Below, piece after piece: positions 1 to 64,000 of a stretch of 64,000 nt of DNA; position 1 is the first letter of the stretch, and every line of letters begins with the position of its first letter. Source of the DNA: Microbacteriaceae bacterium (lineage in GTDB: Bacteria; Actinomycetota; Actinomycetes; Actinomycetales; Microbacteriaceae); the NCBI GenBank assembly GCA_025352325.1, contig JANXTR010000021.1, positions 1-64,000 of the forward strand, written 5' to 3'. Below the pieces are notes generated by a model. It ran no database searches and had not been told where the DNA came from. It worked only from the letters and a program-made list of their open reading frames with translations. Position numbers and translations under genes: made by a program.

Positions 1-1231
1 ACCGGGAGCAGTTGATCGTCTTCGCATCGATCACCGTGCTCGCCACCGTCACCGTGCACGGACCCGCGTACGCCGACAGACCCGTCCCCGCAGGAACACC
101 CGTACTCGACCCCGACGGGAAACCCGCAGTGGACGTCACCGAGGTCACTGGCACCACCGGTGCGGTCACAGGCGAGCCGGAGGGGACGCGGAAGGTGTCG
201 CCTTCATAAGTCCAGATCGCGGCCGGGTAGTTAGCGATGACCGAGTTCTTCTCGGCGATGGATGCGGTGTAAAAGTGGTGCTGATTGGTCGGGCTCCAGA
301 AGCGCGACACCGCGACTGTGCCGGTTACGGAAGTATTCGGCGGGTACACGTAGAACGCCACGCCTTCGAAGCTCCAGGTGGAAGCCGGGTAACCCGCGAC
401 GATCGAATTCTTCTCACTTTCTGAGGCGGTGTAGAAATGGCCGCTGAGCAGTGGACTCCAGAAGCGATAGAGCGGAACCGTCCCGGGCTGCGGCGTCAGG
501 AACGCGTTATAGGCAACTCCTTCATAGGTCCAGATCGACGTCGGGTAGTTCGCCATGATCGAGTCGCGCTCTGTGACGGAAGCCGTATAGAAGTGAGTGG
601 AATTCTTCGGACTCCAAAAGCGATAGACAGCGACCGGTGTCGAACTATTCGTCGCCGGTGTCGAGCCGCCTGCCGCAGGCGTCGCACTCGGTGTTGGTGT
701 CGGCGTGGCACTCGGCGTCGGTGTCGACGCGGCCGCGGGGCTCGGCACGGTGGCGTAGTTGCCGAAGTCTTGCGTGAAGTAGATCTGGCCGTTCAGCTCG
801 TAGTAGCCGATGCCGATCGCGTTGTAGCTGCCCATGATGTTCGCGTAGTGGCCGGGCGACTGATGCCAGGCCTCCACGACGGTGGTGGCGGCGTATCCGA
901 CGGCGATGTTCTCGGCCGCGCCGCTCCATCCGCTCGGGATCTGCGTCGAGTAGCTCGGATTGTGCGTCAGCGAGCCGTTGGCGTACATCTGCGCCGACCA
1001 GTTCTGGGCGACGGTGTCGATCTGGGTGCTCTCCACCAGCGGAGCGAGTCCCCCTGCGGCGCGCAGCGCGTTCGTATCCGCGAGGATCTGCGCCACCGCA
1101 GCCGGGATCGAGACGGATGCCGCTGCCTGCGCCGACAGTGGCGCCACCAGCATCCCGCTCACGGCCAGGCCGAGCGCGATCGTCGCGCCTACCAGCCGTC
1201 GACGGATCGGCGAAAGAGTGTTGTGAACCAT
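1..1231 (-). CDS. Secreted CAP-domain protein with three DUF5648-like repeats (3' end outside window)
   Basis: The frame is open from an ATG at 1231 to the window edge without a stop, so about 410 N-terminal residues are visible. A signal peptide (RRR, hydrophobic core, cleavage near AQA) precedes a CAP/SCP domain (about residues 40-160) with AENIA and the AWHQSPGHYANIM signature. A TPTPS-type linker follows, then three repeats of about 45 residues, each with RFWSP, HFYTAS and W-(T/S)-(Y/F)-EG, typical of DUF5648. The last visible part (YAGPCTVTV, STVIDAKTINC) resembles the entry of a parallel beta-helix domain; that is inference. It is probably an extracellular or wall-associated protein of unknown substrate. 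A CCCCC-N5-GGGGG palindrome lies 86-100 bases upstream. Confidence 0.85.
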   Translation of the reverse strand, partial: MVHNTLSPIRRRLVGATIALGLAVSGMLVAPLSAQAAASVSIPAAVAQILADTNALRAAGGLAPLVESTQIDTVAQNWSAQMYANGSLTHNPSYSTQIPSGWSGAAENIAVGYAATTVVEAWHQSPGHYANIMGSYNAIGIGYYELNGQIYFTQDFGNYATVPSPAAASTPTPSATPTPTPSATPAAGGSTPATNSSTPVAVYRFWSPKNSTHFYTASVTERDSIMANYPTSIWTYEGVAYNAFLTPQPGTVPLYRFWSPLLSGHFYTASESEKNSIVAGYPASTWSFEGVAFYVYPPNTSVTGTVAVSRFWSPTNQHHFYTASIAEKNSVIANYPAAIWTYEGDTFRVPSGSPVTAPVVPVTSVTSTAGFPSGSSTGVPAGTGLSAYAGPCTVTVASTVIDAKTINCSR

Positions 1232-1316
1232 GTTGCGGTGCCCCCCAGCGTCGCATACGTCGCTTCCCCCGAAGCGACTGTTGCCACCCTAGGACAGGGG
1301 ACACGCACGCCACCCG

Positions 1317-1331
1317 CCCCCAAGGTGGGGG
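1317..1331. promoter_or_regulatory. CCCCC-N5-GGGGG palindrome upstream of the CAP-protein gene
   Basis: The 15-base site reads CCCCCAAGGTGGGGG. A site of the same length and architecture (3881-3895) lies at nearly the same distance upstream of the secreted S53 protease gene. It is a candidate operator shared by two secreted-protein genes; the binding protein is unknown. Confidence 0.4.
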
Positions 1332-1373
1332 TCATGAGGTCCGTGGTGGCGTTGTGAGAGGTGTGACTCGTAG

Positions 1374-1778
1374 TCAGACCGTGAGCGACAGCACCAGGAA
1401 GATCAGGCCGATCAGGGGCGCAACGCCCTGGGTTATCGCCGCACGGGCCAGTTTCGGATTCGAGGTGATGAGCACGATCGAGGCCAGCAGCATGCTCAGC
1501 AGCACGAAGATCGACAGCGCGATCCCCTGCGCCTGAACGTTCGCGTAGGCGATCATCACGATCCCGGCGCCAGCGCCGAGGGCCAGGAACACGTTATAGA
1601 AGCCCTGGTTGTAGGCCATCGGACGCACAATGTCGGCCTCCTCCTGGGTGCGCAGGCCGAAGCGCTTCCAGGTGGCAGGGCGGCTCCAGAGCACGCTCTC
1701 GAGCGCGAAGATGACGATATGGATCAGCGCAGCGATCGCGACGAAGATCACGCCCAGGACGAGGAGGACACCGCTCAT
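1374..1778 (-). CDS. DUF1304 family small membrane protein
   Basis: This 134-residue protein has four hydrophobic segments (about residues 3-28, 60-80, 84-105 and 113-133). The FALESVLW segment after the first helix and the motif MAYNQGFYNVFLALG are hallmarks of the DUF1304 family. The function of that family is not established. The start is the first Met directly before the first membrane helix. It lies 23 bases downstream of pfkA on the same strand and may be read with it. Confidence 0.85.
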   Translation of the reverse strand: MSGVLLVLGVIFVAIAALIHIVIFALESVLWSRPATWKRFGLRTQEEADIVRPMAYNQGFYNVFLALGAGAGIVMIAYANVQAQGIALSIFVLLSMLLASIVLITSNPKLARAAITQGVAPLIGLIFLVLSLTV

Positions 1779-1801
1779 CCCGTCAGTGTGGCACTTCCCG
1801 G

Positions 1802-2824
1802 CTATCCGAAGAGGACGGCGGCCTCGTCGTAGCGGCTCTGCGGAACGACCTTGAGGCGGCCGAGCGCGTCCTCGAAGGGCACGTGCACGATCTGGGTGCC
1901 GCGCAGGGCGACCATGCGCCCCCAGTGACCGGACCGGATCGACTCGATCGCGGCCATCCCGTAGCGGGTTGCCAGCACGCGGTCGTATGCGCTCGGGGTG
2001 CCGCCACGCTGGATGTGACCCAGCGTGGTCGCGCGGGTCTCCATCCCGGTTCGGGTCTCGATCTCGGGAGCGAGCTGGTCGCCGATGCCGCCGAGCCGCG
2101 GGCGTCCGAAGGCGTCGAGCCCGCGCTCGGAATGCGCGTCGTCCATGGTGTCGAGTTTGAAGCCCTCGGCCACGCAGATCAGCGGGGCGCGACCGCGGTC
2201 GTGGGCAGACTGCACCCACTCGCAGATCTGCTCGATGCTCGTGCGCTGCTCCGGGATCAGAATCGCGTGCGCGCCGGCCGCCATGCCCGAGTGCAGCGCG
2301 ATCCAGCCGACGTGGCGACCCATGACCTCGGCGACCATGCAGCGACCGTGCGAGTCGCCGGTGGTGCGCAGACGGTCCATGGCATCCGTCGCGATCTGCA
2401 CCGCGGTGTCGAACCCGAAGGTGTAGTCGGTGGCCGAGAGGTCGTTGTCGATCGTCTTGGGCACGCCCACGATCTTGATGCCGGCATCCGTCAACCGCTT
2501 GGCGGCGGCGAGGGTGCCCTCCCCGCCGATCGCGATGAGCGCCTCGACGCCGTTCTCCTCCATGACCTCGGCCACGCGCTCGGCGCCGCCGCCCTCGAAG
2601 GGATTGGTGCGCGAGGTGCCGAGGATGGTGCCGCCCTGCTTCGAGATGCCCATCACCTGCGGGCGCGCGAGGGGCATGATGTCGCCGTCGATGACACCCT
2701 TCCACCCGTTGCGGAAGCCGACGAACTCCATGTCGTGCAACTTGATCCCGGTGAAGACCGCCGCGCGGATGACGGCGTTCAGGCCGGGGCAGTCGCCGCC
2801 GCTGGTGAGGATCCCGATGCTCAT
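1802..2824 (-). CDS. pfkA: 6-phosphofructokinase
   Basis: This 340-residue enzyme phosphorylates fructose 6-phosphate to the 1,6-bisphosphate in glycolysis. It shows GGDCPGLNAVIRA (residues 9-21), GGEGT (100-104), PKTIDNDL (122-129, with the catalytic Asp) and MGRHVGWIAL. A Gly rather than Asp in the GGEG motif is the feature of ATP-dependent members, whereas PPi-dependent enzymes carry GGDD, so ATP use is inferred. The Lys in PKTIDND is normal for the actinobacterial group. It is divergent from the AlkA-like gene, with 71 bases between the starts. Confidence 0.95.
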   Translation of the reverse strand: MSIGILTSGGDCPGLNAVIRAAVFTGIKLHDMEFVGFRNGWKGVIDGDIMPLARPQVMGISKQGGTILGTSRTNPFEGGGAERVAEVMEENGVEALIAIGGEGTLAAAKRLTDAGIKIVGVPKTIDNDLSATDYTFGFDTAVQIATDAMDRLRTTGDSHGRCMVAEVMGRHVGWIALHSGMAAGAHAILIPEQRTSIEQICEWVQSAHDRGRAPLICVAEGFKLDTMDDAHSERGLDAFGRPRLGGIGDQLAPEIETRTGMETRATTLGHIQRGGTPSAYDRVLATRYGMAAIESIRSGHWGRMVALRGTQIVHVPFEDALGRLKVVPQSRYDEAAVLFG

Positions 2825-2895
2825 GAAGCACCATCCTGCCGTGTTTTCGCGGGGGCGCGCGTTCGAGGTCGGCCGGGCTGACTAGGCTCGCCCCG

Positions 2896-3804
2896 ATGGA
2901 GCCGATCCGCACCCGCTACGAGCCGCACCGCGAGGTGTCGCTGCGGCTCACGCTCGGCCCGCTCGCACAGGGCAGCACCGATCCGACCCTTCAGCGGGAT
3001 GCCGCGGGCGTCTGGCTCACCATGTCCACCGCGGCGGGTGCCGCCAGCCTGCATCTCACCGCGCGCGCGGGAGGGGTCGACGCCGCCGCGTGGGGCGATG
3101 GCGCGGAGCACGCGATCGCCGCAGTCCCCGCGCTGCTCGGTGACGACGACGACGACACCGGCTTCGATCCGAGCCGCCATCCTCTCGTCGCGGAGCTGCA
3201 TCACCGCACTCCGGGCCTGCGGCTGACCCGTGCCGCGCGCATCCTCCCGTTCCTGATTCCGACGGTGCTTGCGCAGAAGGTCACCGGCATCGAGGCCAAA
3301 CGAGCCTGGCGCGAGCTGGTCCGGCGCCACGGCGACGCCGCGCCGGGTCCGGCTCCCCTCGGCATGCGCGTCGCGCCCTCCGCGGCGGTGTGGCGCACGG
3401 TCCCGTCGTGGGAGTGGCACCGAGCGGGGGTCGGGCCGCAGCGATCCGACACGATCATGCGGGTGGTGCGGGTCGGCGAATCGCTCGAACGGGCCGCCGT
3501 CGACGCGATCCCGGATGCGATGCGCAAGCTTCGCGCCATCCCGGGTATCGGGGTCTGGACGGTCGCCGAGACGCTGCAGCGCTCGCACGGCGACCCGGAC
3601 GCCGTGAGCGTCGGCGACTTCCACGTGAGTAGGCGCGTGGGCTGGGCGCTCATCGGTGAACGGGTCGACGACGACGCCATGATGGAGCTCCTCGAGCCGT
3701 GGCGGGGCCATCGGCAGCGGGTGGTGCGTCTGATTGAGGCGGCCGGCATCGGGTACGAGCGCCACGGTCCGCGGATGACGATCCTCGACAACCGGAACCA
3801 CTGA
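2896..3804 (+). CDS. DNA-3-methyladenine glycosylase II, AlkA-like (HhH-GPD family)
   Basis: This 302-residue protein has an N-terminal AlkA-like region and a helix-hairpin-helix glycosylase core. The hairpin LRAIPGIGVWTVAETL (about residues 212-227) is followed by VSVGDFHV with the presumed catalytic Asp241. The family excises alkylated purines from DNA during base-excision repair. The acidic run DDDDD near residue 83 is unusual but lies outside the catalytic core. The gene is followed by the upstream region of the S53 protease gene. Confidence 0.85.
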   Translation: MEPIRTRYEPHREVSLRLTLGPLAQGSTDPTLQRDAAGVWLTMSTAAGAASLHLTARAGGVDAAAWGDGAEHAIAAVPALLGDDDDDTGFDPSRHPLVAELHHRTPGLRLTRAARILPFLIPTVLAQKVTGIEAKRAWRELVRRHGDAAPGPAPLGMRVAPSAAVWRTVPSWEWHRAGVGPQRSDTIMRVVRVGESLERAAVDAIPDAMRKLRAIPGIGVWTVAETLQRSHGDPDAVSVGDFHVSRRVGWALIGERVDDDAMMELLEPWRGHRQRVVRLIEAAGIGYERHGPRMTILDNRNH

Positions 3805-3860
3805 CCCGCCGCCGACCGTGCAGCTGACCCGCTCCTCACCCGGCGGTCATCGGTCGCGCT

Positions 3861-3910
3861 GGTGGGGGACCGTCCGTGTACCCCCCTTGTGGGGGACCGG
3901 AACCGGGGGT
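3861..3910 (+). promoter_or_regulatory. G/C-run operator-like cluster upstream of the S53 protease gene
   Basis: A palindrome CCCCCCTTGTGGGGG sits at 3881-3895, 75-89 bases before the protease start. It is flanked by extra G-run half-sites at 3863-3868 and 3904-3909. The same CCCCC-N5-GGGGG form occurs upstream of the CAP-protein gene at 1317-1331. The arrangement looks like a multi-site operator, but no regulator can be named. Confidence 0.4.
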
Positions 3911-3969
3911 TAGCGTCACCGAGCAGGCACTTGTCTGCTTCTTAGGGATCTCCAGGGAAGGGACCTCAC

Positions 3970-5973
3970 GTGGTCAACCGCTCGCTCCGCACCCGACGAG
4001 TCAGGAGGGGCGCCACGATCGCCACCTCGCTTGCCGTTGCTCTCGCCCTCTCGCTGACCGGCGCCTCCGCCGCGTCTGCGGCCGACCGCACCAGCTACGC
4101 GGGTTCCGTGCCCCGCTGGGCCGTCTCCGCAAACGATGTCGGAACCCCGCCCGCCGCGGAGACCTTCGAGGGCGAGGTGTACCTCCCGCTGCGCAACCAC
4201 GCCGGCGCCGAGGCTCTCGCGAAGGCAGTCTCGACTCCCGGGCTCGGGTACCGACTGGGACTCACCCCCGCTCAGTGGATCGCGCGCTTCTCTGCGACGA
4301 AGGCTGACAGCGACGCGGTGGTCGCCTCCCTGACAGCAGCGGGACTCACGATCAGCGCCGTCCCGGCGAGCCGTCAGTACGTGGTGTTCCGCGGAACCGC
4401 GGCGCAGCTCGGCGCAGCATTCGCAACGACACTGCACGTCTACTCCCACGCCGGCGCGACGCTCGTCGCCCCGTCGACGGTGCCGTCGCTTCCCGCGAGC
4501 GTCGGATCCAAGGTGTCAGCCGTCGCGCTCGACCAGTCGCGCTCGCTGACGCGTCCCGACTCGATCAAGCAGGGCGACATCCCGAGTGACACCACCGGTG
4601 TGCAGACCTTCGGCCGCCAGGCCGTCGCCGCTCCGGTGATCACGACGCCCTGCTCGAACTACATCGGCGAGCACACCGTGACCGTCCCGGCCGCCTACAA
4701 CGGGCAGACGACGTACAGCACGTACAACTGCGGCTACACGCCAGCGCAGTTGCGCTCCGCCTACGGCATTTCGGCGCTCCCGAAGTCGCAGAACGGAACG
4801 GGTCAGACCGTCGCGATCATCGACGCATACGCCTCGCCGTCGATCGTCAGCGACGTCAATACCTACTCGACCGCGCTCGGGGAGCCCGGACTCGCCGCCG
4901 GTCAGTACCAGCAGATCGTCCCGACGCCCGCTCAGTTCGTCGACCAGGAGGCCTGCGGCTTCCCGAGTGGCTGGCAGGGCGAGCAGACCCTCGACGTGGA
5001 GGCCGTGCACGCGCTGGCCCCCGGCGCCAAGGTGCTCTATGTCGGTGGCTTCAACTGCGGCGGCGGCCTCGATGTCGCCATGTCGAAGATCCTCGACGGC
5101 AAGCTCGCGAACATCGTGAGCAACAGCTACGGCAACGTCGGCGAGGATGTTCCTGTCGACGTGCTGGCGGGCGAGAACAACCTCTACATCCAGGCGGCCG
5201 GTGAGGGCATCGGTCTCTACTTCTCCAGCGGTGACAACGGGGACGAGGTCGCCGCTCTGGGCGCCGCCGAGCCCGACTTCGCGGCATCCTCCCCGTGGGT
5301 CACCGCGGTCGGCGGCACCTCGCTCGGCATCGACAAGCGCGGCAAGATCGCCTTCGAAACCGGGTGGGGCGACACGATCGACAAGATCGTCGCCGCCCCG
5401 ACCGCTCCCGGCGGCCTTGCGTACACCGGGCCGCTTCCGGGCAGCCGGTTCGTCGGCGGCTCGGGCGGCGGCGTGAGCACCGTGTTCGCGCAGCCGTGGT
5501 ACCAGCGCGGGATCGTCCCGGCGTCACTCGCCCAGGGCAAGCGCGTCTCGCCCGACATCGCGGCTCTCGCCGACCCGTACACCGGGTTCTCGATCGGGAT
5601 CAGCCCGATCGTCGACGACACCACCCTCGAAACCGGCGGCTTCGAGAACGACACGTACGGCGGAACCTCGCTGGCATCCCCGCTGGTCGCGGCGCAGATC
5701 GCGCTCGTGCAGCAGGTGACGCACTCGACAATCGGCTTCGCGAACCCGACGCTGTACGCGCTCGACCGCGTGCTGCCGTCGGCGTTCCGTGACGTCGTCC
5801 CGCAGAACCCGCCGCAGGCAGTCGTTTATACCAGCGCGACCAGTGGGAACACCTACCTGATCACGCTGGACCGCGACACCACTCTCACGACGGCGCCGAA
5901 GTACGACGACGTGACCGGGATCGGCGGGGTGTCGTTCGCGCTCCTCACCTACCTCGGGCAGGGCAGGTACTGA
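3970..5973 (+). CDS. Secreted S53 family serine protease (sedolisin / pro-kumamolisin)
   Basis: A 667-residue preproprotein starts at GTG behind the purine-rich GGAAGGGA. The signal peptide ends near ASAAS-AAD (about residue 37), and residues about 40-200 form the activation prodomain. The catalytic domain shows GEQTLD (Glu338, Asp342), SSGDNG (oxyanion Asp422) and GGTSLASP (Ser567), the complete Glu-Asp-Ser set of sedolisins. These proteases are exported, usually acid-active, and self-process. A strong GC hairpin follows the gene, and G/C-run palindromes precede it. Confidence 0.95.
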   Translation: MVNRSLRTRRVRRGATIATSLAVALALSLTGASAASAADRTSYAGSVPRWAVSANDVGTPPAAETFEGEVYLPLRNHAGAEALAKAVSTPGLGYRLGLTPAQWIARFSATKADSDAVVASLTAAGLTISAVPASRQYVVFRGTAAQLGAAFATTLHVYSHAGATLVAPSTVPSLPASVGSKVSAVALDQSRSLTRPDSIKQGDIPSDTTGVQTFGRQAVAAPVITTPCSNYIGEHTVTVPAAYNGQTTYSTYNCGYTPAQLRSAYGISALPKSQNGTGQTVAIIDAYASPSIVSDVNTYSTALGEPGLAAGQYQQIVPTPAQFVDQEACGFPSGWQGEQTLDVEAVHALAPGAKVLYVGGFNCGGGLDVAMSKILDGKLANIVSNSYGNVGEDVPVDVLAGENNLYIQAAGEGIGLYFSSGDNGDEVAALGAAEPDFAASSPWVTAVGGTSLGIDKRGKIAFETGWGDTIDKIVAAPTAPGGLAYTGPLPGSRFVGGSGGGVSTVFAQPWYQRGIVPASLAQGKRVSPDIAALADPYTGFSIGISPIVDDTTLETGGFENDTYGGTSLASPLVAAQIALVQQVTHSTIGFANPTLYALDRVLPSAFRDVVPQNPPQAVVYTSATSGNTYLITLDRDTTLTTAPKYDDVTGIGGVSFALLTYLGQGRY

Positions 5974-6013
5974 TCTGAGCGCAGAGGGCGCCGCCGCTTC
6001 TGCGGCACGCGTG

Positions 6014-6051
6014 CGCTGGACGGGCACGAGCGCGGTCGCGCCCGTCCAGCG
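6014..6051 (+). terminator. GC-rich hairpin after the S53 protease gene
   Basis: A 12-bp perfect stem (6014-6025 with 6040-6051) encloses a 14-base loop 40 bases after the protease stop. There is no T tract, as is common for actinobacterial terminators. Confidence 0.65.
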
Positions 6052-6093
6052 AGAGGCACGGCAGACTGGCTGGTGTGAGCCTCGCTTCTCTCG

Positions 6094-6393
6094 ATGATGG
6101 ATGTCGGCCGCGCCAACCTCTGGTTCCGCTCCGGGTTCTGGGCGCGCATGCGGGCGGCCGGGTGCTACCCCGGTGGTCGCGGTCGCCACGATCGCGTACC
6201 GCAAGTCCCTGCGCCGTGGCCAGCGATTCCAGCTCGAGACGCGAGCGCAGGCGGCGGGGTCTCCGCCGAGCAACTGACCGAGCTCCTCGGCGACGACCTC
6301 ACCGGCCTCCCACTCGACGACTGGGTGCTGCGTTGGGTCGACGACGTCGCGCTGCCGCCGACGCGCGAGGCGGCCCCGAGCGACTGGGCTTAG
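6094..6393 (+). pseudogene. Remnant of a THEM6-like acyl-CoA thioesterase (hotdog fold)
   Basis: The first frame reads MDVGRANLWFRSGFWARM up to a CCCC run near 6168. Removing one base there restores PVVAVATIAYRKSLRRGQRF and LETR, a match to the core of THEM6-type thioesterases (D-x-GR, RTG-W, VVA-x-TI-YR, QRF-x-LETR). That frame soon stops, and a C-terminal-like segment (SAEQLTELLGDDL, VLRWVDDVAL) resumes in the first frame. The N-terminal part of about 45 residues and part of the middle appear lost. I read this as a frameshifted, deleted gene. Family assignment is from memory of the motif pattern. Confidence 0.6.
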
Positions 6394-6403
6394 CCGCTCG
6401 GGT

Positions 6404-8032
6404 CTAGTCCGATTCGAGAACGGCCATCGCGGCGTTGTGGCCGCCGAGCCCGCTGACGGCGCCGCCGCGCTGAGCACCTGCGCCCGCGAGCAGGATGTGC
6501 GGATGCGCGGTGGCCACCCCCCAGCGCTCGGCCGGGGTCGCGCGCGGCGCGTCATCCTCGGCGAAGGGCCAGCTCAGCGGGCCGTGGAAGATGTTGCCGC
6601 CTGGCATGTGCAGCGCGTGCTCGAGGTCGAGCGTCGTCTTGGTCTCGATGCAGGGGCGACCGTCGGCATCCGTCAGCAGGAGGTCGGCGAGGGGCTCCGC
6701 CAGCACGCCGTCGAGGGAGCGCAGCACCGCCGCCTGAAGCTGGTCGCGCAGGGTGTCGTTGGTCGCCTCGGACGCCAGCCGGCCCGGCGTCTGCAGCGCG
6801 AACACCGTGAGCGTCTGGGTGCCGCTGGCGCGCAGCTCCGGGGACAGGATGCTGGGGTCGGTGAGCGAGTGGCAGTAGATCTCGACGGGCAATGGCTCCG
6901 GCAGCCGACCTGCGATCGCGGAATCGTAGGCGGAACCGAGCTGGCCGAAACCCTCGTTCGCGTGGAAGGTGCCGCCGAACGCGGCCACCGGGTTGAGCCG
7001 CGCATCCCGCAGCCGAGGCAGCCGCTTCAACAACAAGTTGACCTTGCCCTGGGCCCCCTCCGGTCGAGGGATGCTGCCCTCTTCGCCGAGCAGTCGCGCG
7101 AGTTCGAACGGCGCGACGTTGGCGAGCACGGTGGTGGAGGCGAGGGTGTGCTCGATGTCGCCGTGCCGATACGTGACCTCGCCATCGGGGGTGATGGCGG
7201 TGACTTCGGCCGCGGTTCGCACCTCGGCCCCCGCGTCGTGGGCGGCACGGCGCAGCGCACCGCTCACCGAGCCCATCCCCCCGATCGGCACGTCCCAGTC
7301 GCCCGTGCCGCCGCCGATGACGTGGTAGAGGAAGCAGCGGTTGGCGGCCAGTGACTCGTCGACGGCCGGCGCGAAGGTGCCGATCAGTCCGTCGGTGAGC
7401 ACGACGCCGCGCACCAGGTCGTCCGCGAAGCGCCGCTCGACGGTAGCGCCGATCGGATCGTCGATCAGCTCGGTCCACAGGGCGTCGTCGCCGAGCATCC
7501 TGCGGGTCTCGGCGCGAGTCATCAGCGGCTCGGTCACAGTCGGGAAGAGCGTGCGGGCCAGGCGCGCGGTGCCGTCGTAGAAGGTGCGCCAGTGCCCGGC
7601 ATCCGCGGAGGCCCCGATCGCTGCGAACGAGGCCGTCGTTGCCGCCGGATCGCCGGTGTCGACGAGCAGGCCGGTGTCGGTGCCCGGCAGCGGGGTGTAC
7701 GAGGAGTAGCGGCGACGGGCGAGCCGGATGTCGAGCTTCAGCTCGTCGATGATCCTCCGGGGCAGCAGGCTCACCAGGTACGAGTAGCGCGAGAGCCGCG
7801 CGTCCACTCCCGGGAACGCCTGCGTCGAGACCGCGGCGCCCCCCACCTCGCCGAGACGCTCGAGCACGATGACGCTCTTGCCGGCGAGGGCCAGGTACGC
7901 GGCCGCTGTCAGGCCGTTGTGCCCGCCGCCCACGATGGCGACGTCGTAGCGCGCCGTGCCCGGAGCCGGAATGATCAGACCGTTGCCGTCGTGCGGCTGG
8001 TGGGGATGCCGTTCTCCTCGGCGATCGCGCAC
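6404..8032 (-). CDS. FAD-dependent oxidoreductase of the phytoene-desaturase-like family
   Basis: This protein of about 540 residues has an N-terminal dinucleotide fold (DVAIVGGGHNGLTAAAYLA, then VLERLGEVGGAA) and a C-terminal FAD-binding end (LLAGAGAQRGGAVSGLGGHNA). The family includes carotenoid desaturases and other amine or polyene oxidoreductases; no crt genes are nearby, so the substrate is unknown. The start is uncertain. No ATG lies just before the Rossmann motif, and the nearest GTG (8032) is inside the upstream marR gene, with a CTG at 7978 as an alternative. The overlap implies co-transcription with marR. Confidence 0.8.
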   Translation of the reverse strand: MRDRRGERHPHQPHDGNGLIIPAPGTARYDVAIVGGGHNGLTAAAYLALAGKSVIVLERLGEVGGAAVSTQAFPGVDARLSRYSYLVSLLPRRIIDELKLDIRLARRRYSSYTPLPGTDTGLLVDTGDPAATTASFAAIGASADAGHWRTFYDGTARLARTLFPTVTEPLMTRAETRRMLGDDALWTELIDDPIGATVERRFADDLVRGVVLTDGLIGTFAPAVDESLAANRCFLYHVIGGGTGDWDVPIGGMGSVSGALRRAAHDAGAEVRTAAEVTAITPDGEVTYRHGDIEHTLASTTVLANVAPFELARLLGEEGSIPRPEGAQGKVNLLLKRLPRLRDARLNPVAAFGGTFHANEGFGQLGSAYDSAIAGRLPEPLPVEIYCHSLTDPSILSPELRASGTQTLTVFALQTPGRLASEATNDTLRDQLQAAVLRSLDGVLAEPLADLLLTDADGRPCIETKTTLDLEHALHMPGGNIFHGPLSWPFAEDDAPRATPAERWGVATAHPHILLAGAGAQRGGAVSGLGGHNAAMAVLESD

Positions 8033-8490
8033 GCCTCGGGGCTGAGCTTGTCGAGCACATGAATCGAAGCGTCGCCGATAGCGGCCCGCTGCTCCTCGCG
8101 GAGCACGTCGAAGAACAGCTCGCGGATGGTGCGGTTGTGGTTGCGCATCGCGCCGAGCAGCACGCGGCGACCCTCGGCGGTTGGGGAGATCCAGGTGCCA
8201 CGGCCGTCGGTGGGGCACTCGGTGCGCACGACGAGATCGCGCGCCTCCATGCGGGCTACCTGGTGCGAGACCCGGCTCTTCTCCCAGGCCAGCAGCTCGG
8301 CGAGTTCGCCGGTGCGCACCTGGTGGTCGTCGGCCTGCTGGAGCATTAGCAGCACCGAGTAGTCCGCGTGCGAGATGCCGGCGTCTCTCTGCAAACGCCG
8401 GTCGAGTTCGCGCGAGAGCTGAGCGCTCATCGTCATGAAGTCGCGCCAGACGGCCCAGTCCTGATCGCTCAGTTCCTCGTCGGCCGTCAT
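7975..8490 (-). CDS. MarR family transcriptional regulator
   Basis: This 171-residue winged-helix protein shows the MarR core SHADYSVLLMLQQ, a recognition-helix region (ELAELLAWEKSRVSHQVARM) and the wing (CPTDGRGTWISPT). MarR proteins typically repress adjacent oxidoreductase or transporter genes in response to small aromatic or oxidising ligands. It overlaps the start of the FAD oxidoreductase gene and is divergent from putA. A large inverted repeat (8541-8611) sits in the shared upstream region. Confidence 0.9.
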   Translation of the reverse strand: MTADEELSDQDWAVWRDFMTMSAQLSRELDRRLQRDAGISHADYSVLLMLQQADDHQVRTGELAELLAWEKSRVSHQVARMEARDLVVRTECPTDGRGTWISPTAEGRRVLLGAMRNHNRTIRELFFDVLREEQRAAIGDASIHVLDKLSPEACAIAEENGIPTSRTTATV

Positions 8491-8540
8491 GCCGGAGATA
8501 TTACTCGTGCCGGGGCCCTCCGGGGCCTCGCTCTTTCCGT

Positions 8541-8611
8541 GCGCAATTCAGGAAGAACCACCGGAATGGCCCCGAAATCGCACGAAAACTGCGATCCATC
8601 CTGAATTGTGC
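8541..8611. repeat. 71-bp imperfect palindromic element between marR and putA
   Basis: The arms GCGCAATTCAGGA and TCCTGAATTGTGC pair over 13 positions with a single G-T wobble. The 45-base centre holds a second stem, ATCGCA with TGCGAT. A similarly built element with the arm core AATGCAGGA lies at 50465-50555. The arms lie about 65 bases 5' of marR and 33 bases 5' of putA, so it could also act as an operator. Confidence 0.55.
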
Positions 8612-8643
8612 GCGCGCCCGGGCGCGCTCGGGGAGACTGAGGC

Positions 8644-11600
8644 GTGACCTTCGACCCGACCGAGCACCAGAACGCCCCCGTGACGGACGGCGTCCCGACC
8701 GCCGACGAGACCGTCGCCCTGGTGCGGCGTTGGCTGAAGTCGAGCGCGAACGTCAAGCCCGACCCGAGTGCGCAGCGCCTCGCCGGCGTTCTGAAGGACC
8801 CGCGTGGGCTCGAGTTCACCCTCGGATTCGTCGACAAGGTGGTGCGCCCCGAAGACCTCCGGGTCGCGGCCAAGAACCTCGAGCTGCTCGCGAAGAAGAT
8901 CCCACGCTTCCTCCCGTGGTACCTGCGGGCGGCGATCGCGCTCGGTGGCGGCTTCGCGCGGGTCCTGCCCTGGCCGATCATCCCGATCTCGCGCGGCGTG
9001 CTGCGCCGCATGGTCGCCCACCTCGTCGTCGATGCCGACCCCCAGAAGCTCGGCAAGACGCTGCGGCGGCTCCGGACCCGCGGCATCCGACTCAACGTCA
9101 ACCTGCTCGGCGAGGCTGTGCTCGGTGACAAGGAGGCCCGCGGGCGTCTGGCGGGCACGCAGGAGCTGTTGGCGCGCGACGACGTGGACTACGTGTCTGT
9201 GAAGGTCTCGTCCGTGGTGAGTCAGCTCTCGATGTGGGGCTTCGACGAGACGGTGACGCGCGTGGTCGAGCGGCTGACACCGCTGTACGCGCAGGCCGAA
9301 GCATCTTCCTCGACCAAGTTCATCAACCTCGACATGGAGGAGTTCCGCGACCTCGACCTCACGATCGCGGTCTTCACGGCCCTGCTCGAGCAGCCCTCCC
9401 TGCAGCGGCTCGAGGCCGGGATCGTGCTGCAGGCATATCTGCCGGACTCGGTTGCGGCGCTCGACCGGCTGACCGCCTGGGCGCGTCACCGGGTCGCCCA
9501 GGGCGGGGCGGGCATCAAGGTGCGCATTGTGAAGGGCGCCAACCTCGCCATGGAGCACGTGGACGCGCGCGTGCACGGCTGGCCGCTGGCGACCTGGTCG
9601 ACCAAGCAAGACACCGACACCAACTACAAGCGCCTGCTGATGCGCGCCTTCACCCCGCAGAACACGGATGCGGTGCGCATCGGCGTCGCCGGCCACAATC
9701 TGTTCGACCTCGCCTTCGCCTGGCTTCTCGCCACCGGACGCGGGGTCCAGCACCGCGTCGAGATCGAGATGCTGCTCGGGATGGCGACCGCGCAGGCGGA
9801 TGCGGTGCGGAAGGAGACCGGCGGCTTACTGCTCTACACGCCGGTCGTGCATCCCGGCGAGTTCGACTCGGCCATCAGCTACCTGGTGCGACGCCTCGAG
9901 GAGAACGCCTCGAGCGAGAACTTCATGTCGGGCGTCTTCGAGCTCGACGACGCGAAGATCTTCGCGCGCGAGGCCGATCGCTTCGCCGCGTCGCTGCGGG
10001 CGGTGGATGACGCGGTGCCCGCCAGCCGGCGCGTGCAGAGCCGCCTCCACCCCGAGCTTCCCATCACGGGGGCGGAGTTCGAGAACGAGCCAGACACGGA
10101 TCCGGCGATCGCCGCGAACCGCGAGTGGGGTCTCGCCCACCTGGAGCGCAGCACGACGTCGCGGCTCGGAGTGGACACGCTGGCTGCGGCATCCGTCACG
10201 GACCTGACCGAACTGCGGGCGCGCGTCGCCGCGACCGCCGAGGCAGGTCGTGACTGGGGACGCACGAGCGGTTCCGACCGTGCCGAGCTGCTCGACCGGG
10301 TTGGCGAGGTGCTGTCGGTGTTCCGCGGGAGGCTGATCGAGGTCATGGCGGCCGAGACCGGCAAGACCATCGCCGAGGCGGATGTCGAGGTCAGCGAGGC
10401 CGCCGATTTCGCCCACTACTACGCGGCTCGCGCGCGGGAACTCGACGCGATCGAGGGCGCGACCTTCCACCCCGAGGCGCTCACGCTCGTCGTGCCACCG
10501 TGGAACTTCCCGGTCTCGATCTCTGCCGGCGGCGTGCTCTCGGCGCTCGCGGCCGGCAGCGCTGTGCTGCTCAAGCCCGCGCCGCAGGCCCGCCGCAGCG
10601 GCGCCGTGCTGGCCGAGGCGATCTGGGAGGGCGGCATCCCGCGCGAGGTCTTCGGGCTCATCGATGTCGCCGAGAACGAGCTCGGCCAGGCCCTGGTCAC
10701 GGCGCCCGAGGTGGGTCGCGTCGTGCTCACCGGCAGCTACGAGACGGCCGCGTTGTTCCGCTCGTGGAAGCCGTCGCTTCACCTGTTGGCTGAGACCAGC
10801 GGCAAGAACTCGATCATCGTGACGCCGAGCGCTGATCTGGATCTCGCGGTCAGTGACGTCGTGAAGAGCGCATTCGGCAACGCCGGCCAGAAGTGCTCAG
10901 CGGCCTCCCTCGTGATCCTGGTCGGCTCGGTTGCAACCTCGGAGCGCTTCCGGCGTCAGCTGGCGGATGCCGCGGCTACCCTCGCCGTCGGGTACCCGGT
11001 CGACCCGGCCACCCAGATGGGTCCGGTCATCGAGCCCGTGCAGGGCAAGCTCGCCCGCGCGCTCACAACCCTCGCCGAGGGCGAGAGTTGGCTCGTGACG
11101 CCGCGCCAGCTCGACGAGACGGGTCGGCTCTGGTCACCGGGTGTGCGCGACGGGGTCGCGGCGGGCAGCGAGTTCCACCTGACCGAGTACTTCGGGCCGG
11201 TGCTTGGGATCATGACCGCGTCGACGCTTGCGGAGGCCATGGCGCTGCAGAATGCAGTGGCCTACGGGCTGACGGCGGGGATCCACTCGCTGGACCCGGA
11301 CGAGGTGTCGACCTGGCTTGGGGGCGTCCAGGCGGGCAACCTCTACGTGAACCGTCCGATCACGGGTGCGATCGTGCGCCGGCAGCCCTTCGGCGGCTGG
11401 AAGCGCTCCACCGTCGGACCGGGCGTCAAGGCCGGCGGACCGAACACGCTGTTCGCGCTCGGCTCCTGGTCGGCGAATGCGGCTGCGCCCTCGGGCGAAC
11501 TGCACCTCGACGGGGTCGATGCTCGCGTGACCGCCGTGGTGGAGGCGTCACAGCCTGCCATCGACTACGCCGAGTTCGAGACGGTGCGCCGCGCCGTGCT

Positions 11601-12141
11601 CTCGGACCGCGACGCCTGGAACGCCGAGTTCGGCGTCGCGCGGGACGTGTCGGCGCTCGATGTGGAGCGCAACGTGTTCCGCTATCGCGCCGCGTCGACC
11701 ACGATCCGGCTGGCCGAGGGCGGCTCGCTCGCCGAGTTCGTGCGCGTGCTCGCGGCGGGAGTGCTGGCCCGGTCGCGACTGCGGGTGAGTTCGGCGGTCC
11801 CGCTGCCGTCCGGCCTGCTGCCGCTGATCGGCGCGGCCGACCTCGGCGGTGAGCTCGTGTTCGGCATCGAGTCCGTCACGATCGAGTCGGATGCCGCCTT
11901 CGCGGCGCGTGCGCGGACCGAACTGCCGAGTCGCGTGCGGCTGGTCGCCTCGTCCGGCTCATCCACGGCAGCCGACCTCGCCGCGGCCATCGATGGGACC
12001 CCGGATGTCGCGGTCTGGTCCGGCCCGGTCACCACCGCCGGGCGGATCGAGCTGCTGCCGTTCCTGCGCGAGCAGGCCGTCTCGATCACGGCGCATCGCT
12101 TTGGCAACCCGGACCGCGGAATGGCGAATCTCGTTCTCTAG
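8644..12141 (+). CDS. putA: Bifunctional proline dehydrogenase / L-glutamate gamma-semialdehyde dehydrogenase
   Basis: This 1165-residue fused enzyme oxidises proline to glutamate through P5C. The N-terminal PRODH barrel (about residues 80-420) shows SVKVSSV, FINLDMEEF, GIVLQAYLPD and KVRIVKGANL. The ALDH domain (about 470-980) shows VVPPWNFPVSISAGG, LAETSGKNS (general-base Glu about 717) and NAGQKCSAASL (catalytic Cys about 751). The last 170 residues resemble the trailing domain of long PutA proteins. No DNA-binding ribbon-helix-helix is seen. The start is GTG. The P5C dehydrogenase half would also complete the arginine-ornithine route at 46.6-48.7 kb. Confidence 0.93.
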   Translation: MTFDPTEHQNAPVTDGVPTADETVALVRRWLKSSANVKPDPSAQRLAGVLKDPRGLEFTLGFVDKVVRPEDLRVAAKNLELLAKKIPRFLPWYLRAAIALGGGFARVLPWPIIPISRGVLRRMVAHLVVDADPQKLGKTLRRLRTRGIRLNVNLLGEAVLGDKEARGRLAGTQELLARDDVDYVSVKVSSVVSQLSMWGFDETVTRVVERLTPLYAQAEASSSTKFINLDMEEFRDLDLTIAVFTALLEQPSLQRLEAGIVLQAYLPDSVAALDRLTAWARHRVAQGGAGIKVRIVKGANLAMEHVDARVHGWPLATWSTKQDTDTNYKRLLMRAFTPQNTDAVRIGVAGHNLFDLAFAWLLATGRGVQHRVEIEMLLGMATAQADAVRKETGGLLLYTPVVHPGEFDSAISYLVRRLEENASSENFMSGVFELDDAKIFAREADRFAASLRAVDDAVPASRRVQSRLHPELPITGAEFENEPDTDPAIAANREWGLAHLERSTTSRLGVDTLAAASVTDLTELRARVAATAEAGRDWGRTSGSDRAELLDRVGEVLSVFRGRLIEVMAAETGKTIAEADVEVSEAADFAHYYAARARELDAIEGATFHPEALTLVVPPWNFPVSISAGGVLSALAAGSAVLLKPAPQARRSGAVLAEAIWEGGIPREVFGLIDVAENELGQALVTAPEVGRVVLTGSYETAALFRSWKPSLHLLAETSGKNSIIVTPSADLDLAVSDVVKSAFGNAGQKCSAASLVILVGSVATSERFRRQLADAAATLAVGYPVDPATQMGPVIEPVQGKLARALTTLAEGESWLVTPRQLDETGRLWSPGVRDGVAAGSEFHLTEYFGPVLGIMTASTLAEAMALQNAVAYGLTAGIHSLDPDEVSTWLGGVQAGNLYVNRPITGAIVRRQPFGGWKRSTVGPGVKAGGPNTLFALGSWSANAAAPSGELHLDGVDARVTAVVEASQPAIDYAEFETVRRAVLSDRDAWNAEFGVARDVSALDVERNVFRYRAASTTIRLAEGGSLAEFVRVLAAGVLARSRLRVSSAVPLPSGLLPLIGAADLGGELVFGIESVTIESDAAFAARARTELPSRVRLVASSGSSTAADLAAAIDGTPDVAVWSGPVTTAGRIELLPFLREQAVSITAHRFGNPDRGMANLVL

Positions 12142-12150
12142 GCTGGACGC

Positions 12151-12984
12151 ATGACTGAGATCCCTAACGTCGTCCTCAACACGGGGGCGAGCATCCCGCA
12201 ACTTGGCCTGGGCACCTGGCCGCTGAACGATGCAGAACTCGCGGATGCCGTGGTCTCGGCCGCCGAACTCGGCTACCGTCACGTCGACACCGCCACCAAG
12301 TACGGCAACGAGGCCGGGGCGGGCGAGGGCGTACGGAGCAGCGGCGTCCCGCGCGAGGAGTGGTTCGTCACCACGAAGCTCGACGGGGAGTTCCAGGGCG
12401 ACGACAAGGCCCTCGATGGACTGCAGGCCGCCCTCGAACGGATGAAGTTCGACTACGTCGATCTGCTGCTCATCCACTGGCCGGTGCCGCAGCGCGGCCT
12501 GTTCGTCAGCACCTGGCGCACCTTCGAGAAGCTGCTCGCCGACGGGCGCACCCGCGCCATTGGCGTCTCGAACTTCACGCCCGCGCACCTCGAGGTGCTG
12601 CTCGCCGAGACCGGGATCGTGCCCGCCGTCAACCAGCTGCAGATCAGCCCCGCGATCCCCCGCGATACGGCCAGGGCGTTCGACACCGCGCACGGGATCG
12701 TCACCGAGTCGTGGAGCCCGCTCGGCGGCGAGGGCGCTTCGCTGCTGGGCGAGTCTGTGCTGGCGACGATCGGGGCCAAATACGGCAAATCGCCCGCCCA
12801 GGTCGTGCTGCGCTGGCACGTGCAGAACGGTCTCGTGGCGATCCCGAAGAGCGCCTCGCCAGCCCGGATGGCCGACAACCTCGCGATCTTCGACTTCGGG
12901 CTGGATGTCGACGACCTGGAGCTGCTCGACGGCCTGTCCGGCGGGCCGGACGCCGGCGTCGATTCGGACCGCACCGGTCACTGA
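12151..12984 (+). CDS. Aldo/keto reductase (2,5-diketo-D-gluconate reductase type)
   Basis: This 277-residue TIM-barrel NADPH oxidoreductase shows the AKR tetrad in order: Asp and Tyr in HVDTATKYGNE (about residues 48-58), Lys in VTTKLDG and His in LLIHWPVP. The signatures IGVSNFTPAHLE and IPKSASPARMADN bind the cofactor. Members reduce varied aldehydes and keto sugars, so the physiological substrate is not predictable. It begins nine bases after putA and is probably co-transcribed. It is convergent with the GntR gene, with hairpins between. Confidence 0.9.
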   Translation: MTEIPNVVLNTGASIPQLGLGTWPLNDAELADAVVSAAELGYRHVDTATKYGNEAGAGEGVRSSGVPREEWFVTTKLDGEFQGDDKALDGLQAALERMKFDYVDLLLIHWPVPQRGLFVSTWRTFEKLLADGRTRAIGVSNFTPAHLEVLLAETGIVPAVNQLQISPAIPRDTARAFDTAHGIVTESWSPLGGEGASLLGESVLATIGAKYGKSPAQVVLRWHVQNGLVAIPKSASPARMADNLAIFDFGLDVDDLELLDGLSGGPDAGVDSDRTGH

Positions 12985-13050
12985 CCGACCTCGGTCTCGC
13001 GCACTCCGCACAGCAAGCACTGTGCGTACTTCGGGGAGTGGGCGCGCGGT
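12985..13050. terminator. Hairpins between convergent genes
   Basis: A stem GACCGA-CC-TCGGTC immediately follows the aldo/keto reductase stop. A second stem GCACAG/CTGTGC (13008-13013 with 13020-13025) is embraced by GCGCACTCC and GGAGTGGGCGC. The position between convergent genes fits bidirectional termination. Confidence 0.45.
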
Positions 13051-13080
13051 CCGGGGCAACGGTGCGTGGAGGGCCGCGCG

Positions 13081-13443
13081 TCAGGTACGTAAGGCAGCGC
13101 GCACGAAGTCGAGCGCGGCATCCGGGCTGACGCCCAGGGTCCGGACGCGCGCGGCGTAGACGGCGGCGGCCTCCTGAGCGGCGTGCGCCGCGGGATCCGT
13201 CGAGAGCGAGACGACCGTGCCGTTGCGACCTCGGGTCTCGATCGCCCCGGCGGCCTCGAGTTCGCGATAGCTGCGGGCCACGGTGTTCACGGCGAGGCCG
13301 AGCTCTGATGCGAGGGAGCGCACGGTCGGTAGGCGGGTGCCGGCGGCCAGGGTTCCGTCGGCGATCCCGTCGAGCACCTGCGCGCGCAGCTGCTCGTACG
13401 GCGGGGTCGCCGAGTGGGTGTCGATCGAGAACACGGTGGTCAC
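13081..13443 (-). CDS. Short GntR-family transcriptional regulator (YtrA-like)
   Basis: This 120-residue protein consists of the GntR winged helix (PPYEQLRAQVLDGIADG, LPTVRSLASELGLAVNTVAR, YRELEAAGAIETRG; residues 14-80) plus a short helical tail. It lacks any large effector domain, as in YtrA-type regulators that usually control ABC transporters. The GTG start overlaps the stop of the upstream RamB-like gene (GTGA), so the two are translationally coupled. No transporter gene is adjacent, so the target is unclear. Confidence 0.88.
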   Translation of the reverse strand: MTTVFSIDTHSATPPYEQLRAQVLDGIADGTLAAGTRLPTVRSLASELGLAVNTVARSYRELEAAGAIETRGRNGTVVSLSTDPAAHAAQEAAAVYAARVRTLGVSPDAALDFVRAALRT

Positions 13444-14909
13444 GACGCGCTCGGCGCGTGCGCTTCGAGGAACTGGTAGACCTCGGTCAGATCCACTCCG
13501 GTGAAGGTGCCGGTCGGCAGAGCCGCGAGAAGAGACGACTCGAGCCGAGCGCTCGGCCAGGCCTTGTCGGCCCAGCGCGAGGCGAGACCGGCGGGAGGCT
13601 GCCGGCAGCACGCGGGGTCCGGGCACGTCGACACGTGACGCCGCGCGGTGTCTCGCCCGCGGAACCACTTCGCGTGCGCGAACGGCGTCCCCACGCTGAC
13701 TGAGAACACGCCGTTCGCGCCGGTCTGGATGCTCGAGGTGCACCACGAGGTCCCCGCCGGCTTGTCGGTGTACTGGTGGTATGGGCTGAAGCGGTCCTCG
13801 ACATCGAACACCTGGCGCGCGCTCCACTTGCGGCAGACGAACTGCCCCTCGACGGCCCCCAGCGCGTCGACCGGGAAGGCGACCCCGTCGTTCTCGTAGG
13901 CCTTCGAGATCGCGCCGCTCTCGTGCACCTTGAGGAAGTGCACGGGCAACCCGAGATGCTGCGTGGCGAGGTTGGTGAAGCGGTGCGCCGCCGTCTCATA
14001 CGACACCGCGAAGGCGTCTCGCAGATCCTCGACCGAGAGTTCGCGTGCCTCCTTCGCGGCGAGGAGGAACTCGACCGCGCTCCGCTGCGGCAGCATCAGC
14101 GCGCCCGCCAAGTAGTTGGTCTCCACCCGTTGCCGTAGGAAGTCGGCGAAGTCCTGCGGCTCCGGACGGCCGAGCACGTGCGCGGCGAGGGCCTGCAGCA
14201 GTTCGGATCGCGGATCGCTTCCCCCGGACCGCACCGGCAGGTAGATCCGTCCGTTCTCCTGGTCGGTGACGCTGCGCGTGGTCGAAGGCAGGTCGGCGAC
14301 ATAGTGGAGTGTGAATCCGAGGTGCGCCGCCAGGTCGGAGGCGACGCGCTGCGAGAGCGGCCCGCCACGATGCCCGACGGCCGCGAGCAGCTCGCGTGCG
14401 GTCTGCTCGAGTTCGGGGAAGTAGTTACCGCGCTTCCGCTGCTCGGCGCGCAGCTCGGCGTTGGCGCGGCGGGCCTCCTCCGGCGTCGCTGCGCGCTCTC
14501 GGTGCAGGCGCTCGAGCTCCTCGTGCAGCCCGAGGATCGTTTCGATCGCCTCGTCGCTCAGTGTCTTACGGACCGGGAGCGCGGGCAGCGGCAGACTGGC
14601 GTAAAGCGGTCCACGCTGTGCCCGCTCGAGCGCGATCTCCAAGGCGGCCCGACGCGAGGGCGGCTCCGGGCTGAGCAGATCGTCGAGCGTCGTTCCGAGC
14701 ACGCGCGCCAGCTTCTGCAACTCGCCCAGCTTCAGCTCGCGCTTGCCGTTCTCGATCACCGACATCTGCGAGGGCGCGCGGTCGAGGGCGGATGCGAGCG
14801 CGTCGAGGGTGAGGCCGCGGTCCTGCCGGAGTTGCCGGATGCGGCGGCCGATCGTGAGGGAGTCGAGCACCTCTCGATCGTCGAACGACTCGACGGGCTT
14901 CTCTGCCAT
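13440..14909 (-). CDS. XRE-family regulator with short-chain fatty acyl regulator domain (RamB-like)
   Basis: This 489-residue protein has an N-terminal XRE helix-turn-helix ([32 protein letters not shown]; about residues 20-80). An IrrE-like central domain and a Cys-containing C-terminal region (CPDPACCR) follow, the layout of RamB. In Corynebacterium and Mycobacterium RamB represses glyoxylate-cycle and acetate genes. Here the gene is divergent from aceA-aceB, which supports the same role. The chosen ATG has no strong ribosome site. Candidate operators lie in the 126-base gap. Confidence 0.85.
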
Positions 14910-14931
14910 GCACAACAGGATGCCATGCCCG

Positions 14932-14985
14932 TTCTTGCGAGAAACAGAAACTTTTCGATATTTCTGGACACCAATCTCGCGAAGA
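14932..14985. promoter_or_regulatory. Candidate paired operators between the RamB-like gene and aceA
   Basis: The plus strand reads TCTTGCGAGAAAC near 14933-14945. The minus strand reads GTCTTCGCGAGATTG over 14985-14971. Both share TCTT-(C)-GCGAGA-(A/T) in opposite orientation, about 40 bases apart. They flank an A/T-rich stretch (AAACTTTTCGATATTTC) that may hold a promoter. Assignment to the RamB-like protein is inference from position. Confidence 0.35.
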
Positions 14986-15035
14986 CCCGTTGCTCGGGCC
15001 GCAAAGTCGGAGAAGACCCAGCGAAGGAGCACCCC

Positions 15036-16361
15036 ATGACCGACCCGAGCCCACCCCGTACCCAGCCCGGCGACCAGACCCAGACCGCCGCCCAACTCGA
15101 GGCCGAGTGGGCGGCTGACCCGCGCTGGAGCGGCGTCCGCCGCGACTACACGGCCGAGGACGTCATCGCCCTTCGCGGCTCCGTGCGCGAGGAGCGGACG
15201 CTGGCCCGCCGCGGTTCCGAGAAGCTCTGGGACCTCGTCCAGAACAACAGCGAGAACCCCGAGGAGTGGGTTGCGGCGCTCGGCGCGATCACCGGCAACC
15301 AGGCAGTGCAGCAGATCCGCGCCGGCCTGCAGGCGATCTACCTCAGCGGCTGGCAGGTCGCGGCCGACGGCAACCTCGCCGGCCAGACCTACCCCGATCA
15401 GAGCCTCTACCCGGCCAACTCAGTGCCGAGCGTCGTTCGCCGCATCAACAACGCGCTGCTGCGCGCGGGTCAGATCGAGTTCGCCGAGAGTGGCGCCGAG
15501 ACCGTCGACTGGATGGCACCCATCGTCGCCGACGCCGAGGCGGGCTTCGGCGGCCCGCTGAACGCCTACGAGCTCATGCACTCGATGATCGAGGCCGGAG
15601 CCGCCGGGGTGCACTGGGAGGACCAGCTCGCCAGTGAGAAGAAGTGCGGGCACATGGGAGGCAAGGTTCTCATCCCCACCGGCCAGCACATCCGGACCCT
15701 CAATGCGGCTCGGCTCGCAGCCGACGTCGCCGGCGTGCCGAGCGTCATCATCGCCCGCACCGACTCGCTCGCGGCGACCCTCATCACGAGCGACCACGAC
15801 GAGCGCGACCGCCCGTTCCTCACGGGCACCCGCACGGCCGAAGGCTTCTACGACGTCGAGAACGGGCTCGGGCCGGTCCTGGCGCGCGGTCACGCGTACT
15901 CGCCGTACGCCGACCTGCTCTGGGTCGAGTCGAGCGAGCCGGACATCGAGCTCGCGCGTACCTTCGCGGAGAGCATCCACTCCGAGTTCCCCGACCAGAA
16001 GCTGGCGTACAACTGCTCGCCAAGCTTCAACTGGAAGCGCCACCTCGACGACGACCAGATCGCGCGATTCCAGCGCGAGCTGGGCGCCATGGGCTACGCA
16101 TTCCAGTTCATCACGCTTGCCGGGTTCCACTCCCTCAACCACGGGATGTTCGAACTCGCGCATGGCTACAAGGACCGCCAGATGAGCGCGTACGTCGAGC
16201 TCCAGGAGGCCGAGTTCGCGGCCGAGGCGCGCGGCTACACCGCGACCAAGCACCAGCGGGAGGTGGGCACCGGCTACTTCGACCGCGTGGCCACCGCCCT
16301 CAACCCCGACAGCGCGACGCTCGCGCTCGCCGGGTCCACCGAATCCGCCCAGTTCCACTAA
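15036..16361 (+). CDS. aceA: Isocitrate lyase
   Basis: This 441-residue enzyme cleaves isocitrate to succinate and glyoxylate, the first step of the glyoxylate shunt. It shows the active-site signature [11 protein letters not shown] (Cys about 204), the substrate and Mg2+ segment [17 protein letters not shown], and [14 protein letters not shown]. The start is set by GAAGGAG seven bases upstream. It is followed after 27 bases by aceB and is divergent from the RamB-like regulator, the expected organisation for growth on acetate or fatty acids. Confidence 0.97.
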
Positions 16362-16388
16362 GCCCTCGACTCGTAAGGAGACACGACC

Positions 16389-18017
<1,629 letters not shown>

Positions 18018-18042
18018 GTGCCCGGCAGCGCCGTCGCGCGGA

Positions 18043-18285
18043 CTAGGCCTCGGGCGGCGTGCGCGCGGCGAGCAGCGCGGCCAGGTCGGCCGCAGCGTCG
18101 TGCGCGCTCGCGGCCGCCACGTTCGCCTCGGCGATCGCCTCGATCACCTCGTGGCGCTGGATGCGCACGCCCGAGGGCGCGTCAACGCCGATGCGGATGG
18201 CGTCACCCTTGATCTCGAGAATGGTGATGACGATGTCGTCTCCGACGAGGATCCGCTCGCCACGTTTACGCGTCAGGACCAGCAC
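18043..18285 (-). CDS. csrA: Carbon storage regulator CsrA
   Basis: This 80-residue dimeric RNA-binding protein represses translation by binding ANGGA in leader hairpins. It shows [10 protein letters not shown] (Leu4, Arg6), [24 protein letters not shown] and QRHEV with the RNA-binding Arg44. It is longer than the 61-residue enterobacterial protein; an extended C-terminal helix is known in CsrA proteins controlled by FliW. The start is GTG. It is the last gene of the minus-strand flagellar run, 9 bases after the flhF-like gene. Candidate targets are in the fliC and flgB leaders. Confidence 0.95.
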
Positions 18286-18294
18286 GCGGTCAGC

Positions 18295-19143
18295 CTATCC
18301 CACCGTGTCGGACCATCCCACGGGCAGGCCCAGCGCGTTGACGGTCTCGGGCGTCGCCGTCGCCACTGCGTGGAGCACGGCGATGGCCTGCGCTGGCACG
18401 CTCGCGCGGACGAGGGCGACCCAGGCGTCTGTATCCTCCGCCTTGCGCGAGGCGTCGACCACGATCCAGATCTGGTCGGCGTCGATCGCGCGCAGCACCT
18501 GCAGGTTGGACGGCACGTCGGCCGCACCGAGTCCGACCCCCCAGGCCAGCAGCCCGATGGACTCCGAGCGGATGCACTGCGTGTGGAACGCGGCGGCCTG
18601 GCGCCGGTCGTCCACGCGCGGCAGCATGTCGCCGAGGATCCGGCCGCCCAGCCGCACATCCGACGAGCGGACGCTCCGCGCCAGCGATCGGGCGACCACC
18701 AGGGCATCGTCACCGAGCCCGATGAACAGGATGATGCCGCCCGCCGCGTCGTGGATCAGCGGGATGTCCGCCCCCATCAACATGCCGGCGCTCGGGACCT
18801 CGGAGTAGCTGCGCAACTCAGACATGAGACGGGCGAAGTCGTCGGTCTGCGTCGACACCACCGGGATCACGGGCGGCTCGATCGGAGCCTGCTGCGCGCG
18901 TTCGGCCCTCTCAGCCTCGTGGAGCAGGGCGGCCAGACCGACGGCGGTCACCCGCGGGCCGGACGGCGCTGGCGGGATATCCACATCGACGTCGACGTAT
19001 CGACGTGCGAAGAAGCCGCCCACGCCGCCGACCCGCACCTCGGTGGCCGAGACGATGCGGGCGGAGGGGCCGAACTCCGAGTGCACGCGGGCGATGAGTT
19101 CCTCCCGGGAAGCGTCGTCAAACGGCAATCTGATCGAGGGCAC
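18295..19143 (-). CDS. FlhF-like protein lacking a P-loop (degenerate SRP-type GTPase)
   Basis: The 282-residue product occupies the flhF position directly after flhA, overlapping it by 26 bases. Its N-terminus has the FlhF/FtsY-like pattern REELIARVHSEFGPSARIVS (residues 13-32), then GGVGGFFARR. The place of the Walker A motif, GIILFIGLGDDAL (136-148), keeps the beta strand but has no GxxGxGKT. The later GTPase signatures are also blurred (IWIVVDASRKAED). I infer a nucleotide-binding-defective relative with a structural or placement role. The start is GTG. Confidence 0.65.
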   Translation of the reverse strand: MPSIRLPFDDASREELIARVHSEFGPSARIVSATEVRVGGVGGFFARRYVDVDVDIPPAPSGPRVTAVGLAALLHEAERAERAQQAPIEPPVIPVVSTQTDDFARLMSELRSYSEVPSAGMLMGADIPLIHDAAGGIILFIGLGDDALVVARSLARSVRSSDVRLGGRILGDMLPRVDDRRQAAAFHTQCIRSESIGLLAWGVGLGAADVPSNLQVLRAIDADQIWIVVDASRKAEDTDAWVALVRASVPAQAIAVLHAVATATPETVNALGLPVGWSDTVG

Positions 19144-21163
19144 GGATCACCCCCACCGTTTCGATCGTGGGGTGCGCCGAGGTGACCTCCAGGTAGGAGA
19201 GCACGGGGAGGTCACCCGGGTTCGGTGCGAAGAGCCGGTGCACCGCGGAGCGCAGGGCGGGGGCGCAGGCGATGACCGCCGGGTCCCCGCCCGCCTCGGC
19301 GGCGCTGCGGGCTTGCGTGAGCGAGGTCATGATCGCGTGCAGCCGGTCGGGATCGAGCACGATCTGCGGACCCTGTTCCGAGGGGCGCAGGCCCTCCAGC
19401 ATGGACTGCTCCAGCAGCGGCTCGATCATGATGACGCGCAGGGCGCCGTTCTTGAGGTGGCGCTCCGCGATCACCGGACCGAGCGCCGCGCGGGCCGTCT
19501 CGATGAGGCTGTCGGGGTCGGTCGAGACGCGGGCGCGTAGGGCGAGGGCCTCGTAGATGCGCGACAGGTCGTTGATGGGCACGCCCTCGGCGAGCAGCCC
19601 CTGCAGAACGCGCTGCACCTCGGCGAGCGAGAGCAGCGAGGGGATGAGCTCGTCGACCGCAGAGGGGTTGATCGATTTGACCCCGTCGGTGAGCACCCGC
19701 ACGTCCTCCCGGCTCAGCAGACGTGCCGCGTTGTTGGTGATCACGGCCGACAGATGCGTGATGATCACCGAGGCGCGGTCGATCACCGTCGCCCCTCCGA
19801 GTTCCGCGCCATGGCGCAGCTCGGCCGGGATCCACTTGCCGGCGAGCCCGAACACCGGGTCGACCGTGGAGGTGCCGGGGAGCGCCTCGAGAGAGTCGCC
19901 GAGAGCGAGCACCTTACCGGGCGGGGCGATGCCGCGTCCGGCCTCGGTCCCCGCGACCTTGATGACGTAGGTGGAGGCCGGCAGGTCGATGCTGTCGCGC
20001 GTGCGCACCGGCGGCACCACCATCCCGAGCTCCATCGCGAGGCGTCGGCGCAGCGCCCGCACGCGAGAGAGCAGGTCGTCGCCCGCACCCGACGCTAGTT
20101 CGACGAGGTCGGGCGCCAGCTGCACCTCGAGCGCGTGCACGCGCATCTGCTCGATGAGGTTCTCGGCGCTGTCGGGGTTGGCGGTCGGCGCGGTGCCCGA
20201 CGCCTTGTCGAGGATCGCCTCGCGCTGCTGGCGTGCTCCGATCCGACGTGAGGCCACGATGAGGCTCACCCCGACGACGAGGAACGGGATGATCGGCATG
20301 CCCGGGATCAGCGCCAGGGCGATCGCCGCGCACCCGGCGACCAGCACCGCCACGCGTGACTGCGACAGCTGGGCGGAGGTCATCGACCCCATGTCGGCAT
20401 CCACGTTCGATCGGGTGACGATCATGCCGGTGGAGACGGCCATCAGCAGCGCAGGGATCTGGCTGACCAGACCGTCGCCGATGGTCAGCAGCGTGTACTT
20501 GTTGACGGCGTCGCCGATTGCCATCCCGTTCTGGAACATGCCGATCGCGATGCCGCCGATGATGTTGATAACGATGATCACGATGCCCGCGATCGCGTCG
20601 CCTTTCACGAACTTGGACGCGCCGTCCATCGACCCGTAGAAGTCCGCCTCGGCGGAGACCTCGGCTCGGCGGCGCCTCGCCTCAGCCTCCGTGATCGTGC
20701 CGGCGTTCAGATCCGCGTCGATCGCCATCTGCTTGCCGGGCATGGCGTCGAGGGTGAAGCGGGCGCCGACCTCGGCCACGCGCTCCGCGCCCTTCGTGAC
20801 AACGACGAACTGGATGACCACCAGAATCAGGAAGATCACGGCGCCGATGATCAGCGATCCGCCGACGGCCACCTGCCCCAGCGAGCCGATGACCTGGCCG
20901 GCGTAGCCCGTGCTGAGTACGAGACGAGTGGATGCCACGTTCAGACCCAGCCGGAACAGCGTGGCCACGAGCAGCAGCGACGGGAACACCGAGAAGTCCA
21001 GCGGCTTCTTCACGAACATCGTGGTCAGCAGAATCAGCAGCGCGAACATGATGTTCACGACGATGAGGATGTCGAGCAGGAACGCGGGCACCGGCACGAC
21101 GAGCAGCAGGACGATGCCCACCACCCCGACCGGGACGGCGTATGTCGGCAGATTCTTTCGCAT
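19118..21163 (-). CDS. flhA: Flagellar export gate protein FlhA
   Basis: This 681-residue protein has about eight N-terminal membrane segments, starting at PVGVVGIVLLLVVPVPAF. The conserved cytoplasmic FHIPEP-type loop is seen as FVKGDAIAGIVIIVINIIGG and FSVFPSLLLVATLFRLGLN. The cytoplasmic C-terminal domain (about residues 340-681) docks substrates and chaperones for type III export. The start is the ATG after AAGGAA. It lies 14 bases after flhB and overlaps the flhF-like gene. Confidence 0.97.
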   Translation of the reverse strand: MRKNLPTYAVPVGVVGIVLLLVVPVPAFLLDILIVVNIMFALLILLTTMFVKKPLDFSVFPSLLLVATLFRLGLNVASTRLVLSTGYAGQVIGSLGQVAVGGSLIIGAVIFLILVVIQFVVVTKGAERVAEVGARFTLDAMPGKQMAIDADLNAGTITEAEARRRRAEVSAEADFYGSMDGASKFVKGDAIAGIVIIVINIIGGIAIGMFQNGMAIGDAVNKYTLLTIGDGLVSQIPALLMAVSTGMIVTRSNVDADMGSMTSAQLSQSRVAVLVAGCAAIALALIPGMPIIPFLVVGVSLIVASRRIGARQQREAILDKASGTAPTANPDSAENLIEQMRVHALEVQLAPDLVELASGAGDDLLSRVRALRRRLAMELGMVVPPVRTRDSIDLPASTYVIKVAGTEAGRGIAPPGKVLALGDSLEALPGTSTVDPVFGLAGKWIPAELRHGAELGGATVIDRASVIITHLSAVITNNAARLLSREDVRVLTDGVKSINPSAVDELIPSLLSLAEVQRVLQGLLAEGVPINDLSRIYEALALRARVSTDPDSLIETARAALGPVIAERHLKNGALRVIMIEPLLEQSMLEGLRPSEQGPQIVLDPDRLHAIMTSLTQARSAAEAGGDPAVIACAPALRSAVHRLFAPNPGDLPVLSYLEVTSAHPTIETVGVIRALDQIAV

Positions 21164-21177
21164 GTGGGTTCCTTGGG

Positions 21178-22266
21178 TCAGACGAGGACGGTGGAGGCGG
21201 CGAGCTTGTGGACGCCCTGGGCGGCGCCACGGGACTTGAGGGCGAAGACGAAGGCGAGCACCTGCGCGACGGCGCCGTAGAGGTCCTGCGGGATCTCGTC
21301 GCCGACCTCGCAGACCTTGTGCAGCGTGCGGGCGAGCGGAATGTCGTGCACCATCGGGATACGGTGCTCCTTCGCGTTCTCGCGAATGCGGGCGGCGACC
21401 TCGTCTGCCCCCTTCGCCACGACGCGCGGGGCGGACTTCCCCGGCTCGTACTTCAGGGCGACCGCGATGTGCGTGGGGTTGAGCACGATGACGTCGGCGG
21501 TGCGGACCGCGTCCATCATCCGGCGGCGGCTCATCGCGAAGGCGCGTGCGCGTCGCTGGCCCTTGATCAGTGGGTCGCCCTCGGAGCTCTTGCTCTCGTC
21601 CTTGACCTCGCGCTTCGACATCCGCGTGCGCTTCAAGTTGCGCTGGCGCACGACGAGGACGTCGAGGCCGGCGACGACAAGCCCCGCGACGACAGCCGTC
21701 TCGATCAGCACGGTCAGGCTGGTGTGCGCGATGCCCGCCACCTGATCGAGCGGCAGGAAGCCGGATCCGATCAGCTGGGGCACGACGCCCTGGATGACGG
21801 CGAACAGGACGAGCCCGACGACGGCCGTCTTGAGGAGGGCCTTCGCCCCCTCCCAGAGCGCCTGCGCGCCGAAGATCCGCTTCACGCCGGCGATCGGATC
21901 GAAGCTCTTGAACGAGACCGAGAAGGCCTTGAAATGCGGTCCCCCCTGGAGTACGGCGCCCGCGATGACGGCGATGACGACCGAGAGAAACATCGGCGTG
22001 AGCGTCGGGATGATGCTGCCCATGCCGGCGTCGAGCGCCTGCAACGCACGTTGCGGAGTCGGGTGGTCGATGACCTGCGTCACGAGCGTGAACTGACTGG
22101 CGGCGTTGGACTGCATCGCCTGGATCAGCGCGGGCATCGAGGCTGCTGCGGCGGCGATCGAGAGCCAGGCTCCGAGATCCTTCGAGCTGCTGAGCTCGCC
22201 CTTGCGACGGACCTCCTTGAGCCGCTTCTCCGTCGCCTGCTCGGTGCGTTCCTGCGAGTCCGCCAT
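21178..22266 (-). CDS. flhB: Flagellar export switch protein FlhB
   Basis: This 362-residue protein starts with SQERTEQATEKRLKEVRRKG, has four membrane segments, and carries the autocleavage site NPTH at residues 263-266. Cleavage there switches export from rod and hook to filament substrates, acting together with FliK. The ATG overlaps the fliR stop (ATGA), indicating coupling. The length and order after fliR are standard. Confidence 0.97.
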   Translation of the reverse strand: MADSQERTEQATEKRLKEVRRKGELSSSKDLGAWLSIAAAAASMPALIQAMQSNAASQFTLVTQVIDHPTPQRALQALDAGMGSIIPTLTPMFLSVVIAVIAGAVLQGGPHFKAFSVSFKSFDPIAGVKRIFGAQALWEGAKALLKTAVVGLVLFAVIQGVVPQLIGSGFLPLDQVAGIAHTSLTVLIETAVVAGLVVAGLDVLVVRQRNLKRTRMSKREVKDESKSSEGDPLIKGQRRARAFAMSRRRMMDAVRTADVIVLNPTHIAVALKYEPGKSAPRVVAKGADEVAARIRENAKEHRIPMVHDIPLARTLHKVCEVGDEIPQDLYGAVAQVLAFVFALKSRGAAQGVHKLAASTVLV

Positions 22267-23018
22267 CAGCCGGCCCTCGCAAGGAGGGTCATGCCGGAGT
22301 CCATGATCGACGCGACCACACCCGGCAGGAGCACGAAGAGCACGCCCCCAAACGAGATCGTGATCAGGATCTTCAGCGGGTAGCCGAGCGAGAAGGCGTT
22401 GAGCGCGGGCGCGACGCGGGTCAGCAGGCCGAGGCCGGCGTCCGCGAGGAAGAGGACGAGGATCAGCGGCCCCGCGATCTGCACGGCGGCGAGAAACATC
22501 TGGCTGAAGCCCGTGGCCAACGACTGTGCGTTCACCGACAGGTCGGGCATGCTGCTCACCGGGATCACCGCGAACGAGCGGACGATCCCGGCCACGACCA
22601 TCTGGTACCCGTTCGTCGTGAATAGCAGGGCGATCGCGGTGATCTGGAACAGCCGGGTGAACTGTGCGCCGTTCACGAGCGACTGGGGATCGTAGCCCTG
22701 GGCGAGCTGGAAGCCGCCGAACAGGTCGATCAGTCCGCCAGCGGACTGCAGCGCCGCGAAGGCGAGTTGGATCAGGAAGCCGAGGGCGAATCCGACGATC
22801 ACCTGCATGATCAGGGTCTCGATGAACGCGCCGGTGTCGAGCGCCTGCTGCGCCGTCAGGGTCGGCGCGACCGCCACGGCCAGCCCGAGCCCGAGCATCA
22901 CGCGGATCCGCGCCGGGATGGCCCCGTGTGAGAACGGCGGAGCGATGATCAGGAACGCGACGATCCGCACGCCCGCGAGGAGCACGGTCTCGAGCCAGCC
23001 AAAATCGAGCAGCGACAT
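22266..23018 (-). CDS. fliR: Flagellar export protein FliR
   Basis: This 250-residue membrane protein of the FliPQR export channel has about six hydrophobic segments. Family features include FLIIAPPFSHGAIPARIRV and GFALGFLIQLAFAALQSAGG near residues 80-100. It begins one base after the fliQ stop and overlaps flhB at its end. Confidence 0.95.
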   Translation of the reverse strand: MSLLDFGWLETVLLAGVRIVAFLIIAPPFSHGAIPARIRVMLGLGLAVAVAPTLTAQQALDTGAFIETLIMQVIVGFALGFLIQLAFAALQSAGGLIDLFGGFQLAQGYDPQSLVNGAQFTRLFQITAIALLFTTNGYQMVVAGIVRSFAVIPVSSMPDLSVNAQSLATGFSQMFLAAVQIAGPLILVLFLADAGLGLLTRVAPALNAFSLGYPLKILITISFGGVLFVLLPGVVASIMDSGMTLLARAG

Positions 23019-23019
23019 C

Positions 23020-23292
23020 TCAGCGGCCCACCAGCATGGGGATCTCGTGGAACAGGTTGAGCGTGAACTGCACCATCACGGCGATCATCCACTGTCCGCA
23101 GATGATGAGCGCGATCGAGACCGCTACCGCCTTCGGGACGAACGACAGGCTGGTCTCCTGGATCTGGGTGATCGATTGGAAGACCGAAATCGCGAATCCG
23201 ACAACGAGGGCGGTGACCAGGATCGGCGCGGCCAGTTGCGCGGCGGTCCACAGCGCCTGTACGCCGATGTCGATGATGCTGGACGGGTTCAC
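23020..23292 (-). CDS. fliQ: Flagellar export protein FliQ
   Basis: This 90-residue protein has two membrane helices (about residues 16-39 and 53-75) and the conserved SITQIQETSLSFVPK between them. It joins FliP and FliR in the export channel. The GTG start overlaps the fliP stop (GTGA), so translation is coupled. Confidence 0.95.
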   Translation of the reverse strand: MNPSSIIDIGVQALWTAAQLAAPILVTALVVGFAISVFQSITQIQETSLSFVPKAVAVSIALIICGQWMIAVMVQFTLNLFHEIPMLVGR

Positions 23293-24143
23293 TTCACGCC
23301 CCCGTAACTGCCGACCAAGGTGGTGACCAGCAACCCCCAGCCGTCGACGAGCACGAACAGCAAGATCTTGAACGGCAGCGAGACCATCACCGGCGGAAGC
23401 ATCATCATGCCCATCGCCATCAGCGACGATGACACCACGATGTCGACGACCAGGAAGGGGATGAAGATGACGAAGCCGATGATGAAGGCTTCGCGCAGCT
23501 GCGAGATCATGAACGCCGGGATCAGGGTCGAGAGCGGGACCACGGCCGCCGATGCGGGGTTCGCCCGCCCGGCTGCCCGTGTCATCAGGGCCAGGTCCTC
23601 CTGACGCGTGTTCGCGACCATGAAGTGCCGCAGCGGTCCCTCGGCCAGCGTGATCGCGTGCTGCAGATCGATGCTGCCGTGCAGGTAGGGCTGCAGGGCG
23701 GTCGTGTTGATATGCGAGATGACCGGCCACATGATGAACAGCGACAGGAACAGAGCGAGCCCTGCCAGCACCTGGTTCGGCGGGATCGTCTGCAGGCCCA
23801 GCGCGTTCCGCGTCATGGCGAGGACCACGAAGATCTTGGTGAACGACGAGACCATGAGGATGAGCGACGGCGCGATCGAGAGCAGCGTGATCCCGATGAT
23901 GACGAGGATGCTGTCGGACGGCGTGCCGTTGGGGCCGTTCAGGGTGGTCTGGATGAGCCCGTCCACGGATGGCGCGGTCGGACTGGGCACCGGATCCGGC
24001 GGCGTGGCGGCCGAGGCGGAGAGTGCCGGGCCGAGCAGCGCAAGGGCGAACCCGACGACGACGGTGATCGACGAGGCGATGCCGACGCGGCGGGCGACCT
24101 TGGCGCCGACGACCCTGGTCTTCGCGACCGGTGTGCGCGACAT
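23289..24143 (-). CDS. fliP: Flagellar export protein FliP
   Basis: This 284-residue channel protein has a cleavable signal peptide (ends near LSASAAT, about residue 45), as FliP often does. Conserved features include PSLILMVSSFTKIFVVLAMTR, ALGLQTIPPNQVL, LIPAFMISQLREAF and FIPFLVVDIVVSS. A proline-rich linker (PPDPVPSPTAPS) after the signal peptide makes it slightly longer than usual. Its start overlaps fliO and its end overlaps fliQ. Confidence 0.96.
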   Translation of the reverse strand: MSRTPVAKTRVVGAKVARRVGIASSITVVVGFALALLGPALSASAATPPDPVPSPTAPSVDGLIQTTLNGPNGTPSDSILVIIGITLLSIAPSLILMVSSFTKIFVVLAMTRNALGLQTIPPNQVLAGLALFLSLFIMWPVISHINTTALQPYLHGSIDLQHAITLAEGPLRHFMVANTRQEDLALMTRAAGRANPASAAVVPLSTLIPAFMISQLREAFIIGFVIFIPFLVVDIVVSSSLMAMGMMMLPPVMVSLPFKILLFVLVDGWGLLVTTLVGSYGGVK

Positions 24144-24634
24144 CAGCGGATCGTCCGGATCGCGGACCAGGCCTGTTTCCAGGTGGCGGCGGACAGCAGG
24201 GAGCCCGCGACCTTCGACGAGGACGCGGCGAACGCGGCGTCGATCGAGGGATCGCGTGCGAGGCGGACCGGTGGCGGTGACGCGGCAGCGGTGGCCTTCT
24301 GGGCGAGCGTAAGGCTCCTCGCGAAATCACGCGAGGTGTTCAGCGGGACGGTTACCGGGACGGCGGCGGCGACCTCCTCGGCGACCTCGACTTCCTCGTC
24401 GTGCAGCACGGTCACCCCGTGGTCGCTGACGCCGAGCAGGAAGCGCTTACCGCCGAACTCGACGACCGCAACGCTGACCTTGGGTGCGAGATTCTGACGG
24501 GCGATGACGGTGACCGGCTTCTGAGCGCGACGGGTACGACCGGTCGACGAGTTTCGCCGGCGGAGGAACCAGATCACCGCGATGACGACGCCCAGAGCGA
24601 CGACGACGCGGAGGGCCAGGAGCAGGGAGTCCAC
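24143..24634 (-). CDS. fliO: Flagellar biosynthesis protein FliO
   Basis: This 163-residue protein has a single N-terminal membrane helix (residues about 4-25), a basic stretch (RRRNSSTGRTRRAQK) and a small FliO-like domain (VIARQNLAPKVSVAVVEFGG, RFLLGVSDHGVTVL). FliO assists FliP assembly. Assignment rests on the domain pattern and on its place between fliN and fliP. It starts at GTG directly after the fliN stop. Confidence 0.88.
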   Translation of the reverse strand: MDSLLLALRVVVALGVVIAVIWFLRRRNSSTGRTRRAQKPVTVIARQNLAPKVSVAVVEFGGKRFLLGVSDHGVTVLHDEEVEVAEEVAAAVPVTVPLNTSRDFARSLTLAQKATAAASPPPVRLARDPSIDAAFAASSSKVAGSLLSAATWKQAWSAIRTIR

Positions 24635-25360
24635 TCAGCGGACCGTGATCTCTGCGCTATCGAGGATCCGAGTGACCCGCACCGCGAACTCCTGGTCGAC
24701 GACGACGACCTCGCCGTGCGCGATCAGTCGGCCGTTCAGCAGGATGTCGGCGGGGGCCCCGACAGCGCGATCCAGTTCGATCACGGCGCCGATCTCGAGC
24801 GCGAGCACCTCGCGGATGGGCATTCGGGTGCGACCGATCTCGACGGTCAGAGTCATCTCGACCTCGTTGAGCCTGCTCAGCCGACCCTCGATCGACTCGG
24901 CCGAGACGTTCGACCCGATCGCAGGGACGGTCTGGCTGCGCAGGCGGACGACGTACCAGCCGACCGCCTCGCCGTCGGACAGCAGCTCGAAGATCTGGGA
25001 CTCGGGATCGGCGAACAGCGGCGCCGAATCGGCCTCGACCACGTCGCTCAGCACGCCGACGCCGAGCACGGAGGCGCTCGCCTGGAGTGCGGGCACGATC
25101 ACGTCGGTCGGCTTGACACGCGTCTTGGTGCCCGACGCCTTCGCCAGGAACGCGGTGTCGAGCAGCACCAGGGCCAGGTCGGCCGAGGTCTCGCCGACGT
25201 AGCTCGCCAGGATCGCGCCGGCCGCGGCGGCGGGCAGCGGCAGCGGCGCGCTCGACGGGGCGGCATGAAGAGCCGCGGTCCCCGGCATGTGCAGGATCAG
25301 CGCGTCGACCGCGCTCTGCTCCAGCGCCGACGGGATGGTGGTGGTGTTGGCGGTTGTCAC
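24635..25360 (-). CDS. fliN: Flagellar motor switch protein FliN/FliY-like
   Basis: The 241-residue product carries a C-terminal FliN (SpoA) domain (about residues 160-241: LNEVEMTLTVEIGRTRMPI, GAVIELDRAVGAPADILLNG). A 150-residue N-terminal part loosely resembles a CheC-type domain (DVIVPALQASASVLG), as in FliY; that is inference. FliN forms the bottom of the C-ring. The GTG start overlaps the fliM stop and follows a very strong ribosome site, GGAGGAGAACTC. Confidence 0.9.
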   Translation of the reverse strand: MTTANTTTIPSALEQSAVDALILHMPGTAALHAAPSSAPLPLPAAAAGAILASYVGETSADLALVLLDTAFLAKASGTKTRVKPTDVIVPALQASASVLGVGVLSDVVEADSAPLFADPESQIFELLSDGEAVGWYVVRLRSQTVPAIGSNVSAESIEGRLSRLNEVEMTLTVEIGRTRMPIREVLALEIGAVIELDRAVGAPADILLNGRLIAHGEVVVVDQEFAVRVTRILDSAEITVR

Positions 25361-26250
25361 GAGTTCTCCTCCAGAGAGACGATCACGCAGGCCAGCCGGG
25401 ACGCGTTCGCGCCCACCGCGGCTCCTGCGACGGCGACATCGTCGACGACGACATCGAGGGGACGGTTCTGTGCGTGGGGGAGTCGGATCAGGTCGCCCTC
25501 GGCGAGTCCGAGGACGTCGGTCGGGGTGAGGGTCGCCGAGGCGAGGCGGAGGGCGAGCGAGACGGGGACCTGCGCCAGCTGCACGGTCTGCTGCGCGCTG
25601 GCGGGCGATCCCTTCTGGTGATTCGGGTCGGCGTCGGCCAGGGCGTCGAGCGGGATCGCGAGCGTGGTCGGCGAGAGCGTGTCGCCGATCGCGACCATGA
25701 AGCGCGCGACCAGCACGAACTGGCCGGATCCCGCCGCCTGTGCGGTCGGCGAGCTGAACTGGATGTTGTCGAGCGCGATCGGGCTGTCCAAGAGCGCGCC
25801 GAACGAAAAGGCGAGGTCCTCCAGGAGGTAACCGATCAGGCGTTCGAGGATGGCGCTCTCGATCGGGGTGAACGGTCGGGCGGGCGCGGCGATGCTCGCG
25901 TTGCCGCCCAGCATCCGGCCGACCCAGCCGAGCGCGGTGTTCTGGGCGAACTGCAGAACGCCCCGGCTGCTGAGCTCGGAGACCCGCACGATCACCATGG
26001 TGGTCTCTTCGGGGAGACCCTTGGCGTACTCGCCGTAGCGCTCGACATCGACCGACTCGAGCTCGACGTTCGCGACGGCGTGGGTCATCGCGGTCAGCTG
26101 CGTCCCCCACTGTCGGGAGAAGTTCTCGAGCGCCAAGGTCAGGGCGCGCAGGCGGTCGCGTCCGAGCGTCGTCGGACGTTGGAAGTCGTAGACCTCGATC
26201 GTCGACGTCGCGGCGCGCACATCTGTGCCATCCGAAACCTGAACCGTCAT
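25357..26250 (-). CDS. fliM: Flagellar motor switch protein FliM
   Basis: This 297-residue C-ring protein begins YDFQRPTTLGRDRLRALTLA and ends in a SpoA domain (about residues 225-297: QLAQVPVSLALRLASATLTP, GLAEGDLIRLPHA). The N-terminal EIDALL-type peptide that binds CheY-P in most FliM proteins is not visible. The ATG at 26250 is preferred; a GTG nine bases earlier would add three residues. Neither has a clear ribosome site. Confidence 0.92.
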   Translation of the reverse strand: MTVQVSDGTDVRAATSTIEVYDFQRPTTLGRDRLRALTLALENFSRQWGTQLTAMTHAVANVELESVDVERYGEYAKGLPEETTMVIVRVSELSSRGVLQFAQNTALGWVGRMLGGNASIAAPARPFTPIESAILERLIGYLLEDLAFSFGALLDSPIALDNIQFSSPTAQAAGSGQFVLVARFMVAIGDTLSPTTLAIPLDALADADPNHQKGSPASAQQTVQLAQVPVSLALRLASATLTPTDVLGLAEGDLIRLPHAQNRPLDVVVDDVAVAGAAVGANASRLACVIVSLEENS

Positions 26251-26298
26251 GCCCAGCACTATCGGCGGGCCGCCCCGCGCGGTTAGGCGGCGGTCGCG

Positions 26299-27096
26299 CT
26301 ATTTCTGAATGGCAAGGATCTCGGCCATCACCGCCTTGTCGGCATCGGTGCCCGTTGACAGCACCGCAATGTCCACCCGTCGGTTCATCGGCCACTGATC
26401 GGGCGGCATGTCCGGGGCCAGCGGCCGCGCCGAACCGTACGACGAGGAGTAGATCCGCTCCTGCGGCACCCCGGCCGCCGAGACCAGGTACTTCAAGACC
26501 TCCGTCGACCGGGCGGATGCGAGATCCCAGTCCGTCTTGAACGGCGCAGGAATCGAGTGGCTGTCCGCGTGCCCCTTGACGTCGACCTCGTTGGGGATCG
26601 TGCTGAGCACGGGCCCGATGACGCTCAGGATGCGCTGCGTGTTCGGTTGCAGCGCGGCACTGTTGCCGCTGAAGAACGACGCGGCGCCGACCAGGCTGAT
26701 CGTTAGGCCGTTGCTCGTGACCGCCATCGAGACGCTGGACGACAGGCCCTGCGCCTGCAGCGTCTGGGTGAGTTGCGCCTTGACGCTGTTCAGGGTGTTC
26801 ACCTCGGCGACTGCGGCGTTGTACTGGGTGGTGGCGACGCCCTTCTTGCCTGCGGCGGCGGCGGGCACCACCACACCGGTCGCGGTGTCGATCTTCTGGC
26901 TCTTGACGACTCCGAATCCGGTGGACAGGGCGAGCCGCAGCTTGTCGAACTTGTCCTTGTCGACGGTCGACATGGCGTACAGGACGATGAACAAGCACAT
27001 CAGCACCGTCACCATGTCCATGTAGGACGTGGTCCAGCGCTCGCTGCTCCCCTCCTCGTGCTCGCCGCCGTGGGCGATCTTGCGCCGCCGGCTCAT
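26299..27096 (-). CDS. motB: Flagellar stator protein MotB
   Basis: This 265-residue protein has one membrane helix near the N-terminus with the ion-binding Asp27 (TTSYMDMVTVLMCLFIVLYA). A C-terminal OmpA-like peptidoglycan-binding domain (VDVKGHADSHSIPAP, DLASARSTEVLKYLV, RRVDIAVL) anchors the stator to the wall. With MotA it forms the ion channel that drives rotation. Its ATG overlaps the motA stop (ATGA). Confidence 0.96.
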   Translation of the reverse strand: MSRRRKIAHGGEHEEGSSERWTTSYMDMVTVLMCLFIVLYAMSTVDKDKFDKLRLALSTGFGVVKSQKIDTATGVVVPAAAAGKKGVATTQYNAAVAEVNTLNSVKAQLTQTLQAQGLSSSVSMAVTSNGLTISLVGAASFFSGNSAALQPNTQRILSVIGPVLSTIPNEVDVKGHADSHSIPAPFKTDWDLASARSTEVLKYLVSAAGVPQERIYSSSYGSARPLAPDMPPDQWPMNRRVDIAVLSTGTDADKAVMAEILAIQK

Positions 27097-27908
27097 GCCG
27101 CTTCCTTCAGCGGCTTGCTCTTCGTGGCCTTGGAGCCGGAGTCCTTGTCGCCCTTGCCCTTGTCGGCGACGTTGATCATCGCGCGCAGGCGCTCGCCGAC
27201 CACGCGGGGCTGGCTGCCCTCCTGGACCGCGAGGACGCCCTCCAGCAGCACGTGCATCCGCTCGATGTTGAGGTCGGCGAGACGCGACAGCCGGGCCCCG
27301 ATCGGGAGCCACAGGATGTTGGCAGACAGCACGCCCCACAGCGTGGCGACGAAGGCGCCGGCGATCGAGGGGCCGAGGGTGGCGGGGTTGGAGAGGTGCT
27401 CGAGCACGTGGGTGAGCGAGATGACTGTTCCGATGATGCCGACGGTGGGTGCGTATCCGCCGAGGCCGTTGAAGAACTTCGCGGCGGCTCGCTGCTCGCG
27501 CTCCGCGGTGGCGACCTGCTCCTCGAGCAGGGTGCGGAGCTCCTCGGCATCCATCCCGTCTGCGATGTTCTGCAGGGCCGACTTCAGGAACGGGTCCTTG
27601 ACGTTCTGCGCCTCGGCCTCCAGGGCCAGCAGCCCCTCCTTGCGCGCCTTCTCGGCGATCGCGACGACCTCATCGATCAAGCCGGCGGGCTGGGCGAGCT
27701 TGCCCCTCATGGCGATCGGGATCGCCTTCGCCGCACGGGTCATGTCGGCGATGGTCCCACTCGCGATGCCGACCGCGATGGTGGCACCGAAGACGAGGAT
27801 CATGGGCGCCGGGAGGAAGAGCGAGCTGAGGCTCGAGCCCTCCATGAAGACCATCGAGCCGATGGATCCGAAAGCGATGATCAGGCCGATGATCGTGGCC
27901 GGATCCAT
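27093..27908 (-). CDS. motA: Flagellar stator protein MotA
   Basis: This 271-residue protein has four membrane segments (N-terminal pair from about 4 to 55, second pair about 150-200) and the conserved GGYAPTVGIIGTVISLTHVLEH and AFVATLWGVLSANILWLPIG. The cytoplasmic loop between the pairs contacts FliG. It overlaps flbD at its start and motB at its end. The C-terminal tail is Lys-rich (KGKGDKDSGSKATKSK). Confidence 0.96.
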   Translation of the reverse strand: MDPATIIGLIIAFGSIGSMVFMEGSSLSSLFLPAPMILVFGATIAVGIASGTIADMTRAAKAIPIAMRGKLAQPAGLIDEVVAIAEKARKEGLLALEAEAQNVKDPFLKSALQNIADGMDAEELRTLLEEQVATAEREQRAAAKFFNGLGGYAPTVGIIGTVISLTHVLEHLSNPATLGPSIAGAFVATLWGVLSANILWLPIGARLSRLADLNIERMHVLLEGVLAVQEGSQPRVVGERLRAMINVADKGKGDKDSGSKATKSKPLKEAA

Positions 27909-28201
27909 CAGCTGGACCGCTCGCGCGTGGTGTGCGGGGGGCGGGCGGGCTGCTCGGGGAAGAGCACGAGCTTGCCCTCCGCCTCGCGCCGCGGGGCGTC
28001 GAGATCGTGGAAGCGGGCGAGCGAGATGATCCGTGCGCGGTAGCGCGCCATGAGCTCGATCACCTCGTCCATCGTCTCCGTGACGATGTAGGTGGTCCCG
28101 TCTACGAGCGTGAGGGTGGTGTCGGGGTTGCTGTGCATCCGTTCCACGAGGTCGGGATTCACTGCGAAATGGCTGTCATTCAGCCGCGTGAGAATGATCA
28201 T
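27908..28201 (-). CDS. flbD: FlbD/SwrD-family flagellar protein
   Basis: This 97-residue protein has the family core in residues 1-60: MIILTRLNDSHFAVNPDLVE, a Thr-rich strand, and DGTTYIVTETMDEVIELM. In Bacillus, SwrD raises flagellar power by supporting stator function, which suits its position directly before motA. The 37-residue tail is Arg/Pro-rich and not conserved. It starts 59 bases beyond the hairpin that follows flgE. Confidence 0.9.
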   Translation of the reverse strand: MIILTRLNDSHFAVNPDLVERMHSNPDTTLTLVDGTTYIVTETMDEVIELMARYRARIISLARFHDLDAPRREAEGKLVLFPEQPARPPHTTRERSS

Positions 28202-28259
28202 TTTGGTGGCTTTCCTTGCCCTGGTTATACGCCTTCAATGGCTTCAGATCACACTGTCG

Positions 28260-28299
28260 GTCGATCGGCGCCGCCCGTTAGGCCGCGGCGCCGATCGAC
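28260..28299 (-). terminator. Strong hairpin between flgE and flbD
   Basis: A perfect 15-bp stem (28260-28274 with 28285-28299, GTCGATCGGCGCCGC and complement) has a 10-base loop 8 bases after the flgE stop. It may end or attenuate the rod-hook transcript and so set stator and export genes apart. No T tract is present. Confidence 0.65.
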
Positions 28300-28307
28300 G
28301 CTCTCAC

Positions 28308-29483
28308 TCAGCGCTGCATCTGGTTCAGCGCCTGCAGGATCTGGTCGGAGGTGGTGATGATGCGGGCGTTCGCCTCGAAGCCGCGCTGGGCGATGATGAG
28401 GTCGGAGAACTCCTGTGTCAGGTCGACGTTCGACATCTCCAGCGAGCCGCCCACGAGCGTTCCGAGACCGTTTGTCCCCGCGATGCCGTAGCTGGCGGCG
28501 CCGGAGGCGATGGTCGGCGCGTAGTCGGACGAGCCGGCCTTGGCCAGACCGCCCGGGTTGGCGAAGTTGGCCAGGGCGATCTGCGCGATGGTCTCGGTCG
28601 AGCCATTGCTGTACGAGCCGATCAGCCGGCCGTCGCTCGAGAGGCTGTACGACTGCAGGGTTCCGGATGCCCGGCCGTCCTGGCCCGACATCGTTGCGGT
28701 CTGCAGCGCGGCGAACCCGCTCGTCGCGGACATGTCGACGCTCACGCCGCCGACCGAGATGGTCCCACCGGAGGTGAGCGCACCGTTGGCGAAGGTCAGC
28801 GAGGCGGTGCCGGTCGCGCCGGTCCCGTCGCTGCCCGCGACATCCCAGCCGGCCGCCGTCTTCGTGAAGGTTAGGTTGAGGTTGCGCGCGGCTCCGGTGG
28901 CGTCGTAGATGCCCTCGGTCTGCGTGAAGGACGTACCGACGGCGGCATCGGACGGCAGGTTGCCGGTGAGCTTCGTGGCCGTGGTCGCGATCGCCGGAGC
29001 GACCGAGTTCTTCGGAAGCGTGATCGTGCTGAGCGAGGCGTTGCCGGACGGGACGACGCCGTTGGTGGCGGTCCAGCCCTGCACCAGCGCGCCATCGGGG
29101 GTGGCGAGCTGGCCGTCGGCGTCGAAGTTGAAGCTTCCGGCGCGGGAGAACATGGTCTGACCGGCGGACTTGACGGTGAAGAATCCGTCGCCCGAGATCA
29201 TCATGTCGGTGGGCTTACCGGTGGAGCTCGTCGACCCCTGGGTGAAGTCGGTGGCGATGCCGGCGACCTTCACGCCGAGTCCGACCTGGGCCGGGTTGGT
29301 GCTGCCAACCTCGGCGTTGCTGCCGCCTGCGGAGTGCAGCATCTGCGAGAGCGTGTCCTCGAACTGCGTCGAGCTGGCCTTGAAGCCGGTGGTGTTGACG
29401 TTGGCGATGTTGTTGGCGGTGACGTCGAGCATCGTCTGGTGGGCCCGGAGGCCGGAGATGCCGGAATCGAGTGAACGGAGCAT
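28308..29483 (-). CDS. flgE: Flagellar hook protein FlgE
   Basis: This 391-residue protein has the N-terminal rod signature (SGISGLRAHQTMLDVTANNI, ANVNTTGFKAS), a Ser/Thr/Ala/Gly-rich middle, and the C-terminal LEMSNVDLTQEFSDLIIAQR and ANARIITTSDQILQALNQM. It polymerises into the hook after export and length control by FliK. It is the only hook or distal-rod class gene here; no flgF or flgG is present. The start follows AAGGATC. Confidence 0.95.
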   Translation of the reverse strand: MLRSLDSGISGLRAHQTMLDVTANNIANVNTTGFKASSTQFEDTLSQMLHSAGGSNAEVGSTNPAQVGLGVKVAGIATDFTQGSTSSTGKPTDMMISGDGFFTVKSAGQTMFSRAGSFNFDADGQLATPDGALVQGWTATNGVVPSGNASLSTITLPKNSVAPAIATTATKLTGNLPSDAAVGTSFTQTEGIYDATGAARNLNLTFTKTAAGWDVAGSDGTGATGTASLTFANGALTSGGTISVGGVSVDMSATSGFAALQTATMSGQDGRASGTLQSYSLSSDGRLIGSYSNGSTETIAQIALANFANPGGLAKAGSSDYAPTIASGAASYGIAGTNGLGTLVGGSLEMSNVDLTQEFSDLIIAQRGFEANARIITTSDQILQALNQMQR

Positions 29484-29524
29484 GGTGTGATCCTTTTCCT
29501 TGGTGTGGTGATCGGTCGGGGCGG

Positions 29525-29959
29525 TTATGCGGTCTGACCGACCGCGGTGAGGGAACTGAGGGCGACAACGACGCCGCTGATGGTGACGGTCGGGGTCGTG
29601 CGGCCGAACGAGGCGCCGGTGACCTTCCCGGACTGGGTGGTCCCGTCGGAGTCGAGGTACGAAGCGGTCAGGCCGATGAGCTGCGATGCCGACTGGCGCT
29701 GCTGCAGGGCGAAGTTGCTCGACTGGGTGTCAGAGAGCGTGGCGAGTGCCTGCATGGAGGCCAGCTGCGATGTCTGGGTAATCAGTGCATTGCTGTCCAT
29801 CGGCGAGTTCGGGCTCTGCGTCTTGAGCTGGGTCACCAGCAGTTTCAGGAACATCTGGGAGTCCATCTGGTTGCTGGCGCCCTTGGTACCGGCGGTGCCG
29901 GAGGTGTAAAGCGACGCGGATGCTCCGTTGTTGTTGTTGCTGGCGGCGGCGATGGTCAT
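29525..29959 (-). CDS. flgD: Hook assembly capping protein FlgD
   Basis: This 144-residue scaffold protein shows the conserved N-terminal block MDSQMFLKLLVTQLKTQSP, MDSNALITQTSQLASMQAL. It is short: the family's C-terminal Ig-like and tudor-like domains are reduced to one small segment (LIGLTASYLDSDGTTQSGKV). It caps the growing hook and leaves when the hook is complete. The ATG at 29959 is chosen because GAAAGG lies nine bases before it. Confidence 0.92.
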   Translation of the reverse strand: MTIAAASNNNNGASASLYTSGTAGTKGASNQMDSQMFLKLLVTQLKTQSPNSPMDSNALITQTSQLASMQALATLSDTQSSNFALQQRQSASQLIGLTASYLDSDGTTQSGKVTGASFGRTTPTVTISGVVVALSSLTAVGQTA

Positions 29960-29976
29960 GGGTCGCACCTTTCTTT

Positions 29977-31149
29977 CTAGGCGAACACGTCGAGGGCGGT
30001 GGCCCCGGAACGCAGCTGGGTGGGGACACTCACGGAGAGCGAGCTCGAGGAGTCGCGCGCGGTGGGTGCCCCGGGAACGGTCGGGCTGCGGTCCGGGCCG
30101 CGGTCGCCCGTGAAGGAGGCGCCAGCGCCGTCGAACGGGGACCGACCGCTCGCCGAGCCGTCCGAGCTCGGCGCTGCGAGGCTCAGAGCGGAGTTCATCC
30201 CGCCCTGCGACAGGTCGCGGCGGAGCTCGGGCAGGATCGCGTCGAGCGCGCTCCTGCCTTGCGCGGTCGGCGCGCTCAGCTCGATCCGGATGCCATCGGC
30301 ACCCACATGTGCGCGGACGGTCACCGGCCCGACCGACTCGGGGGCGACCGTCAGGGTGAGCACGTGGGTGCCTGCCTCGGCGCTGCGGAGGTGGAAGAGG
30401 GTCGGTGCGAGCTGCGCGTTCAGCGGCGGTGTGGGCGGCGTGGGCGGTGCGACGGCCGTCGTGGCCGTCGTGGCGGTCGGGGTCGAGGTGGGGCTGAGCG
30501 AGATCGCGCCGGGCATGGTGGCGGGGTCGGCGGGGTCGGCGGCGCGTGCGCTCGGGGCCCTCGAGGCGGGTCGGGACGGCTGCACGGAATCGCCTTCGAG
30601 CGAGGCGGCGGCCAGCGCGGCGCTGCTCGGCGAGGGAGAGGCGGCGCTGGCGAGAGTCTCGGGGGCGGCGGCTGCCGCCGACAGTGTCGTGGAGGGGGTG
30701 GCGGTGACAGCCAGGTCGGCCGTCCCGGCGCTCGCGGGGTCGCCCGAGACGGGGAGCGCACTCGGGAGTGCTGCCGTGAGGGCAGGGGTCACGGCGGCCG
30801 TCACCGCGCCGGCTCCTGGCCCGGCTCCGAGCGCGACGTCGGGCGTCCCATCGGACGCAGCACCGGCGATGGCGTGACGGCGGTCGCGTCGCTCACCGCT
30901 CGGAGCGGCGTCGGCGGCGTCGGTTCGCGCATCGCTCGGGGAGGCGGTGGGCCCGCCGGGAGTGCCGGCAGTGGCCGACTCGGGGCTCCTCTCTGCCGAG
31001 GATGCCGAGGATGGCGAGGATGCCGAAGGCACCGAAGCCGCTGACGCGAGTTCGGCTGCGAAGGCATCCGGGTCTGCGGGTGAGGGAGGCCGGGATGACG
31101 GGGTGGCCGTGGGCTCGATCGGGATCGTTCCGACGGTGAGGGTGGTCAT
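29977..31149 (-). CDS. fliK: Flagellar hook-length control protein FliK
   Basis: This 390-residue protein is low-complexity and rich in Ala, Pro, Ser and Thr up to about residue 250. The conserved C-terminal hook domain follows (LAPTLFHLRSAEAGTHVLTL, VAPESVGPVTVRAHVGADGI, LRRDLSQGGM). It measures hook length and triggers the FlhB switch. The start overlaps the NlpC/P60 gene stop. Confidence 0.9.
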   Translation of the reverse strand: MTTLTVGTIPIEPTATPSSRPPSPADPDAFAAELASAASVPSASSPSSASSAERSPESATAGTPGGPTASPSDARTDAADAAPSGERRDRRHAIAGAASDGTPDVALGAGPGAGAVTAAVTPALTAALPSALPVSGDPASAGTADLAVTATPSTTLSAAAAAPETLASAASPSPSSAALAAASLEGDSVQPSRPASRAPSARAADPADPATMPGAISLSPTSTPTATTATTAVAPPTPPTPPLNAQLAPTLFHLRSAEAGTHVLTLTVAPESVGPVTVRAHVGADGIRIELSAPTAQGRSALDAILPELRRDLSQGGMNSALSLAAPSSDGSASGRSPFDGAGASFTGDRGPDRSPTVPGAPTARDSSSSLSVSVPTQLRSGATALDVFA

Positions 31150-32093
31150 CCGAGACCCGCCAGAAGAGTCGCCTGGCTGGTGGCGAGGGCCTGCCGGGCC
31201 GCGAGGGTGGCCGCCGACGTCGACGGGGCCGTGACCGAACTGGAGTCTCCGGACGCCCCGCTCGACATCGCTGTGATCGCCGCCTGGAGCGAGGAGGCCG
31301 TGTCGCTGGAGCTCCCGGTCGGACGGGTCGAGCTCGTGGAGCTCGTCAGCAGCGCCGAATCGTTCGCGATGAGCGCGCGGACGGTGGCTAGAGCCGCCGC
31401 CTGCACCGCAGCACTCGTGGTCGACGTTGCGGCCGGGGTGCTCGACGCGCTCGCGCTGGTCGCGGTGGCGGCATCCGTTGACCCGGCGCTCGGGACAATC
31501 CGTCGGATGGTCTCGATGCCGGAGTCGCCGACCCAGAGCTTCTGGTCCGAGACGACGCGGCCCGGATACGGCGCGTGCATGACGCGACCGTTGCCCTCGT
31601 AGATGGCGATGTGGTCACCGCCCTTGAAGACGATCAGGTCGCCCGGCTGCGCCTGGGCGAGCGAGGGGACCGCGGTGCCCATCAGCTTCTGCTGGTGGAC
31701 GAGGCGGGGAAGGGCGATGCCGAGGTCGCCGTAAGTCTTCTGCACGAGGGCGGAGCAGTCGATGCCGCTCATGCTCGTTCCGCCGAGCACGTACTTCACG
31801 CCGAGGTACTTCTTGGAGTCGGCGACCACCTGAGCGCCGGTGACCGCGCCGCTCGTCGTGGCCGAGGAGTCCGCCGTCCCGCTCGACGCGACGGCTGCCG
31901 CCGAGTTCGCGGGGAGCGTGGAGAGCCCCATGACCCCGTTGGCCGTGCCGGGAGTCAGCAGCGCCAGCGCCTGGCGGAAGGACTCGAGCGTCGAGGCGTC
32001 GGAGGAGGCGGACTGTGCGGAGCCCGCGGGGAACTTGGCGGCGAGGTTCGCCTGCACCTGCTGCAGGGTGCTGAGGAGAGCGACGGAGTTCAC
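31146..32093 (-). CDS. NlpC/P60 (C40) peptidoglycan hydrolase inside the flagellar operon
   Basis: This 315-residue protein has a central NlpC/P60 domain (residues 85-200) with catalytic Cys113 (GIDCSALVQ), His161 (GGDHIAIYEG) and His173 (VMHAPYPG). N- and C-terminal flanks are Ser/Thr/Ala-rich. There is no signal peptide, so it may be exported through the flagellar apparatus. It sits between fliJ and fliK with overlaps at both ends. I infer it opens the wall for the rod, the job done elsewhere by the muramidase domain of FlgJ, which is absent here. Confidence 0.88.
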   Translation of the reverse strand: MNSVALLSTLQQVQANLAAKFPAGSAQSASSDASTLESFRQALALLTPGTANGVMGLSTLPANSAAAVASSGTADSSATTSGAVTGAQVVADSKKYLGVKYVLGGTSMSGIDCSALVQKTYGDLGIALPRLVHQQKLMGTAVPSLAQAQPGDLIVFKGGDHIAIYEGNGRVMHAPYPGRVVSDQKLWVGDSGIETIRRIVPSAGSTDAATATSASASSTPAATSTTSAAVQAAALATVRALIANDSALLTSSTSSTRPTGSSSDTASSLQAAITAMSSGASGDSSSVTAPSTSAATLAARQALATSQATLLAGLG

Positions 32094-32521
32094 GAGGTCA
32101 CCCGCCCGCCGGTCGGCGGCGTGGGCCGGCTTGAGATCTCGTCGAGCACGATCTGCTCCTGGCGCAGCGACTCCGACAGCTCGGCCGCGTCGTGGCGCGC
32201 TTCCAGCTTCTCGAGCGTGAGGGTGCGGGCGCGGGTTTCGGCGAGCTCCGCATCCGCCTCCTCGATCTGCCGGTCCGTCTCGCTCGCCAGCGCCTCGAGG
32301 TCGCCGAGGGTGCTGGACGAGGCGGCGCGGGCGGCCGCCGTCCAGCGCAACCGCTCGGAGTTGCCGTCGGTCGACATCAGGGCGGACAGCGAGTTCTGAG
32401 CGAAGCGCCTGCGCGAGGCGACCTCGGCGGCGCGGGCGCGGGAGAGGGACACGGCGGCGGCGGCGCGGTCCTCCTGGAGGCGGCGTAGGCGCAGCAACGC
32501 GGCCAGCGAGAAGTTAGCCAT
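32090..32521 (-). CDS. fliJ: Flagellar export chaperone-like protein FliJ
   Basis: This 143-residue protein is almost entirely helical coiled coil rich in Ala, Arg, Glu and Leu (LAALLRLRRLQEDRAAAAV, LASETDRQIEEADAELAET). That is the character of FliJ, the central stalk of the FliI ATPase. The identification rests on composition and on its place directly after fliI. The ATG overlaps the fliI stop by one base (ATGA-type). Confidence 0.85.
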   Translation of the reverse strand: MANFSLAALLRLRRLQEDRAAAAVSLSRARAAEVASRRRFAQNSLSALMSTDGNSERLRWTAAARAASSSTLGDLEALASETDRQIEEADAELAETRARTLTLEKLEARHDAAELSESLRQEQIVLDEISSRPTPPTGGRVTS

Positions 32522-33855
32522 CAGAGGCCCCCCATTTCCTGCACGAGCTGGCCGAGAGCCTGCCATGAGGTGTCCGGGTCTGAGCTCTCGTCGATGCGCT
32601 GGGTAAGGAACGCGGCGATCTCGGCCTGGTGGTCGACGGCGGCATCCACCAGGGGGTTCGCGCCGCGCTGGTAGGCGCCGACGTCGAGCAGGTCCTGTGC
32701 GGCGGCGCGGGCGGCCATCACCCGACGCAGTGCCAGAGCGGCGGCGCGCTGCTCGGGAGTGGTGACACGGGAGGCGACGCGCGACACCGAGGCGAGCGGG
32801 TCGATGGCCGGGAAGTGGCCGGATACCGCGAGCTTGCGGTCGAGCACGACGTGCCCGTCGAGGATGGAGCGCACGGCGTCGGCGATCGGCTCGTTGTGGT
32901 CGTCCCCGTCGACGAGCACGGTGTACATGCCGGTGACGGAGCCGATCGGCCCGGTGCCCGCGCGTTCCAGCAGCCGGGCGAGCAGTCCGAAGACCGACGG
33001 CGGGTATCCACGGGTCGCCGGCGGCTCGCCGATCGACAGCCCCACCTCGCGCTGGGCGTGTGCGACGCGGGTGACGGAGTCCATCATCAGCATGACGTGG
33101 GATCCGGTCTCCCGGAACGAGTCGGCGATCCGGGTCGCCGTGAACGCGGCACGGACGCGCATCAGCGCGGGCTCGTCGGCGGTCGACACGACGACGATCG
33201 AACGGGCCAGGCCCTCGGCGCCGAGGTCGTCCTCGAGGAACTCGCGCACCTCGCGTCCGCGCTCGCCGATGAGGGCGATGACCGAGATCTCGGCGGCAGT
33301 GCCGCGCGCGATCATCGAGAGGAGCGACGACTTACCGACTCCGGATCCCGCGAACAGTCCCATTCGCTGGCCGCGGCCGATGGTGGTCAGGGTGTCGAGC
33401 GCCCTCACGCCGACCGGCAGCGGCTGGTCGATGCGGGCCCGCAGCAGCGAGGAGGGCGCGTCGTTGTCGACCGGGACGCGCACGACACCGCGCAGCGGGC
33501 CCTTGCCGTCGATCGGATCGCCGCCCGCATCGACGACGCGTCCGAGCAGACCCCGGCCGACGGGGACGGTCATCGGGCGCCCGGTTGTGCGCACCTCGGT
33601 GCCGGCGGTGACGGCGTTGAGGGCGTCGAGCGGCATTGCCGTCACCATGTCGCGGGCGACGGCCACGACCTCGGCGCGCGCGCCGCGCCCGGCGCCGTCA
33701 CCGCCGATGAGGAGCAGCTCGCCGATGGCGGCGGGGATGCCGGTGATGCGGATGCCGAGTCCGACGACGGAGTCGACGGCACCGACACGCTCCGGGCGCG
33801 ACGCGTTCAGCACCTGATCGAAGTGCCGCGGTCGGTAGCTCAACGTGTCGGTCAT
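32521..33855 (-). CDS. fliI: Flagellum-specific ATPase FliI
   Basis: This 444-residue ATPase of the F1-beta-like family energises type III export. It shows Walker A GSGVGKSS (170-177), IALIGERGREV, the Walker B region HVMLMMDSVTRVAHAQREVG, and the family signature PATRGYPPSVF. FliH and FliJ flank it on either side. All junctions overlap, which indicates one tightly coupled transcript. Confidence 0.97.
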   Translation of the reverse strand: MTDTLSYRPRHFDQVLNASRPERVGAVDSVVGLGIRITGIPAAIGELLLIGGDGAGRGARAEVVAVARDMVTAMPLDALNAVTAGTEVRTTGRPMTVPVGRGLLGRVVDAGGDPIDGKGPLRGVVRVPVDNDAPSSLLRARIDQPLPVGVRALDTLTTIGRGQRMGLFAGSGVGKSSLLSMIARGTAAEISVIALIGERGREVREFLEDDLGAEGLARSIVVVSTADEPALMRVRAAFTATRIADSFRETGSHVMLMMDSVTRVAHAQREVGLSIGEPPATRGYPPSVFGLLARLLERAGTGPIGSVTGMYTVLVDGDDHNEPIADAVRSILDGHVVLDRKLAVSGHFPAIDPLASVSRVASRVTTPEQRAAALALRRVMAARAAAQDLLDVGAYQRGANPLVDAAVDHQAEIAAFLTQRIDESSDPDTSWQALGQLVQEMGGL

Positions 33856-34457
33856 CGGGTGCCTCCGATCTCGGCGCGGACGCGCGCGAGGGCGGAGCCG
33901 ATGCGAGCATCGATGCGCCCCTCCGCGATCTCGACCACGGCATCGCCGGGGGAGAGGGTGGGGTCGCTGACGAGGCGGACATCGGGCACGAGGATGCCGT
34001 GCGCTCCGATCACCGCCAGGTCGACGGGGCTCAGGCGGACCGCGGTGATCGATTCCTCGTCGACGCTCGAGAGCGCCCGGGTGATCGCTGCTCGAGCCGA
34101 GGTGTCGCTGTTCTGGAGCTCGATTCCGAGGATGGCCTCGGCCAACTCGATCGCGGCGGCGAGGAGCGCGTCGTCGGCGGCGGCCAGCACCGGCGCCGAC
34201 GACGCGTCGAACCGCCGGGTTGCGGCTCCGAGGGCGTCGACAGCCGCGGTCAGCGCGGTGACGGCATCCTCGCGGAGGGCGTCCCGCTCGAGGCGGGCCC
34301 GCGCGGCATCCGCCGCGGCGTCCGCCTCGGCGGAGCGGAGACCCTCCGCGTACCCGGCCGCGTGTCCGCGGATCCGAGCGCGTTCGGTCTCCTCCTCCAG
34401 CCCTGCTGTGGCGATGGTCGGGTAGCGGAGTTCCGAGAATGCGATGTCAACTGACAT
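33852..34457 (-). CDS. fliH: Flagellar assembly protein FliH
   Basis: This 201-residue protein has an Ala/Arg/Glu-rich coiled N-terminal half (GHAAGYAEGLRSAEADA) and a C-terminal domain with AIELAEAILGIEL and LSPGDAVVEIAEGRIDARIG. It inhibits and targets FliI at the export gate. The start MSVDIAFSEL at 34457 overlaps the end of fliG by 11 bases. An upstream in-frame codon would add only five residues. Confidence 0.88.
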   Translation of the reverse strand: MSVDIAFSELRYPTIATAGLEEETERARIRGHAAGYAEGLRSAEADAAADAARARLERDALREDAVTALTAAVDALGAATRRFDASSAPVLAAADDALLAAAIELAEAILGIELQNSDTSARAAITRALSSVDEESITAVRLSPVDLAVIGAHGILVPDVRLVSDPTLSPGDAVVEIAEGRIDARIGSALARVRAEIGGTR

Positions 34458-35478
34458 ATTCGTCCTCGTCATCCTCTTCCTCGCCCCTCTGGAGAGAGAT
34501 GGTGCCCTCGGCTTCGAGCTCCCGAATCGTCCGGGCGATCTCGGCGCGGGCCTCGTCCACCTGCTTCTTGCGCACGCGGCCGAGGTTCTCGAGCTCTTCG
34601 TCGAGGGACTCGCGGTTGCGCTCCGAGATGTTGTCCCTGACCGTGGCGGTGAGGTCTGCCGACGCGCCCTTCAGGGCGGTCGCGAGCATGGCGGCGTCGA
34701 TCCCTCGGAGGACCTGCTGCACGTCTTTCACCCCGAGGCGGACGATGTCGGCGAAGGTGATCATCCGGGAGCGCACCTCCTCCGCGAGCTGCGGGTCGCG
34801 CGCATCGAGGGCCTCGAGCAGGTCGTGCTCGGTGGTGACGTCGGCGCGGTTGATGATGTCGACCAGCGGCTGGACGCCGCCCACGACGTCGGTGCGCTGG
34901 CGCGGGGCGACGACGGCACGCGAGGAGCGGCGCAGGTTCTCGGCGACGATCCTGACCGCTTCCGGAGTCGCCGACCGCATGCCGGCGATCGCCTCAGCGA
35001 CGTCGAGCTGGGTGACGGCATCGAACTGCGCGAGCACCTGCGACGCCTTCGTCGGCGAGAGGTGCGCGAGCACCAGCGCCTTCGTCTCGGGTAGTTCGCC
35101 GGCGAGCAGATTCGAGATCTGGTGCGGGTCTGCGGCGTCGAGGAACTCGAAGGAAGTCCCGCTCATCGAAGACGACACGCGGTCGAGGAACCCCGCGGCG
35201 CGCTCGGCTCCGTAGGAGGCGTGCAGCAGTTCCTCGGCGAACTGGAGGCCACCGTGCGACGAGACTTGCGCCTTCTGTGTGTGTACGTAAAACTCGGCGA
35301 GTGCCTGCTCCACCACCGTCGGGTCGACCTTCTGCAGGCGCACGATCTCGGCGATGATCTCGTCGGCCTCGCTCTCTGAGAAGGCGCGCATCACCTCGGC
35401 GGCGCTCTCCTGCGACATCTGCATGATGACGACGGCGGCCTTCTGGGTGCCGGTCAGCACGGTGACGGGCTCGCTCAT
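34447..35478 (-). CDS. fliG: Flagellar motor switch protein FliG
   Basis: This 343-residue rotor protein binds FliF with its N-terminal domain and transmits torque from MotA through its C-terminal domain. Seen are TGTQKAAVVIMQMSQESAAEV at the start, ETKALVLAHLSPTKASQVLAQ in the middle, and the charged torque helix region FADIVRLGVKDVQQVLRGID near residues 240-265. The tail is acidic (EEEDDEDEY). It overlaps fliF and fliH. Confidence 0.96.
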   Translation of the reverse strand: MSEPVTVLTGTQKAAVVIMQMSQESAAEVMRAFSESEADEIIAEIVRLQKVDPTVVEQALAEFYVHTQKAQVSSHGGLQFAEELLHASYGAERAAGFLDRVSSSMSGTSFEFLDAADPHQISNLLAGELPETKALVLAHLSPTKASQVLAQFDAVTQLDVAEAIAGMRSATPEAVRIVAENLRRSSRAVVAPRQRTDVVGGVQPLVDIINRADVTTEHDLLEALDARDPQLAEEVRSRMITFADIVRLGVKDVQQVLRGIDAAMLATALKGASADLTATVRDNISERNRESLDEELENLGRVRKKQVDEARAEIARTIRELEAEGTISLQRGEEEDDEDEYVS

Positions 35479-37109
35479 GCGGGCTGCTTGTCATCCATGA
35501 GCGACCGCAGGTACTCGGCCGTGCGCTGCGGGTCGCTGGCCGAGAGGCGATCAATGCTCGCGCGGACGCGGAAGGCCTCTGGCTGCGCGGCGAGCGCCTC
35601 GAGCGGCAACGGCCCGACCGGCCCGGGAGTCATCGCGCCGAGCCCGCCGCCCGTGATGCCCGGGTACTCGGACAGATCGACACTCGGGTCGGCGTCGGGC
35701 AGCGTGCGCGCGTCGAGCGGCCCGATGTCGATCGGCGACGGCTCGCGGCGCTTCGAGGCGGCCGAGAGGAAGCGGAGCAGCAGGAACAGTCCGAGCAGCA
35801 CGCCGAGCACGGTCAGGCCGGTCGTCACAATCTTCACGATGTTCTGCTGCGTGTCCGCGCCGCTCTGCGACGCGATCGCAGCCTTGGCCTCGGTTGAGCC
35901 CGTCTTGCTGAAGGGCAGCACCTGCACCGCCACCAGGTCGCCCCGCTTGACGTTCACTCCCGCGGCGCCCTCGACGAGCTTCTGGATGCTGGATGCCGAG
36001 ATACCAGAGGTCGCAGCCTTGTTGATCGCGATCGAGATCGTCTGGCGTGTGATCGACCCCGCCGGGATGGTCGTGGTCTCGGTCGTCTGGTCGATCGCGT
36101 TGTTCTTGGTGGTCGAAGTCGTCCAGCTGCTGCTGGCGCCCGGGGTCGCAGCGCCCGTGGGCACCGCGATGTTGTCGGGGCCGAGCACTCCGGTCGCGCC
36201 GGTGGACGATCCACCCGAGCCATTGTCGACGGTCGCGCTGTTCTGCTCGTTGAGGGCCGGGGCGTTCGTCGGGACGGCGTAACTCTGCGTGACGCGCTGG
36301 GCGGAGTCTTTGGACAGATCCGCCGAGACGACGACGGTCGAGTTGCCGGCACCGAGCACCTGGTCGAGCATCGCCTGCACGCTGGCCTGGGTGTGGGCCT
36401 CGTAGGTGGTCGCCGACGCGCCGTCGCTGCTGCCGGCCGCGCCAGCTCCGGACAGCAGGGTGCCGTCCGCCGAGACCACTGAGACGTCGGTGGGCTTCAG
36501 GTTGTTGACCGACGCAGCGACCAGGTGGGTGATCGCCGCGACCTGCGAGGTACCGAGCGCCGCGTTGCCCGAGGTCCGTACGAAGACGGATGCCGTGGTC
36601 GGCACCTGCTCGGAGGTGAAGACCGTCTGGTCGGGAATGGCCAGCTTCACCGACGCGGTCTCGACGCCGTTCATGGCCTCGATCGTGGTGGCGAGCTCGC
36701 CCTGGAGGGCACGCTGGTACGTCGTGGTCTGTTGGAAAGCGGATGCCGTGACGCCGAGGGTGTTCAGCAGCCCGTAGCCGTCGTTACTCAGGCTGGGCAG
36801 CCCGGCCGAGGCGGCTTTCAGGCGTTCGGAGTCGACGTCTTGCTGGGGCACGAGGATCGTGTTGCCGCCGTCGGCGAGCTGATAGGGCACCCCGTCGGCG
36901 TGCAGCAGGGTGGTGATCGATGCCGCGTCGGTCGACGAGAGGCTCGTGAACAGCGGGGAGTAGCTCGGCTGGACGAGCCACGCGGCGAGACCGCCGCCGC
37001 CGACGAGCAGCACCGCGAGTCCGATGATGGCGATGGTGCGCTGCCCGACGGTGAACTCGCGCAGGGTGTGCGTGACGCGATGCAGGGTCGCTAGCAGTGC
37101 CGGGGGCAT
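35475..37109 (-). CDS. fliF: Flagellar MS-ring protein FliF
   Basis: This 544-residue protein has an N-terminal membrane helix (about residues 27-48), the periplasmic-type ring domains (YSPLFTSLSSTDAASITTLL, ILVPQQDVDSERLKAASAGL), a second membrane helix near residue 430 (IVTTGLTVLGVLLGLFLLLR), and the FliG-binding C-terminal tail. It is the assembly platform of the basal body. Its ATG overlaps the fliE stop, and its end overlaps fliG. Confidence 0.96.
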   Translation of the reverse strand: MPPALLATLHRVTHTLREFTVGQRTIAIIGLAVLLVGGGGLAAWLVQPSYSPLFTSLSSTDAASITTLLHADGVPYQLADGGNTILVPQQDVDSERLKAASAGLPSLSNDGYGLLNTLGVTASAFQQTTTYQRALQGELATTIEAMNGVETASVKLAIPDQTVFTSEQVPTTASVFVRTSGNAALGTSQVAAITHLVAASVNNLKPTDVSVVSADGTLLSGAGAAGSSDGASATTYEAHTQASVQAMLDQVLGAGNSTVVVSADLSKDSAQRVTQSYAVPTNAPALNEQNSATVDNGSGGSSTGATGVLGPDNIAVPTGAATPGASSSWTTSTTKNNAIDQTTETTTIPAGSITRQTISIAINKAATSGISASSIQKLVEGAAGVNVKRGDLVAVQVLPFSKTGSTEAKAAIASQSGADTQQNIVKIVTTGLTVLGVLLGLFLLLRFLSAASKRREPSPIDIGPLDARTLPDADPSVDLSEYPGITGGGLGAMTPGPVGPLPLEALAAQPEAFRVRASIDRLSASDPQRTAEYLRSLMDDKQPA

Positions 37110-37426
37110 CAGGCGCTCATGTTCATGATGCTGTTGAAGGCATCGACGGCGCGGTTGCGCACGGACGAGACCAACTGCACCTCGACCTGCGCACGGGTCG
37201 ACGCGATGGTGGCCTGGGCGATGTCCGGCAGGCTGCCGGTTGCGGCCTGGATGTTGAGCTGGTTGGCCGTGGCCTGCGTCGACTGCACCGAGTTGAGGGC
37301 GTTGACCATGGCGGAGCCGAACGAGCTGCCGCCGTCGAGCGACGCGGTCGCCGTCGTCGAGCCGACCGACTGGGTGCTGGTGGGGCCGGCGATCGCGGAG
37401 ATCGACGACACGGACGGGATGGACAT
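37109..37426 (-). CDS. fliE: Flagellar hook-basal body protein FliE
   Basis: This 105-residue protein has the conserved second half (AMVNALNSVQSTQATANQLN, LPDIAQATIASTRAQVEVQL, VSSVRNRAVDAFNSIMNM). It joins the MS ring to the rod and is the first substrate of the export gate. It overlaps flgC and fliF by start/stop sharing. Confidence 0.94.
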   Translation of the reverse strand: MSIPSVSSISAIAGPTSTQSVGSTTATASLDGGSSFGSAMVNALNSVQSTQATANQLNIQAATGSLPDIAQATIASTRAQVEVQLVSSVRNRAVDAFNSIMNMSA

Positions 37427-37821
37427 CAGTTGCTCTTTCCGATGGCGATGGCGGCTTCGTAGGTTGCCTGGGCATCCGTGACGACCTTGGCGTTGGCTTC
37501 GTATGCCCGCTGCGCCATGATCAGTTGGCCCATCTGGCTGCCGAGGTCGATGTCCGGCATCCGGACGTTCCCCTCCGCGTCGGCCAGCGGGTTGCTCGGG
37601 TCGTACTTGATGATCCCGGCCGAGTCGCCGAGGGCCGTGCTCTTCACGAACACGCCCGAGGTTCCGGCGCCGGCCTGCGCCACGACGTAGCGGGCCTGGA
37701 ACGCGGGGCCGCTCGTGGCGGTCGCGGTGTTCATGTTGGCGATGTTGTCTGAGATGGCGTTGAGCCACTGACGATTCACGTCGAGGCCGGATCCGGCGAT
37801 GCCGATGGCGTTCATGCTCAT
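37426..37821 (-). CDS. flgC: Proximal rod protein FlgC
   Basis: This 131-residue protein has the rod N-terminal motif IGIAGSGLDVNRQWLNAISD, NIANMNT, the FlgC middle IIKYDPSNPLADAEGNVRMP, and the C-terminal LIMAQRAYEANAKVVTDAQ. The start follows the flgB stop after two bases. A Met two codons later is an alternative. Confidence 0.95.
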   Translation of the reverse strand: MSMNAIGIAGSGLDVNRQWLNAISDNIANMNTATATSGPAFQARYVVAQAGAGTSGVFVKSTALGDSAGIIKYDPSNPLADAEGNVRMPDIDLGSQMGQLIMAQRAYEANAKVVTDAQATYEAAIAIGKSN

Positions 37822-37823
37822 GA

Positions 37824-38165
37824 TCAGTTGACGTTCAGCGCGGGGAGGATGGACGTCAGCTCCTGGCCGATGGCCTGGCTCGCGAACTTGTACTGGAGCA
37901 CAGTGTTCGCGTTCGTGATGTCTTCGGTGTCGAGGTTGACGTTGTTGCCGTCCAACTGGGTGGGCTCGAGCGACAGTCCGGTCCGGGGGGCGACGACCCC
38001 GCTTCCCGCCTGGACGGATGCCGCGAGCGCGGACTCGAACGAGACGGTCTGTGCGCGGTAGTTCGGCGTGTTGATGTTGGCGATGTTGTTCGCCGTCGCC
38101 GTCTGCCGCGCGGACAGGCCGGCGAGTGCGCTGGAGAGCGCATTGATGGAGACCGATTCGAGCAT
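37824..38165 (-). CDS. flgB: Proximal rod protein FlgB
   Basis: This 113-residue protein has SARQTATANNIANINTPNYR near residue 20 and the C-terminal LQYKFASQAIGQELTSIL. It is the first gene of the basal-body run. Its upstream leader contains two hairpins with identical AGGGAUC loops and a FliA-type promoter. The ATG at 38165 is preferred over a TTG seven codons earlier. Confidence 0.93.
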   Translation of the reverse strand: MLESVSINALSSALAGLSARQTATANNIANINTPNYRAQTVSFESALAASVQAGSGVVAPRTGLSLEPTQLDGNNVNLDTEDITNANTVLQYKFASQAIGQELTSILPALNVN

Positions 38166-38204
38166 CGGGACCTGACTTTCGAGCAAGGTCGGACAAGGAC
38201 GGAC

Positions 38205-38243
38205 GGCCGATCCCTGGCCTCGTGCATCGAGCGATCCCTGCTC
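38205..38243 (-). promoter_or_regulatory. Tandem GGA-loop hairpins in the flgB leader (candidate CsrA sites)
   Basis: On the transcribed strand the leader contains GAGC-AGGGAUC-GCUC (38243-38229) and GGCC-AGGGAUC-GGCC (38219-38205). The two 4-bp stems differ in sequence while the 7-base loops are identical. AGGGAU fits the CsrA core ANGGAU presented in a loop. The first hairpin would begin a few bases after the predicted transcription start. Confidence 0.55.
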
Positions 38244-38252
38244 TACAGAGAG

Positions 38253-38279
38253 TTATCGGTCGCCGTGGCGAGCCGGTAA
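38253..38279 (-). promoter_or_regulatory. FliA-type promoter for flgB operon (candidate)
   Basis: On the minus strand TTACCGGC (38279-38272), an 11-base spacer, and ACCGATAA (38260-38253) fit the sigma-28 layout TAAAGTTT-N11-GCCGATAA, with a near-perfect -10 and a weak -35. It lies about 88 bases before the flgB start. Confidence 0.5.
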
Positions 38280-38337
38280 GCAGTGCGCGCGAGTTTCTTC
38301 TTTGACGTGCGGTCTCGCCGACGACTCAGCCGACGAG

Positions 38338-38655
38338 TCAGCCGACGCGGTCGAGATAGACCGGCTGCGCGTCATCCGATCCGCGGACGCTCTGGAGCAC
38401 CCCCAGGTGCTCCCCGATCAGGCGCTTGGTGGCATGCAGTCGGGTGAACTCCTCCTCGTAGTCGGCGAGGATGCGCCGACCGCGGGGGATGAGACTCTCG
38501 GGGATGGGGCCGACCGGTCCGATGGAGGCACGGATGTCCTCGATAGACCAGATCCCCGTCGTGGTGTTGCCCAGGCCAAATCCGGCGCGTGAGCGTGTGA
38601 GTTGGCGGTCGAGCTCGTCCAGCAGGGCGACCCACCGTCCGATCTGCTCAGCCAA
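38338..38655 (-). CDS. Small protein in the fliT position
   Basis: This 105-residue predicted protein overlaps the end of fliS by eight bases and starts at TTG. It is mainly helical and amphipathic (WVALLDELDRQLTRSRAGF, ILADYEEEFTRLHATKRLIG). FliT, the FliD chaperone, commonly follows fliS and is of this size. The sequence match is not recognisable to me, so the FliT role is inference from order and size. It is followed by short GTCGGCTGA-type repeats and the flgB promoter region. Confidence 0.65.
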   Translation of the reverse strand: MAEQIGRWVALLDELDRQLTRSRAGFGLGNTTTGIWSIEDIRASIGPVGPIPESLIPRGRRILADYEEEFTRLHATKRLIGEHLGVLQSVRGSDDAQPVYLDRVG

Positions 38656-39067
38656 CGGCGGACAGCCGGGCGGGCCCGGGCTCCGAGAGCGAGGCGTCGA
38701 GCGAGGCGTGCCACGCGAGGCGCAGCGGTTCGAGCAGTTCGATGGCTTCGAGCGTCGGCTCGGTGTCGCGCCAGGCGTTGCCGGTGCGCAGGATGCCCAG
38801 CACGTACATGTACAGCGACATCAGGGCCGGCCCACCGCTCCAGAGCTGGGGCTTGAGGGTCGACGCCAGCTCGGTGATGATGTCCTGCGCGTGGATGAGA
38901 TGGCGGCTCGCCGCTGACCAGTCGCCCGAGCCCTGGCTCTTCTCCGCCCAGCGCAGGTCGAGCAGCAGCCGGTCGTAGAGCATGGTCAGCGCCTGCGCGG
39001 GCGAGGCGGAGGTGATCGAGTCGCGCACGTAGGCGGCGCGCGCGGTGGCTCCCGTGGTGATGGTCAT
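38648..39067 (-). CDS. fliS: Flagellin export chaperone FliS
   Basis: This 139-residue helical protein has RAAYVRDSITSASPAQALTM, LYDRLLLDLRWAE and SLYMYVLGILRTGN, the FliS pattern. It keeps flagellin monomeric until export, and in Bacillus FliS also influences the FliW-flagellin balance. The ATG overlaps the fliD stop. Confidence 0.93.
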   Translation of the reverse strand: MTITTGATARAAYVRDSITSASPAQALTMLYDRLLLDLRWAEKSQGSGDWSAASRHLIHAQDIITELASTLKPQLWSGGPALMSLYMYVLGILRTGNAWRDTEPTLEAIELLEPLRLAWHASLDASLSEPGPARLSAVG

Positions 39068-40494
39068 CAGTTGAGTCCGTTACTGGAGATGGTGGTCGGG
39101 AACTGCTGGCTCAGCCAGTTGGACTGGGTCTTGAGGGCGCTGAGCTGGGTCTCCATCGCGGAGAACGCGGATTCGAGGGCGGTCTGGCGGGTCGCGAGCT
39201 CCGTCGTCCAGGCCGAGACCTGGCTTTTCAGTCCGCGAATGTCGCTGTTGAGGCTCGAGACCCTGCTGGTAAGCGCTCCCGAGACCGGGTCAGACTGTCC
39301 GGTCGCCTGGGCGGCCACCGCGGACGAGATGCTCTGCAGCAGCGCGTGGGTTCCGCTCGGATTGGAGGCGAGTGCCGCCTGGAACTTCGCCGCATCGAAG
39401 GTGATCGCGCCATCCTGATGGATGTTGATCCCGATGCTCGCCGGAGAGATGCCGTTCTTCGGCTGGGCGATGGTGTTGAAGAGGGCGTACGCCGAGTTCC
39501 GGATCAGGCTGTCGCCGGTGAACGGTCCTCCGGCGGTCGTGGTGTTACCCGAGGAGTCCGTGCTGGAGCTGACCGCGCTGCTCGTGGCGATCGAGTGCAG
39601 CAGCGTGTCGACGGCCGTGACCAGTGACGACGCGGCGTTGGTGATCGTGGCGGTGTCCTGTGCGATGGTGAGCGAGACCGGCGTCGTCGACTTCTTCGAG
39701 ACGGTCACGCTGACGCCGGGCAGCAGGTTCGAGAAGGTGTTTCCCGTGGAGGTCACGGTCTGCGCGGCGGGCGTGCCTGCCCACAGGGTCACCGCGGCAT
39801 CCGACGCCGTCTGGATGACGGCCGCGCCCGGTTGGGCGAGGAGGTCCGGCGCTGTACCGGCGCTGATGTCACTGGAGGATCCTCCAAAGAAACTGAACGC
39901 ACCCGAAGCGCCAGTGTGGGAGGACGTGAGCTGCAGTCGGTACAGCGCCGCACCGGTAGTCGCATCCTGACCTGATGCGACAGCTATCGCGGAGACTCCC
40001 GCGGAAGACGTGTTGATGGCGGCGGCGATGTCGGCGACGGAGCCGGACGCGGGGTGGATCTCCACCTGCGTGCCGGTGCTGCCGACGATCGTGAAAACGG
40101 GGATGGCGCTGGAGCCGTGCAGCGGGGCGGTGACATTCACCTGAGCCGCGGCGACGGAATCGATCGAGAAGGAGACGGTCCCGGCGCTCGCGTCCGTCGT
40201 GGTGGTCGCGGTGGCGCTGGAATCCGAGCTGGTGGTGGAGTAGACGTTCCAGGCATTGGTCGCGGCGTCGGCGGTGGCCTGGCTCGCGAGGGCGGCGTAG
40301 GAGGTGTTGAGAGCCTGAAGGGCGGTGAGAAGGGTGTTGTCGGCCGTGACCTGCTTCTGCAGGGCGTCCTTCGGCCCGGACTCGGCGGCGATCTGGGCGG
40401 CGACGAGGGCGGAGGTGTTCAGTCCACTGACGACGCCGGCGAGCACGGAGGCGCCTGCGGTGTTCGTCGAGGTCGTCACGTTGGTGGTCGTCAC
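39067..40494 (-). CDS. fliD: Flagellar filament cap protein FliD
   Basis: This 475-residue cap protein has the N-terminal GVVSGLNTSALVAAQIAAES and helical domain, a Ser/Thr-rich middle, and the C-terminal coil (LKSQVSAWTTELATRQTALE, AMETQLSALKTQSNWLSQQF). It folds exported flagellin at the filament tip. The start is GTG after GGAGCGGAAGCG. It lies 100 bases after fliC behind a strong hairpin. Confidence 0.93.
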   Translation of the reverse strand: MTTTNVTTSTNTAGASVLAGVVSGLNTSALVAAQIAAESGPKDALQKQVTADNTLLTALQALNTSYAALASQATADAATNAWNVYSTTSSDSSATATTTTDASAGTVSFSIDSVAAAQVNVTAPLHGSSAIPVFTIVGSTGTQVEIHPASGSVADIAAAINTSSAGVSAIAVASGQDATTGAALYRLQLTSSHTGASGAFSFFGGSSSDISAGTAPDLLAQPGAAVIQTASDAAVTLWAGTPAAQTVTSTGNTFSNLLPGVSVTVSKKSTTPVSLTIAQDTATITNAASSLVTAVDTLLHSIATSSAVSSSTDSSGNTTTAGGPFTGDSLIRNSAYALFNTIAQPKNGISPASIGINIHQDGAITFDAAKFQAALASNPSGTHALLQSISSAVAAQATGQSDPVSGALTSRVSSLNSDIRGLKSQVSAWTTELATRQTALESAFSAMETQLSALKTQSNWLSQQFPTTISSNGLN

Positions 40495-40535
40495 CGCTTC
40501 CGCTCCTTCGTAGTCGGGTGGGCTTGGGGCAGTGC

Positions 40536-40578
40536 CCGGCGGCGGAGATGAGACGGTTCAGGTCTTCTCCGCCGCCGG
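40536..40578 (-). terminator. Terminator-like hairpin after flagellin
   Basis: A perfect 13-bp stem CCGGCGGCGGAGA with its complement (40578-40566 with 40548-40536 on the minus strand) carries an inner AGAC/GTCT stem. It follows fliC by 17 bases and would let fliC be expressed far above fliD. Confidence 0.75.
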
Positions 40579-40594
40579 ACGTTTCGGCGGCGAC

Positions 40595-41437
40595 CTACTG
40601 CAGGAGCTTCAGAACGCTCTGCGGCAGCTGGTTCGCCTGGGCCAGGATGGCCGTGGCGGCCTGGGCCTGGACCTGCTGACCCGTGAAGATCACCATCTGC
40701 TTGGCCATGTCGGTCGACGTGATCTGCGAGCTGGCGGCGTTCAGGTTCTGCGCGGCCACGTTCACGGACGCGATGGCGTTCGTGAATCGGTTCTGCACGG
40801 CACCGAGGGTCGCCTGAGCGGTGGAGATGGAGCTCAGCTGCGTGTCGATCGAGGTGATGGACGCCTGGGCGAGCGCGTTCGTCGAGACGTCGAACTTGCC
40901 GGCGCCGACGGTGAGGGCGGTGGAGACCGCGCCCACGTTGGCGGCGGTCAGGTCGACCGTGATGGTGTTGTCCGCACCGGCGTTGGCGCCGACCTGGAAG
41001 TTCAGCGCCGTGGAGGAACCGTCGAGCAGCTTCGTGCCGTTGTAGTTCGTCGAGGTGCTGAGCCGCGTGAGCTCGTTCGTGATCTGAGTCGCCTCAGTCG
41101 CGATGTCAGTGCGGGACGCCGCGCTGTTCGAGTCGTTCGCGCCCTGAACCGCGAGGTCGCGCAGACGCTGCAGCATGCTCGTCACCTGGGTGAGAGCACC
41201 GCTCGCGGTCTGGACCACGTCGAGGCCGGACTGCGCATTGGTCGCCGCCACGTTCAGGCCGTTGACCTGCGAGGTCAGACCGGTCGAGATGGCGAGGCCG
41301 GCCGCGTTGTCGCCTGCGGACGTGATCGCGTTGCCGCTCGAGAGCTTGGCGATGGACGAGGTGAGCTTGTCCTGCGCGTTGGTCAGGTTCTGGTAGGCGT
41401 TGAGTGCTGCGATGTTGTTGGTGATGCTGAGTGCCAT
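40595..41437 (-). CDS. fliC: Flagellin FliC
   Basis: This 280-residue flagellin has conserved helical ends: N-terminal LSITNNIAALNAYQNLTNAQ and LSSGNAITSAGDNAAGLAIS, and C-terminal NRFTNAIASVNVAAQNLNAA and QVQAQAATAILAQANQLPQS. The variable centre is short, typical of Gram-positive flagellins. A strong ribosome site GGAGGAAC precedes the ATG and could be covered by CsrA. It has its own FliA-type promoter and a strong terminator. Confidence 0.97.
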   Translation of the reverse strand: MALSITNNIAALNAYQNLTNAQDKLTSSIAKLSSGNAITSAGDNAAGLAISTGLTSQVNGLNVAATNAQSGLDVVQTASGALTQVTSMLQRLRDLAVQGANDSNSAASRTDIATEATQITNELTRLSTSTNYNGTKLLDGSSTALNFQVGANAGADNTITVDLTAANVGAVSTALTVGAGKFDVSTNALAQASITSIDTQLSSISTAQATLGAVQNRFTNAIASVNVAAQNLNAASSQITSTDMAKQMVIFTGQQVQAQAATAILAQANQLPQSVLKLLQ

Positions 41438-41440
41438 TTT

Positions 41441-41486
41441 GTTCCTCCATGATTTGGCGTTGGTACGCCAGCCCATCCGTGGGCTG
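41441..41486 (-). promoter_or_regulatory. fliC leader with CsrA-type sites (GGA-loop hairpin plus ribosome site)
   Basis: The leader folds into CAGCCCA-CGGA-UGGGCUG (41486-41469), a 7-bp stem whose loop and closing pair read ACGGAU, the CsrA recognition core. About 25 bases later the ribosome site AUGGAGGAACA (41450-41440) contains further GGA cores. This two-site layout matches the Bacillus hag leader, where CsrA blocks flagellin translation and FliW relieves it. The RNA fold is read by eye. Confidence 0.65.
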
Positions 41487-41496
41487 ACATCGATGA

Positions 41497-41523
41497 CTTT
41501 CGGCGGGATGCGGAGTTGCGTTA
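41497..41523 (-). promoter_or_regulatory. FliA-type promoter of flagellin (candidate)
   Basis: On the minus strand TAACGCAA (41523-41516), an 11-base spacer and GCCGAAAG (41504-41497) fit the sigma-28 consensus in order and spacing. The predicted start near 41490 makes a leader of about 53 bases that begins just before the GGA-loop hairpin. Confidence 0.65.
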
Positions 41524-41553
41524 GCAGTTCGCCGAAAGAATTTTTCTGCGGGG

Positions 41554-42381
41554 CTACGAGGCCGCCGATTCCCAGATCGCAAGGGGCTGCGCGGGGCGCA
41601 CTAGGCTCGCGATTCCGAGGCCGGCGGTCTGCGCGAGACGCGCGAGGTAGGCGCTGCGGCGTGACTCGGCGATGCGCGAGTGACGCGCCGCACTCACCTC
41701 GCCGTCGTCGGCGAAATGCGTCTCGAGGCCGTCGCGCAGCAGGCGGATCCCCTCGGAACGCTGCTGCGAGACGGCGGAGTGCGTGGCGCCGAGCTCCTCG
41801 GCGAGTTCCTTGACGGTCCGGTCGTTGAAGTAGATCTCGGTGACGATGTAGCGCATCTTCTCGGGGAGCGCGTCGACGGCGGCGCGGACGATGCCGGCGC
41901 GCTCCGCGGTGACGAGCGAATCCTCGGGCGTCGACATCTCGGCGGCGAGCTGGTCGCCGATGGTCTCGTCGAGGGAGCTGACGGAGCGCGTGGCATCCGA
42001 GAGCGCCTCGGTAGCGGTCGCCCGGTCCACTCCGAGTGCCAAGGCGACCTCGTCGACGGTCGCGTCGCGTCCGAGGGCGGCGGTGAGCGTCTCCTTGACC
42101 TGCAGCACCTCGCGGATGCGGTGGCGCACCGTGCGGGTCGCCCAGTCGGACGATCGCATCTCGTCGGCGAACGCGCCGAGCACGCGGCGGCGGGCGTAAG
42201 CGCCGAAGGGCACGCCGAGTGTGGGGTCGAAGGCCTCGGCCGCGGTGATCAGGGCGACGGCACCCGCCGAGGCGAGGTCGTCGCGCGACAGGTGGGTCGC
42301 GCGCCCCCAGACCTCGGACACGAGGTAGCCGACGAGGGGCAGGTTTTCTACCACGAGCGCGTTTCGAGCGGTGCGGTCCAT
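41554..42381 (-). CDS. fliA: Flagellar RNA polymerase sigma factor (FliA/WhiG type)
   Basis: This 275-residue sigma-28-type factor has region 2 (LVGYLVSEVWGRATHLSRDD, FGAYARRRVLGAFADEMRSS), region 3 (ALGRDATVDEVALALGVDRA) and region 4 (LPEKMRYIVTEIYFNDRTVK, ELGATHSAVSQQRSEG). About 45 extra residues follow region 4. It should transcribe flagellar genes from the TAACG-N14-RCCGAWRG type sites upstream of fliC, flgN and flgB. No flgM anti-sigma gene is seen in the window. The ATG follows CAGGGAG. Confidence 0.92.
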   Translation of the reverse strand: MDRTARNALVVENLPLVGYLVSEVWGRATHLSRDDLASAGAVALITAAEAFDPTLGVPFGAYARRRVLGAFADEMRSSDWATRTVRHRIREVLQVKETLTAALGRDATVDEVALALGVDRATATEALSDATRSVSSLDETIGDQLAAEMSTPEDSLVTAERAGIVRAAVDALPEKMRYIVTEIYFNDRTVKELAEELGATHSAVSQQRSEGIRLLRDGLETHFADDGEVSAARHSRIAESRRSAYLARLAQTAGLGIASLVRPAQPLAIWESAAS

Positions 42382-42405
42382 CACGAATCTCCCTGATCAA
42401 GAGAA

Positions 42406-42421
42406 CACAGAGGATTCTGTG
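42406..42421. promoter_or_regulatory. Short palindrome upstream of fliA
   Basis: CACAGA and TCTGTG flank GGAT, a perfect 6-bp inverted repeat 25 bases before the fliA start. It could be an operator or a 5' leader hairpin; no regulator can be named. Confidence 0.35.
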
Positions 42422-42482
42422 CTCAGACATTCGGGATGGATGTCGTGGTGTGGCGTGACCGCGTCGAGCCATGTCGAGCTCA

Positions 42483-42662
42483 GTGCGGGGATGCTCCGGG
42501 GCTGGAGCAGTCAATCGGTGGTGCGGGTGTGCTCCGGGGTTGGAGCGGTGATGAAGCTGCTTGGGTAAGCGGCCGACCGGGTGAGCGGCTGACTCCCCAG
42601 ATACTGGCCGATGGATCCGCACGCCCTGTAGACCCCAGAACAGGAGCCCCCTGTTCTGGGTC
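42483..42662. repeat. Direct repeats and strong hairpin in the 470-base fliA-flgN divergent region
   Basis: Two 31-base imperfect direct repeats (42483-42513 and 42521-42551, period 38) each contain GCTCCGGGG(C/T)TGGAGC, itself an inverted repeat. Farther on, GACCCCAGAACAG and CTGTTCTGGGTC (42631-42662) form a 12-bp stem with one bulge and a 7-base loop. The region holds no gene. It looks like a regulatory hub for the top of the flagellar hierarchy. Confidence 0.6.
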
Positions 42663-42742
42663 ACGCGCGGATTTCGGACGGCCCTTAAGCGTGTGCTACC
42701 TTCCGCGCGAGCGTTGCGTGTGAGCGTTTCCGCCGCCGCCCC

Positions 42743-42769
42743 TAACGGCGCGTGGAGCATGACCGATGG
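42743..42769 (+). promoter_or_regulatory. FliA-type promoter of flgN-flgK-flgL-fliW (candidate)
   Basis: TAACGGCG (42743-42750), an 11-base spacer and ACCGATGG (42762-42769) match the fliC promoter form TAACG-N14-RCCGA. The predicted start near 42776 coincides with the left arm of a leader hairpin, GTGACGGCACC with GGTGCGTCAC. Confidence 0.6.
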
Positions 42770-42853
42770 TCTCTAGTGACGGCACCGCCCGGGTGCGTCA
42801 CACTGGAACGAGGACCGGACTTGCCGTTGATCGAGGTACAGGAGGTGAAGCAG

Positions 42854-43339
42854 ATGGGCGCACAGGAACTGTCGACGCTCCTCTGGCGCGAACGTGAGCT
42901 CCTCGAGATCCTGATGTTCAAGCTGGAGGAGGAGAAACTCCTGCTCACGGCGGGCAAGACCAGGTGGCTGCCGTTCGCAACGCGCGAGGTGGAGCAGGTC
43001 ATTGAGCGGCTGCGTGAGAACGGCATCGAGCGGGCCATGGAGCTCGCCGCCCTCGGGCAGGAATGGGGGACGGAAGACGACCCGTCACTCCGTGCCGTCA
43101 TCGCCGCCGCGCCCACCGAGGCGTGGCGTGACAACTTCACCGGCCACCTTGTGGCCCTGTCGGAGCTAGCCTCCTCGATCGCCGAGTTGCGGGACGCGAA
43201 CGTGCAGTACCTGCGCGCGGCCGCCCGAGTCACCCAAGAGACCCTCGCGACGATGACGCCCGATGCCGGGACATACGACGCCCGTGGGCAGGCTGGCGAC
43301 GGACCCTCGACCGCGCACCTCTTCGACGGACGGATGTAG
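42854..43339 (+). CDS. flgN: FlgN-type flagellar chaperone
   Basis: This 161-residue helical protein (LSTLLWRERELLEILMFKLE, LPFATREVEQVIERLRENG, AELRDANVQYLRAAARVTQ) precedes flgK, as FlgN does. FlgN chaperones FlgK and FlgL to the export gate. The ATG at 42854 is chosen because AGGAGGTGA (42840-42848) precedes it; an in-frame ATG at 42752 would lie inside the predicted promoter. The GUACAGGAGGUG around the ribosome site also resembles a CsrA site. Confidence 0.85.
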   Translation: MGAQELSTLLWRERELLEILMFKLEEEKLLLTAGKTRWLPFATREVEQVIERLRENGIERAMELAALGQEWGTEDDPSLRAVIAAAPTEAWRDNFTGHLVALSELASSIAELRDANVQYLRAAARVTQETLATMTPDAGTYDARGQAGDGPSTAHLFDGRM

Positions 43340-43342
43340 CGG

Positions 43343-44755
43343 GTGACCAGCTCGTTCGGTGCCCTGAACACCGCGTACACGGGTCTGGTGGCGGCTCGTC
43401 AGGGGCTGACCGTGGTCGGCGAGAACATCAGCAACTCGACGACCGTCGGCTACTCCCGCCAGACGGTGACCACCTCGTCGATCACCCCGGCATCCGAATC
43501 CGGGTTCGTCGACCCGCTCGCGGTCGGCGGCGGCGTCTCGGTGGACTCGGTCGGGCGCATCGACAGCGCGCTCGTCGATGCGCAGCTGCGGGCCACCTCG
43601 GCCTCCGATGGCTACGCCCAGGAGACGGCGACGCAGCTGAGCACCATCGAGGGCGCATTGAACGAACCGGGGGACAACGGGCTTTCGTCCTCCCTTCAAA
43701 GCTTCTGGTCCGCCTGGCAGAACGTGTCGAACACCTCGACCTCCTCCTCGGCCGCCACGGCGGTCATCGCCGCCGGCACGCGTGTCGCCGGGCAGCTGGC
43801 TGCCGGGTACTCCGCCGCATCCCAGCAGTGGTCGGCGGTGCGGTCCACCGCCGACACCACCGTCGCGAGCATCAACTCCGCCGCGACCCAGCTGGCGGCC
43901 CTCAACGGTCAGATCCGATCCGTGGTCGCCGCGGGCGGCAACGCCAACGGGCTGATGGATCAGGTGGGAACGCTCGCGCAGAAGCTCGCAGGTCTGAGCG
44001 GCGCGACCCTCCGCGGCAACCGCGACGGAACGGTCGACGTGCTGCTCGGCGGCAATCCGCTCGTCGCGGGGACCACCGCCAACGTGATCGCGGCGTCCGG
44101 ATCGGGGACGCTCGCGGGGGCATCCGCCTCGCCGGTGGTGATCAGATTCGTCAACAACCCCGCCGCCACAGCGACGATCTCGGGTGGCACGCTCGGGGCC
44201 GACCTCGCCATCCTCGCCCCGGCCGACGCCACGGGAACCGGTGGCGCCATCGCCGAAGCGGCGCAGACCTACAACACGCTCGCGACCTCCGTGGCGACGT
44301 CGGTCAACACGATCATGCAGTCCGGGGCGAACGCCGCGGGCGTGACCGGACTCTCGTTCTTCGCTCTCGATCCGTCGAAGCCGGCAGCCCTCGGCCTGAC
44401 CGTCATCCCGACCGGCGCCTCCGGCATCGCCGCGGCGACACCCGGATCCGGCGCCGCGAACGGCGACATCGCGAACGCGATCGCCGGACTCACCAGCTCG
44501 AGCACCGGTCCGGACAGCCAGTGGGAGAACTTCGTCGTCCGGATCGGCTCCGCCTCGAACGCCGCGAGCAGTCATGCGGCCCTGACCGCGACGGGGCTGG
44601 CGACCGCGACCTCCGCCCAGTCGTCGATCTCGGCGGTCGACACCGACCAGGAGACGACGAACATGCTTCTCTATCAAAACGCCTTCAGCGCTGCCGCCCG
44701 GGTGATGACCACCCTCAACGACATGCTCAACACGCTCATCAACAAGACCGGATAG
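43343..44755 (+). CDS. flgK: Hook-filament junction protein FlgK
   Basis: This 470-residue protein starts GTG. Its N-terminal part has LNTAYTGLVAARQGLTVVGE, NISNSTTVGYSRQ, and SSLQSFWSAWQNVSNTSTSS; the C-terminal end has VDTDQETTNMLLYQNAFSAA and LNDMLNTLINKTG. It forms the first junction between hook and filament. It lies three bases after flgN and 10 before flgL. Confidence 0.95.
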   Translation: MTSSFGALNTAYTGLVAARQGLTVVGENISNSTTVGYSRQTVTTSSITPASESGFVDPLAVGGGVSVDSVGRIDSALVDAQLRATSASDGYAQETATQLSTIEGALNEPGDNGLSSSLQSFWSAWQNVSNTSTSSSAATAVIAAGTRVAGQLAAGYSAASQQWSAVRSTADTTVASINSAATQLAALNGQIRSVVAAGGNANGLMDQVGTLAQKLAGLSGATLRGNRDGTVDVLLGGNPLVAGTTANVIAASGSGTLAGASASPVVIRFVNNPAATATISGGTLGADLAILAPADATGTGGAIAEAAQTYNTLATSVATSVNTIMQSGANAAGVTGLSFFALDPSKPAALGLTVIPTGASGIAAATPGSGAANGDIANAIAGLTSSSTGPDSQWENFVVRIGSASNAASSHAALTATGLATATSAQSSISAVDTDQETTNMLLYQNAFSAAARVMTTLNDMLNTLINKTG

Positions 44756-44765
44756 GTGCGACCAC

Positions 44766-45647
44766 ATGATCACGCGCGTGACGGATCAGATGATCCTCGC
44801 CCATTCGCAGGCGAATCTGCAGACCCAGCTCCAGCAGCTGTCCACTCTGCAGGACCAGGCCTCCAGTCAGAAGGCGATCAGCAAGCCCTCCGACAACCCC
44901 ACGGGGATCGCCATGTCGCTGGCCCTCAAGCGGCAGCAGGCGGCGACCGCCCAGTACGCCGGGAACGCCCAGGACGCTGACAACTGGCTCACGGCCGTCA
45001 ACGGCGCCCTGAACTCCTCGATCACCTCATTGCAGAGCGTGCGATCGCTCGTGGTGGGAACCGGCGATGCCACCCTGTCGCCGACCGCGAAGGCCTCGAT
45101 CGTGACCCAGCTGACGGGTCTCAAGGCCGCGCTGCTCGGGCAGGCGAACATGAGCTATCTCGGTCGGCCGGTCTTCGCTGGCAACTCCGACGCCGGAGCC
45201 GCCTTCGATACGAGCTACAGCTACACAGGAACTGCGGGAGCCACCGTCTCCCGCTCCATCAGCAGCACCGCGACCGTCTCGGTCAGTGGCGACGGGGCGG
45301 CGGTGTACGGCACGGGTGCCGGATCGGTGTTCTCGCTGATCGACTCCATCGTGAGCGGGATCCAGTCGGGCACCGACGTCACGTCCCAGCTCACCGCGAT
45401 CGACTCGCGCATCTCGGCCGTCACGACCCAGCAATCCGTGGTCGCGGCGAACTTCAATCAGGTTCAACGGGGGCAGGCGACTTTGACCGCACAGGCAGCA
45501 TCTCTCACCACCCAGCGCTCCGCTGTGGACGGGGTGGACCTCACGAAGACGCTGGTCGAGCTCTCGGCCCAGCAGAACGCCTACCAGGCCGCGCTCGGAG
45601 TCACGAGCAAGGCGCTGCAACCCACGCTGATGTCGTTCCTCCGATGA
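44766..45647 (+). CDS. flgL: Hook-filament junction protein FlgL
   Basis: This 293-residue flagellin-like protein has ITRVTDQMILAHSQANLQTQ, KAISKPSDNPTGIAMSLALK and the C-terminal LVELSAQQNAYQAALGVTSK. It forms the second hook-filament junction layer. Its stop overlaps the fliW start (ATGA), linking the junction proteins with the FliW regulator. Confidence 0.95.
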   Translation: MITRVTDQMILAHSQANLQTQLQQLSTLQDQASSQKAISKPSDNPTGIAMSLALKRQQAATAQYAGNAQDADNWLTAVNGALNSSITSLQSVRSLVVGTGDATLSPTAKASIVTQLTGLKAALLGQANMSYLGRPVFAGNSDAGAAFDTSYSYTGTAGATVSRSISSTATVSVSGDGAAVYGTGAGSVFSLIDSIVSGIQSGTDVTSQLTAIDSRISAVTTQQSVVAANFNQVQRGQATLTAQAASLTTQRSAVDGVDLTKTLVELSAQQNAYQAALGVTSKALQPTLMSFLR

Positions 45648-46021
45648 GCGCCGTCACCTTCGTCGAATCCCCTCCGGGGCTCGCTCCGCTGCTCGAGTTC
45701 ACGCTCGACGAGGTGGAGGGCGCGCACGGTCTGCACACCCTCCGCTCCTCGGACGCGCCCGACATCCGGCTGTTCATGCTCGACGTGCCCGTCTACCTGC
45801 CCTGGTACGAGCCGGCATTCGACGAGGAGAACTACCTGTCGGTCGGTGCGAACGCGGACGGCACGGACGTGCTCGTCGTCGCGACCATCTCGGACGGCTC
45901 CCCGGTCGTGAACCTGATGGCACCAGTGCTGGTCAACCGCACCACGGGCGCCGCGCGTCAGGTGATCCTCGGCGACGAGTGGCCGCTGGCCGCGAGCCTG
46001 GCGCAGCCCGGTGCAGCGTAG
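45644..46021 (+). CDS. fliW: Flagellar assembly factor FliW
   Basis: This 125-residue beta-barrel protein antagonises CsrA until sequestered by flagellin. Family features are seen as GLAPLLEFTLDEVEGAHGLH, RLFMLDVPVYLPWYEPAFDE and VNLMAPVLVNRTTGAARQVI. Its partners csrA and fliC are both in this cluster. It overlaps flgL and ends 26 bases from the convergent Lrp gene. Confidence 0.93.
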   Translation: MSAVTFVESPPGLAPLLEFTLDEVEGAHGLHTLRSSDAPDIRLFMLDVPVYLPWYEPAFDEENYLSVGANADGTDVLVVATISDGSPVVNLMAPVLVNRTTGAARQVILGDEWPLAASLAQPGAA

Positions 46022-46047
46022 TCCGCACCGTCATCACCGGAGCGAGC

Positions 46048-46485
46048 TCAGTCGTAGTTGCGGTGGATCAGGTGCGACAGCACGATCGCACTGCGCGTGT
46101 GATCCACGCTCGGGGCGACGCGCACGCGCTCCAGCGCGTCCTCGAGTGACGGGATGTCGCGGGAGCGGATGTGCACCATCGCGTCGGCCGAACCGGTGAC
46201 GGTCGAGGCATCCACCACTTCGGGAACGCCCGAGAGGATGCGCTTGAGCTCGTCCGGTGCGACGGTGCCGCGGCAGAACAGCTCGACGTAGGCTTCGGTG
46301 CCGAGGCCATCGACGGCCGGGTCGACCTGGATCGTGAACGAGCGGATGACGCCGTCCGCGACCAGCCGGTCGACGCGGCGCTTCACCGCGGAAGCCGACA
46401 GCCCGACCCGCTCGCCGATATCGCCGTAGCCCGCGCGGGCGTTCAGGCGGAGCAGGTCGATGATGCCGTAGTCGAGATTGTCCAC
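46048..46485 (-). CDS. Lrp/AsnC family transcriptional regulator
   Basis: This 145-residue protein has an N-terminal helix-turn-helix (IIDLLRLNARAGYGDIGERV, LSASAVKRRVDRL) and a C-terminal RAM effector domain (VPEVVDASTVTGSADAMVHI). It is divergent from the argZ-like/rocD operon, and Lrp proteins commonly sense amino acids. I infer control of arginine/ornithine catabolism. A candidate site, TTTCTTGCGTGAGCGAAA, lies in the gap. Confidence 0.92.
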   Translation of the reverse strand: MDNLDYGIIDLLRLNARAGYGDIGERVGLSASAVKRRVDRLVADGVIRSFTIQVDPAVDGLGTEAYVELFCRGTVAPDELKRILSGVPEVVDASTVTGSADAMVHIRSRDIPSLEDALERVRVAPSVDHTRSAIVLSHLIHRNYD

Positions 46486-46505
46486 GATGAAACAGGTTAG
46501 TGCGA

Positions 46506-46523
46506 TTTCTTGCGTGAGCGAAA
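46506..46523. promoter_or_regulatory. Candidate Lrp-type operator
   Basis: TTTCTTGCGTGAGCGAAA is an imperfect palindrome 20 bases before the lrp start on one side and about 75 bases before the argZ-like gene on the other. Assignment to the Lrp protein is positional. Confidence 0.35.
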
Positions 46524-46596
46524 CCGATCACGCCGATTCGGTGCGCGTGACGCTCTGAACGTCCGGATGTGTGCGTGTCACACTGAAGGAATGACG

Positions 46597-47439
46597 ATGA
46601 CAGACAACTCAGCCACCGCCCCCGAGCGCGTTGCCACCCACCGCACCGTGCTGATGTGCCGGCCGAACCACTTCACCGTCAGCTACCGGATCAACCCCTG
46701 GATGCACCCCGACGTTCCCACCGACACGAGCCTCGCGGTGCGCCAATGGGAGACCCTCTACGCGAAGTACCTCGAGCTCGGTTTCGACGTCGAGCTGATC
46801 GACGGCATCGACGGCCTGCCTGACATGGTCTACGCGGCCAACGGCGGCTACGTGCTCGACGGCGTCGCGTACGGCGCCAAGTTCCAGTACCCGGAGCGTC
46901 AGCCCGAGGGCCCCGCCTACATGGAGTGGTTCGCCGCGAACGGCTTCACTGTCGCCGAGCCGGTCTCGACCAACGAGGGCGAAGGCGACTTCCTGCTCGT
47001 CGGCGACACCATCTACGCGGGCACCGGATTCCGCAGCGACACCGCGAGCCACGACGAGCTGCGCAAGCTCTACGACCGCGAGGTCGTCACGCTGAAGCTC
47101 GTCGACCCGGCGTTTTACCACCTGGACACCGCCTTCGCCGTACTCGACTCGAATGGCGGCCCCGGCTCCGTCGCCTTCCTCCCGAAGGCCTTCGACGCGG
47201 CATCGCTCGGCATCCTCGACGAGCGCTTCCCCGACGCCATCCACGTCAACGACGTCGACGCCGCGGTACTCGGGCTCAACTCCTTCAGCGACGGCAAGAA
47301 CGTGATCATCGCGCAGCGTGCCACCGACTTCGAGCGCCAGCTGACCGAGCGCGGCTTCGCCCCGCACGGTGTCGACCTCAGCGAGCTGCTGCTCGGCGGC
47401 GGCGGCGTGAAGTGCTGCACCTTGGAGCTGCGGCGATGA
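46597..47439 (+). CDS. Arginine dihydrolase-like / DDAH-superfamily amidinotransferase-fold hydrolase
   Basis: The 280-residue protein has the guanidine-modifying fold with His175 (FYHLDTAF) and the C-terminal Cys273/Cys274 (GGGGVKCCTLEL). It is often named dimethylargininase, but VLMCRPNHF, the INPWM block (Asn33) and LPDMVYAANGG (Asn82) closely resemble the ArgZ/AgrE catalytic domain as I recall it, which turns arginine into ornithine, CO2 and ammonia. The partner gene rocD, overlapping its stop, uses ornithine, which supports that reading. The second ATG is chosen, six bases after GAAGGA. Confidence 0.8.
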   Translation: MTDNSATAPERVATHRTVLMCRPNHFTVSYRINPWMHPDVPTDTSLAVRQWETLYAKYLELGFDVELIDGIDGLPDMVYAANGGYVLDGVAYGAKFQYPERQPEGPAYMEWFAANGFTVAEPVSTNEGEGDFLLVGDTIYAGTGFRSDTASHDELRKLYDREVVTLKLVDPAFYHLDTAFAVLDSNGGPGSVAFLPKAFDAASLGILDERFPDAIHVNDVDAAVLGLNSFSDGKNVIIAQRATDFERQLTERGFAPHGVDLSELLLGGGGVKCCTLELRR

Positions 47440-48674
47440 ACACCGCGGTGCGCAGCGCATCCGACTACATCGAGCAGGTCGAGGAGTTCGGCGCGCACAA
47501 CTACCACCCGCTCGAGGTCGTCGTCTCGTCGGGCTTCGGCGCCTGGGTGACGGATGTCGACGGGAAGCGCTACCTGGACTGCCTGGCCGCGTACTCGGCC
47601 GTGAACTTTGGCCACTCGCATCCGGTTCTGGTGGACGCCGCGAAGGCCCAACTGGATCGCATCACGCTGACCTCGCGCGCCTTCCACAACGATGTGCTCG
47701 GCCCGTTCCTCGAGGGCCTCGCGAAGCTCGCCGGAAAAGACATGGTGCTGCCGATGAACACGGGCGCCGAGGCCGTCGAATCCGCGATCAAGGTCGCGCG
47801 CGCCTGGGGCTACCGCGTGAAGGGCGTCGAGCACGACCGCGCGAAGATCATCGTGGCCGACGGAAACTTCCACGGACGCACGACCACGATCATCAGCTTC
47901 AGCAACGATCCGGATGCGCGGGCCGACTTCGGTCCGTACACGCCGGGCTTCGTCTCGGTGCCCTACGGCGACGCGGCGGCCCTGGAGGCCGCCCTGGACA
48001 GCCCGCACGGGCGTGACGTGGTCGCGGTGCTGCTCGAGCCGATCCAGGGCGAGGCTGGCATCATCGTCCCGCCTGCCTCGTACCTGCAGGAGGTGCGCCG
48101 CCTCACGCGGGAGCACAACGTGCTCTTCATCGCCGACGAGATCCAGTCGGGACTCGGCCGCACGGGCGCGACGTTCCAGTGCGACAACGCCGGGGTCATC
48201 CCGGATCTCTACCTGCTCGGCAAGGCACTCGGCGGCGGCATCGTGCCGGTGAGCGCGGTCGTCGGCGACGCCGACGTGCTCGGTGTGCTGAAGGCCGGTC
48301 AGCATGGCTCCACCTTCGGGGGCAACCCCCTCGCGGCGGCCGTCGGGCTCGCCGTCGTCGGGTTGCTCGAGACGGGCGACTACCAGCGCCGTGCGGCCCA
48401 GCTCGGGGCGCACCTGCTGTCTGCGCTCAAGGCGCTGATCGGCCACGGGGTGGTCGAAGTCCGCGGCGCAGGACTCTGGGCCGGCATCGACATCGATCCC
48501 GCCCTCGCGACCGGTCGCCAGGTCTGCGAAGCGCTGGCTGCGCGCGGTGTCCTCGCCAAGGACACCCACGGCTCGACCATCCGTCTGGCGCCGCCGATCG
48601 TCGTCGAGAGCTCGGAGCTCGACTGGGCGGTCGAGCAGCTCGTCGCCGTGCTGGCCGACTTCGGCGCGAAGTAG
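47436..48674 (+). CDS. rocD: Ornithine-oxo-acid aminotransferase
   Basis: This 412-residue PLP enzyme converts ornithine and 2-oxoglutarate to glutamate semialdehyde and glutamate. It shows NTGAEAVESAIKVARAWGY, EPIQGEAGIIVPP, FIADEIQSGLGRTG and the PLP lysine LLGKALGGG (Lys263). The ATG overlaps the stop of the argZ-like gene. Its product can feed the P5C dehydrogenase half of PutA encoded at 8.6-12.1 kb. Confidence 0.95.
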   Translation: MNTAVRSASDYIEQVEEFGAHNYHPLEVVVSSGFGAWVTDVDGKRYLDCLAAYSAVNFGHSHPVLVDAAKAQLDRITLTSRAFHNDVLGPFLEGLAKLAGKDMVLPMNTGAEAVESAIKVARAWGYRVKGVEHDRAKIIVADGNFHGRTTTIISFSNDPDARADFGPYTPGFVSVPYGDAAALEAALDSPHGRDVVAVLLEPIQGEAGIIVPPASYLQEVRRLTREHNVLFIADEIQSGLGRTGATFQCDNAGVIPDLYLLGKALGGGIVPVSAVVGDADVLGVLKAGQHGSTFGGNPLAAAVGLAVVGLLETGDYQRRAAQLGAHLLSALKALIGHGVVEVRGAGLWAGIDIDPALATGRQVCEALAARGVLAKDTHGSTIRLAPPIVVESSELDWAVEQLVAVLADFGAK

Positions 48675-48707
48675 TCGGGGCGAGACCGGGCTGATACCGT
48701 CGGCGCC

Positions 48708-48908
48708 GTGAACGGACCTGATGCCCTGACCTACGTGTTCGCCGAGCCGATCGTGACCAAGCGGCTGACGCTGCGGCTCATGACCGCCGGCGACCTGGAC
48801 GATGTGGTCGCCTACCAGGGGCGCGAAGACGTCTGCCGTTACCTGCTGCACGGCCCGCGCAGTCGGGAGGACCTGCTCCCGCGCATCGCCGAAGCCGGCG
48901 TCGACTGA
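48708..48908 (+). pseudogene. N-terminal remnant of a GNAT acetyltransferase
   Basis: Only 66 residues are encoded (VTKRLTLRLMTAGDLDDVVA, YQGREDVCRYLLHGP), the start of a RimJ/RimL-like GNAT domain of about 170 residues. The acetyl-CoA binding part is missing, and the kynureninase gene begins 28 bases later. A 3' deletion is inferred. Confidence 0.7.
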
Positions 48909-48936
48909 CCCGTCGAGCGCCGCATAGGCTCGCCAC

Positions 48937-50151
48937 ATGATCGACAGCGCCGCCCTCGATCGGGCAGACCCGCTCACCGGTCTGCGTGAGCGCTTCGTCC
49001 CGGCGCCGGGCGTAACCGCGTACCTCGACGGCAACTCGCTCGGCCGACCGCTCACGGCATCCGTCGAGCGTGTCGAGACATTCCTGCGCGAGCAGTGGGC
49101 CACGCGCCTGATCCGAGGCTGGGACGAGGGCTGGCTCGACCTCCCGGTGCGGATCGGCGACGAGCTCGGTCGTGTGGCGTTGGGGGCGGCATCCGGTCAG
49201 ACCGTCATCGGCGACTCGACGACGGTGCTCCTCTACAAGGTGATCCGCGCGGCGCTCGAACTGCGGCCCGCCGAGGGGCGAGCACCGCGCGACGAGATCG
49301 TCATCGACCGCGATGACTTCCCAACCGATCGCTACCTGGTCGAGTCGATCGCCGCCGAACGCGGGCTGACCGTGCGCTGGATCGAGGAGGGTGACGTCAC
49401 CCCCGATCGCGTCGCCGCGGTCGTCGGACCGCGCACCGCGGTCGTCGTGCTCAGCGCCATCGCGTACCGCTCCGGCTTCCTCGCCGACGTGCCTGCGATC
49501 ACCGGGCTCGTGCACGATGCCGGCGCGCTCATGCTCTGGGATCTCTGCCACTCGGCCGGCGTCCTCCCGCACTCGCTCGACGCCTGGGGCGTCGACTTCG
49601 CGGTCGGATGCTCGTACAAGTACCTCAACGGCGGCCCGGGTGCGCCCGCCTTCGCCTACGTGCGCGCGGGGTTGCAGTCCGAGTTCCGCCAGCCGATCGC
49701 CGGATGGCTCGGCTCCGCCACCCCGTTCGAGATGGTTCAGGGCTACCGGCCCGGCCCCGGGATGCGACGGGTGCTGAGCGGCACCCCGCCGATCCTCGCC
49801 ATGGTCGGCCTGCAGGACACCCTCGCACTCATCGACGAGGCGGGCATCGACGCCGTCCGCGCCAAGTCCGTCGCGCTGACCGAGCACGCGATCGCGCTCG
49901 CCGACGACCTGCTGCCGGATGCCGTGCTCGCCACCCCGAGGGACGCCGCCCGCCGCGGATCCCATGTCACCCTCGACCACCCGGCCTTCGAGGCGATCAT
50001 GCCCCGCCTCTGGGACCGCGGCGTGATCCCGGACTTCCGGCGGCCCAGCGGCATCCGTCTCGGGCTGTCTCCGCTGTCGACCTCGTTCGCCGAGCTCGAG
50101 CTCGGAGTGCGGGCGATCGCCGAGGAGCTCGCGCGCGAGGCGGCCGCGTGA
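48937..50151 (+). CDS. kynU: Kynureninase
   Basis: This 404-residue PLP enzyme cleaves kynurenine to anthranilate and alanine in tryptophan breakdown. It has YLDGNSLGRP, VIGDSTTVLLYKVIRAAL, the aspartate loop LMLWDLCHSAGVLPH, and the PLP lysine in CSYKYLNGGPG (Lys228). No tryptophan dioxygenase or kynurenine formamidase gene is adjacent. It lies between two gene remnants, which suggests local rearrangement. Confidence 0.93.
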   Translation: MIDSAALDRADPLTGLRERFVPAPGVTAYLDGNSLGRPLTASVERVETFLREQWATRLIRGWDEGWLDLPVRIGDELGRVALGAASGQTVIGDSTTVLLYKVIRAALELRPAEGRAPRDEIVIDRDDFPTDRYLVESIAAERGLTVRWIEEGDVTPDRVAAVVGPRTAVVVLSAIAYRSGFLADVPAITGLVHDAGALMLWDLCHSAGVLPHSLDAWGVDFAVGCSYKYLNGGPGAPAFAYVRAGLQSEFRQPIAGWLGSATPFEMVQGYRPGPGMRRVLSGTPPILAMVGLQDTLALIDEAGIDAVRAKSVALTEHAIALADDLLPDAVLATPRDAARRGSHVTLDHPAFEAIMPRLWDRGVIPDFRRPSGIRLGLSPLSTSFAELELGVRAIAEELAREAAA

Positions 50152-50450
50152 CCGGCCCCCAGTTCCACGCGACCATGCGGGCGCGCTGGCACCCTGGCTA
50201 TGTCGCCGAGCGGTACGGGTTGTTCGTGATCATCCTGCTCGGCGAGAGCGTGGCGGCAGCGACCGCCGCCACGCAGAAGGCGTTGGCCTCCGCGGGAGTC
50301 ACGCCGGCGCTCACCACGGTCCTCGTGCGCAGGGAGGTCTCGCCCGCGCTGCTCAGCAACGTGCTGCTCTTCGCGTTCGCGTTCGCGTTGTTCGTCGCGG
50401 TCACCCGGTCACCCGGTTCGCCGGCATCTAGGCCGGGCGCTCGCCTGTGA
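50148..50450 (+). pseudogene. Fragment of a low-temperature-requirement A (LtrA) membrane protein
   Basis: The GTG overlaps the kynU stop and opens a 100-residue frame. HPGYVAERYGLFVIILLGES and VAAAT match the middle of LtrA proteins, which are normally about 400 residues with many membrane helices. Here only one such segment plus a C-terminal hydrophobic piece (LLSNVLLFAFAFALFVAV) remains. I read it as an internally deleted remnant; a short expressed peptide cannot be excluded. Confidence 0.65.
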
Positions 50451-50464
50451 AGTGCCGGTCGGTT

Positions 50465-50555
50465 CCTTCCGAAATGCAGGAGAAGCTGTAGCCATCGGGC
50501 CGGGTGCGCAGTGATCCGTTGATGTCCGCCGCGTGAACTCCTGCATTTCGGAAGG
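50465..50555. repeat. 91-bp palindromic element with 18-bp perfect arms
   Basis: CCTTCCGAAATGCAGGAG (50465-50482) is repeated perfectly inverted at 50538-50555, with 55 bases between. The arm core AATGCAGGA resembles AATTCAGGA in the element at 8541-8611. It lies between the LtrA remnant and the acyl-CoA dehydrogenase-like gene. It may be a small mobile or REP-like element, or a terminator for the upstream unit. Confidence 0.65.
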
Positions 50556-50626
50556 GGTCGCCAGGGCGCGGATTCCTCAGCGCCCGCACCTCAGCGCCGC
50601 CGCAGCCGCGCAGCTAGCCTGGTGAA

Positions 50627-51763
50627 ATGTCCGTCCTGACCCCTGATCTGCTGGATCGCATCCGCTCGCGCGCCGCCGGCTACGACCGCGACAACACCTT
50701 CTTCCAGGAGGACCTCGACGAGTTGCGAGCCGCCGGCTACCTGCGGCCGCGCAGCCTGCTGGAGATCGCGCGCGAGCAGCGCATCCTGGCCGCGCACGCC
50801 CCGGCGACAGCGCTCGGCCTCAACATGCACCTGGTCTGGGTCGGGGTCGCGCGCGTGCTGCACGATCGCGGCGACACGAGCCTCGACTGGATCCTGCGGG
50901 ATGCCGAGGCGGGTGAGCTGTTCGCGTTCGGCATCTCCGAGGCGGGCAACGATCTCGTGCTGTGGGACTCGCGCACGGAGGCCTCACCCGTCGACGGCGG
51001 GTTCGCGTTCACCGGCACGAAGATATTCGGCACCCTGTCGCCAGCGTGGACCCGTTTCGGCATCTTCGGCAAGCAGACCGAGGGGCCGGGAACCGAGAAC
51101 GGCCCGCGCCTCGTGCACGGCTTCCTGCGGCGCGAGACCGCGACCACCCCGATCGACGGCGTCACGATCCTCGACGACTGGGACACGCTGGGAATGCGCG
51201 CCACCCAGAGCCGCACCACGAAGCTCGACCACGCGATCATCGCCGAGGAGGCGATCACGCGCTTCCTGCCGGTCGGGCCGAATGCCGATCCCTTCGTGTT
51301 CGGGATCTTCTCCAACTTCCTGCTCCTGATCGGCTCCGTCTACGCCGGAATCGCCGACCGCGCGCTCGAGCTGGCGGTCGAGGCGGCGCACAAGCGCATC
51401 AGCCTCAAGAACGGCGGGGCCAGCTACGCGCAGGACCCCGACATCCGGTGGCGCATCGCGGATGCCGCGCTCGCCCTCGACGGGCTGCGTCCCGAACTCG
51501 AGGGGCTGGCCTCCGATGTCGACACCCTGGTGAACCACGGCGGCGACTGGTTCCGCTATCTGACGGGCGCGAAGCACCGCTCGACGGAGGCGGCTCGCTA
51601 CGTGGTCGACCAGGCGCTCCGGGTCACCGGCGGCAACGGGTACCGCTCCGGCAGCGAACTTGCGCGACTGCAACGCGACGTGCTCGCGGGTATCTACCAC
51701 CCGTCCGACCCCGAGTCGATCCACTCGACGGTGGCGTCGAGCCTCCTCGGCCCGATCGCCTGA
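50627..51763 (+). CDS. Acyl-CoA dehydrogenase family flavoprotein
   Basis: This 378-residue protein has the three-domain acyl-CoA dehydrogenase layout: an N-terminal helical part (LEIAREQRILAAHAPATALG), the FAD region (FGISEAGNDLVLWDSRTEA, FTGTKIFGTLSPAWTRFGIF), DWDTLGMRATQSRTT, and the C-terminal helices. The usual catalytic Glu motif near the C-terminus (YEGTSEI type) is not obvious, so it may be a monooxygenase-like or DszC-like branch member rather than a beta-oxidation enzyme. It stands alone on the plus strand. Confidence 0.82.
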   Translation: MSVLTPDLLDRIRSRAAGYDRDNTFFQEDLDELRAAGYLRPRSLLEIAREQRILAAHAPATALGLNMHLVWVGVARVLHDRGDTSLDWILRDAEAGELFAFGISEAGNDLVLWDSRTEASPVDGGFAFTGTKIFGTLSPAWTRFGIFGKQTEGPGTENGPRLVHGFLRRETATTPIDGVTILDDWDTLGMRATQSRTTKLDHAIIAEEAITRFLPVGPNADPFVFGIFSNFLLLIGSVYAGIADRALELAVEAAHKRISLKNGGASYAQDPDIRWRIADAALALDGLRPELEGLASDVDTLVNHGGDWFRYLTGAKHRSTEAARYVVDQALRVTGGNGYRSGSELARLQRDVLAGIYHPSDPESIHSTVASSLLGPIA

Positions 51764-51767
51764 TCGG

Positions 51768-52178
51768 TCAGCGGGGGGACAGCTTGAAGATCGGGAACTC
51801 CCGATCCGTCTTCTCCTCGTAGGAGGCGAAGCCCGGCGACGCGGTCTTGAACTTTCCCCAGCCGACGCTGCGGGCAGGCTCGGGAAGCTCCTCCGCGTTC
51901 ACGGCTACCGTGTCGACGCCGTCGGCGCCGGCGACCTCGACGTCGAGATCCGGATGGGCGCGCAGGTTGTGCGCCCACGCCGGGTCGGAGGGGTGGCCGG
52001 CGGCGGTCGCGGCAACCAGCCACGCGCCGTCCTCCGGGATCCCCATGACCGGGTTCAGCCGCTCCTCCCCCGACTTCGCGCCGAGGGTATGCATGATGAC
52101 GAGGTTGCGCCCGAAGCGCTCCACGGTGCCGCCGTTGGCGCGGAACTCCGCGATGATCATGTCATTCCAGTCGCTCAT
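51768..52178 (-). CDS. Deazaflavin (F420)-dependent nitroreductase family protein
   Basis: This 136-residue split-beta-barrel protein has the DUF385/DDN pattern: LVIMHTLGAKSGEERLNPVM, AWLVAATAAGHPSDPAWAHN and LRAHPDLDVEV. The family is typical of actinobacteria and uses F420 for reductions of quinones and xenobiotics. The ATG at 52178 is preferred because AGGATGAGG lies just upstream. It is divergent from the SGNH hydrolase gene. Confidence 0.9.
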   Translation of the reverse strand: MSDWNDMIIAEFRANGGTVERFGRNLVIMHTLGAKSGEERLNPVMGIPEDGAWLVAATAAGHPSDPAWAHNLRAHPDLDVEVAGADGVDTVAVNAEELPEPARSVGWGKFKTASPGFASYEEKTDREFPIFKLSPR

Positions 52179-52219
52179 GACCTCATCCTGGACCACGCGG
52201 GGGATCCTAGGCTGGACGC

Positions 52220-52834
52220 ATGGCCTCCACGATCGTGTTCACCGGCGACAGCATCACCGACGCGGGTCGGCGCCGCGATCGCCGCCGGCACCTCGGCACC
52301 GGCTACGTGCGTCTCGTGGCTGACGAGCTGGAGGCCCGCGGGGATAGCCGCGCGATCGTCAACACCGGGATCAGCGGCGACCGAGCCGTCGATCTCCGCG
52401 CTCGCTGGGAGCAGGATGCCCTCGCGCACGAGCCCGAGCTGCTCTCGATCTACGTCGGCATCAACGACACCTGGCGCCGCTACGACAGCGGTTCGCCGAC
52501 CTCGGCGGACGCATTCGCGGCCATATACCGCTCGCTGCTCGACGAGGCGCAGGAGCGGTTCGCCCCCCGCTTCATCCTCGTCGAGCCGTTCGTCGTCCCC
52601 GTGACCGGCGAGCAGAGGCACTGGGGTGCGGACGACCTGGATGCCAAGCGCGCCGTGGTCGAGTCGCTGGCCGCCGAGTACGGTGCCGCGTTCGTTCCCC
52701 TGCAATCGATCCTCAGTGACGCCGCCACGCAGAACGGCGGAGCAGCGGCCATTGCCACGGACGGGGTGCACCCCACCCCGCTCGGCAACTCGCTCATCGC
52801 CGGAGCCTGGCTCACCGCCGAAGCCAAACTCTAG
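52220..52834 (+). CDS. SGNH/GDSL hydrolase
   Basis: This 204-residue esterase or lipase fold shows block I FTGDSITDAGR (catalytic Ser about 10), block II NTGISGDRA, block III YVGINDTWR (Asn in oxyanion hole), and block V DGVHPTPLGN (Asp and His). No signal peptide is present, so it is cytoplasmic. Its closest context is carbohydrate-ester hydrolysis in many actinobacteria, but no substrate can be assigned. Confidence 0.92.
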   Translation: MASTIVFTGDSITDAGRRRDRRRHLGTGYVRLVADELEARGDSRAIVNTGISGDRAVDLRARWEQDALAHEPELLSIYVGINDTWRRYDSGSPTSADAFAAIYRSLLDEAQERFAPRFILVEPFVVPVTGEQRHWGADDLDAKRAVVESLAAEYGAAFVPLQSILSDAATQNGGAAAIATDGVHPTPLGNSLIAGAWLTAEAKL

Positions 52835-52848
52835 AGATCACGGGGTAT

Positions 52849-52882
52849 CCCGCGGCGAGGACCACCACAGCCTCGCCGCGGG
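52849..52882. terminator. Bidirectional terminator between convergent genes
   Basis: A perfect 12-bp stem CCCGCGGCGAGG with its complement (52849-52860 and 52871-52882) and a 10-base loop lies between the convergent SGNH and lldD genes. Confidence 0.75.
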
Positions 52883-52887
52883 AAGTG

Positions 52888-54201
52888 TCAGGAGGCCGTG
52901 ACCTTCTTTGCCGCCGGGCGTCGAACCGGAGCCGCGGTCCTCTTCTCGGCCGCTTCCGCAGCGACGAGCTTCGCGCGCGGGATGAGGCGCTCGAGCTGGG
53001 TGACGTGGGCCGGCGTCAGCTCGGCGAGCGAGGCGGTGCCGAGCAGCTTCATCGTGCGGATCAGCTGGTCGCTGAGGATCGCGATGGTGCGGTCGACGCC
53101 GCGGCGTCCGCCGGCCATGAGGCCGTAGAGGTAGGCGCGCCCGATCATCGTGAAGTCGGCGCCCAGGGCGATCGAGGCGACAATGTCGGCGCCGGACATG
53201 ATGCCGGTGTCGACGCCGATCTCGATGTCGTCGCCCACCTCGCGGACGACCTCGGGCAGCAGGTGGAAGGGGATTGGGGCACGGTCGAGCTGGCGGCCTC
53301 CGTGGTTCGAGAGCACGATGCCGTCGACGCCGAGGGAGGCGAGTTTCGCGGCATCCTGCACGTTCTGCACGCCCTTGATGACGATCTTGCCCGGCCAGAT
53401 GCCGCGGATGATGTCGAGGTCGGCGAACGAGATCGTCGGGTCCATGGCGGCGTCGAGCAGCTCACCGACCGTGCCGCCCGTGGACGACAGCGACGCGAAC
53501 TGCAGCGGCGGCGTGGTCAGGAAGTCGATCCACCACCACGGGCGGGGGATCGCGTTGACGATCGTGCCGACCGTCAGCTGCGGAGGGATCGAGAATCCGT
53601 TCCGCTTGTCGCGCAGCCGCGCACCGGCGACGGGGGTGTCGACGGTGAAGTGGAGGGTGTCGAAGCCGGCGGCGGCGGCCCGGCGGGTGAGCTCGTACGA
53701 GATCTCGCGATCGCGCATCACGTACAGTTGGAACCAGTTGCGGCCGTGCGGGTTGGCCGCCTTGACGTCCTCGATCGAGGTCGTCCCGAGCGTCGACAGG
53801 GTGAACGGGATGCCCGCGGCGGCGGCCGCGCCCGCGCCCGCGATCTCGCCCTCGGTCTGCATCAGCCGGGTGAAGCCGGTCGGCGCGATCGCGAACGGCA
53901 GTGCCATCGGGCCACCGAGCACGGTCGAGGAGGTGTCGACGCCCTCCATCCCGCGCAGGATCGACGGGCTGAACTCGATGTCCTCGAAAGCCTGGCGCGC
54001 GCGGGCCAGCGAGATCTCCTGCTCGGCCGAGCCGTCCGTGTAGTCGAAGGCGGCCTTCGGGGTACGGCGCTTCGCGATCGTGCGGAGGTCGGCGATCGTG
54101 AGCGCCGACTGCAGCCGTCGGTCGGTCAGGTCGAAGTTGGGCTTCTTGAACTGCATGAGCTCGAGAAGGTCTTTCGGGTTGGGCAACTGCCGCTGAACCA
54201 T
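52888..54201 (-). CDS. lldD: FMN-dependent L-lactate dehydrogenase / alpha-hydroxy-acid oxidase
   Basis: This 437-residue FMN enzyme has [50 protein letters not shown], and the active-site [12 protein letters not shown] with catalytic His and Arg. It oxidises L-lactate to pyruvate. The C-terminal tail is Lys/Ala/Pro-rich ([11 protein letters not shown]). It follows a GntR gene after 16 bases. Since the L-fucose pathway next door yields L-lactate, I infer that it finishes that pathway. Confidence 0.92.
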
Positions 54202-54217
54202 GGTGGTCTCTTCCGTT

Positions 54218-54871
54218 CTAGTCGTGCGAGGAGTCGTAGTGGGCGAGCAGGCGTTCGCGCGTGCCCGCGATGTGCTCGCGGGTGAGCCGCGTAGCGTCGG
54301 CGTGGTCTCCGGCCTCGATGGCGTTGAGGATGCCCTGGTGTTGACTCGCCACATCGCGCGCGGTGAGCAGGTGGTAGGCCTGGACCTGCCCGATGCAGAG
54401 TTCGATCTCACCCATCAGGAGGGCGTGCATCCTGGCCAGGCGCGGGCTCGGCTGTCCCGCGACCAGCTCGCGATGGAACGCGATGTCCTCCTGCGCGAAC
54501 GATTCATCCAGGCGGGCTCGTTCGAGCAGGGCGCGGTGGGCGTCGAGGGCGGCGGGCGGGATGGTGCCTCGCCGAGCCAGCGCCGAGATGGCGGCGGCCT
54601 CGACGGTCGCCCGATTCTCGAACAGGTCGATGATGTCGTCCCGTCCCAGCTCGGGGACGCGGGCGGTCCGGTGGGCGCGGCGTGTCAGCAGCCCTTCGCT
54701 GACGAGTCGCTCGAGCGCGGCCTTGGCCGTGGGTCGTGCGACGCCGTACTCGAGGGCGATCGCCGACTCGGTGACGAGTGCGCCCGGTTCGATGGCGGCG
54801 CCGAGGATGCGCTCGCGGAGCGCGTCGTAGACCGCCTCCGGAAGGGAAGTCGTCTTGAGCTGTGTCGCCAT
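54218..54871 (-). CDS. GntR-family regulator, FCD (FadR-type) subgroup
   Basis: This 217-residue protein has an N-terminal winged helix ([40 protein letters not shown]) and a helical FCD domain with metal-binding His residues (FHRELV, HQGIL, REHIAG). It is the first gene of a unit with lldD. The FadR-type palindrome TTGTCAAACAA lies 33 bases upstream and suggests autoregulation; LldR-type control of lactate use is plausible. Confidence 0.9.
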
Positions 54872-54903
54872 CCGCTGTCACCACCGATCCACATCGACTC
54901 TGA

Positions 54904-54914
54904 TTGTTTGACAA
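54904..54914 (-). promoter_or_regulatory. FadR/LldR-type operator
   Basis: The perfect palindrome TTGTCAAACAA fits the FCD-type half-site rule TNGT-N3-ACNA exactly. The 6-base palindrome GTATAC abuts it. It lies in the promoter region of the gntR-lldD unit. Confidence 0.6.
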
Positions 54915-54957
54915 GTATACGAACGGTGGCCGCAGTGGTCTAGGCCGAGAGTCGTAG

Positions 54958-55203
54958 GGCATCTACGACGGTGCGGCGAGGCGGCCGGGCCTTCCGGACG
55001 CGGTGGGTGCCCTGGTGACCGCCGTCACGCCCGACTCGGTCGACCTGAAGCTGGTCAACCTCGACCGTGCAGCCCCGCGCACGTTCGTCGTGCAGGCGGG
55101 GTCGTTCGGGGAGCACCGCTTCGGGGAGGCGTCCGTCTCCGGCGCCGCCGCCAGGGCCGTCGACGGGCGGTGGCTCGAGGTCGAGCTCAGGGCTTGGTGT
55201 TGA
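54958..55203 (+). pseudogene. C-terminal fragment of an unidentified gene
   Basis: An open frame without a proper start reads ARRPGLPDAVGALVTAVTPD, VDLKLVNLDRAAPRTFVVQA, GEHRF and ends ELRAWC. The phrase pattern (LVN-D-x-x-x-PRT-VVQAG-FGEHRF) looks like the C-terminal end of a larger carbohydrate-related actinobacterial protein. The 5' part is absent, and its end overlaps the 3' end of the neighbouring GntR gene. The family cannot be named. Confidence 0.45.
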
Positions 55204-55972
55204 GCGCTTCGACCGCGGGGATGAAGCGCTGCCGCGACGACTCGATGTGGTGAAGCATCAGCTCCCGCGCGCTGTCGGCGGCCCCGCCCGCGATGGCGTT
55301 GACGATCTCGACGTGCTCGCTGACCGCCAGGGGGCGTTTGCCGCTCTGGTAGTACTCGGCGAACATGCTTCGCACGAACTCGCCTTCCGCGTCCGATCCC
55401 TCGCGCTCCTCGTTCTCCTCGATGGTGAGCGTCGCGCGGTATACGCGGAAGAGGTGCATGTGGCAGTGCGTGCGGATGAACGCCTCCTCGACGAAGGAGT
55501 TGCCCGATGCGTGGGCGACGAGCGCGTGCAGCCGGGTGTCGTGCTCGGTGAACTCGGGATAGGTCGAGGAACTTCTCGTGCGCTCGATGTGCTCGGCCCG
55601 CTCCAGTTCGCCCCGCAGCGCCTCGATGTCGCGACGCGTGCTGCGACGCGAGGCCTCCGAGGCCGCCCACGGCTCGATCAGGGCGCGAAACTGGAACAGC
55701 TCATCGAACTGCTGCACCGACAGGAGGTCGGTCGCCTCGTAGCCGCGCAGGGGGATCTTCGTCACCAGCCCGTCGGCCTCGAGCCGGGCCAGTGCCTCGC
55801 GCACCGGGGTCTGTGAGACCGACAGGTCACGTGACAGTTCGTCGATGCCGACGTGCTCACCCGGAGAGATCTCGTGGTCGAGGATCATCGCCTTGATCGC
55901 GTCGTACGTGCCGTCGGCCAGAACCAGTCGACGAGGTCCGGCGCCCGCACGGCGAGCAGAATCTCGTGCCAT
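55187..55972 (-). CDS. GntR-family regulator, FCD subgroup
   Basis: This 261-residue protein has a winged helix (YDAIKAMILDHEISPGEHVG, DLSVSQTPVREALARLEADG) and an FCD domain (FTEHDTRLHALVAHASGNSF, HHIESSRQRF). It lies 96 bases downstream of the SDR gene on the same strand, separated by a hairpin. I infer that it senses a sugar-acid intermediate and controls the fucose-type locus. Confidence 0.9.
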   Translation of the reverse strand: MARDSARRAGAGPRRLVLADGTYDAIKAMILDHEISPGEHVGIDELSRDLSVSQTPVREALARLEADGLVTKIPLRGYEATDLLSVQQFDELFQFRALIEPWAASEASRRSTRRDIEALRGELERAEHIERTRSSSTYPEFTEHDTRLHALVAHASGNSFVEEAFIRTHCHMHLFRVYRATLTIEENEEREGSDAEGEFVRSMFAEYYQSGKRPLAVSEHVEIVNAIAGGAADSARELMLHHIESSRQRFIPAVEALNTKP

Positions 55973-56037
55973 TGTTGCTTGCCTTCCCGCTCGGCCGTTC
56001 GGCCAGTACTCGGCGCGACTGGCGCTAATCGTATATC

Positions 56038-56058
56038 CGGCGGACCGTCGGTCCGCCG
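56038..56058 (-). terminator. Compact hairpin after the SDR gene
   Basis: CGGCGGACC and GGTCCGCCG form a 9-bp stem with a 3-base loop, 11 bases past the SDR stop on the minus strand. It is followed by an A/T-rich stretch that could hold the promoter of the GntR gene. Confidence 0.55.
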
Positions 56059-56068
56059 CGCGTCGTCG

Positions 56069-56818
56069 CTAGCGCGACGGGACCCGCAATCCGTCCATCC
56101 CGCCGTCGACGGCGAGCACCGCGCCGGTCGTCGAACGCTGGTCGGGATCGGCCAGATAGCGGATGGCGCCGGCGACCTCGTCTGCGCTCACGAGGCGTCC
56201 ACTGGGCTGGCGCTGCTCGAGCGCGGTGCGTTCGGCGGACGGGTCCGAGGCGAGGTCGAGGAGACGGGCGACCCAGGGCGTGTCGGCCGTTCCCGGGTTC
56301 ACGCAGTTCACACGGATGCCCTCGTGGATGAAGTCTGCGGCCATGGCGCGGGTGAGGGATTCGACGGCGCCCTTGCTGGCCGAGTAGATGGCTCGCTGGG
56401 GCAGACCGACGCTCGCGGCGATCGAGCACGTGTTGACGACGCCGGCGGCCGGGCTCTTGCGCAGCAGGGGAAGGGCCGCGGTGGTCACGCGCGCGGTGCC
56501 GACGACGTTCACGTTCAGGACCTGCGCCCACTCGGCCTCGGTGGCGTCTTCCACTGAGCCGACGGCCCCGATGCCGGCGTTGTTGACCAGGATGTCGAGC
56601 ACATCGATCCGACTCGCCAGCGTGGCGAAGGCCGCGGCCACCGACTCCGGGGAGCCGACGTTGCACTCGATCCACTCGGCGACGCCCGCCATCGCGCCCT
56701 CGTTGATGTCGAGGCCGAAGACGCGCGCTCCTGCCGCGGCGAAGTTCTGCGCGGTGGCCAACCCGATGCCGGACCCCGCGCCCGTGACCACCGCGGTCAG
56801 GCCTGTCATTTCGGACAT
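56069..56818 (-). CDS. SDR-family dehydrogenase (2-keto-3-deoxy-L-fuconate dehydrogenase candidate)
   Basis: This 249-residue short-chain dehydrogenase shows the cofactor motif TGAGSGIGLATAQ (residues 14-26), NNAGIG, and the catalytic Ser (CSIAAS) with YSASK. A C-terminal VDGGMDG closes the domain. Asp in FGLDINEG favours NAD+. Its position, divergent from the sugar-acid importer, and the rest of the cluster suggest oxidation of 2-keto-3-deoxy-L-fuconate to the 2,4-diketo acid. That role is inference. Confidence 0.85.
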   Translation of the reverse strand: MSEMTGLTAVVTGAGSGIGLATAQNFAAAGARVFGLDINEGAMAGVAEWIECNVGSPESVAAAFATLASRIDVLDILVNNAGIGAVGSVEDATEAEWAQVLNVNVVGTARVTTAALPLLRKSPAAGVVNTCSIAASVGLPQRAIYSASKGAVESLTRAMAADFIHEGIRVNCVNPGTADTPWVARLLDLASDPSAERTALEQRQPSGRLVSADEVAGAIRYLADPDQRSTTGAVLAVDGGMDGLRVPSR

Positions 56819-56910
56819 AGTGTGCCCTGTGCTCTCTCCGTTGAGGGATGTTGCCGTCGCCTCTGACGCCCCCGATGTGTCGAGAACGACCCGTATGAGG
56901 CGATGTAAAA

Positions 56911-56944
56911 ATACTATATAGGATCCGTGTAAATCATGTAGTAT
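56911..56944. promoter_or_regulatory. A/T-rich operator-promoter between SDR and solute-binding protein genes
   Basis: Arms ATACTA (56911-56916) and TAGTAT (56939-56944) enclose the 8-base palindrome CTATATAG and a possible -10 element. The stretch stands out as A/T-rich in a GC-rich window. It is a likely target of one of the nearby GntR proteins. Confidence 0.5.
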
Positions 56945-57005
56945 GACTTTCACTTGGAGCGAAGGTGCTTTCTTTCGTTCCTTCACGGCATGAAAGGAAG
57001 CACCA

Positions 57006-58289
57006 ATGAAACGACTAGCAGTGGCGCTCGTTGCGGTAATAGCGCTCGGAGTGGCTCTCGCGGGCTGCACGACCGGCGGCTCATCCTCCAGCGGGAGGCC
57101 CTCCATCCTGATCTGGGCGGACACGCCCCGGATCCCGCAGGCGACGGAGTACCAGAAGGAGATGAAGGGCAAGGTCGACGTCAAGATCGAGACCATCGCC
57201 CAGGCGGACGCGCAGACCAAGATCGCGCTGGCCAACCGCGCCAAGAAGGGCTGGCCAGACATCATCTTCGGTGCGCCCGCCGACACCGCGCAGTTCAAGG
57301 ACCCGTCCAACGGCTACGCCGCCGACCTCACCAAGCTGGTGTCGAAGAAGATCTTCGATGGCTTCGGGGAAGGCAACAGTGATTGTCTCTATAACGGCAA
57401 GTACTACTGCCTCAAGAACGACCTCGCGAACACGGTGCTCTGGTACAACACGAAGATCTTCAAGGAGCTGGGCCTCACCGTCCCGACCACCATGCAGGAG
57501 TTTGTGGATACCGCGTTGAAGCTCAAGGGCACCGGCTACTCGGCCGGCGCATATGGCGACCAGCTGTACTACGCCGCGTTCCTGCAGTCGAGTGAGTGCC
57601 CGCTTGCCGACCTCACCGCGGAGAACACGGTGCGGATCGCTCCGAGCGACCCGAAGTGCACTCGCGTCGCCAAGACGATCCAGCCGCTGCTGGACTCCGG
57701 CGTCATCGACAAGCGGTCTCCGTTCGATGCGGGCTTCATCAAGGACGTGGCCGGCCAGGACAAGGTCGCGATGACCATCGGCCCGTCATGGTGGGGTGAC
57801 TTCGTGATCCGGCCCGCCGCGTCGTGGAGCGTGCCTGCCGGCGAGATCGCCGCCGCCAACATGCCCAGCTGGGGCACCGGGAGCGACAACAAGTCCGGCG
57901 CGTACGGTGGTGGTGTGTTCACCGTCTCCTCGCACTCGAAGTTCCCGCAGGCGGCCGTTGACGCCGCCGTCTGGATGACCACTTCGGACTGGATGGCCAC
58001 CGCGGCGACCACCCCGACGTTCCCGGCCTATGGCCCGGCGAACAAACTGTGGGAGGCACGGATCTCGAAGGACCCGTACTACGCGAACAACGTGTACACC
58101 GCGATGGCGGCCGGCGCGAACAACATCTCGCAGGTCGATCGCCCCGTGCGGTTCCCATTCAACGCGCAGTTCGGCACGTTGTCGGCGGCCATCCAAAACG
58201 GGAAGTCGCTAAGCACCGCGCTGGACGACCTCACCAAGTCGCTCCAGGGCCTGGCACCGCAGTCCGGGTACAAGGTAGTAACCAAGTAG
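57006..58289 (+). CDS. ABC-transporter sugar-binding lipoprotein
   Basis: This 427-residue extracellular solute-binding protein has a lipoprotein signal peptide with the lipobox LAGC (Cys about 20). The family-1 fold follows (ILIWADTPRIPQATEYQKEM, DIIFGAPADTAQFKDPSNGY, VAMTIGPSWWGDFVI). It captures a sugar or sugar acid at the cell surface for the two permeases downstream. No ATP-binding subunit is encoded in the window; such importers often share a common MsiK-type ATPase. The ATG follows GAAAGGAAG. Confidence 0.93.
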   Translation: MKRLAVALVAVIALGVALAGCTTGGSSSSGRPSILIWADTPRIPQATEYQKEMKGKVDVKIETIAQADAQTKIALANRAKKGWPDIIFGAPADTAQFKDPSNGYAADLTKLVSKKIFDGFGEGNSDCLYNGKYYCLKNDLANTVLWYNTKIFKELGLTVPTTMQEFVDTALKLKGTGYSAGAYGDQLYYAAFLQSSECPLADLTAENTVRIAPSDPKCTRVAKTIQPLLDSGVIDKRSPFDAGFIKDVAGQDKVAMTIGPSWWGDFVIRPAASWSVPAGEIAAANMPSWGTGSDNKSGAYGGGVFTVSSHSKFPQAAVDAAVWMTTSDWMATAATTPTFPAYGPANKLWEARISKDPYYANNVYTAMAAGANNISQVDRPVRFPFNAQFGTLSAAIQNGKSLSTALDDLTKSLQGLAPQSGYKVVTK

Positions 58290-58296
58290 CGCATCG

Positions 58297-58334
58297 ACGG
58301 TGCCGGGAGATCTTCGCGGGTCTCCCGGCACCGT
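58297..58334 (+). terminator. Hairpin between binding-protein and permease genes
   Basis: A perfect 14-bp stem (58297-58310 with 58321-58334) with a 10-base loop lies just after the binding-protein stop. It probably attenuates transcription or stabilises the upstream mRNA so that binding protein exceeds permease. Confidence 0.65.
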
Positions 58335-58358
58335 GATGCACCGAGTGAAGGGAACGCG

Positions 58359-59258
58359 ATGGCGCGCTCACGAGCGAGAAGACGGAGCCTGGTCGCGGGC
58401 AGCATCATGTTCGCGCCCTACCTGATCCTCCTGGCGCTGTTCGGTGTCTGGCCGATCGTCCAAGCCGGACTTGTGTCGTTGGAACCGACCGTCATCAACC
58501 CAGCAGGCGGCGCTCAGAACTTCGCCGATGTGGTGGCGGATGTGCGGTTCGTCCCCGCCGCCCTCAACGTCGTGGTATTCCTGGTGATGTATGTGCCCGC
58601 GATGCTCATCGTGGTGTCGCTGATGTCGCTCCTGCTGGACACGGTCCAGGGCAGGTGGAACCTCCCGCTGCGACTCGCCTACATCGTTCCCGCGTCGATG
58701 ACCGGGGCCACCGCGGTGCTCATCTGGTACTTCATGTTGGAGCCGTCGCTGAGTCCCTACCAGGACGCCCTGCACGCCTTGGGGATCACCCAGGGCAACC
58801 AGATCTGGCGCCAGGGTGGTCTGGCCTGGATCTTCGTGGCGATGGCGTTCTTCGTCGGCGCCGGCAACTGGATCGTCGTGCAGTACGGCTCATTGCAGTC
58901 CATCTCCGACGACATCCTGGAGGCGGCGAGGATCGACGGCGCCAACTCCTGGCAGATCGCATGGCGGATCAAGCTCCCGCTGATCCGCAAGTACCTGGTC
59001 TACATGGGCATCCTGGTCTTCGCCGCCGGGCTTCAGGTCTTCGTCGAACCGCAGCTGATCTCCGGCTCGGTCTATACCGGGATCGCTACGGACTGGTCAC
59101 TGAATCAGTTGAGTTACGACCTCGCCTTCCAGAGCAACAACCTGGCGGATTCGGCGGCGCTGTCGCTGATGCTGCTGGTCGTCTGCATCGTGGCGGCGAT
59201 CGTCGTGATCTTCCGATCCGACTTCTTCGAGGGCACCGGCGTGGGGAGCAAGAAATGA
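58359..59258 (+). CDS. ABC sugar transporter permease (MalF-like)
   Basis: This 299-residue inner-membrane protein has about six hydrophobic segments, beginning at SIMFAPYLILLALFGVWPIV. The coupling loop SDDILEAARIDGANSWQIAW contains the EAA-type motif (EAARIDGA...) that contacts the ATPase. The ATG follows GAAGGGAA. It overlaps the second permease gene by four bases. Confidence 0.93.
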   Translation: MARSRARRRSLVAGSIMFAPYLILLALFGVWPIVQAGLVSLEPTVINPAGGAQNFADVVADVRFVPAALNVVVFLVMYVPAMLIVVSLMSLLLDTVQGRWNLPLRLAYIVPASMTGATAVLIWYFMLEPSLSPYQDALHALGITQGNQIWRQGGLAWIFVAMAFFVGAGNWIVVQYGSLQSISDDILEAARIDGANSWQIAWRIKLPLIRKYLVYMGILVFAAGLQVFVEPQLISGSVYTGIATDWSLNQLSYDLAFQSNNLADSAALSLMLLVVCIVAAIVVIFRSDFFEGTGVGSKK

Positions 59259-60190
59259 CAACCGAGACGATCACGACCGCCAGCTCGGGGCGCGCCCACG
59301 GAGTCGTTCGAACCCGAGGCTTCGGAGCGATCACCGGACGCACGGTCGTGTGGATCGTGCTCGCGGTCTTCGGGATCCTCAGCGTCGTCCCGATGATCTG
59401 GCTGATCCTGGCGCCGTCGAAGACGGCCAAGCAGCTGAACGGCGACGCGCCCTTCTCGTTCGGGTCCTTCGCCCAGTACGGCGTGGCCTGGAACAACCTG
59501 CTGAGCCAGAACAACGGCGTCATCCTCAACTGGATGGGGAACTCGGTCGTCTATACCGCCTCGATCGTCGTCATCTCCTGCCTCACCGCGGTGCTGGCCG
59601 GCTACGCGTTGGCGGCCACCGCGCTGCCGTTCAAGCGCGCGCTGTTGATCATCACCCTGGTCGCAATGATCATCCCGCCGGTGGCGCTGGTGGTCCCGCT
59701 GTTCGTGGAGATCTCCGCGATCGGGCTCTACGACAACCCGATCTCGGTGATTCTGACGAGCTCGTTCTATCCGTTCGGCGTCTTCCTGGCCTACATCTAC
59801 TTCTCCACCTCGATCCCAACCGAGTTGTACGAGGCCGCCAAGGTCGACGGAGCGGGCGAGTTCACCACGTTCTTCCGGATCGCTCTCCCGCTGTCCCGGG
59901 GCCTCTTCGGCATGCTGGCGTTCTTCAGCTTCAGCGCCGCGTGGGTGAACTACTTCCTGCCCTACGTGCTGCTGCAGTCGCAGGAGAACTTCAACCTGTC
60001 GCTCGGGCTCGGCTTCCTCTTCACGTCCAGCCCGGCCCTAAATCCGCAGAATGGCGCCCAGCAGAGCCTCATCGGGCGTCCCGAAATCGCCCTGGCGAGC
60101 CTGTTCCTCGCCATCCCGATCCTCATCGTCTTCATCGCCTCGTCTCGCCTGCTGGTACGCGGCGTGCTGGCCGGCGCGGTCAAGAGCTAG
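59255..60190 (+). CDS. ABC sugar transporter permease (MalG-like)
   Basis: This 311-residue permease has an N-terminal helix (VVWIVLAVFGILSVVPMIWL) after a cytoplasmic stretch, five further membrane segments, and the EAA loop PTELYEAAKVDGAGEFTTFF. It pairs with the MalF-like protein just upstream to form the channel. It ends 12 bases before fucD, so import and breakdown share one transcript. Confidence 0.93.
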   Translation: MTTETITTASSGRAHGVVRTRGFGAITGRTVVWIVLAVFGILSVVPMIWLILAPSKTAKQLNGDAPFSFGSFAQYGVAWNNLLSQNNGVILNWMGNSVVYTASIVVISCLTAVLAGYALAATALPFKRALLIITLVAMIIPPVALVVPLFVEISAIGLYDNPISVILTSSFYPFGVFLAYIYFSTSIPTELYEAAKVDGAGEFTTFFRIALPLSRGLFGMLAFFSFSAAWVNYFLPYVLLQSQENFNLSLGLGFLFTSSPALNPQNGAQQSLIGRPEIALASLFLAIPILIVFIASSRLLVRGVLAGAVKS

Positions 60191-60202
60191 GAGCATCCCC
60201 GA

Positions 60203-61510
60203 ATGAGCACCGTCACCCGCATCCGCACCTTGGACATCCGCTTCCCGACGTCGATCTTCCTCGACGGCTCGGATGCGATGAACCCCGATCCCGACTACTC
60301 GGCCGCCTACCTGCAGATTGAGACCGACAGCCCGGACAGGCTGACGGGCACCGGCTTCGTCTTCACGATCGGTCGCGGCAACGACATCGAGTCGAACGCG
60401 ATCGAGGTGCTCGCCTCTCGGTTCGTCGGCCGTGATGTCGAGGAGCTGCTCGCCGACATGGGAGCGACCTGGAAGGAGATGCTGCACGACTCGCAGCTGC
60501 GCTGGCTGGGGCCCGAGAAGGGCGTCATGCATATGGCGATCGGCGCGGTCATCAACGCGTTCTGGGACCTCCGCGCGAAGCGAGCGGGGCAGCCGCTGTG
60601 GCAGCACCTCGCCTCGCTCAGCCCGGAGGAGCTCGTCGACCTGGTCGACCTGCGCTACCTGAGTGACGCGCTGACCCGCGACGAGGCTCTCGACATCCTG
60701 CGTCGAGGGCGCGTGGGCTCGGAGGCCCGGATCGCCGAGCTTCTAGCCGACGGCTACCCCGCGTACACGACCGGCCCGGGATGGCTCGGCTACGAGGACG
60801 AGAAGCTCGAACGGCTGGCCAGGGAAGCGGTGGCCGACGGGTTCCAGCAGATCAAGCTCAAGGTGGGCGCCGACCTCGACGACGACAAGCGCCGACTGGC
60901 CATCGCTCGCCGCACCGTCGGCCCCGATATCCGCATCGCCGTCGACGCGAATCAGCGCTGGGACGTCGATGAGGCCGTGGAGTGGATGAGCCAGCTCGCG
61001 GAGTTCGACCTGGCCTGGATCGAGGAGCCGACGAGCCCCGACGATGTGCTCGGCCACGCGGAGATCGCCCGGCGTCTCGCTCCCATGCCGGTCGCCACCG
61101 GCGAACACGTGCAGAACCGCGTCATCTTCAAGCAGATGCTGCAGGCGAAGTCGCTCGCCGTGCTCCAAATGGATGCCTGCCGCGTGGGCGGGGTGAACGA
61201 GAACATCTCGATCCTGCTCCTCGCCGCGAAGTTCGGCATTCCGGTCTGCCCGCACGCCGGCGGGGTCGGACTGTGCGAGACGGTGCAGCACATGTCGATG
61301 TTCGATTTCGTCACCGTCTCGGGAACGCTGGACGGCCGAATGATCGAGTTCGCCGACCACCTGCACGAGCACTTCGTGACGCCCGCGTCGGTGGTCGGGG
61401 GCCGATACCTCGCCCCGACGACGCCCGGTGCCGGCTCGGAGATGCTCGCTTCGTCGATCGACCAGTGGGTGTTCCCCGACGGGCACGGCTGGGTCGAGTT
61501 GAACGGCTGA
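60203..61510 (+). CDS. fucD: L-fuconate dehydratase (enolase superfamily)
   Basis: This 435-residue enzyme dehydrates L-fuconate to 2-keto-3-deoxy-L-fuconate. Seen are the fuconate-dehydratase N-terminal [29 protein letters not shown], the catalytic lysines IKLKVG, metal ligands in [19 protein letters not shown] and [13 protein letters not shown], and the general-acid His in [11 protein letters not shown]. The length matches the family. It is the best-supported member for assigning the locus to L-fucose or a close stereoisomer. Confidence 0.9.
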
Positions 61511-61523
61511 GAGGGGCCGGACC

Positions 61524-62396
61524 ATGCTCAGATTCCTGCGACTTGGGCCTCTCGGGGCCGAACGACCGGCGGTGCTCGACGACGAGGGCGTGCTCCACGA
61601 CCTGTCGGGCCTCACCGCCGACCTCGACGGTGCCTTCCTCGCCGGCGGGGGACTGGATGCCGCGGCGCGCGCGCTCGGCGCGGGGGAGTTGCCGGCGCTC
61701 GACGACCCCGGCGACGGCTCGGGACTCCGGCTGGGGGCACCCATCGCGCGGCCGACGGCGGTCATCTGCATTGGGATGAACTACGCCGCACACGCCGCAG
61801 AGTCCGGGTCGGACCCGCCCACACGGACGGTCATCTTCTTCAAGCATCCGAACACGGTGGTCGGTCCGTTCGACGAGGTGCTCGTCCCTCCAGCATCGAC
61901 GAAGACCGACTGGGAGGTGGAGCTTGCCGTCATCATCGGCACTCGGGCGCGCTACCTCGCCTCGCCCGCTGACGCGCTTGCACACGTTGCGGGGTTCGCG
62001 GTCTCGAACGACGTCTCCGAGCGGGAGTACCAGATCGAGATCTCCGGCGGTCAATGGAGCAAGGGGAAGAGCGCCGAGACCTTCAATCCGCTCGGGCCGT
62101 GGCTAGTGCCTGCGTCGGAACTCGGCGACGGCTCGGGTCTCGGGCTCCGCTCCTTCGTCAACGGCGAGCCGCGACAGGATTCCACGACGTCCGACCTGAT
62201 CTTCGATGTCGCACAAATCGTCTACGAGCTGAGCCAGTACATGGTGCTGGAGCCCGGCGACCTCATCAACACGGGAACGCCCCAGGGCGTCGCGCTGAGC
62301 GGGCGATTCCCGTATCTCGCGCCCGGGGACGTGATGGAACTCGAGATCGACGGTCTCGGTCGTCAGCGTCAGGTGGTCGGGCAGGGTCACCCGTGA
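61524..62396 (+). CDS. Fumarylacetoacetate hydrolase family enzyme (2,4-diketo-3-deoxy-L-fuconate hydrolase candidate)
   Basis: This 290-residue FAH-fold protein has ICIGMNYAAHAAESG, VVGPFDEVLVPPASTKTDWE, VELAVIIG, VSNDVSEREYQ, GPWLVPASELGDGSGLGLR and the end motif LINTGTPQGVALSG. Glu and Asp metal ligands are in place. In the non-phosphorylative fucose route, a FAH member cleaves the diketo acid to pyruvate and L-lactate; the neighbouring fucD supports that assignment. Its stop overlaps the next gene's GTG. Confidence 0.88.
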   Translation: MLRFLRLGPLGAERPAVLDDEGVLHDLSGLTADLDGAFLAGGGLDAAARALGAGELPALDDPGDGSGLRLGAPIARPTAVICIGMNYAAHAAESGSDPPTRTVIFFKHPNTVVGPFDEVLVPPASTKTDWEVELAVIIGTRARYLASPADALAHVAGFAVSNDVSEREYQIEISGGQWSKGKSAETFNPLGPWLVPASELGDGSGLGLRSFVNGEPRQDSTTSDLIFDVAQIVYELSQYMVLEPGDLINTGTPQGVALSGRFPYLAPGDVMELEIDGLGRQRQVVGQGHP

Positions 62397-63388
62397 CGAC
62401 CCGAGCGCTGGGCCGAAGCGGGCTGCGTGTCGGCCCGAACGCGTTCGGCGTGGCCCCGCTCGCCAACCTCGGTCACGAGGTGTCCGACGCGCAGGCCGCC
62501 GAGGCCCTCGAGGCGGCGTGGGCGGCGGGGGTCCGCTACTTCGACACCGCTCCCCACTACGGTATGGGTCTCGGGGAGCGCCGGCTCGGCGAGTTCCTCC
62601 GCGCCAAGCCACGCGAGGAGTTCGTGCTCTCGACCAAGGTTGGCCGGCTGCTGGTCGACGGTCCCGATGATCCGCGCCCGGATGACGAGGGCTTTGCCGT
62701 GACGACGACGCTGCGACGGCGGCGCGACTACAGCCAGGACGGCGTGCGTTGCTCGCTCGAGGAGAGCCTCGAGCGGATGGGACTCGATCGGGTGGATGTC
62801 GTCTTCGTGCACGACCCGGACGACTACTTTGCCGACGCCCTCGATGGCGCATTTCCGGCTCTGGATTCCCTTCGGCGCGAGGGGGTCATCGGCTCGTACG
62901 GCGCGGGGATGAACCAGCAGGAGATGCTCGCCCGGTTCGTGCGGGACACCGATCTGGATGTCGTCATGTGCGCCGGGCGATACACCCTTCTCGAGCAGGG
63001 CGCGCTCGACGAACTGCTGCCCGCGGCGCAGGAACGCGAGGTCTCCGTGGTGGCGGCGGCGGTGTTCAACTCGGGTCTCCTCGCGCGGGATCGCCCGGCC
63101 GCCGGCGTCACCTACGATTACGCTCCCGCCCCGCCCGCCCTGCTCGAGCGCGTGAACGCGATCGCCGACGTGTGCGAGGGCCATGGCGTCTCCTTGCCGG
63201 CGGCCGCTCTGCAGTTCGCGCTCGGGCATCCTGCCGTAGCCACCGTGTGCACGGGCGCGCGCTCGGCCGAGCAGGTGCAGCGCAACGCTGCCCTCTTCGA
63301 CGTCCCGATTCCCGAGCAGCTCTGGGCCGACCTTGTGGTCGCCGGGCTGCTCCCAGCCGACACCCCGACCCCCGGAGCCCATTCATGA
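62393..63388 (+). CDS. Aldo/keto reductase, L-fucose dehydrogenase / D-threo-aldose 1-dehydrogenase type
   Basis: This 331-residue AKR has FDTAPHYGMGLGERRLGEFL (Asp and Tyr of the tetrad), VLSTKVGRLL (Lys) and VVFVHDPDDY (His). It also has the long insertion after the Lys strand that marks D-threo-aldose 1-dehydrogenases. It would oxidise L-fucose to L-fuconolactone. A separate lactonase is not in the window and may follow beyond it. The GTG start overlaps the upstream stop. Confidence 0.88.
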   Translation: MTTRALGRSGLRVGPNAFGVAPLANLGHEVSDAQAAEALEAAWAAGVRYFDTAPHYGMGLGERRLGEFLRAKPREEFVLSTKVGRLLVDGPDDPRPDDEGFAVTTTLRRRRDYSQDGVRCSLEESLERMGLDRVDVVFVHDPDDYFADALDGAFPALDSLRREGVIGSYGAGMNQQEMLARFVRDTDLDVVMCAGRYTLLEQGALDELLPAAQEREVSVVAAAVFNSGLLARDRPAAGVTYDYAPAPPALLERVNAIADVCEGHGVSLPAAALQFALGHPAVATVCTGARSAEQVQRNAALFDVPIPEQLWADLVVAGLLPADTPTPGAHS

Positions 63389-64000
63389 TCATCACCGCCG
63401 TTGACGTCGTGCGCGTCACCGTTCCCGCGTACGACCCGCCTTTCGTCTGGCGGGCCGGGTTGCCGGGATCGGAGCCCCAGGCGGATGCTGCGTGGCTGGT
63501 GATCCGCACCGACGCCGGCATCTCCGGCCTGGCCTTCGCCCTGCGGGGAGCGATGCTCCAGGATGTCGTTGACCGCCGGATCCGCACCGAACTCGTCGGT
63601 CGCGATCCGATCGCTCGCGAGTTCCTGTGGGAGCGCATCTGGGAGCTCGACCGGATCGACCGCTTCCCGGTCTTCGTGCAGGGCGTCATCGACGTCGCGC
63701 TCTGGGACCTGGCGGGCAAAGCCGCACACATGCCGGTCTACCAGCTGCTCGGCTCGTATCGTGAGTCGTTGCCCGCGTATGCCTCGACGGTCACGTTCGG
63801 CTCGATCGAGGAATACCTGGACGTCGCCGATCAGTGCCTCGAGCTCGGCTACACGGCGATCAAGCTGCACGCCTGGGGTGATTCGCACCGCGACGCCCGA
63901 CTCGCGGAGGCGCTTCGTGAGCACGTCGGGCCGGATGTGCCGCTCATGTACGACGGGTCGGCCGGCTTCGATCTGCTCGACGCGACCTATCTCGGAAAGG
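63385..64000 (+). CDS. Enolase-superfamily sugar-acid dehydratase or mandelate-racemase-like protein (3' end outside window)
   Basis: The first 205 residues are visible. The N-terminal capping domain (IITAVDVVRVTVPAYDPPF) and the start of the barrel (GVIDVALWDLAGKAAHMPVY, YTAIKLHAWGD with a KxH motif, VPLMYDGSAGF with the first metal Asp) are those of the mandelate racemase subgroup. The KxH form suggests a racemase-type or tartrate-dehydratase-like base set. Its substrate cannot be told from this part. Its ATG overlaps the upstream stop, so it belongs to the same operon. Confidence 0.85.
   Translation, partial: MIITAVDVVRVTVPAYDPPFVWRAGLPGSEPQADAAWLVIRTDAGISGLAFALRGAMLQDVVDRRIRTELVGRDPIAREFLWERIWELDRIDRFPVFVQGVIDVALWDLAGKAAHMPVYQLLGSYRESLPAYASTVTFGSIEEYLDVADQCLELGYTAIKLHAWGDSHRDARLAEALREHVGPDVPLMYDGSAGFDLLDATYLGK

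Follow-up and report, generated by a model that had tools for sequence, protein, structure and literature searches.

From the two leader sequences and their comparison across relatives, it is probable that the fliC and flgB transcripts of a Microbacteriaceae bacterium are CsrA targets under FliW control, with CsrA repressing fliC and activating flgB. The stretch of DNA analyzed, hereafter the window, comprises 64,000 nt (assembly GCA_025352325.1, contig JANXTR010000021.1, positions 1–64,000 of the forward strand). CsrA–FliW is a known brake on flagellin, and both proteins are encoded in the flagellar cluster of the window: csrA (18043..18285, minus strand) was assigned by Pfam CsrA and by alignment to solved CsrA/RsmE chains, and fliW (45644..46021, plus strand) by Pfam FliW together with a weak match to a solved FliW (5dmb, E 0.0017). 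The predicted targets are fliC, encoding flagellin (40595..41437, minus strand; Pfam Flagellin_N/C), and flgB, encoding a rod protein and opening the basal-body operon (37824..38165, minus strand; Pfam Flg_bb_rod and relatives). Directly upstream of fliC lies a gene for a flagellar-type sigma factor, fliA-like by its place (41554..42384, minus strand; Pfam Sigma70 regions 2, 3 and 4).

Matches to csrA were obtained in 76 of the 249 genomes of the window's family, and these 76 were used as the csrA-positive set for pattern searches. A fliW gene was present in 75 of the same 249 genomes, showing that the two genes co-occur, and FlgB-type and flagellin matches were present in all 76 csrA-positive genomes. 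Across the phylum, a csrA match accompanied flagellin in 58 of 60 flagellin-bearing genomes. Flagellates devoid of csrA were uninformative as a natural control, given that only G445 and G602 were of this kind among those 60 genomes: no FlgB match was found in G602, and the flgB leader of G445 (L198) contained no site pair, flgB there seeming to lie closely behind another gene.

The arrangement at fliC is like that of Bacillus subtilis hag and Campylobacter jejuni flaA, with one ANGGA hairpin in the leader, a second ANGGA on the Shine-Dalgarno sequence, and csrA and fliW in the cluster. A FliA-type promoter (TAAC...GCCGAAAG; 41497..41523, minus strand) was predicted by reading the sequence and aligning it with relatives. 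It is followed by the hairpin CAGCCCA-CGGA-TGGGCTG (41469..41486, minus strand), a predicted CsrA site similar to BS1 of hag, which is extendable to an 11-bp stem, folds strongly (z -2.64) and, allowing one stem mismatch, was found in 77 of 78 family leaders (copies whose match started beyond the first 10 residues, or with less than 42% identity, were skipped). The original prediction counted three sites in the two leaders; there are four candidates, the one overlooked being ATGGAGGA (41443..41450, minus strand), a predicted BS2-like site that places an ANGGA core on the Shine-Dalgarno sequence ahead of the fliC ATG at 41437 (minus strand). An ANGGA in this position was present in 76 of the 78 family leaders, compared with 60 of 170 other GGAGG starts. 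By its likeness to Bacillus hag, it is very likely that a CsrA dimer bridges the fliC hairpin and the Shine-Dalgarno sequence and thereby blocks translation.

Compared with hag and flaA, the cluster has a second pair of sites, conserved to the same degree, ahead of the basal-body operon. A FliA-type promoter, TTAC-N16-CCGATA (38254..38279, minus strand), was predicted there by pattern match and from the aligned promoters at 61 flgB genes. Hairpin 1, GAGC-AGGGATC-GCTC (38229..38243, minus strand), and hairpin 2, GGCC-AGGGATC-GGCC (38205..38219, minus strand), both predicted CsrA sites on the basis of sequence and family conservation, precede the flgB ATG at 38165 (minus strand); these two and the fliC hairpin were found where the original prediction had placed them. 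Both 4-bp hairpins are absent from the minimum-energy fold of the 90-nt window leader (z -0.29), while the centroid of its 48-nt core contains the two. No Rfam covariance model matched positions 37000–42500 of the window or six loci. A hairpin loop of the form ANGGAN, six bases long, is a high-affinity target of RsmE, a CsrA homologue, and extra loop bases can lower the affinity, according to the part of PMC7652899 consulted. The flgB loops are mostly of 7 nt rather than 6. A kissing interaction between the two GATC-containing heptaloops, judged by eye, was discarded, as T is the final base of 16 of the 66 first loops and GAC stands in four.

The site pair is strongly conserved in the family. 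Among 75 flgB leaders (G177 was left out for its weak FlgB match, E 2.9e-5), 72 had both hairpins with ANGGA, against a mean of 0.04 and a maximum of 1 in shuffled sequences. Wherever a 7-base loop was defined by its stem, it read A-N-G-G-A, with N free, in 66 of 66 cases for hairpin 1 and 70 of 70 for hairpin 2. Relatives that keep csrA and fliW were thus found, in the alignment that had been proposed as a check, to have fixed loops and, in some lineages, compensatory stem changes, the GAGC/GCTC of hairpin 1 becoming GGGC/GCCC or GGAC/GTCC and the GGCC/GGCC of hairpin 2 becoming CGCC/GGCG, GCCG/CGGC or GCCA/TGGC. The argument that wholly different stems present the same loop holds within a single leader, but the stem of each site is mostly conserved across the family, so that the contrast is only a within-leader one. 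Comparison therefore supports the reading of these predicted leader sites as CsrA targets. The two loop cores lie 21–26 nt apart, A to A, and in 58 flgB leaders the first ANGGA begins 13–16 nt past the -10 element, the start site itself being a prediction.

This nearly fixed distance, together with the palindromic and near-invariant stems GAGC/GCTC and GGCC/GGCC, would also suit elements that a transcription factor binds in the DNA, either operators or parts of the core promoter. We regard this as highly improbable, since the ANGGA loop is asymmetric and kept in a fixed orientation, the stems change in a compensatory manner, and the same core recurs at the fliC Shine-Dalgarno sequence. Further, other FliA-type promoters mostly lack the repeats: hairpins were found at 0 of 37 fliM, 1 of 31 flgN and 3 of 21 flbD-motA promoters.

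Searching the 76 whole csrA-positive genomes with the strict dual-hairpin pattern gave 67 matches, 62 of them at flgB. The remaining 5 fell at a second promoter of the same flagellar cluster, before fliH in four genomes and directly after fliI in one. The reversed pattern gave no matches in this genome-wide search. At flgB, 14 of the 76 genomes were missed: 12 of them differed in a stem or loop, hairpin 1 has been lost from G184 (L070), and G177 went unrecovered. The pattern was also absent from 80 family genomes, part of the 173 without a csrA match, a weak control that shows low background only, as these are probably non-flagellated. The two loop sites of the flgB leader resemble sponge RNAs, and the leader could mainly titrate CsrA away from fliC while the basal body is being produced. 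A precedent for such a role is the C. jejuni flaA mRNA leader, which itself antagonises CsrA (PMC4894983, in the portion available). Nevertheless, where a second operon start exists, in five genomes, the cassette is found in cis there too, and the overlap with terminators in other classes, described below, predicts an effect in cis, which makes a role mainly as sponge quite improbable.

On our preferred reading, one CsrA dimer would bridge the two flgB hairpin loops close to where the transcript is predicted to begin and activate the basal-body operon, a step that we hold with somewhat better than even confidence. In flhDC-type activation, bound CsrA blocks RNase E, and expression rises. The flgB leader resembles such a target in its layout, with two predicted sites near the predicted 5' end and outside the ribosome site. 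The flagellar mRNA of Escherichia coli flhDC, which is activated by CsrA, likewise carries two CsrA sites close to its 5' end (PMC7652899, consulted in part); flhDC is a master regulator, whereas the target here is an operon of structural basal-body genes with a FliA-type promoter. Alternatively, CsrA could bind both leaders and repress flgB as well, holding back the entire flagellum as long as FliW is not free. Repression is the usual outcome of CsrA binding (PMC4894983, as far as the available text goes), fliC is clearly of a repressed design, and base pairing of site 2 with the region of the start codon is possible in some relatives. However, within the family the two flgB cores precede the start codon by 34–89 nt and would therefore leave the ribosome site uncovered, and in other classes an ANGGA is placed where binding would prevent a terminator; we thus consider repression of flgB rather unlikely. 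The original prediction presented a link between CsrA and the basal-body operon as not seen described before. CsrA contacts with mRNAs for hook or basal-body parts are not entirely new: the accessible portion of PMC4894983 reports flgI enriched up to 170-fold by CsrA co-immunoprecipitation in C. jejuni, where flgB, in contrast to the predicted target here, was barely enriched (1.6-fold).

Outside the family, dual hairpins were detected in 21 of 26 flgB leaders of the same class, being missing from the other five, and in 13 of 48 leaders from other actinobacterial classes (shuffle maximum 1 in both sets). In the other classes, 26 of the 48 leaders had no two ANGGA cores within 120 nt and the finder detected no terminator in 29; at many of these loci flgB does not seem to come first in the gene order. 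With a cut-off of -14 kcal/mol, ANGGA was paired in the 5' arm of 15 of 19 intrinsic terminators in flgB leaders, compared with 4 of 288 control terminators elsewhere, and in other classes this was often the second ANGGA of the leader. Of the 20 flgB-leader terminators, 17 entered a competing-hairpin analysis, three being omitted because their arm lacks ANGGA (L199, L211 and the second terminator of L230). A competing ANGGA hairpin was present in 13 of these 17 other-class attenuators (shuffle mean 1.07, maximum 5 in 2000 trials, with a small bias in favour, as one chosen site per leader was compared with the best observed site), and a further ANGGA lay upstream in 14 of the 17. The attenuator was also found in four further named actinobacterial leaders.

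By comparison, in flgB leaders of the window's class no intrinsic terminator was found after the hairpins. In the window itself two finders gave none, and a terminator was rejected there: the window and L032 leaders can pair the site-2 GGA in a 9-bp hairpin, which lacks a U-run, its counterpart in L033 is weak (-7.7 kcal/mol, 4 T in a 10-base tail), and family-wide such an alternative hairpin is not conserved (mean z about 0).

The published element read by ANTAR regulators such as EutV/NasR (PMC3369931, seen in part) likewise consists of small hairpins in tandem that carry A1 and G4 in their loops and of which the second is an alternative to an intrinsic terminator, and a dimeric ANTAR response regulator rather than CsrA could read the flgB loops. 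This is a serious rival: nearly all loops of the dual hairpins obey the A1/G4 rule, and in other classes the second hairpin is exclusive with a terminator. Yet loop positions 3 and 5 (G and A) are invariant too, and the A1–G4 spacing is broken at the first hairpin in L032 and L033 (AGGATC), L254 and L257, with GGA kept. In addition, the fliC leader shows this core once in a hairpin and again on the Shine-Dalgarno sequence, which is CsrA-like, csrA and fliW co-occur and lie in the window's cluster, and a terminator is absent in the window's class. An ANTAR-type target is therefore improbable.

Returning to CsrA, since the second ANGGA in other classes is often shared by the small loop hairpin and the terminator, between which it would alternate, CsrA would be an antiterminator in such leaders. 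Activation in the window's class could proceed via protection of the transcript, as in flhDC, or by another route and, with no terminator, rests on analogy. On this reading CsrA would bind the flgB leader, raise expression and answer to FliW there. While the hook is unfinished, flagellin would bind FliW, leaving CsrA free to keep fliC off and flgB on; once it is finished, FliW would bind CsrA, and both genes would flip.

CsrA also acts on transcription elongation in the pgaA leader, although it promotes Rho-dependent termination there (PMC7652899, partial text) and would here prevent an intrinsic terminator. Control of an intrinsic terminator by CsrA was found neither in the consulted portion of that review nor in a literature search, and it would be an added mode of CsrA action. 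FlgM is absent from later actinobacterial classes according to the available part of PMC10746217, which raises the question of how the basal body precedes the filament in them. Tentatively, CsrA may be an antiterminator in Actinobacteria, a small ANGGA hairpin held open in deep lineages excluding the flgB terminator, and phylum-wide CsrA–FliW may switch the filament gene and the basal-body operon oppositely, in place of a FlgM-type checkpoint where both share FliA-type promoters. If the basal-body operon is also turned on by CsrA–FliW, a single pair of proteins would order the assembly of the flagellum after transcription has started.

The window, with a G+C content of about 69%, is situated in a flagellar cluster of a Microbacteriaceae-like actinobacterium, in which flgB, fliC, fliD, fliS, a sigma factor gene, motA/B, flgE-type genes and csrA are located on the minus strand, and flgN, flgK, a second flagellin-like gene (flgL-type by place) and fliW on the plus strand. 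A gene for a dimethylarginine dimethylhydrolase/arginine-deiminase-like protein (46510-47439, plus strand) adjoins fliW. The core of the encoded CsrA aligned with solved CsrA/RsmE proteins, and Leu4 and Arg44, which we take to be the main RNA contacts of CsrA, are kept. The three leader hairpins of the original prediction were confirmed on the minus strand, two upstream of flgB (hairpin 1, 38229-38243; hairpin 2, 38205-38219) and one upstream of fliC (41469-41486). A fourth candidate CsrA site, not part of that prediction, was found over the fliC Shine-Dalgarno sequence (ATGGAGGA, 41443-41450).

In the family of the window, csrA was present in 76 of 249 genomes and fliW in 75, with a single csrA-positive exception (genome G208); all 76 csrA-positive genomes had FlgB-type and flagellin matches. 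We compared 75 flgB leaders from the clusters of these genomes, that of the window included. Both hairpins were detected in 71/75 leaders by a strict rule and in 72/75 by a slightly looser one (shuffle mean 0.04, maximum 1). When 7-base loops were placed by their stems alone, the loop read A-N-G-G-A in 66/66 cases at hairpin 1 and 70/70 at hairpin 2, the remainder of the 75 leaders having other stems or loop lengths. The free position N was C, G or T at hairpin 1 and any base at hairpin 2; thus, the family flgB loops are the ANGGA signature, including its free position. For 58 leaders, those having both hairpins and a promoter that could be recognised, core-to-core spacing ranged from 21 to 26 nt and was in most cases 22-24. 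In five leaders (L092, L099, L102, L037 and L047), the second ANGGA can pair with the start-codon region (e.g., CACGGA with TCCGTG), a possible occlusion of the start site that CsrA could open; this pairing was not conserved across the family.

Stems were near-constant within the family, with scattered compensatory changes at hairpin 1 (GGGC/GCCC, GGAC/GTCC, GGCA/TGCC), while class-wide the hairpin 2 stem changed from GGCC/GGCC to CGCC/GGCG, GCCG/CGGC or GCCA/TGGC with the loop remaining ANGGA. Fixed loops on compensating stems, the outcome anticipated for a comparison across relatives, were observed, which favours an RNA read at its loop over a DNA palindrome. A serious alternative is that an ANTAR regulator, rather than CsrA, reads the flgB leader, since the published ANTAR target, as excerpted, also comprises two tandem hairpins with A1 and G4 in the loop, of which the second alternates with a terminator (PMC3369931), and nearly all flgB loops obey this A1/G4 rule. 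However, loop positions G3 and A5 are likewise invariant, GGA is retained where the A1-G4 spacing is lost (leaders L032, L033, L254 and L257), and the pair of sites at fliC is CsrA-like. Neither window positions 37000-42500 nor six loci matched any Rfam family.

The specificity of the flgB hairpin pair (hereafter, the cassette) was analyzed in whole genomes. The two-hairpin pattern had 67 matches, distributed over 62 of the 76 csrA-positive genomes, and a reversed control pattern had none in the same 76; nor did the pattern occur in 80 family genomes without a csrA match. Sixty-two matches were at flgB; the other five lay further down the cluster, some 4-6 kb away, after a second FliA-type promoter (loci L279-L283). 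This extra match preceded fliH in four genomes, all of one genus, and in G069 it came directly after fliI, ahead of a gene in the fliJ position to which family search assigned no identity. As this second promoter was accompanied by a cassette in all five, the second operon start carries one too. In the clusters compared, at least one hairpin followed the FliA-type promoter of flgB in 61/61 cases and of fliC in 40/54 (strict rule), compared to 0/37 for fliM, 1/31 for flgN and 3/21 for flbD-motA, indicating that the cassette belongs to particular transcripts rather than to the promoter. The FliA-type promoters of fliM and flgN (26260-26285 in the window, minus strand; loci L032-L151) are, in five examples per gene, very near the ORF starts that the window suggests, or overlap them, so these mRNAs, unlike those of flgB and fliC, would be leaderless or nearly so.

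The fliC leader presented an ANGGA hairpin in 77/78 family leaders with one stem mismatch allowed, and in 59/78 without mismatch. ANGGA coincided with the Shine-Dalgarno sequence in 76/78, vs. 60/170 other GGAGG-type starts from 40 of the same loci. This architecture, a hairpin plus a Shine-Dalgarno ANGGA, is also that of the hag and flaA leaders. Inspection by eye of flagellin leaders of other families, orders and classes showed ANGGA just before the start in 21/21 and a hairpin in many. One locus with several tandem flagellin genes (L091, genome G192) had both elements, mismatch allowed, in 4/4 leaders read. Hag-like repression by CsrA is the simplest reading at fliC.

Across 396 genomes of the phylum, csrA was matched in 73, flagellin in 60 and both in 58; G445 and G602 had a flagellin match and no csrA match. 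A further 78 flgB loci were read, four being window or family loci already included above. Dual hairpins occurred in 21/26 leaders from other families of the window's class. In other classes they occurred in 13/48 (shuffle mean 0.12), and two ANGGA cores 15-35 nt apart in 22/48 (shuffle mean 3.25), fractions that may be lower bounds because many of these 48 leaders seem not to be operon starts. Arthrobacter ruber (L297) and a Pseudonocardiales MAG (L293) had dual hairpins and, by eye, no terminator. JABBOD010000001.1 (L300) bears the title Acidobacteria bacterium isolate G2_35, probably in error, since it seems to be a genome from the window's own genus.

In the other classes, the leader often had an intrinsic terminator immediately ahead of flgB whose 5' arm contained the second ANGGA. 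A finder blind to ANGGA called 20 terminators in 19/48 leaders, 15 of which had an ANGGA with its GGA base-paired in the 5' arm; applying a -14 kcal/mol cut-off gave 15/19. With this cut-off, control DNA from 14 of these genomes, about 396 kb searched on both strands, yielded 299 terminators. ANGGA was so paired in 15 of them, but 10 of the 15 were the flgB attenuators and one more was another such attenuator read in antisense; excluding these, 4/288 remained. Relaxing the cut-off to -9 gave a control figure of 25/630, flgB attenuators counted in. In 13/17 attenuators ANGGA could alternatively occupy the loop of a small hairpin competing with the terminator (shuffle mean 1.07, maximum 5, 2000 trials), and in 14/17 another ANGGA lay 14-45 nt upstream. 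Among 80 named-record loci, the arrangement was found in two Nitriliruptoraceae, one Acidimicrobiales and one further Actinomycetota MAG; an Egibacter MAG also had it, with a leader identical to L197 and hence no new case, and the other 75, largely from other phyla, had none. With this layout, an ANGGA-bound protein would favour read-through.

The interpretation of the leaders as predicted CsrA targets is well supported by comparison. The likeliest rival is that CsrA binds the flgB leader yet represses flgB as well. The flgB sites avoid the ribosome site and sit close to the predicted 5' end, and this, along with the other-class attenuators, points to activation of the basal-body operon by predicted CsrA binding. 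As a prediction, activation by antitermination is strongly supported by sequence outside the window's class and weakly supported inside it. In the window, no terminator follows the flgB hairpins, an alternative GGA-closing hairpin was not conserved, and the lowest-energy fold lacks the two hairpins. Our preferred guess there, by analogy with flhDC, is that CsrA would protect the 5' end of the transcript. Among the matches listed, open PMC titles and abstract starts contained no report of flgB being regulated by CsrA in actinobacteria, or of an intrinsic terminator as a point of CsrA action. A survey of actinobacterial flagella, as excerpted, includes CsrA and FliW and describes FlgM as missing from later actinobacterial classes (PMC10746217).

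CsrA activation of flgB would set the two leaders against each other. FliW is freed when flagellin is exported. At hag in Bacillus, free FliW antagonises CsrA (PMC7652899, as excerpted). With fliC repressed and flgB activated by CsrA, and FliW as the CsrA antagonist, the fliC and flgB leaders would respond oppositely to FliW release.
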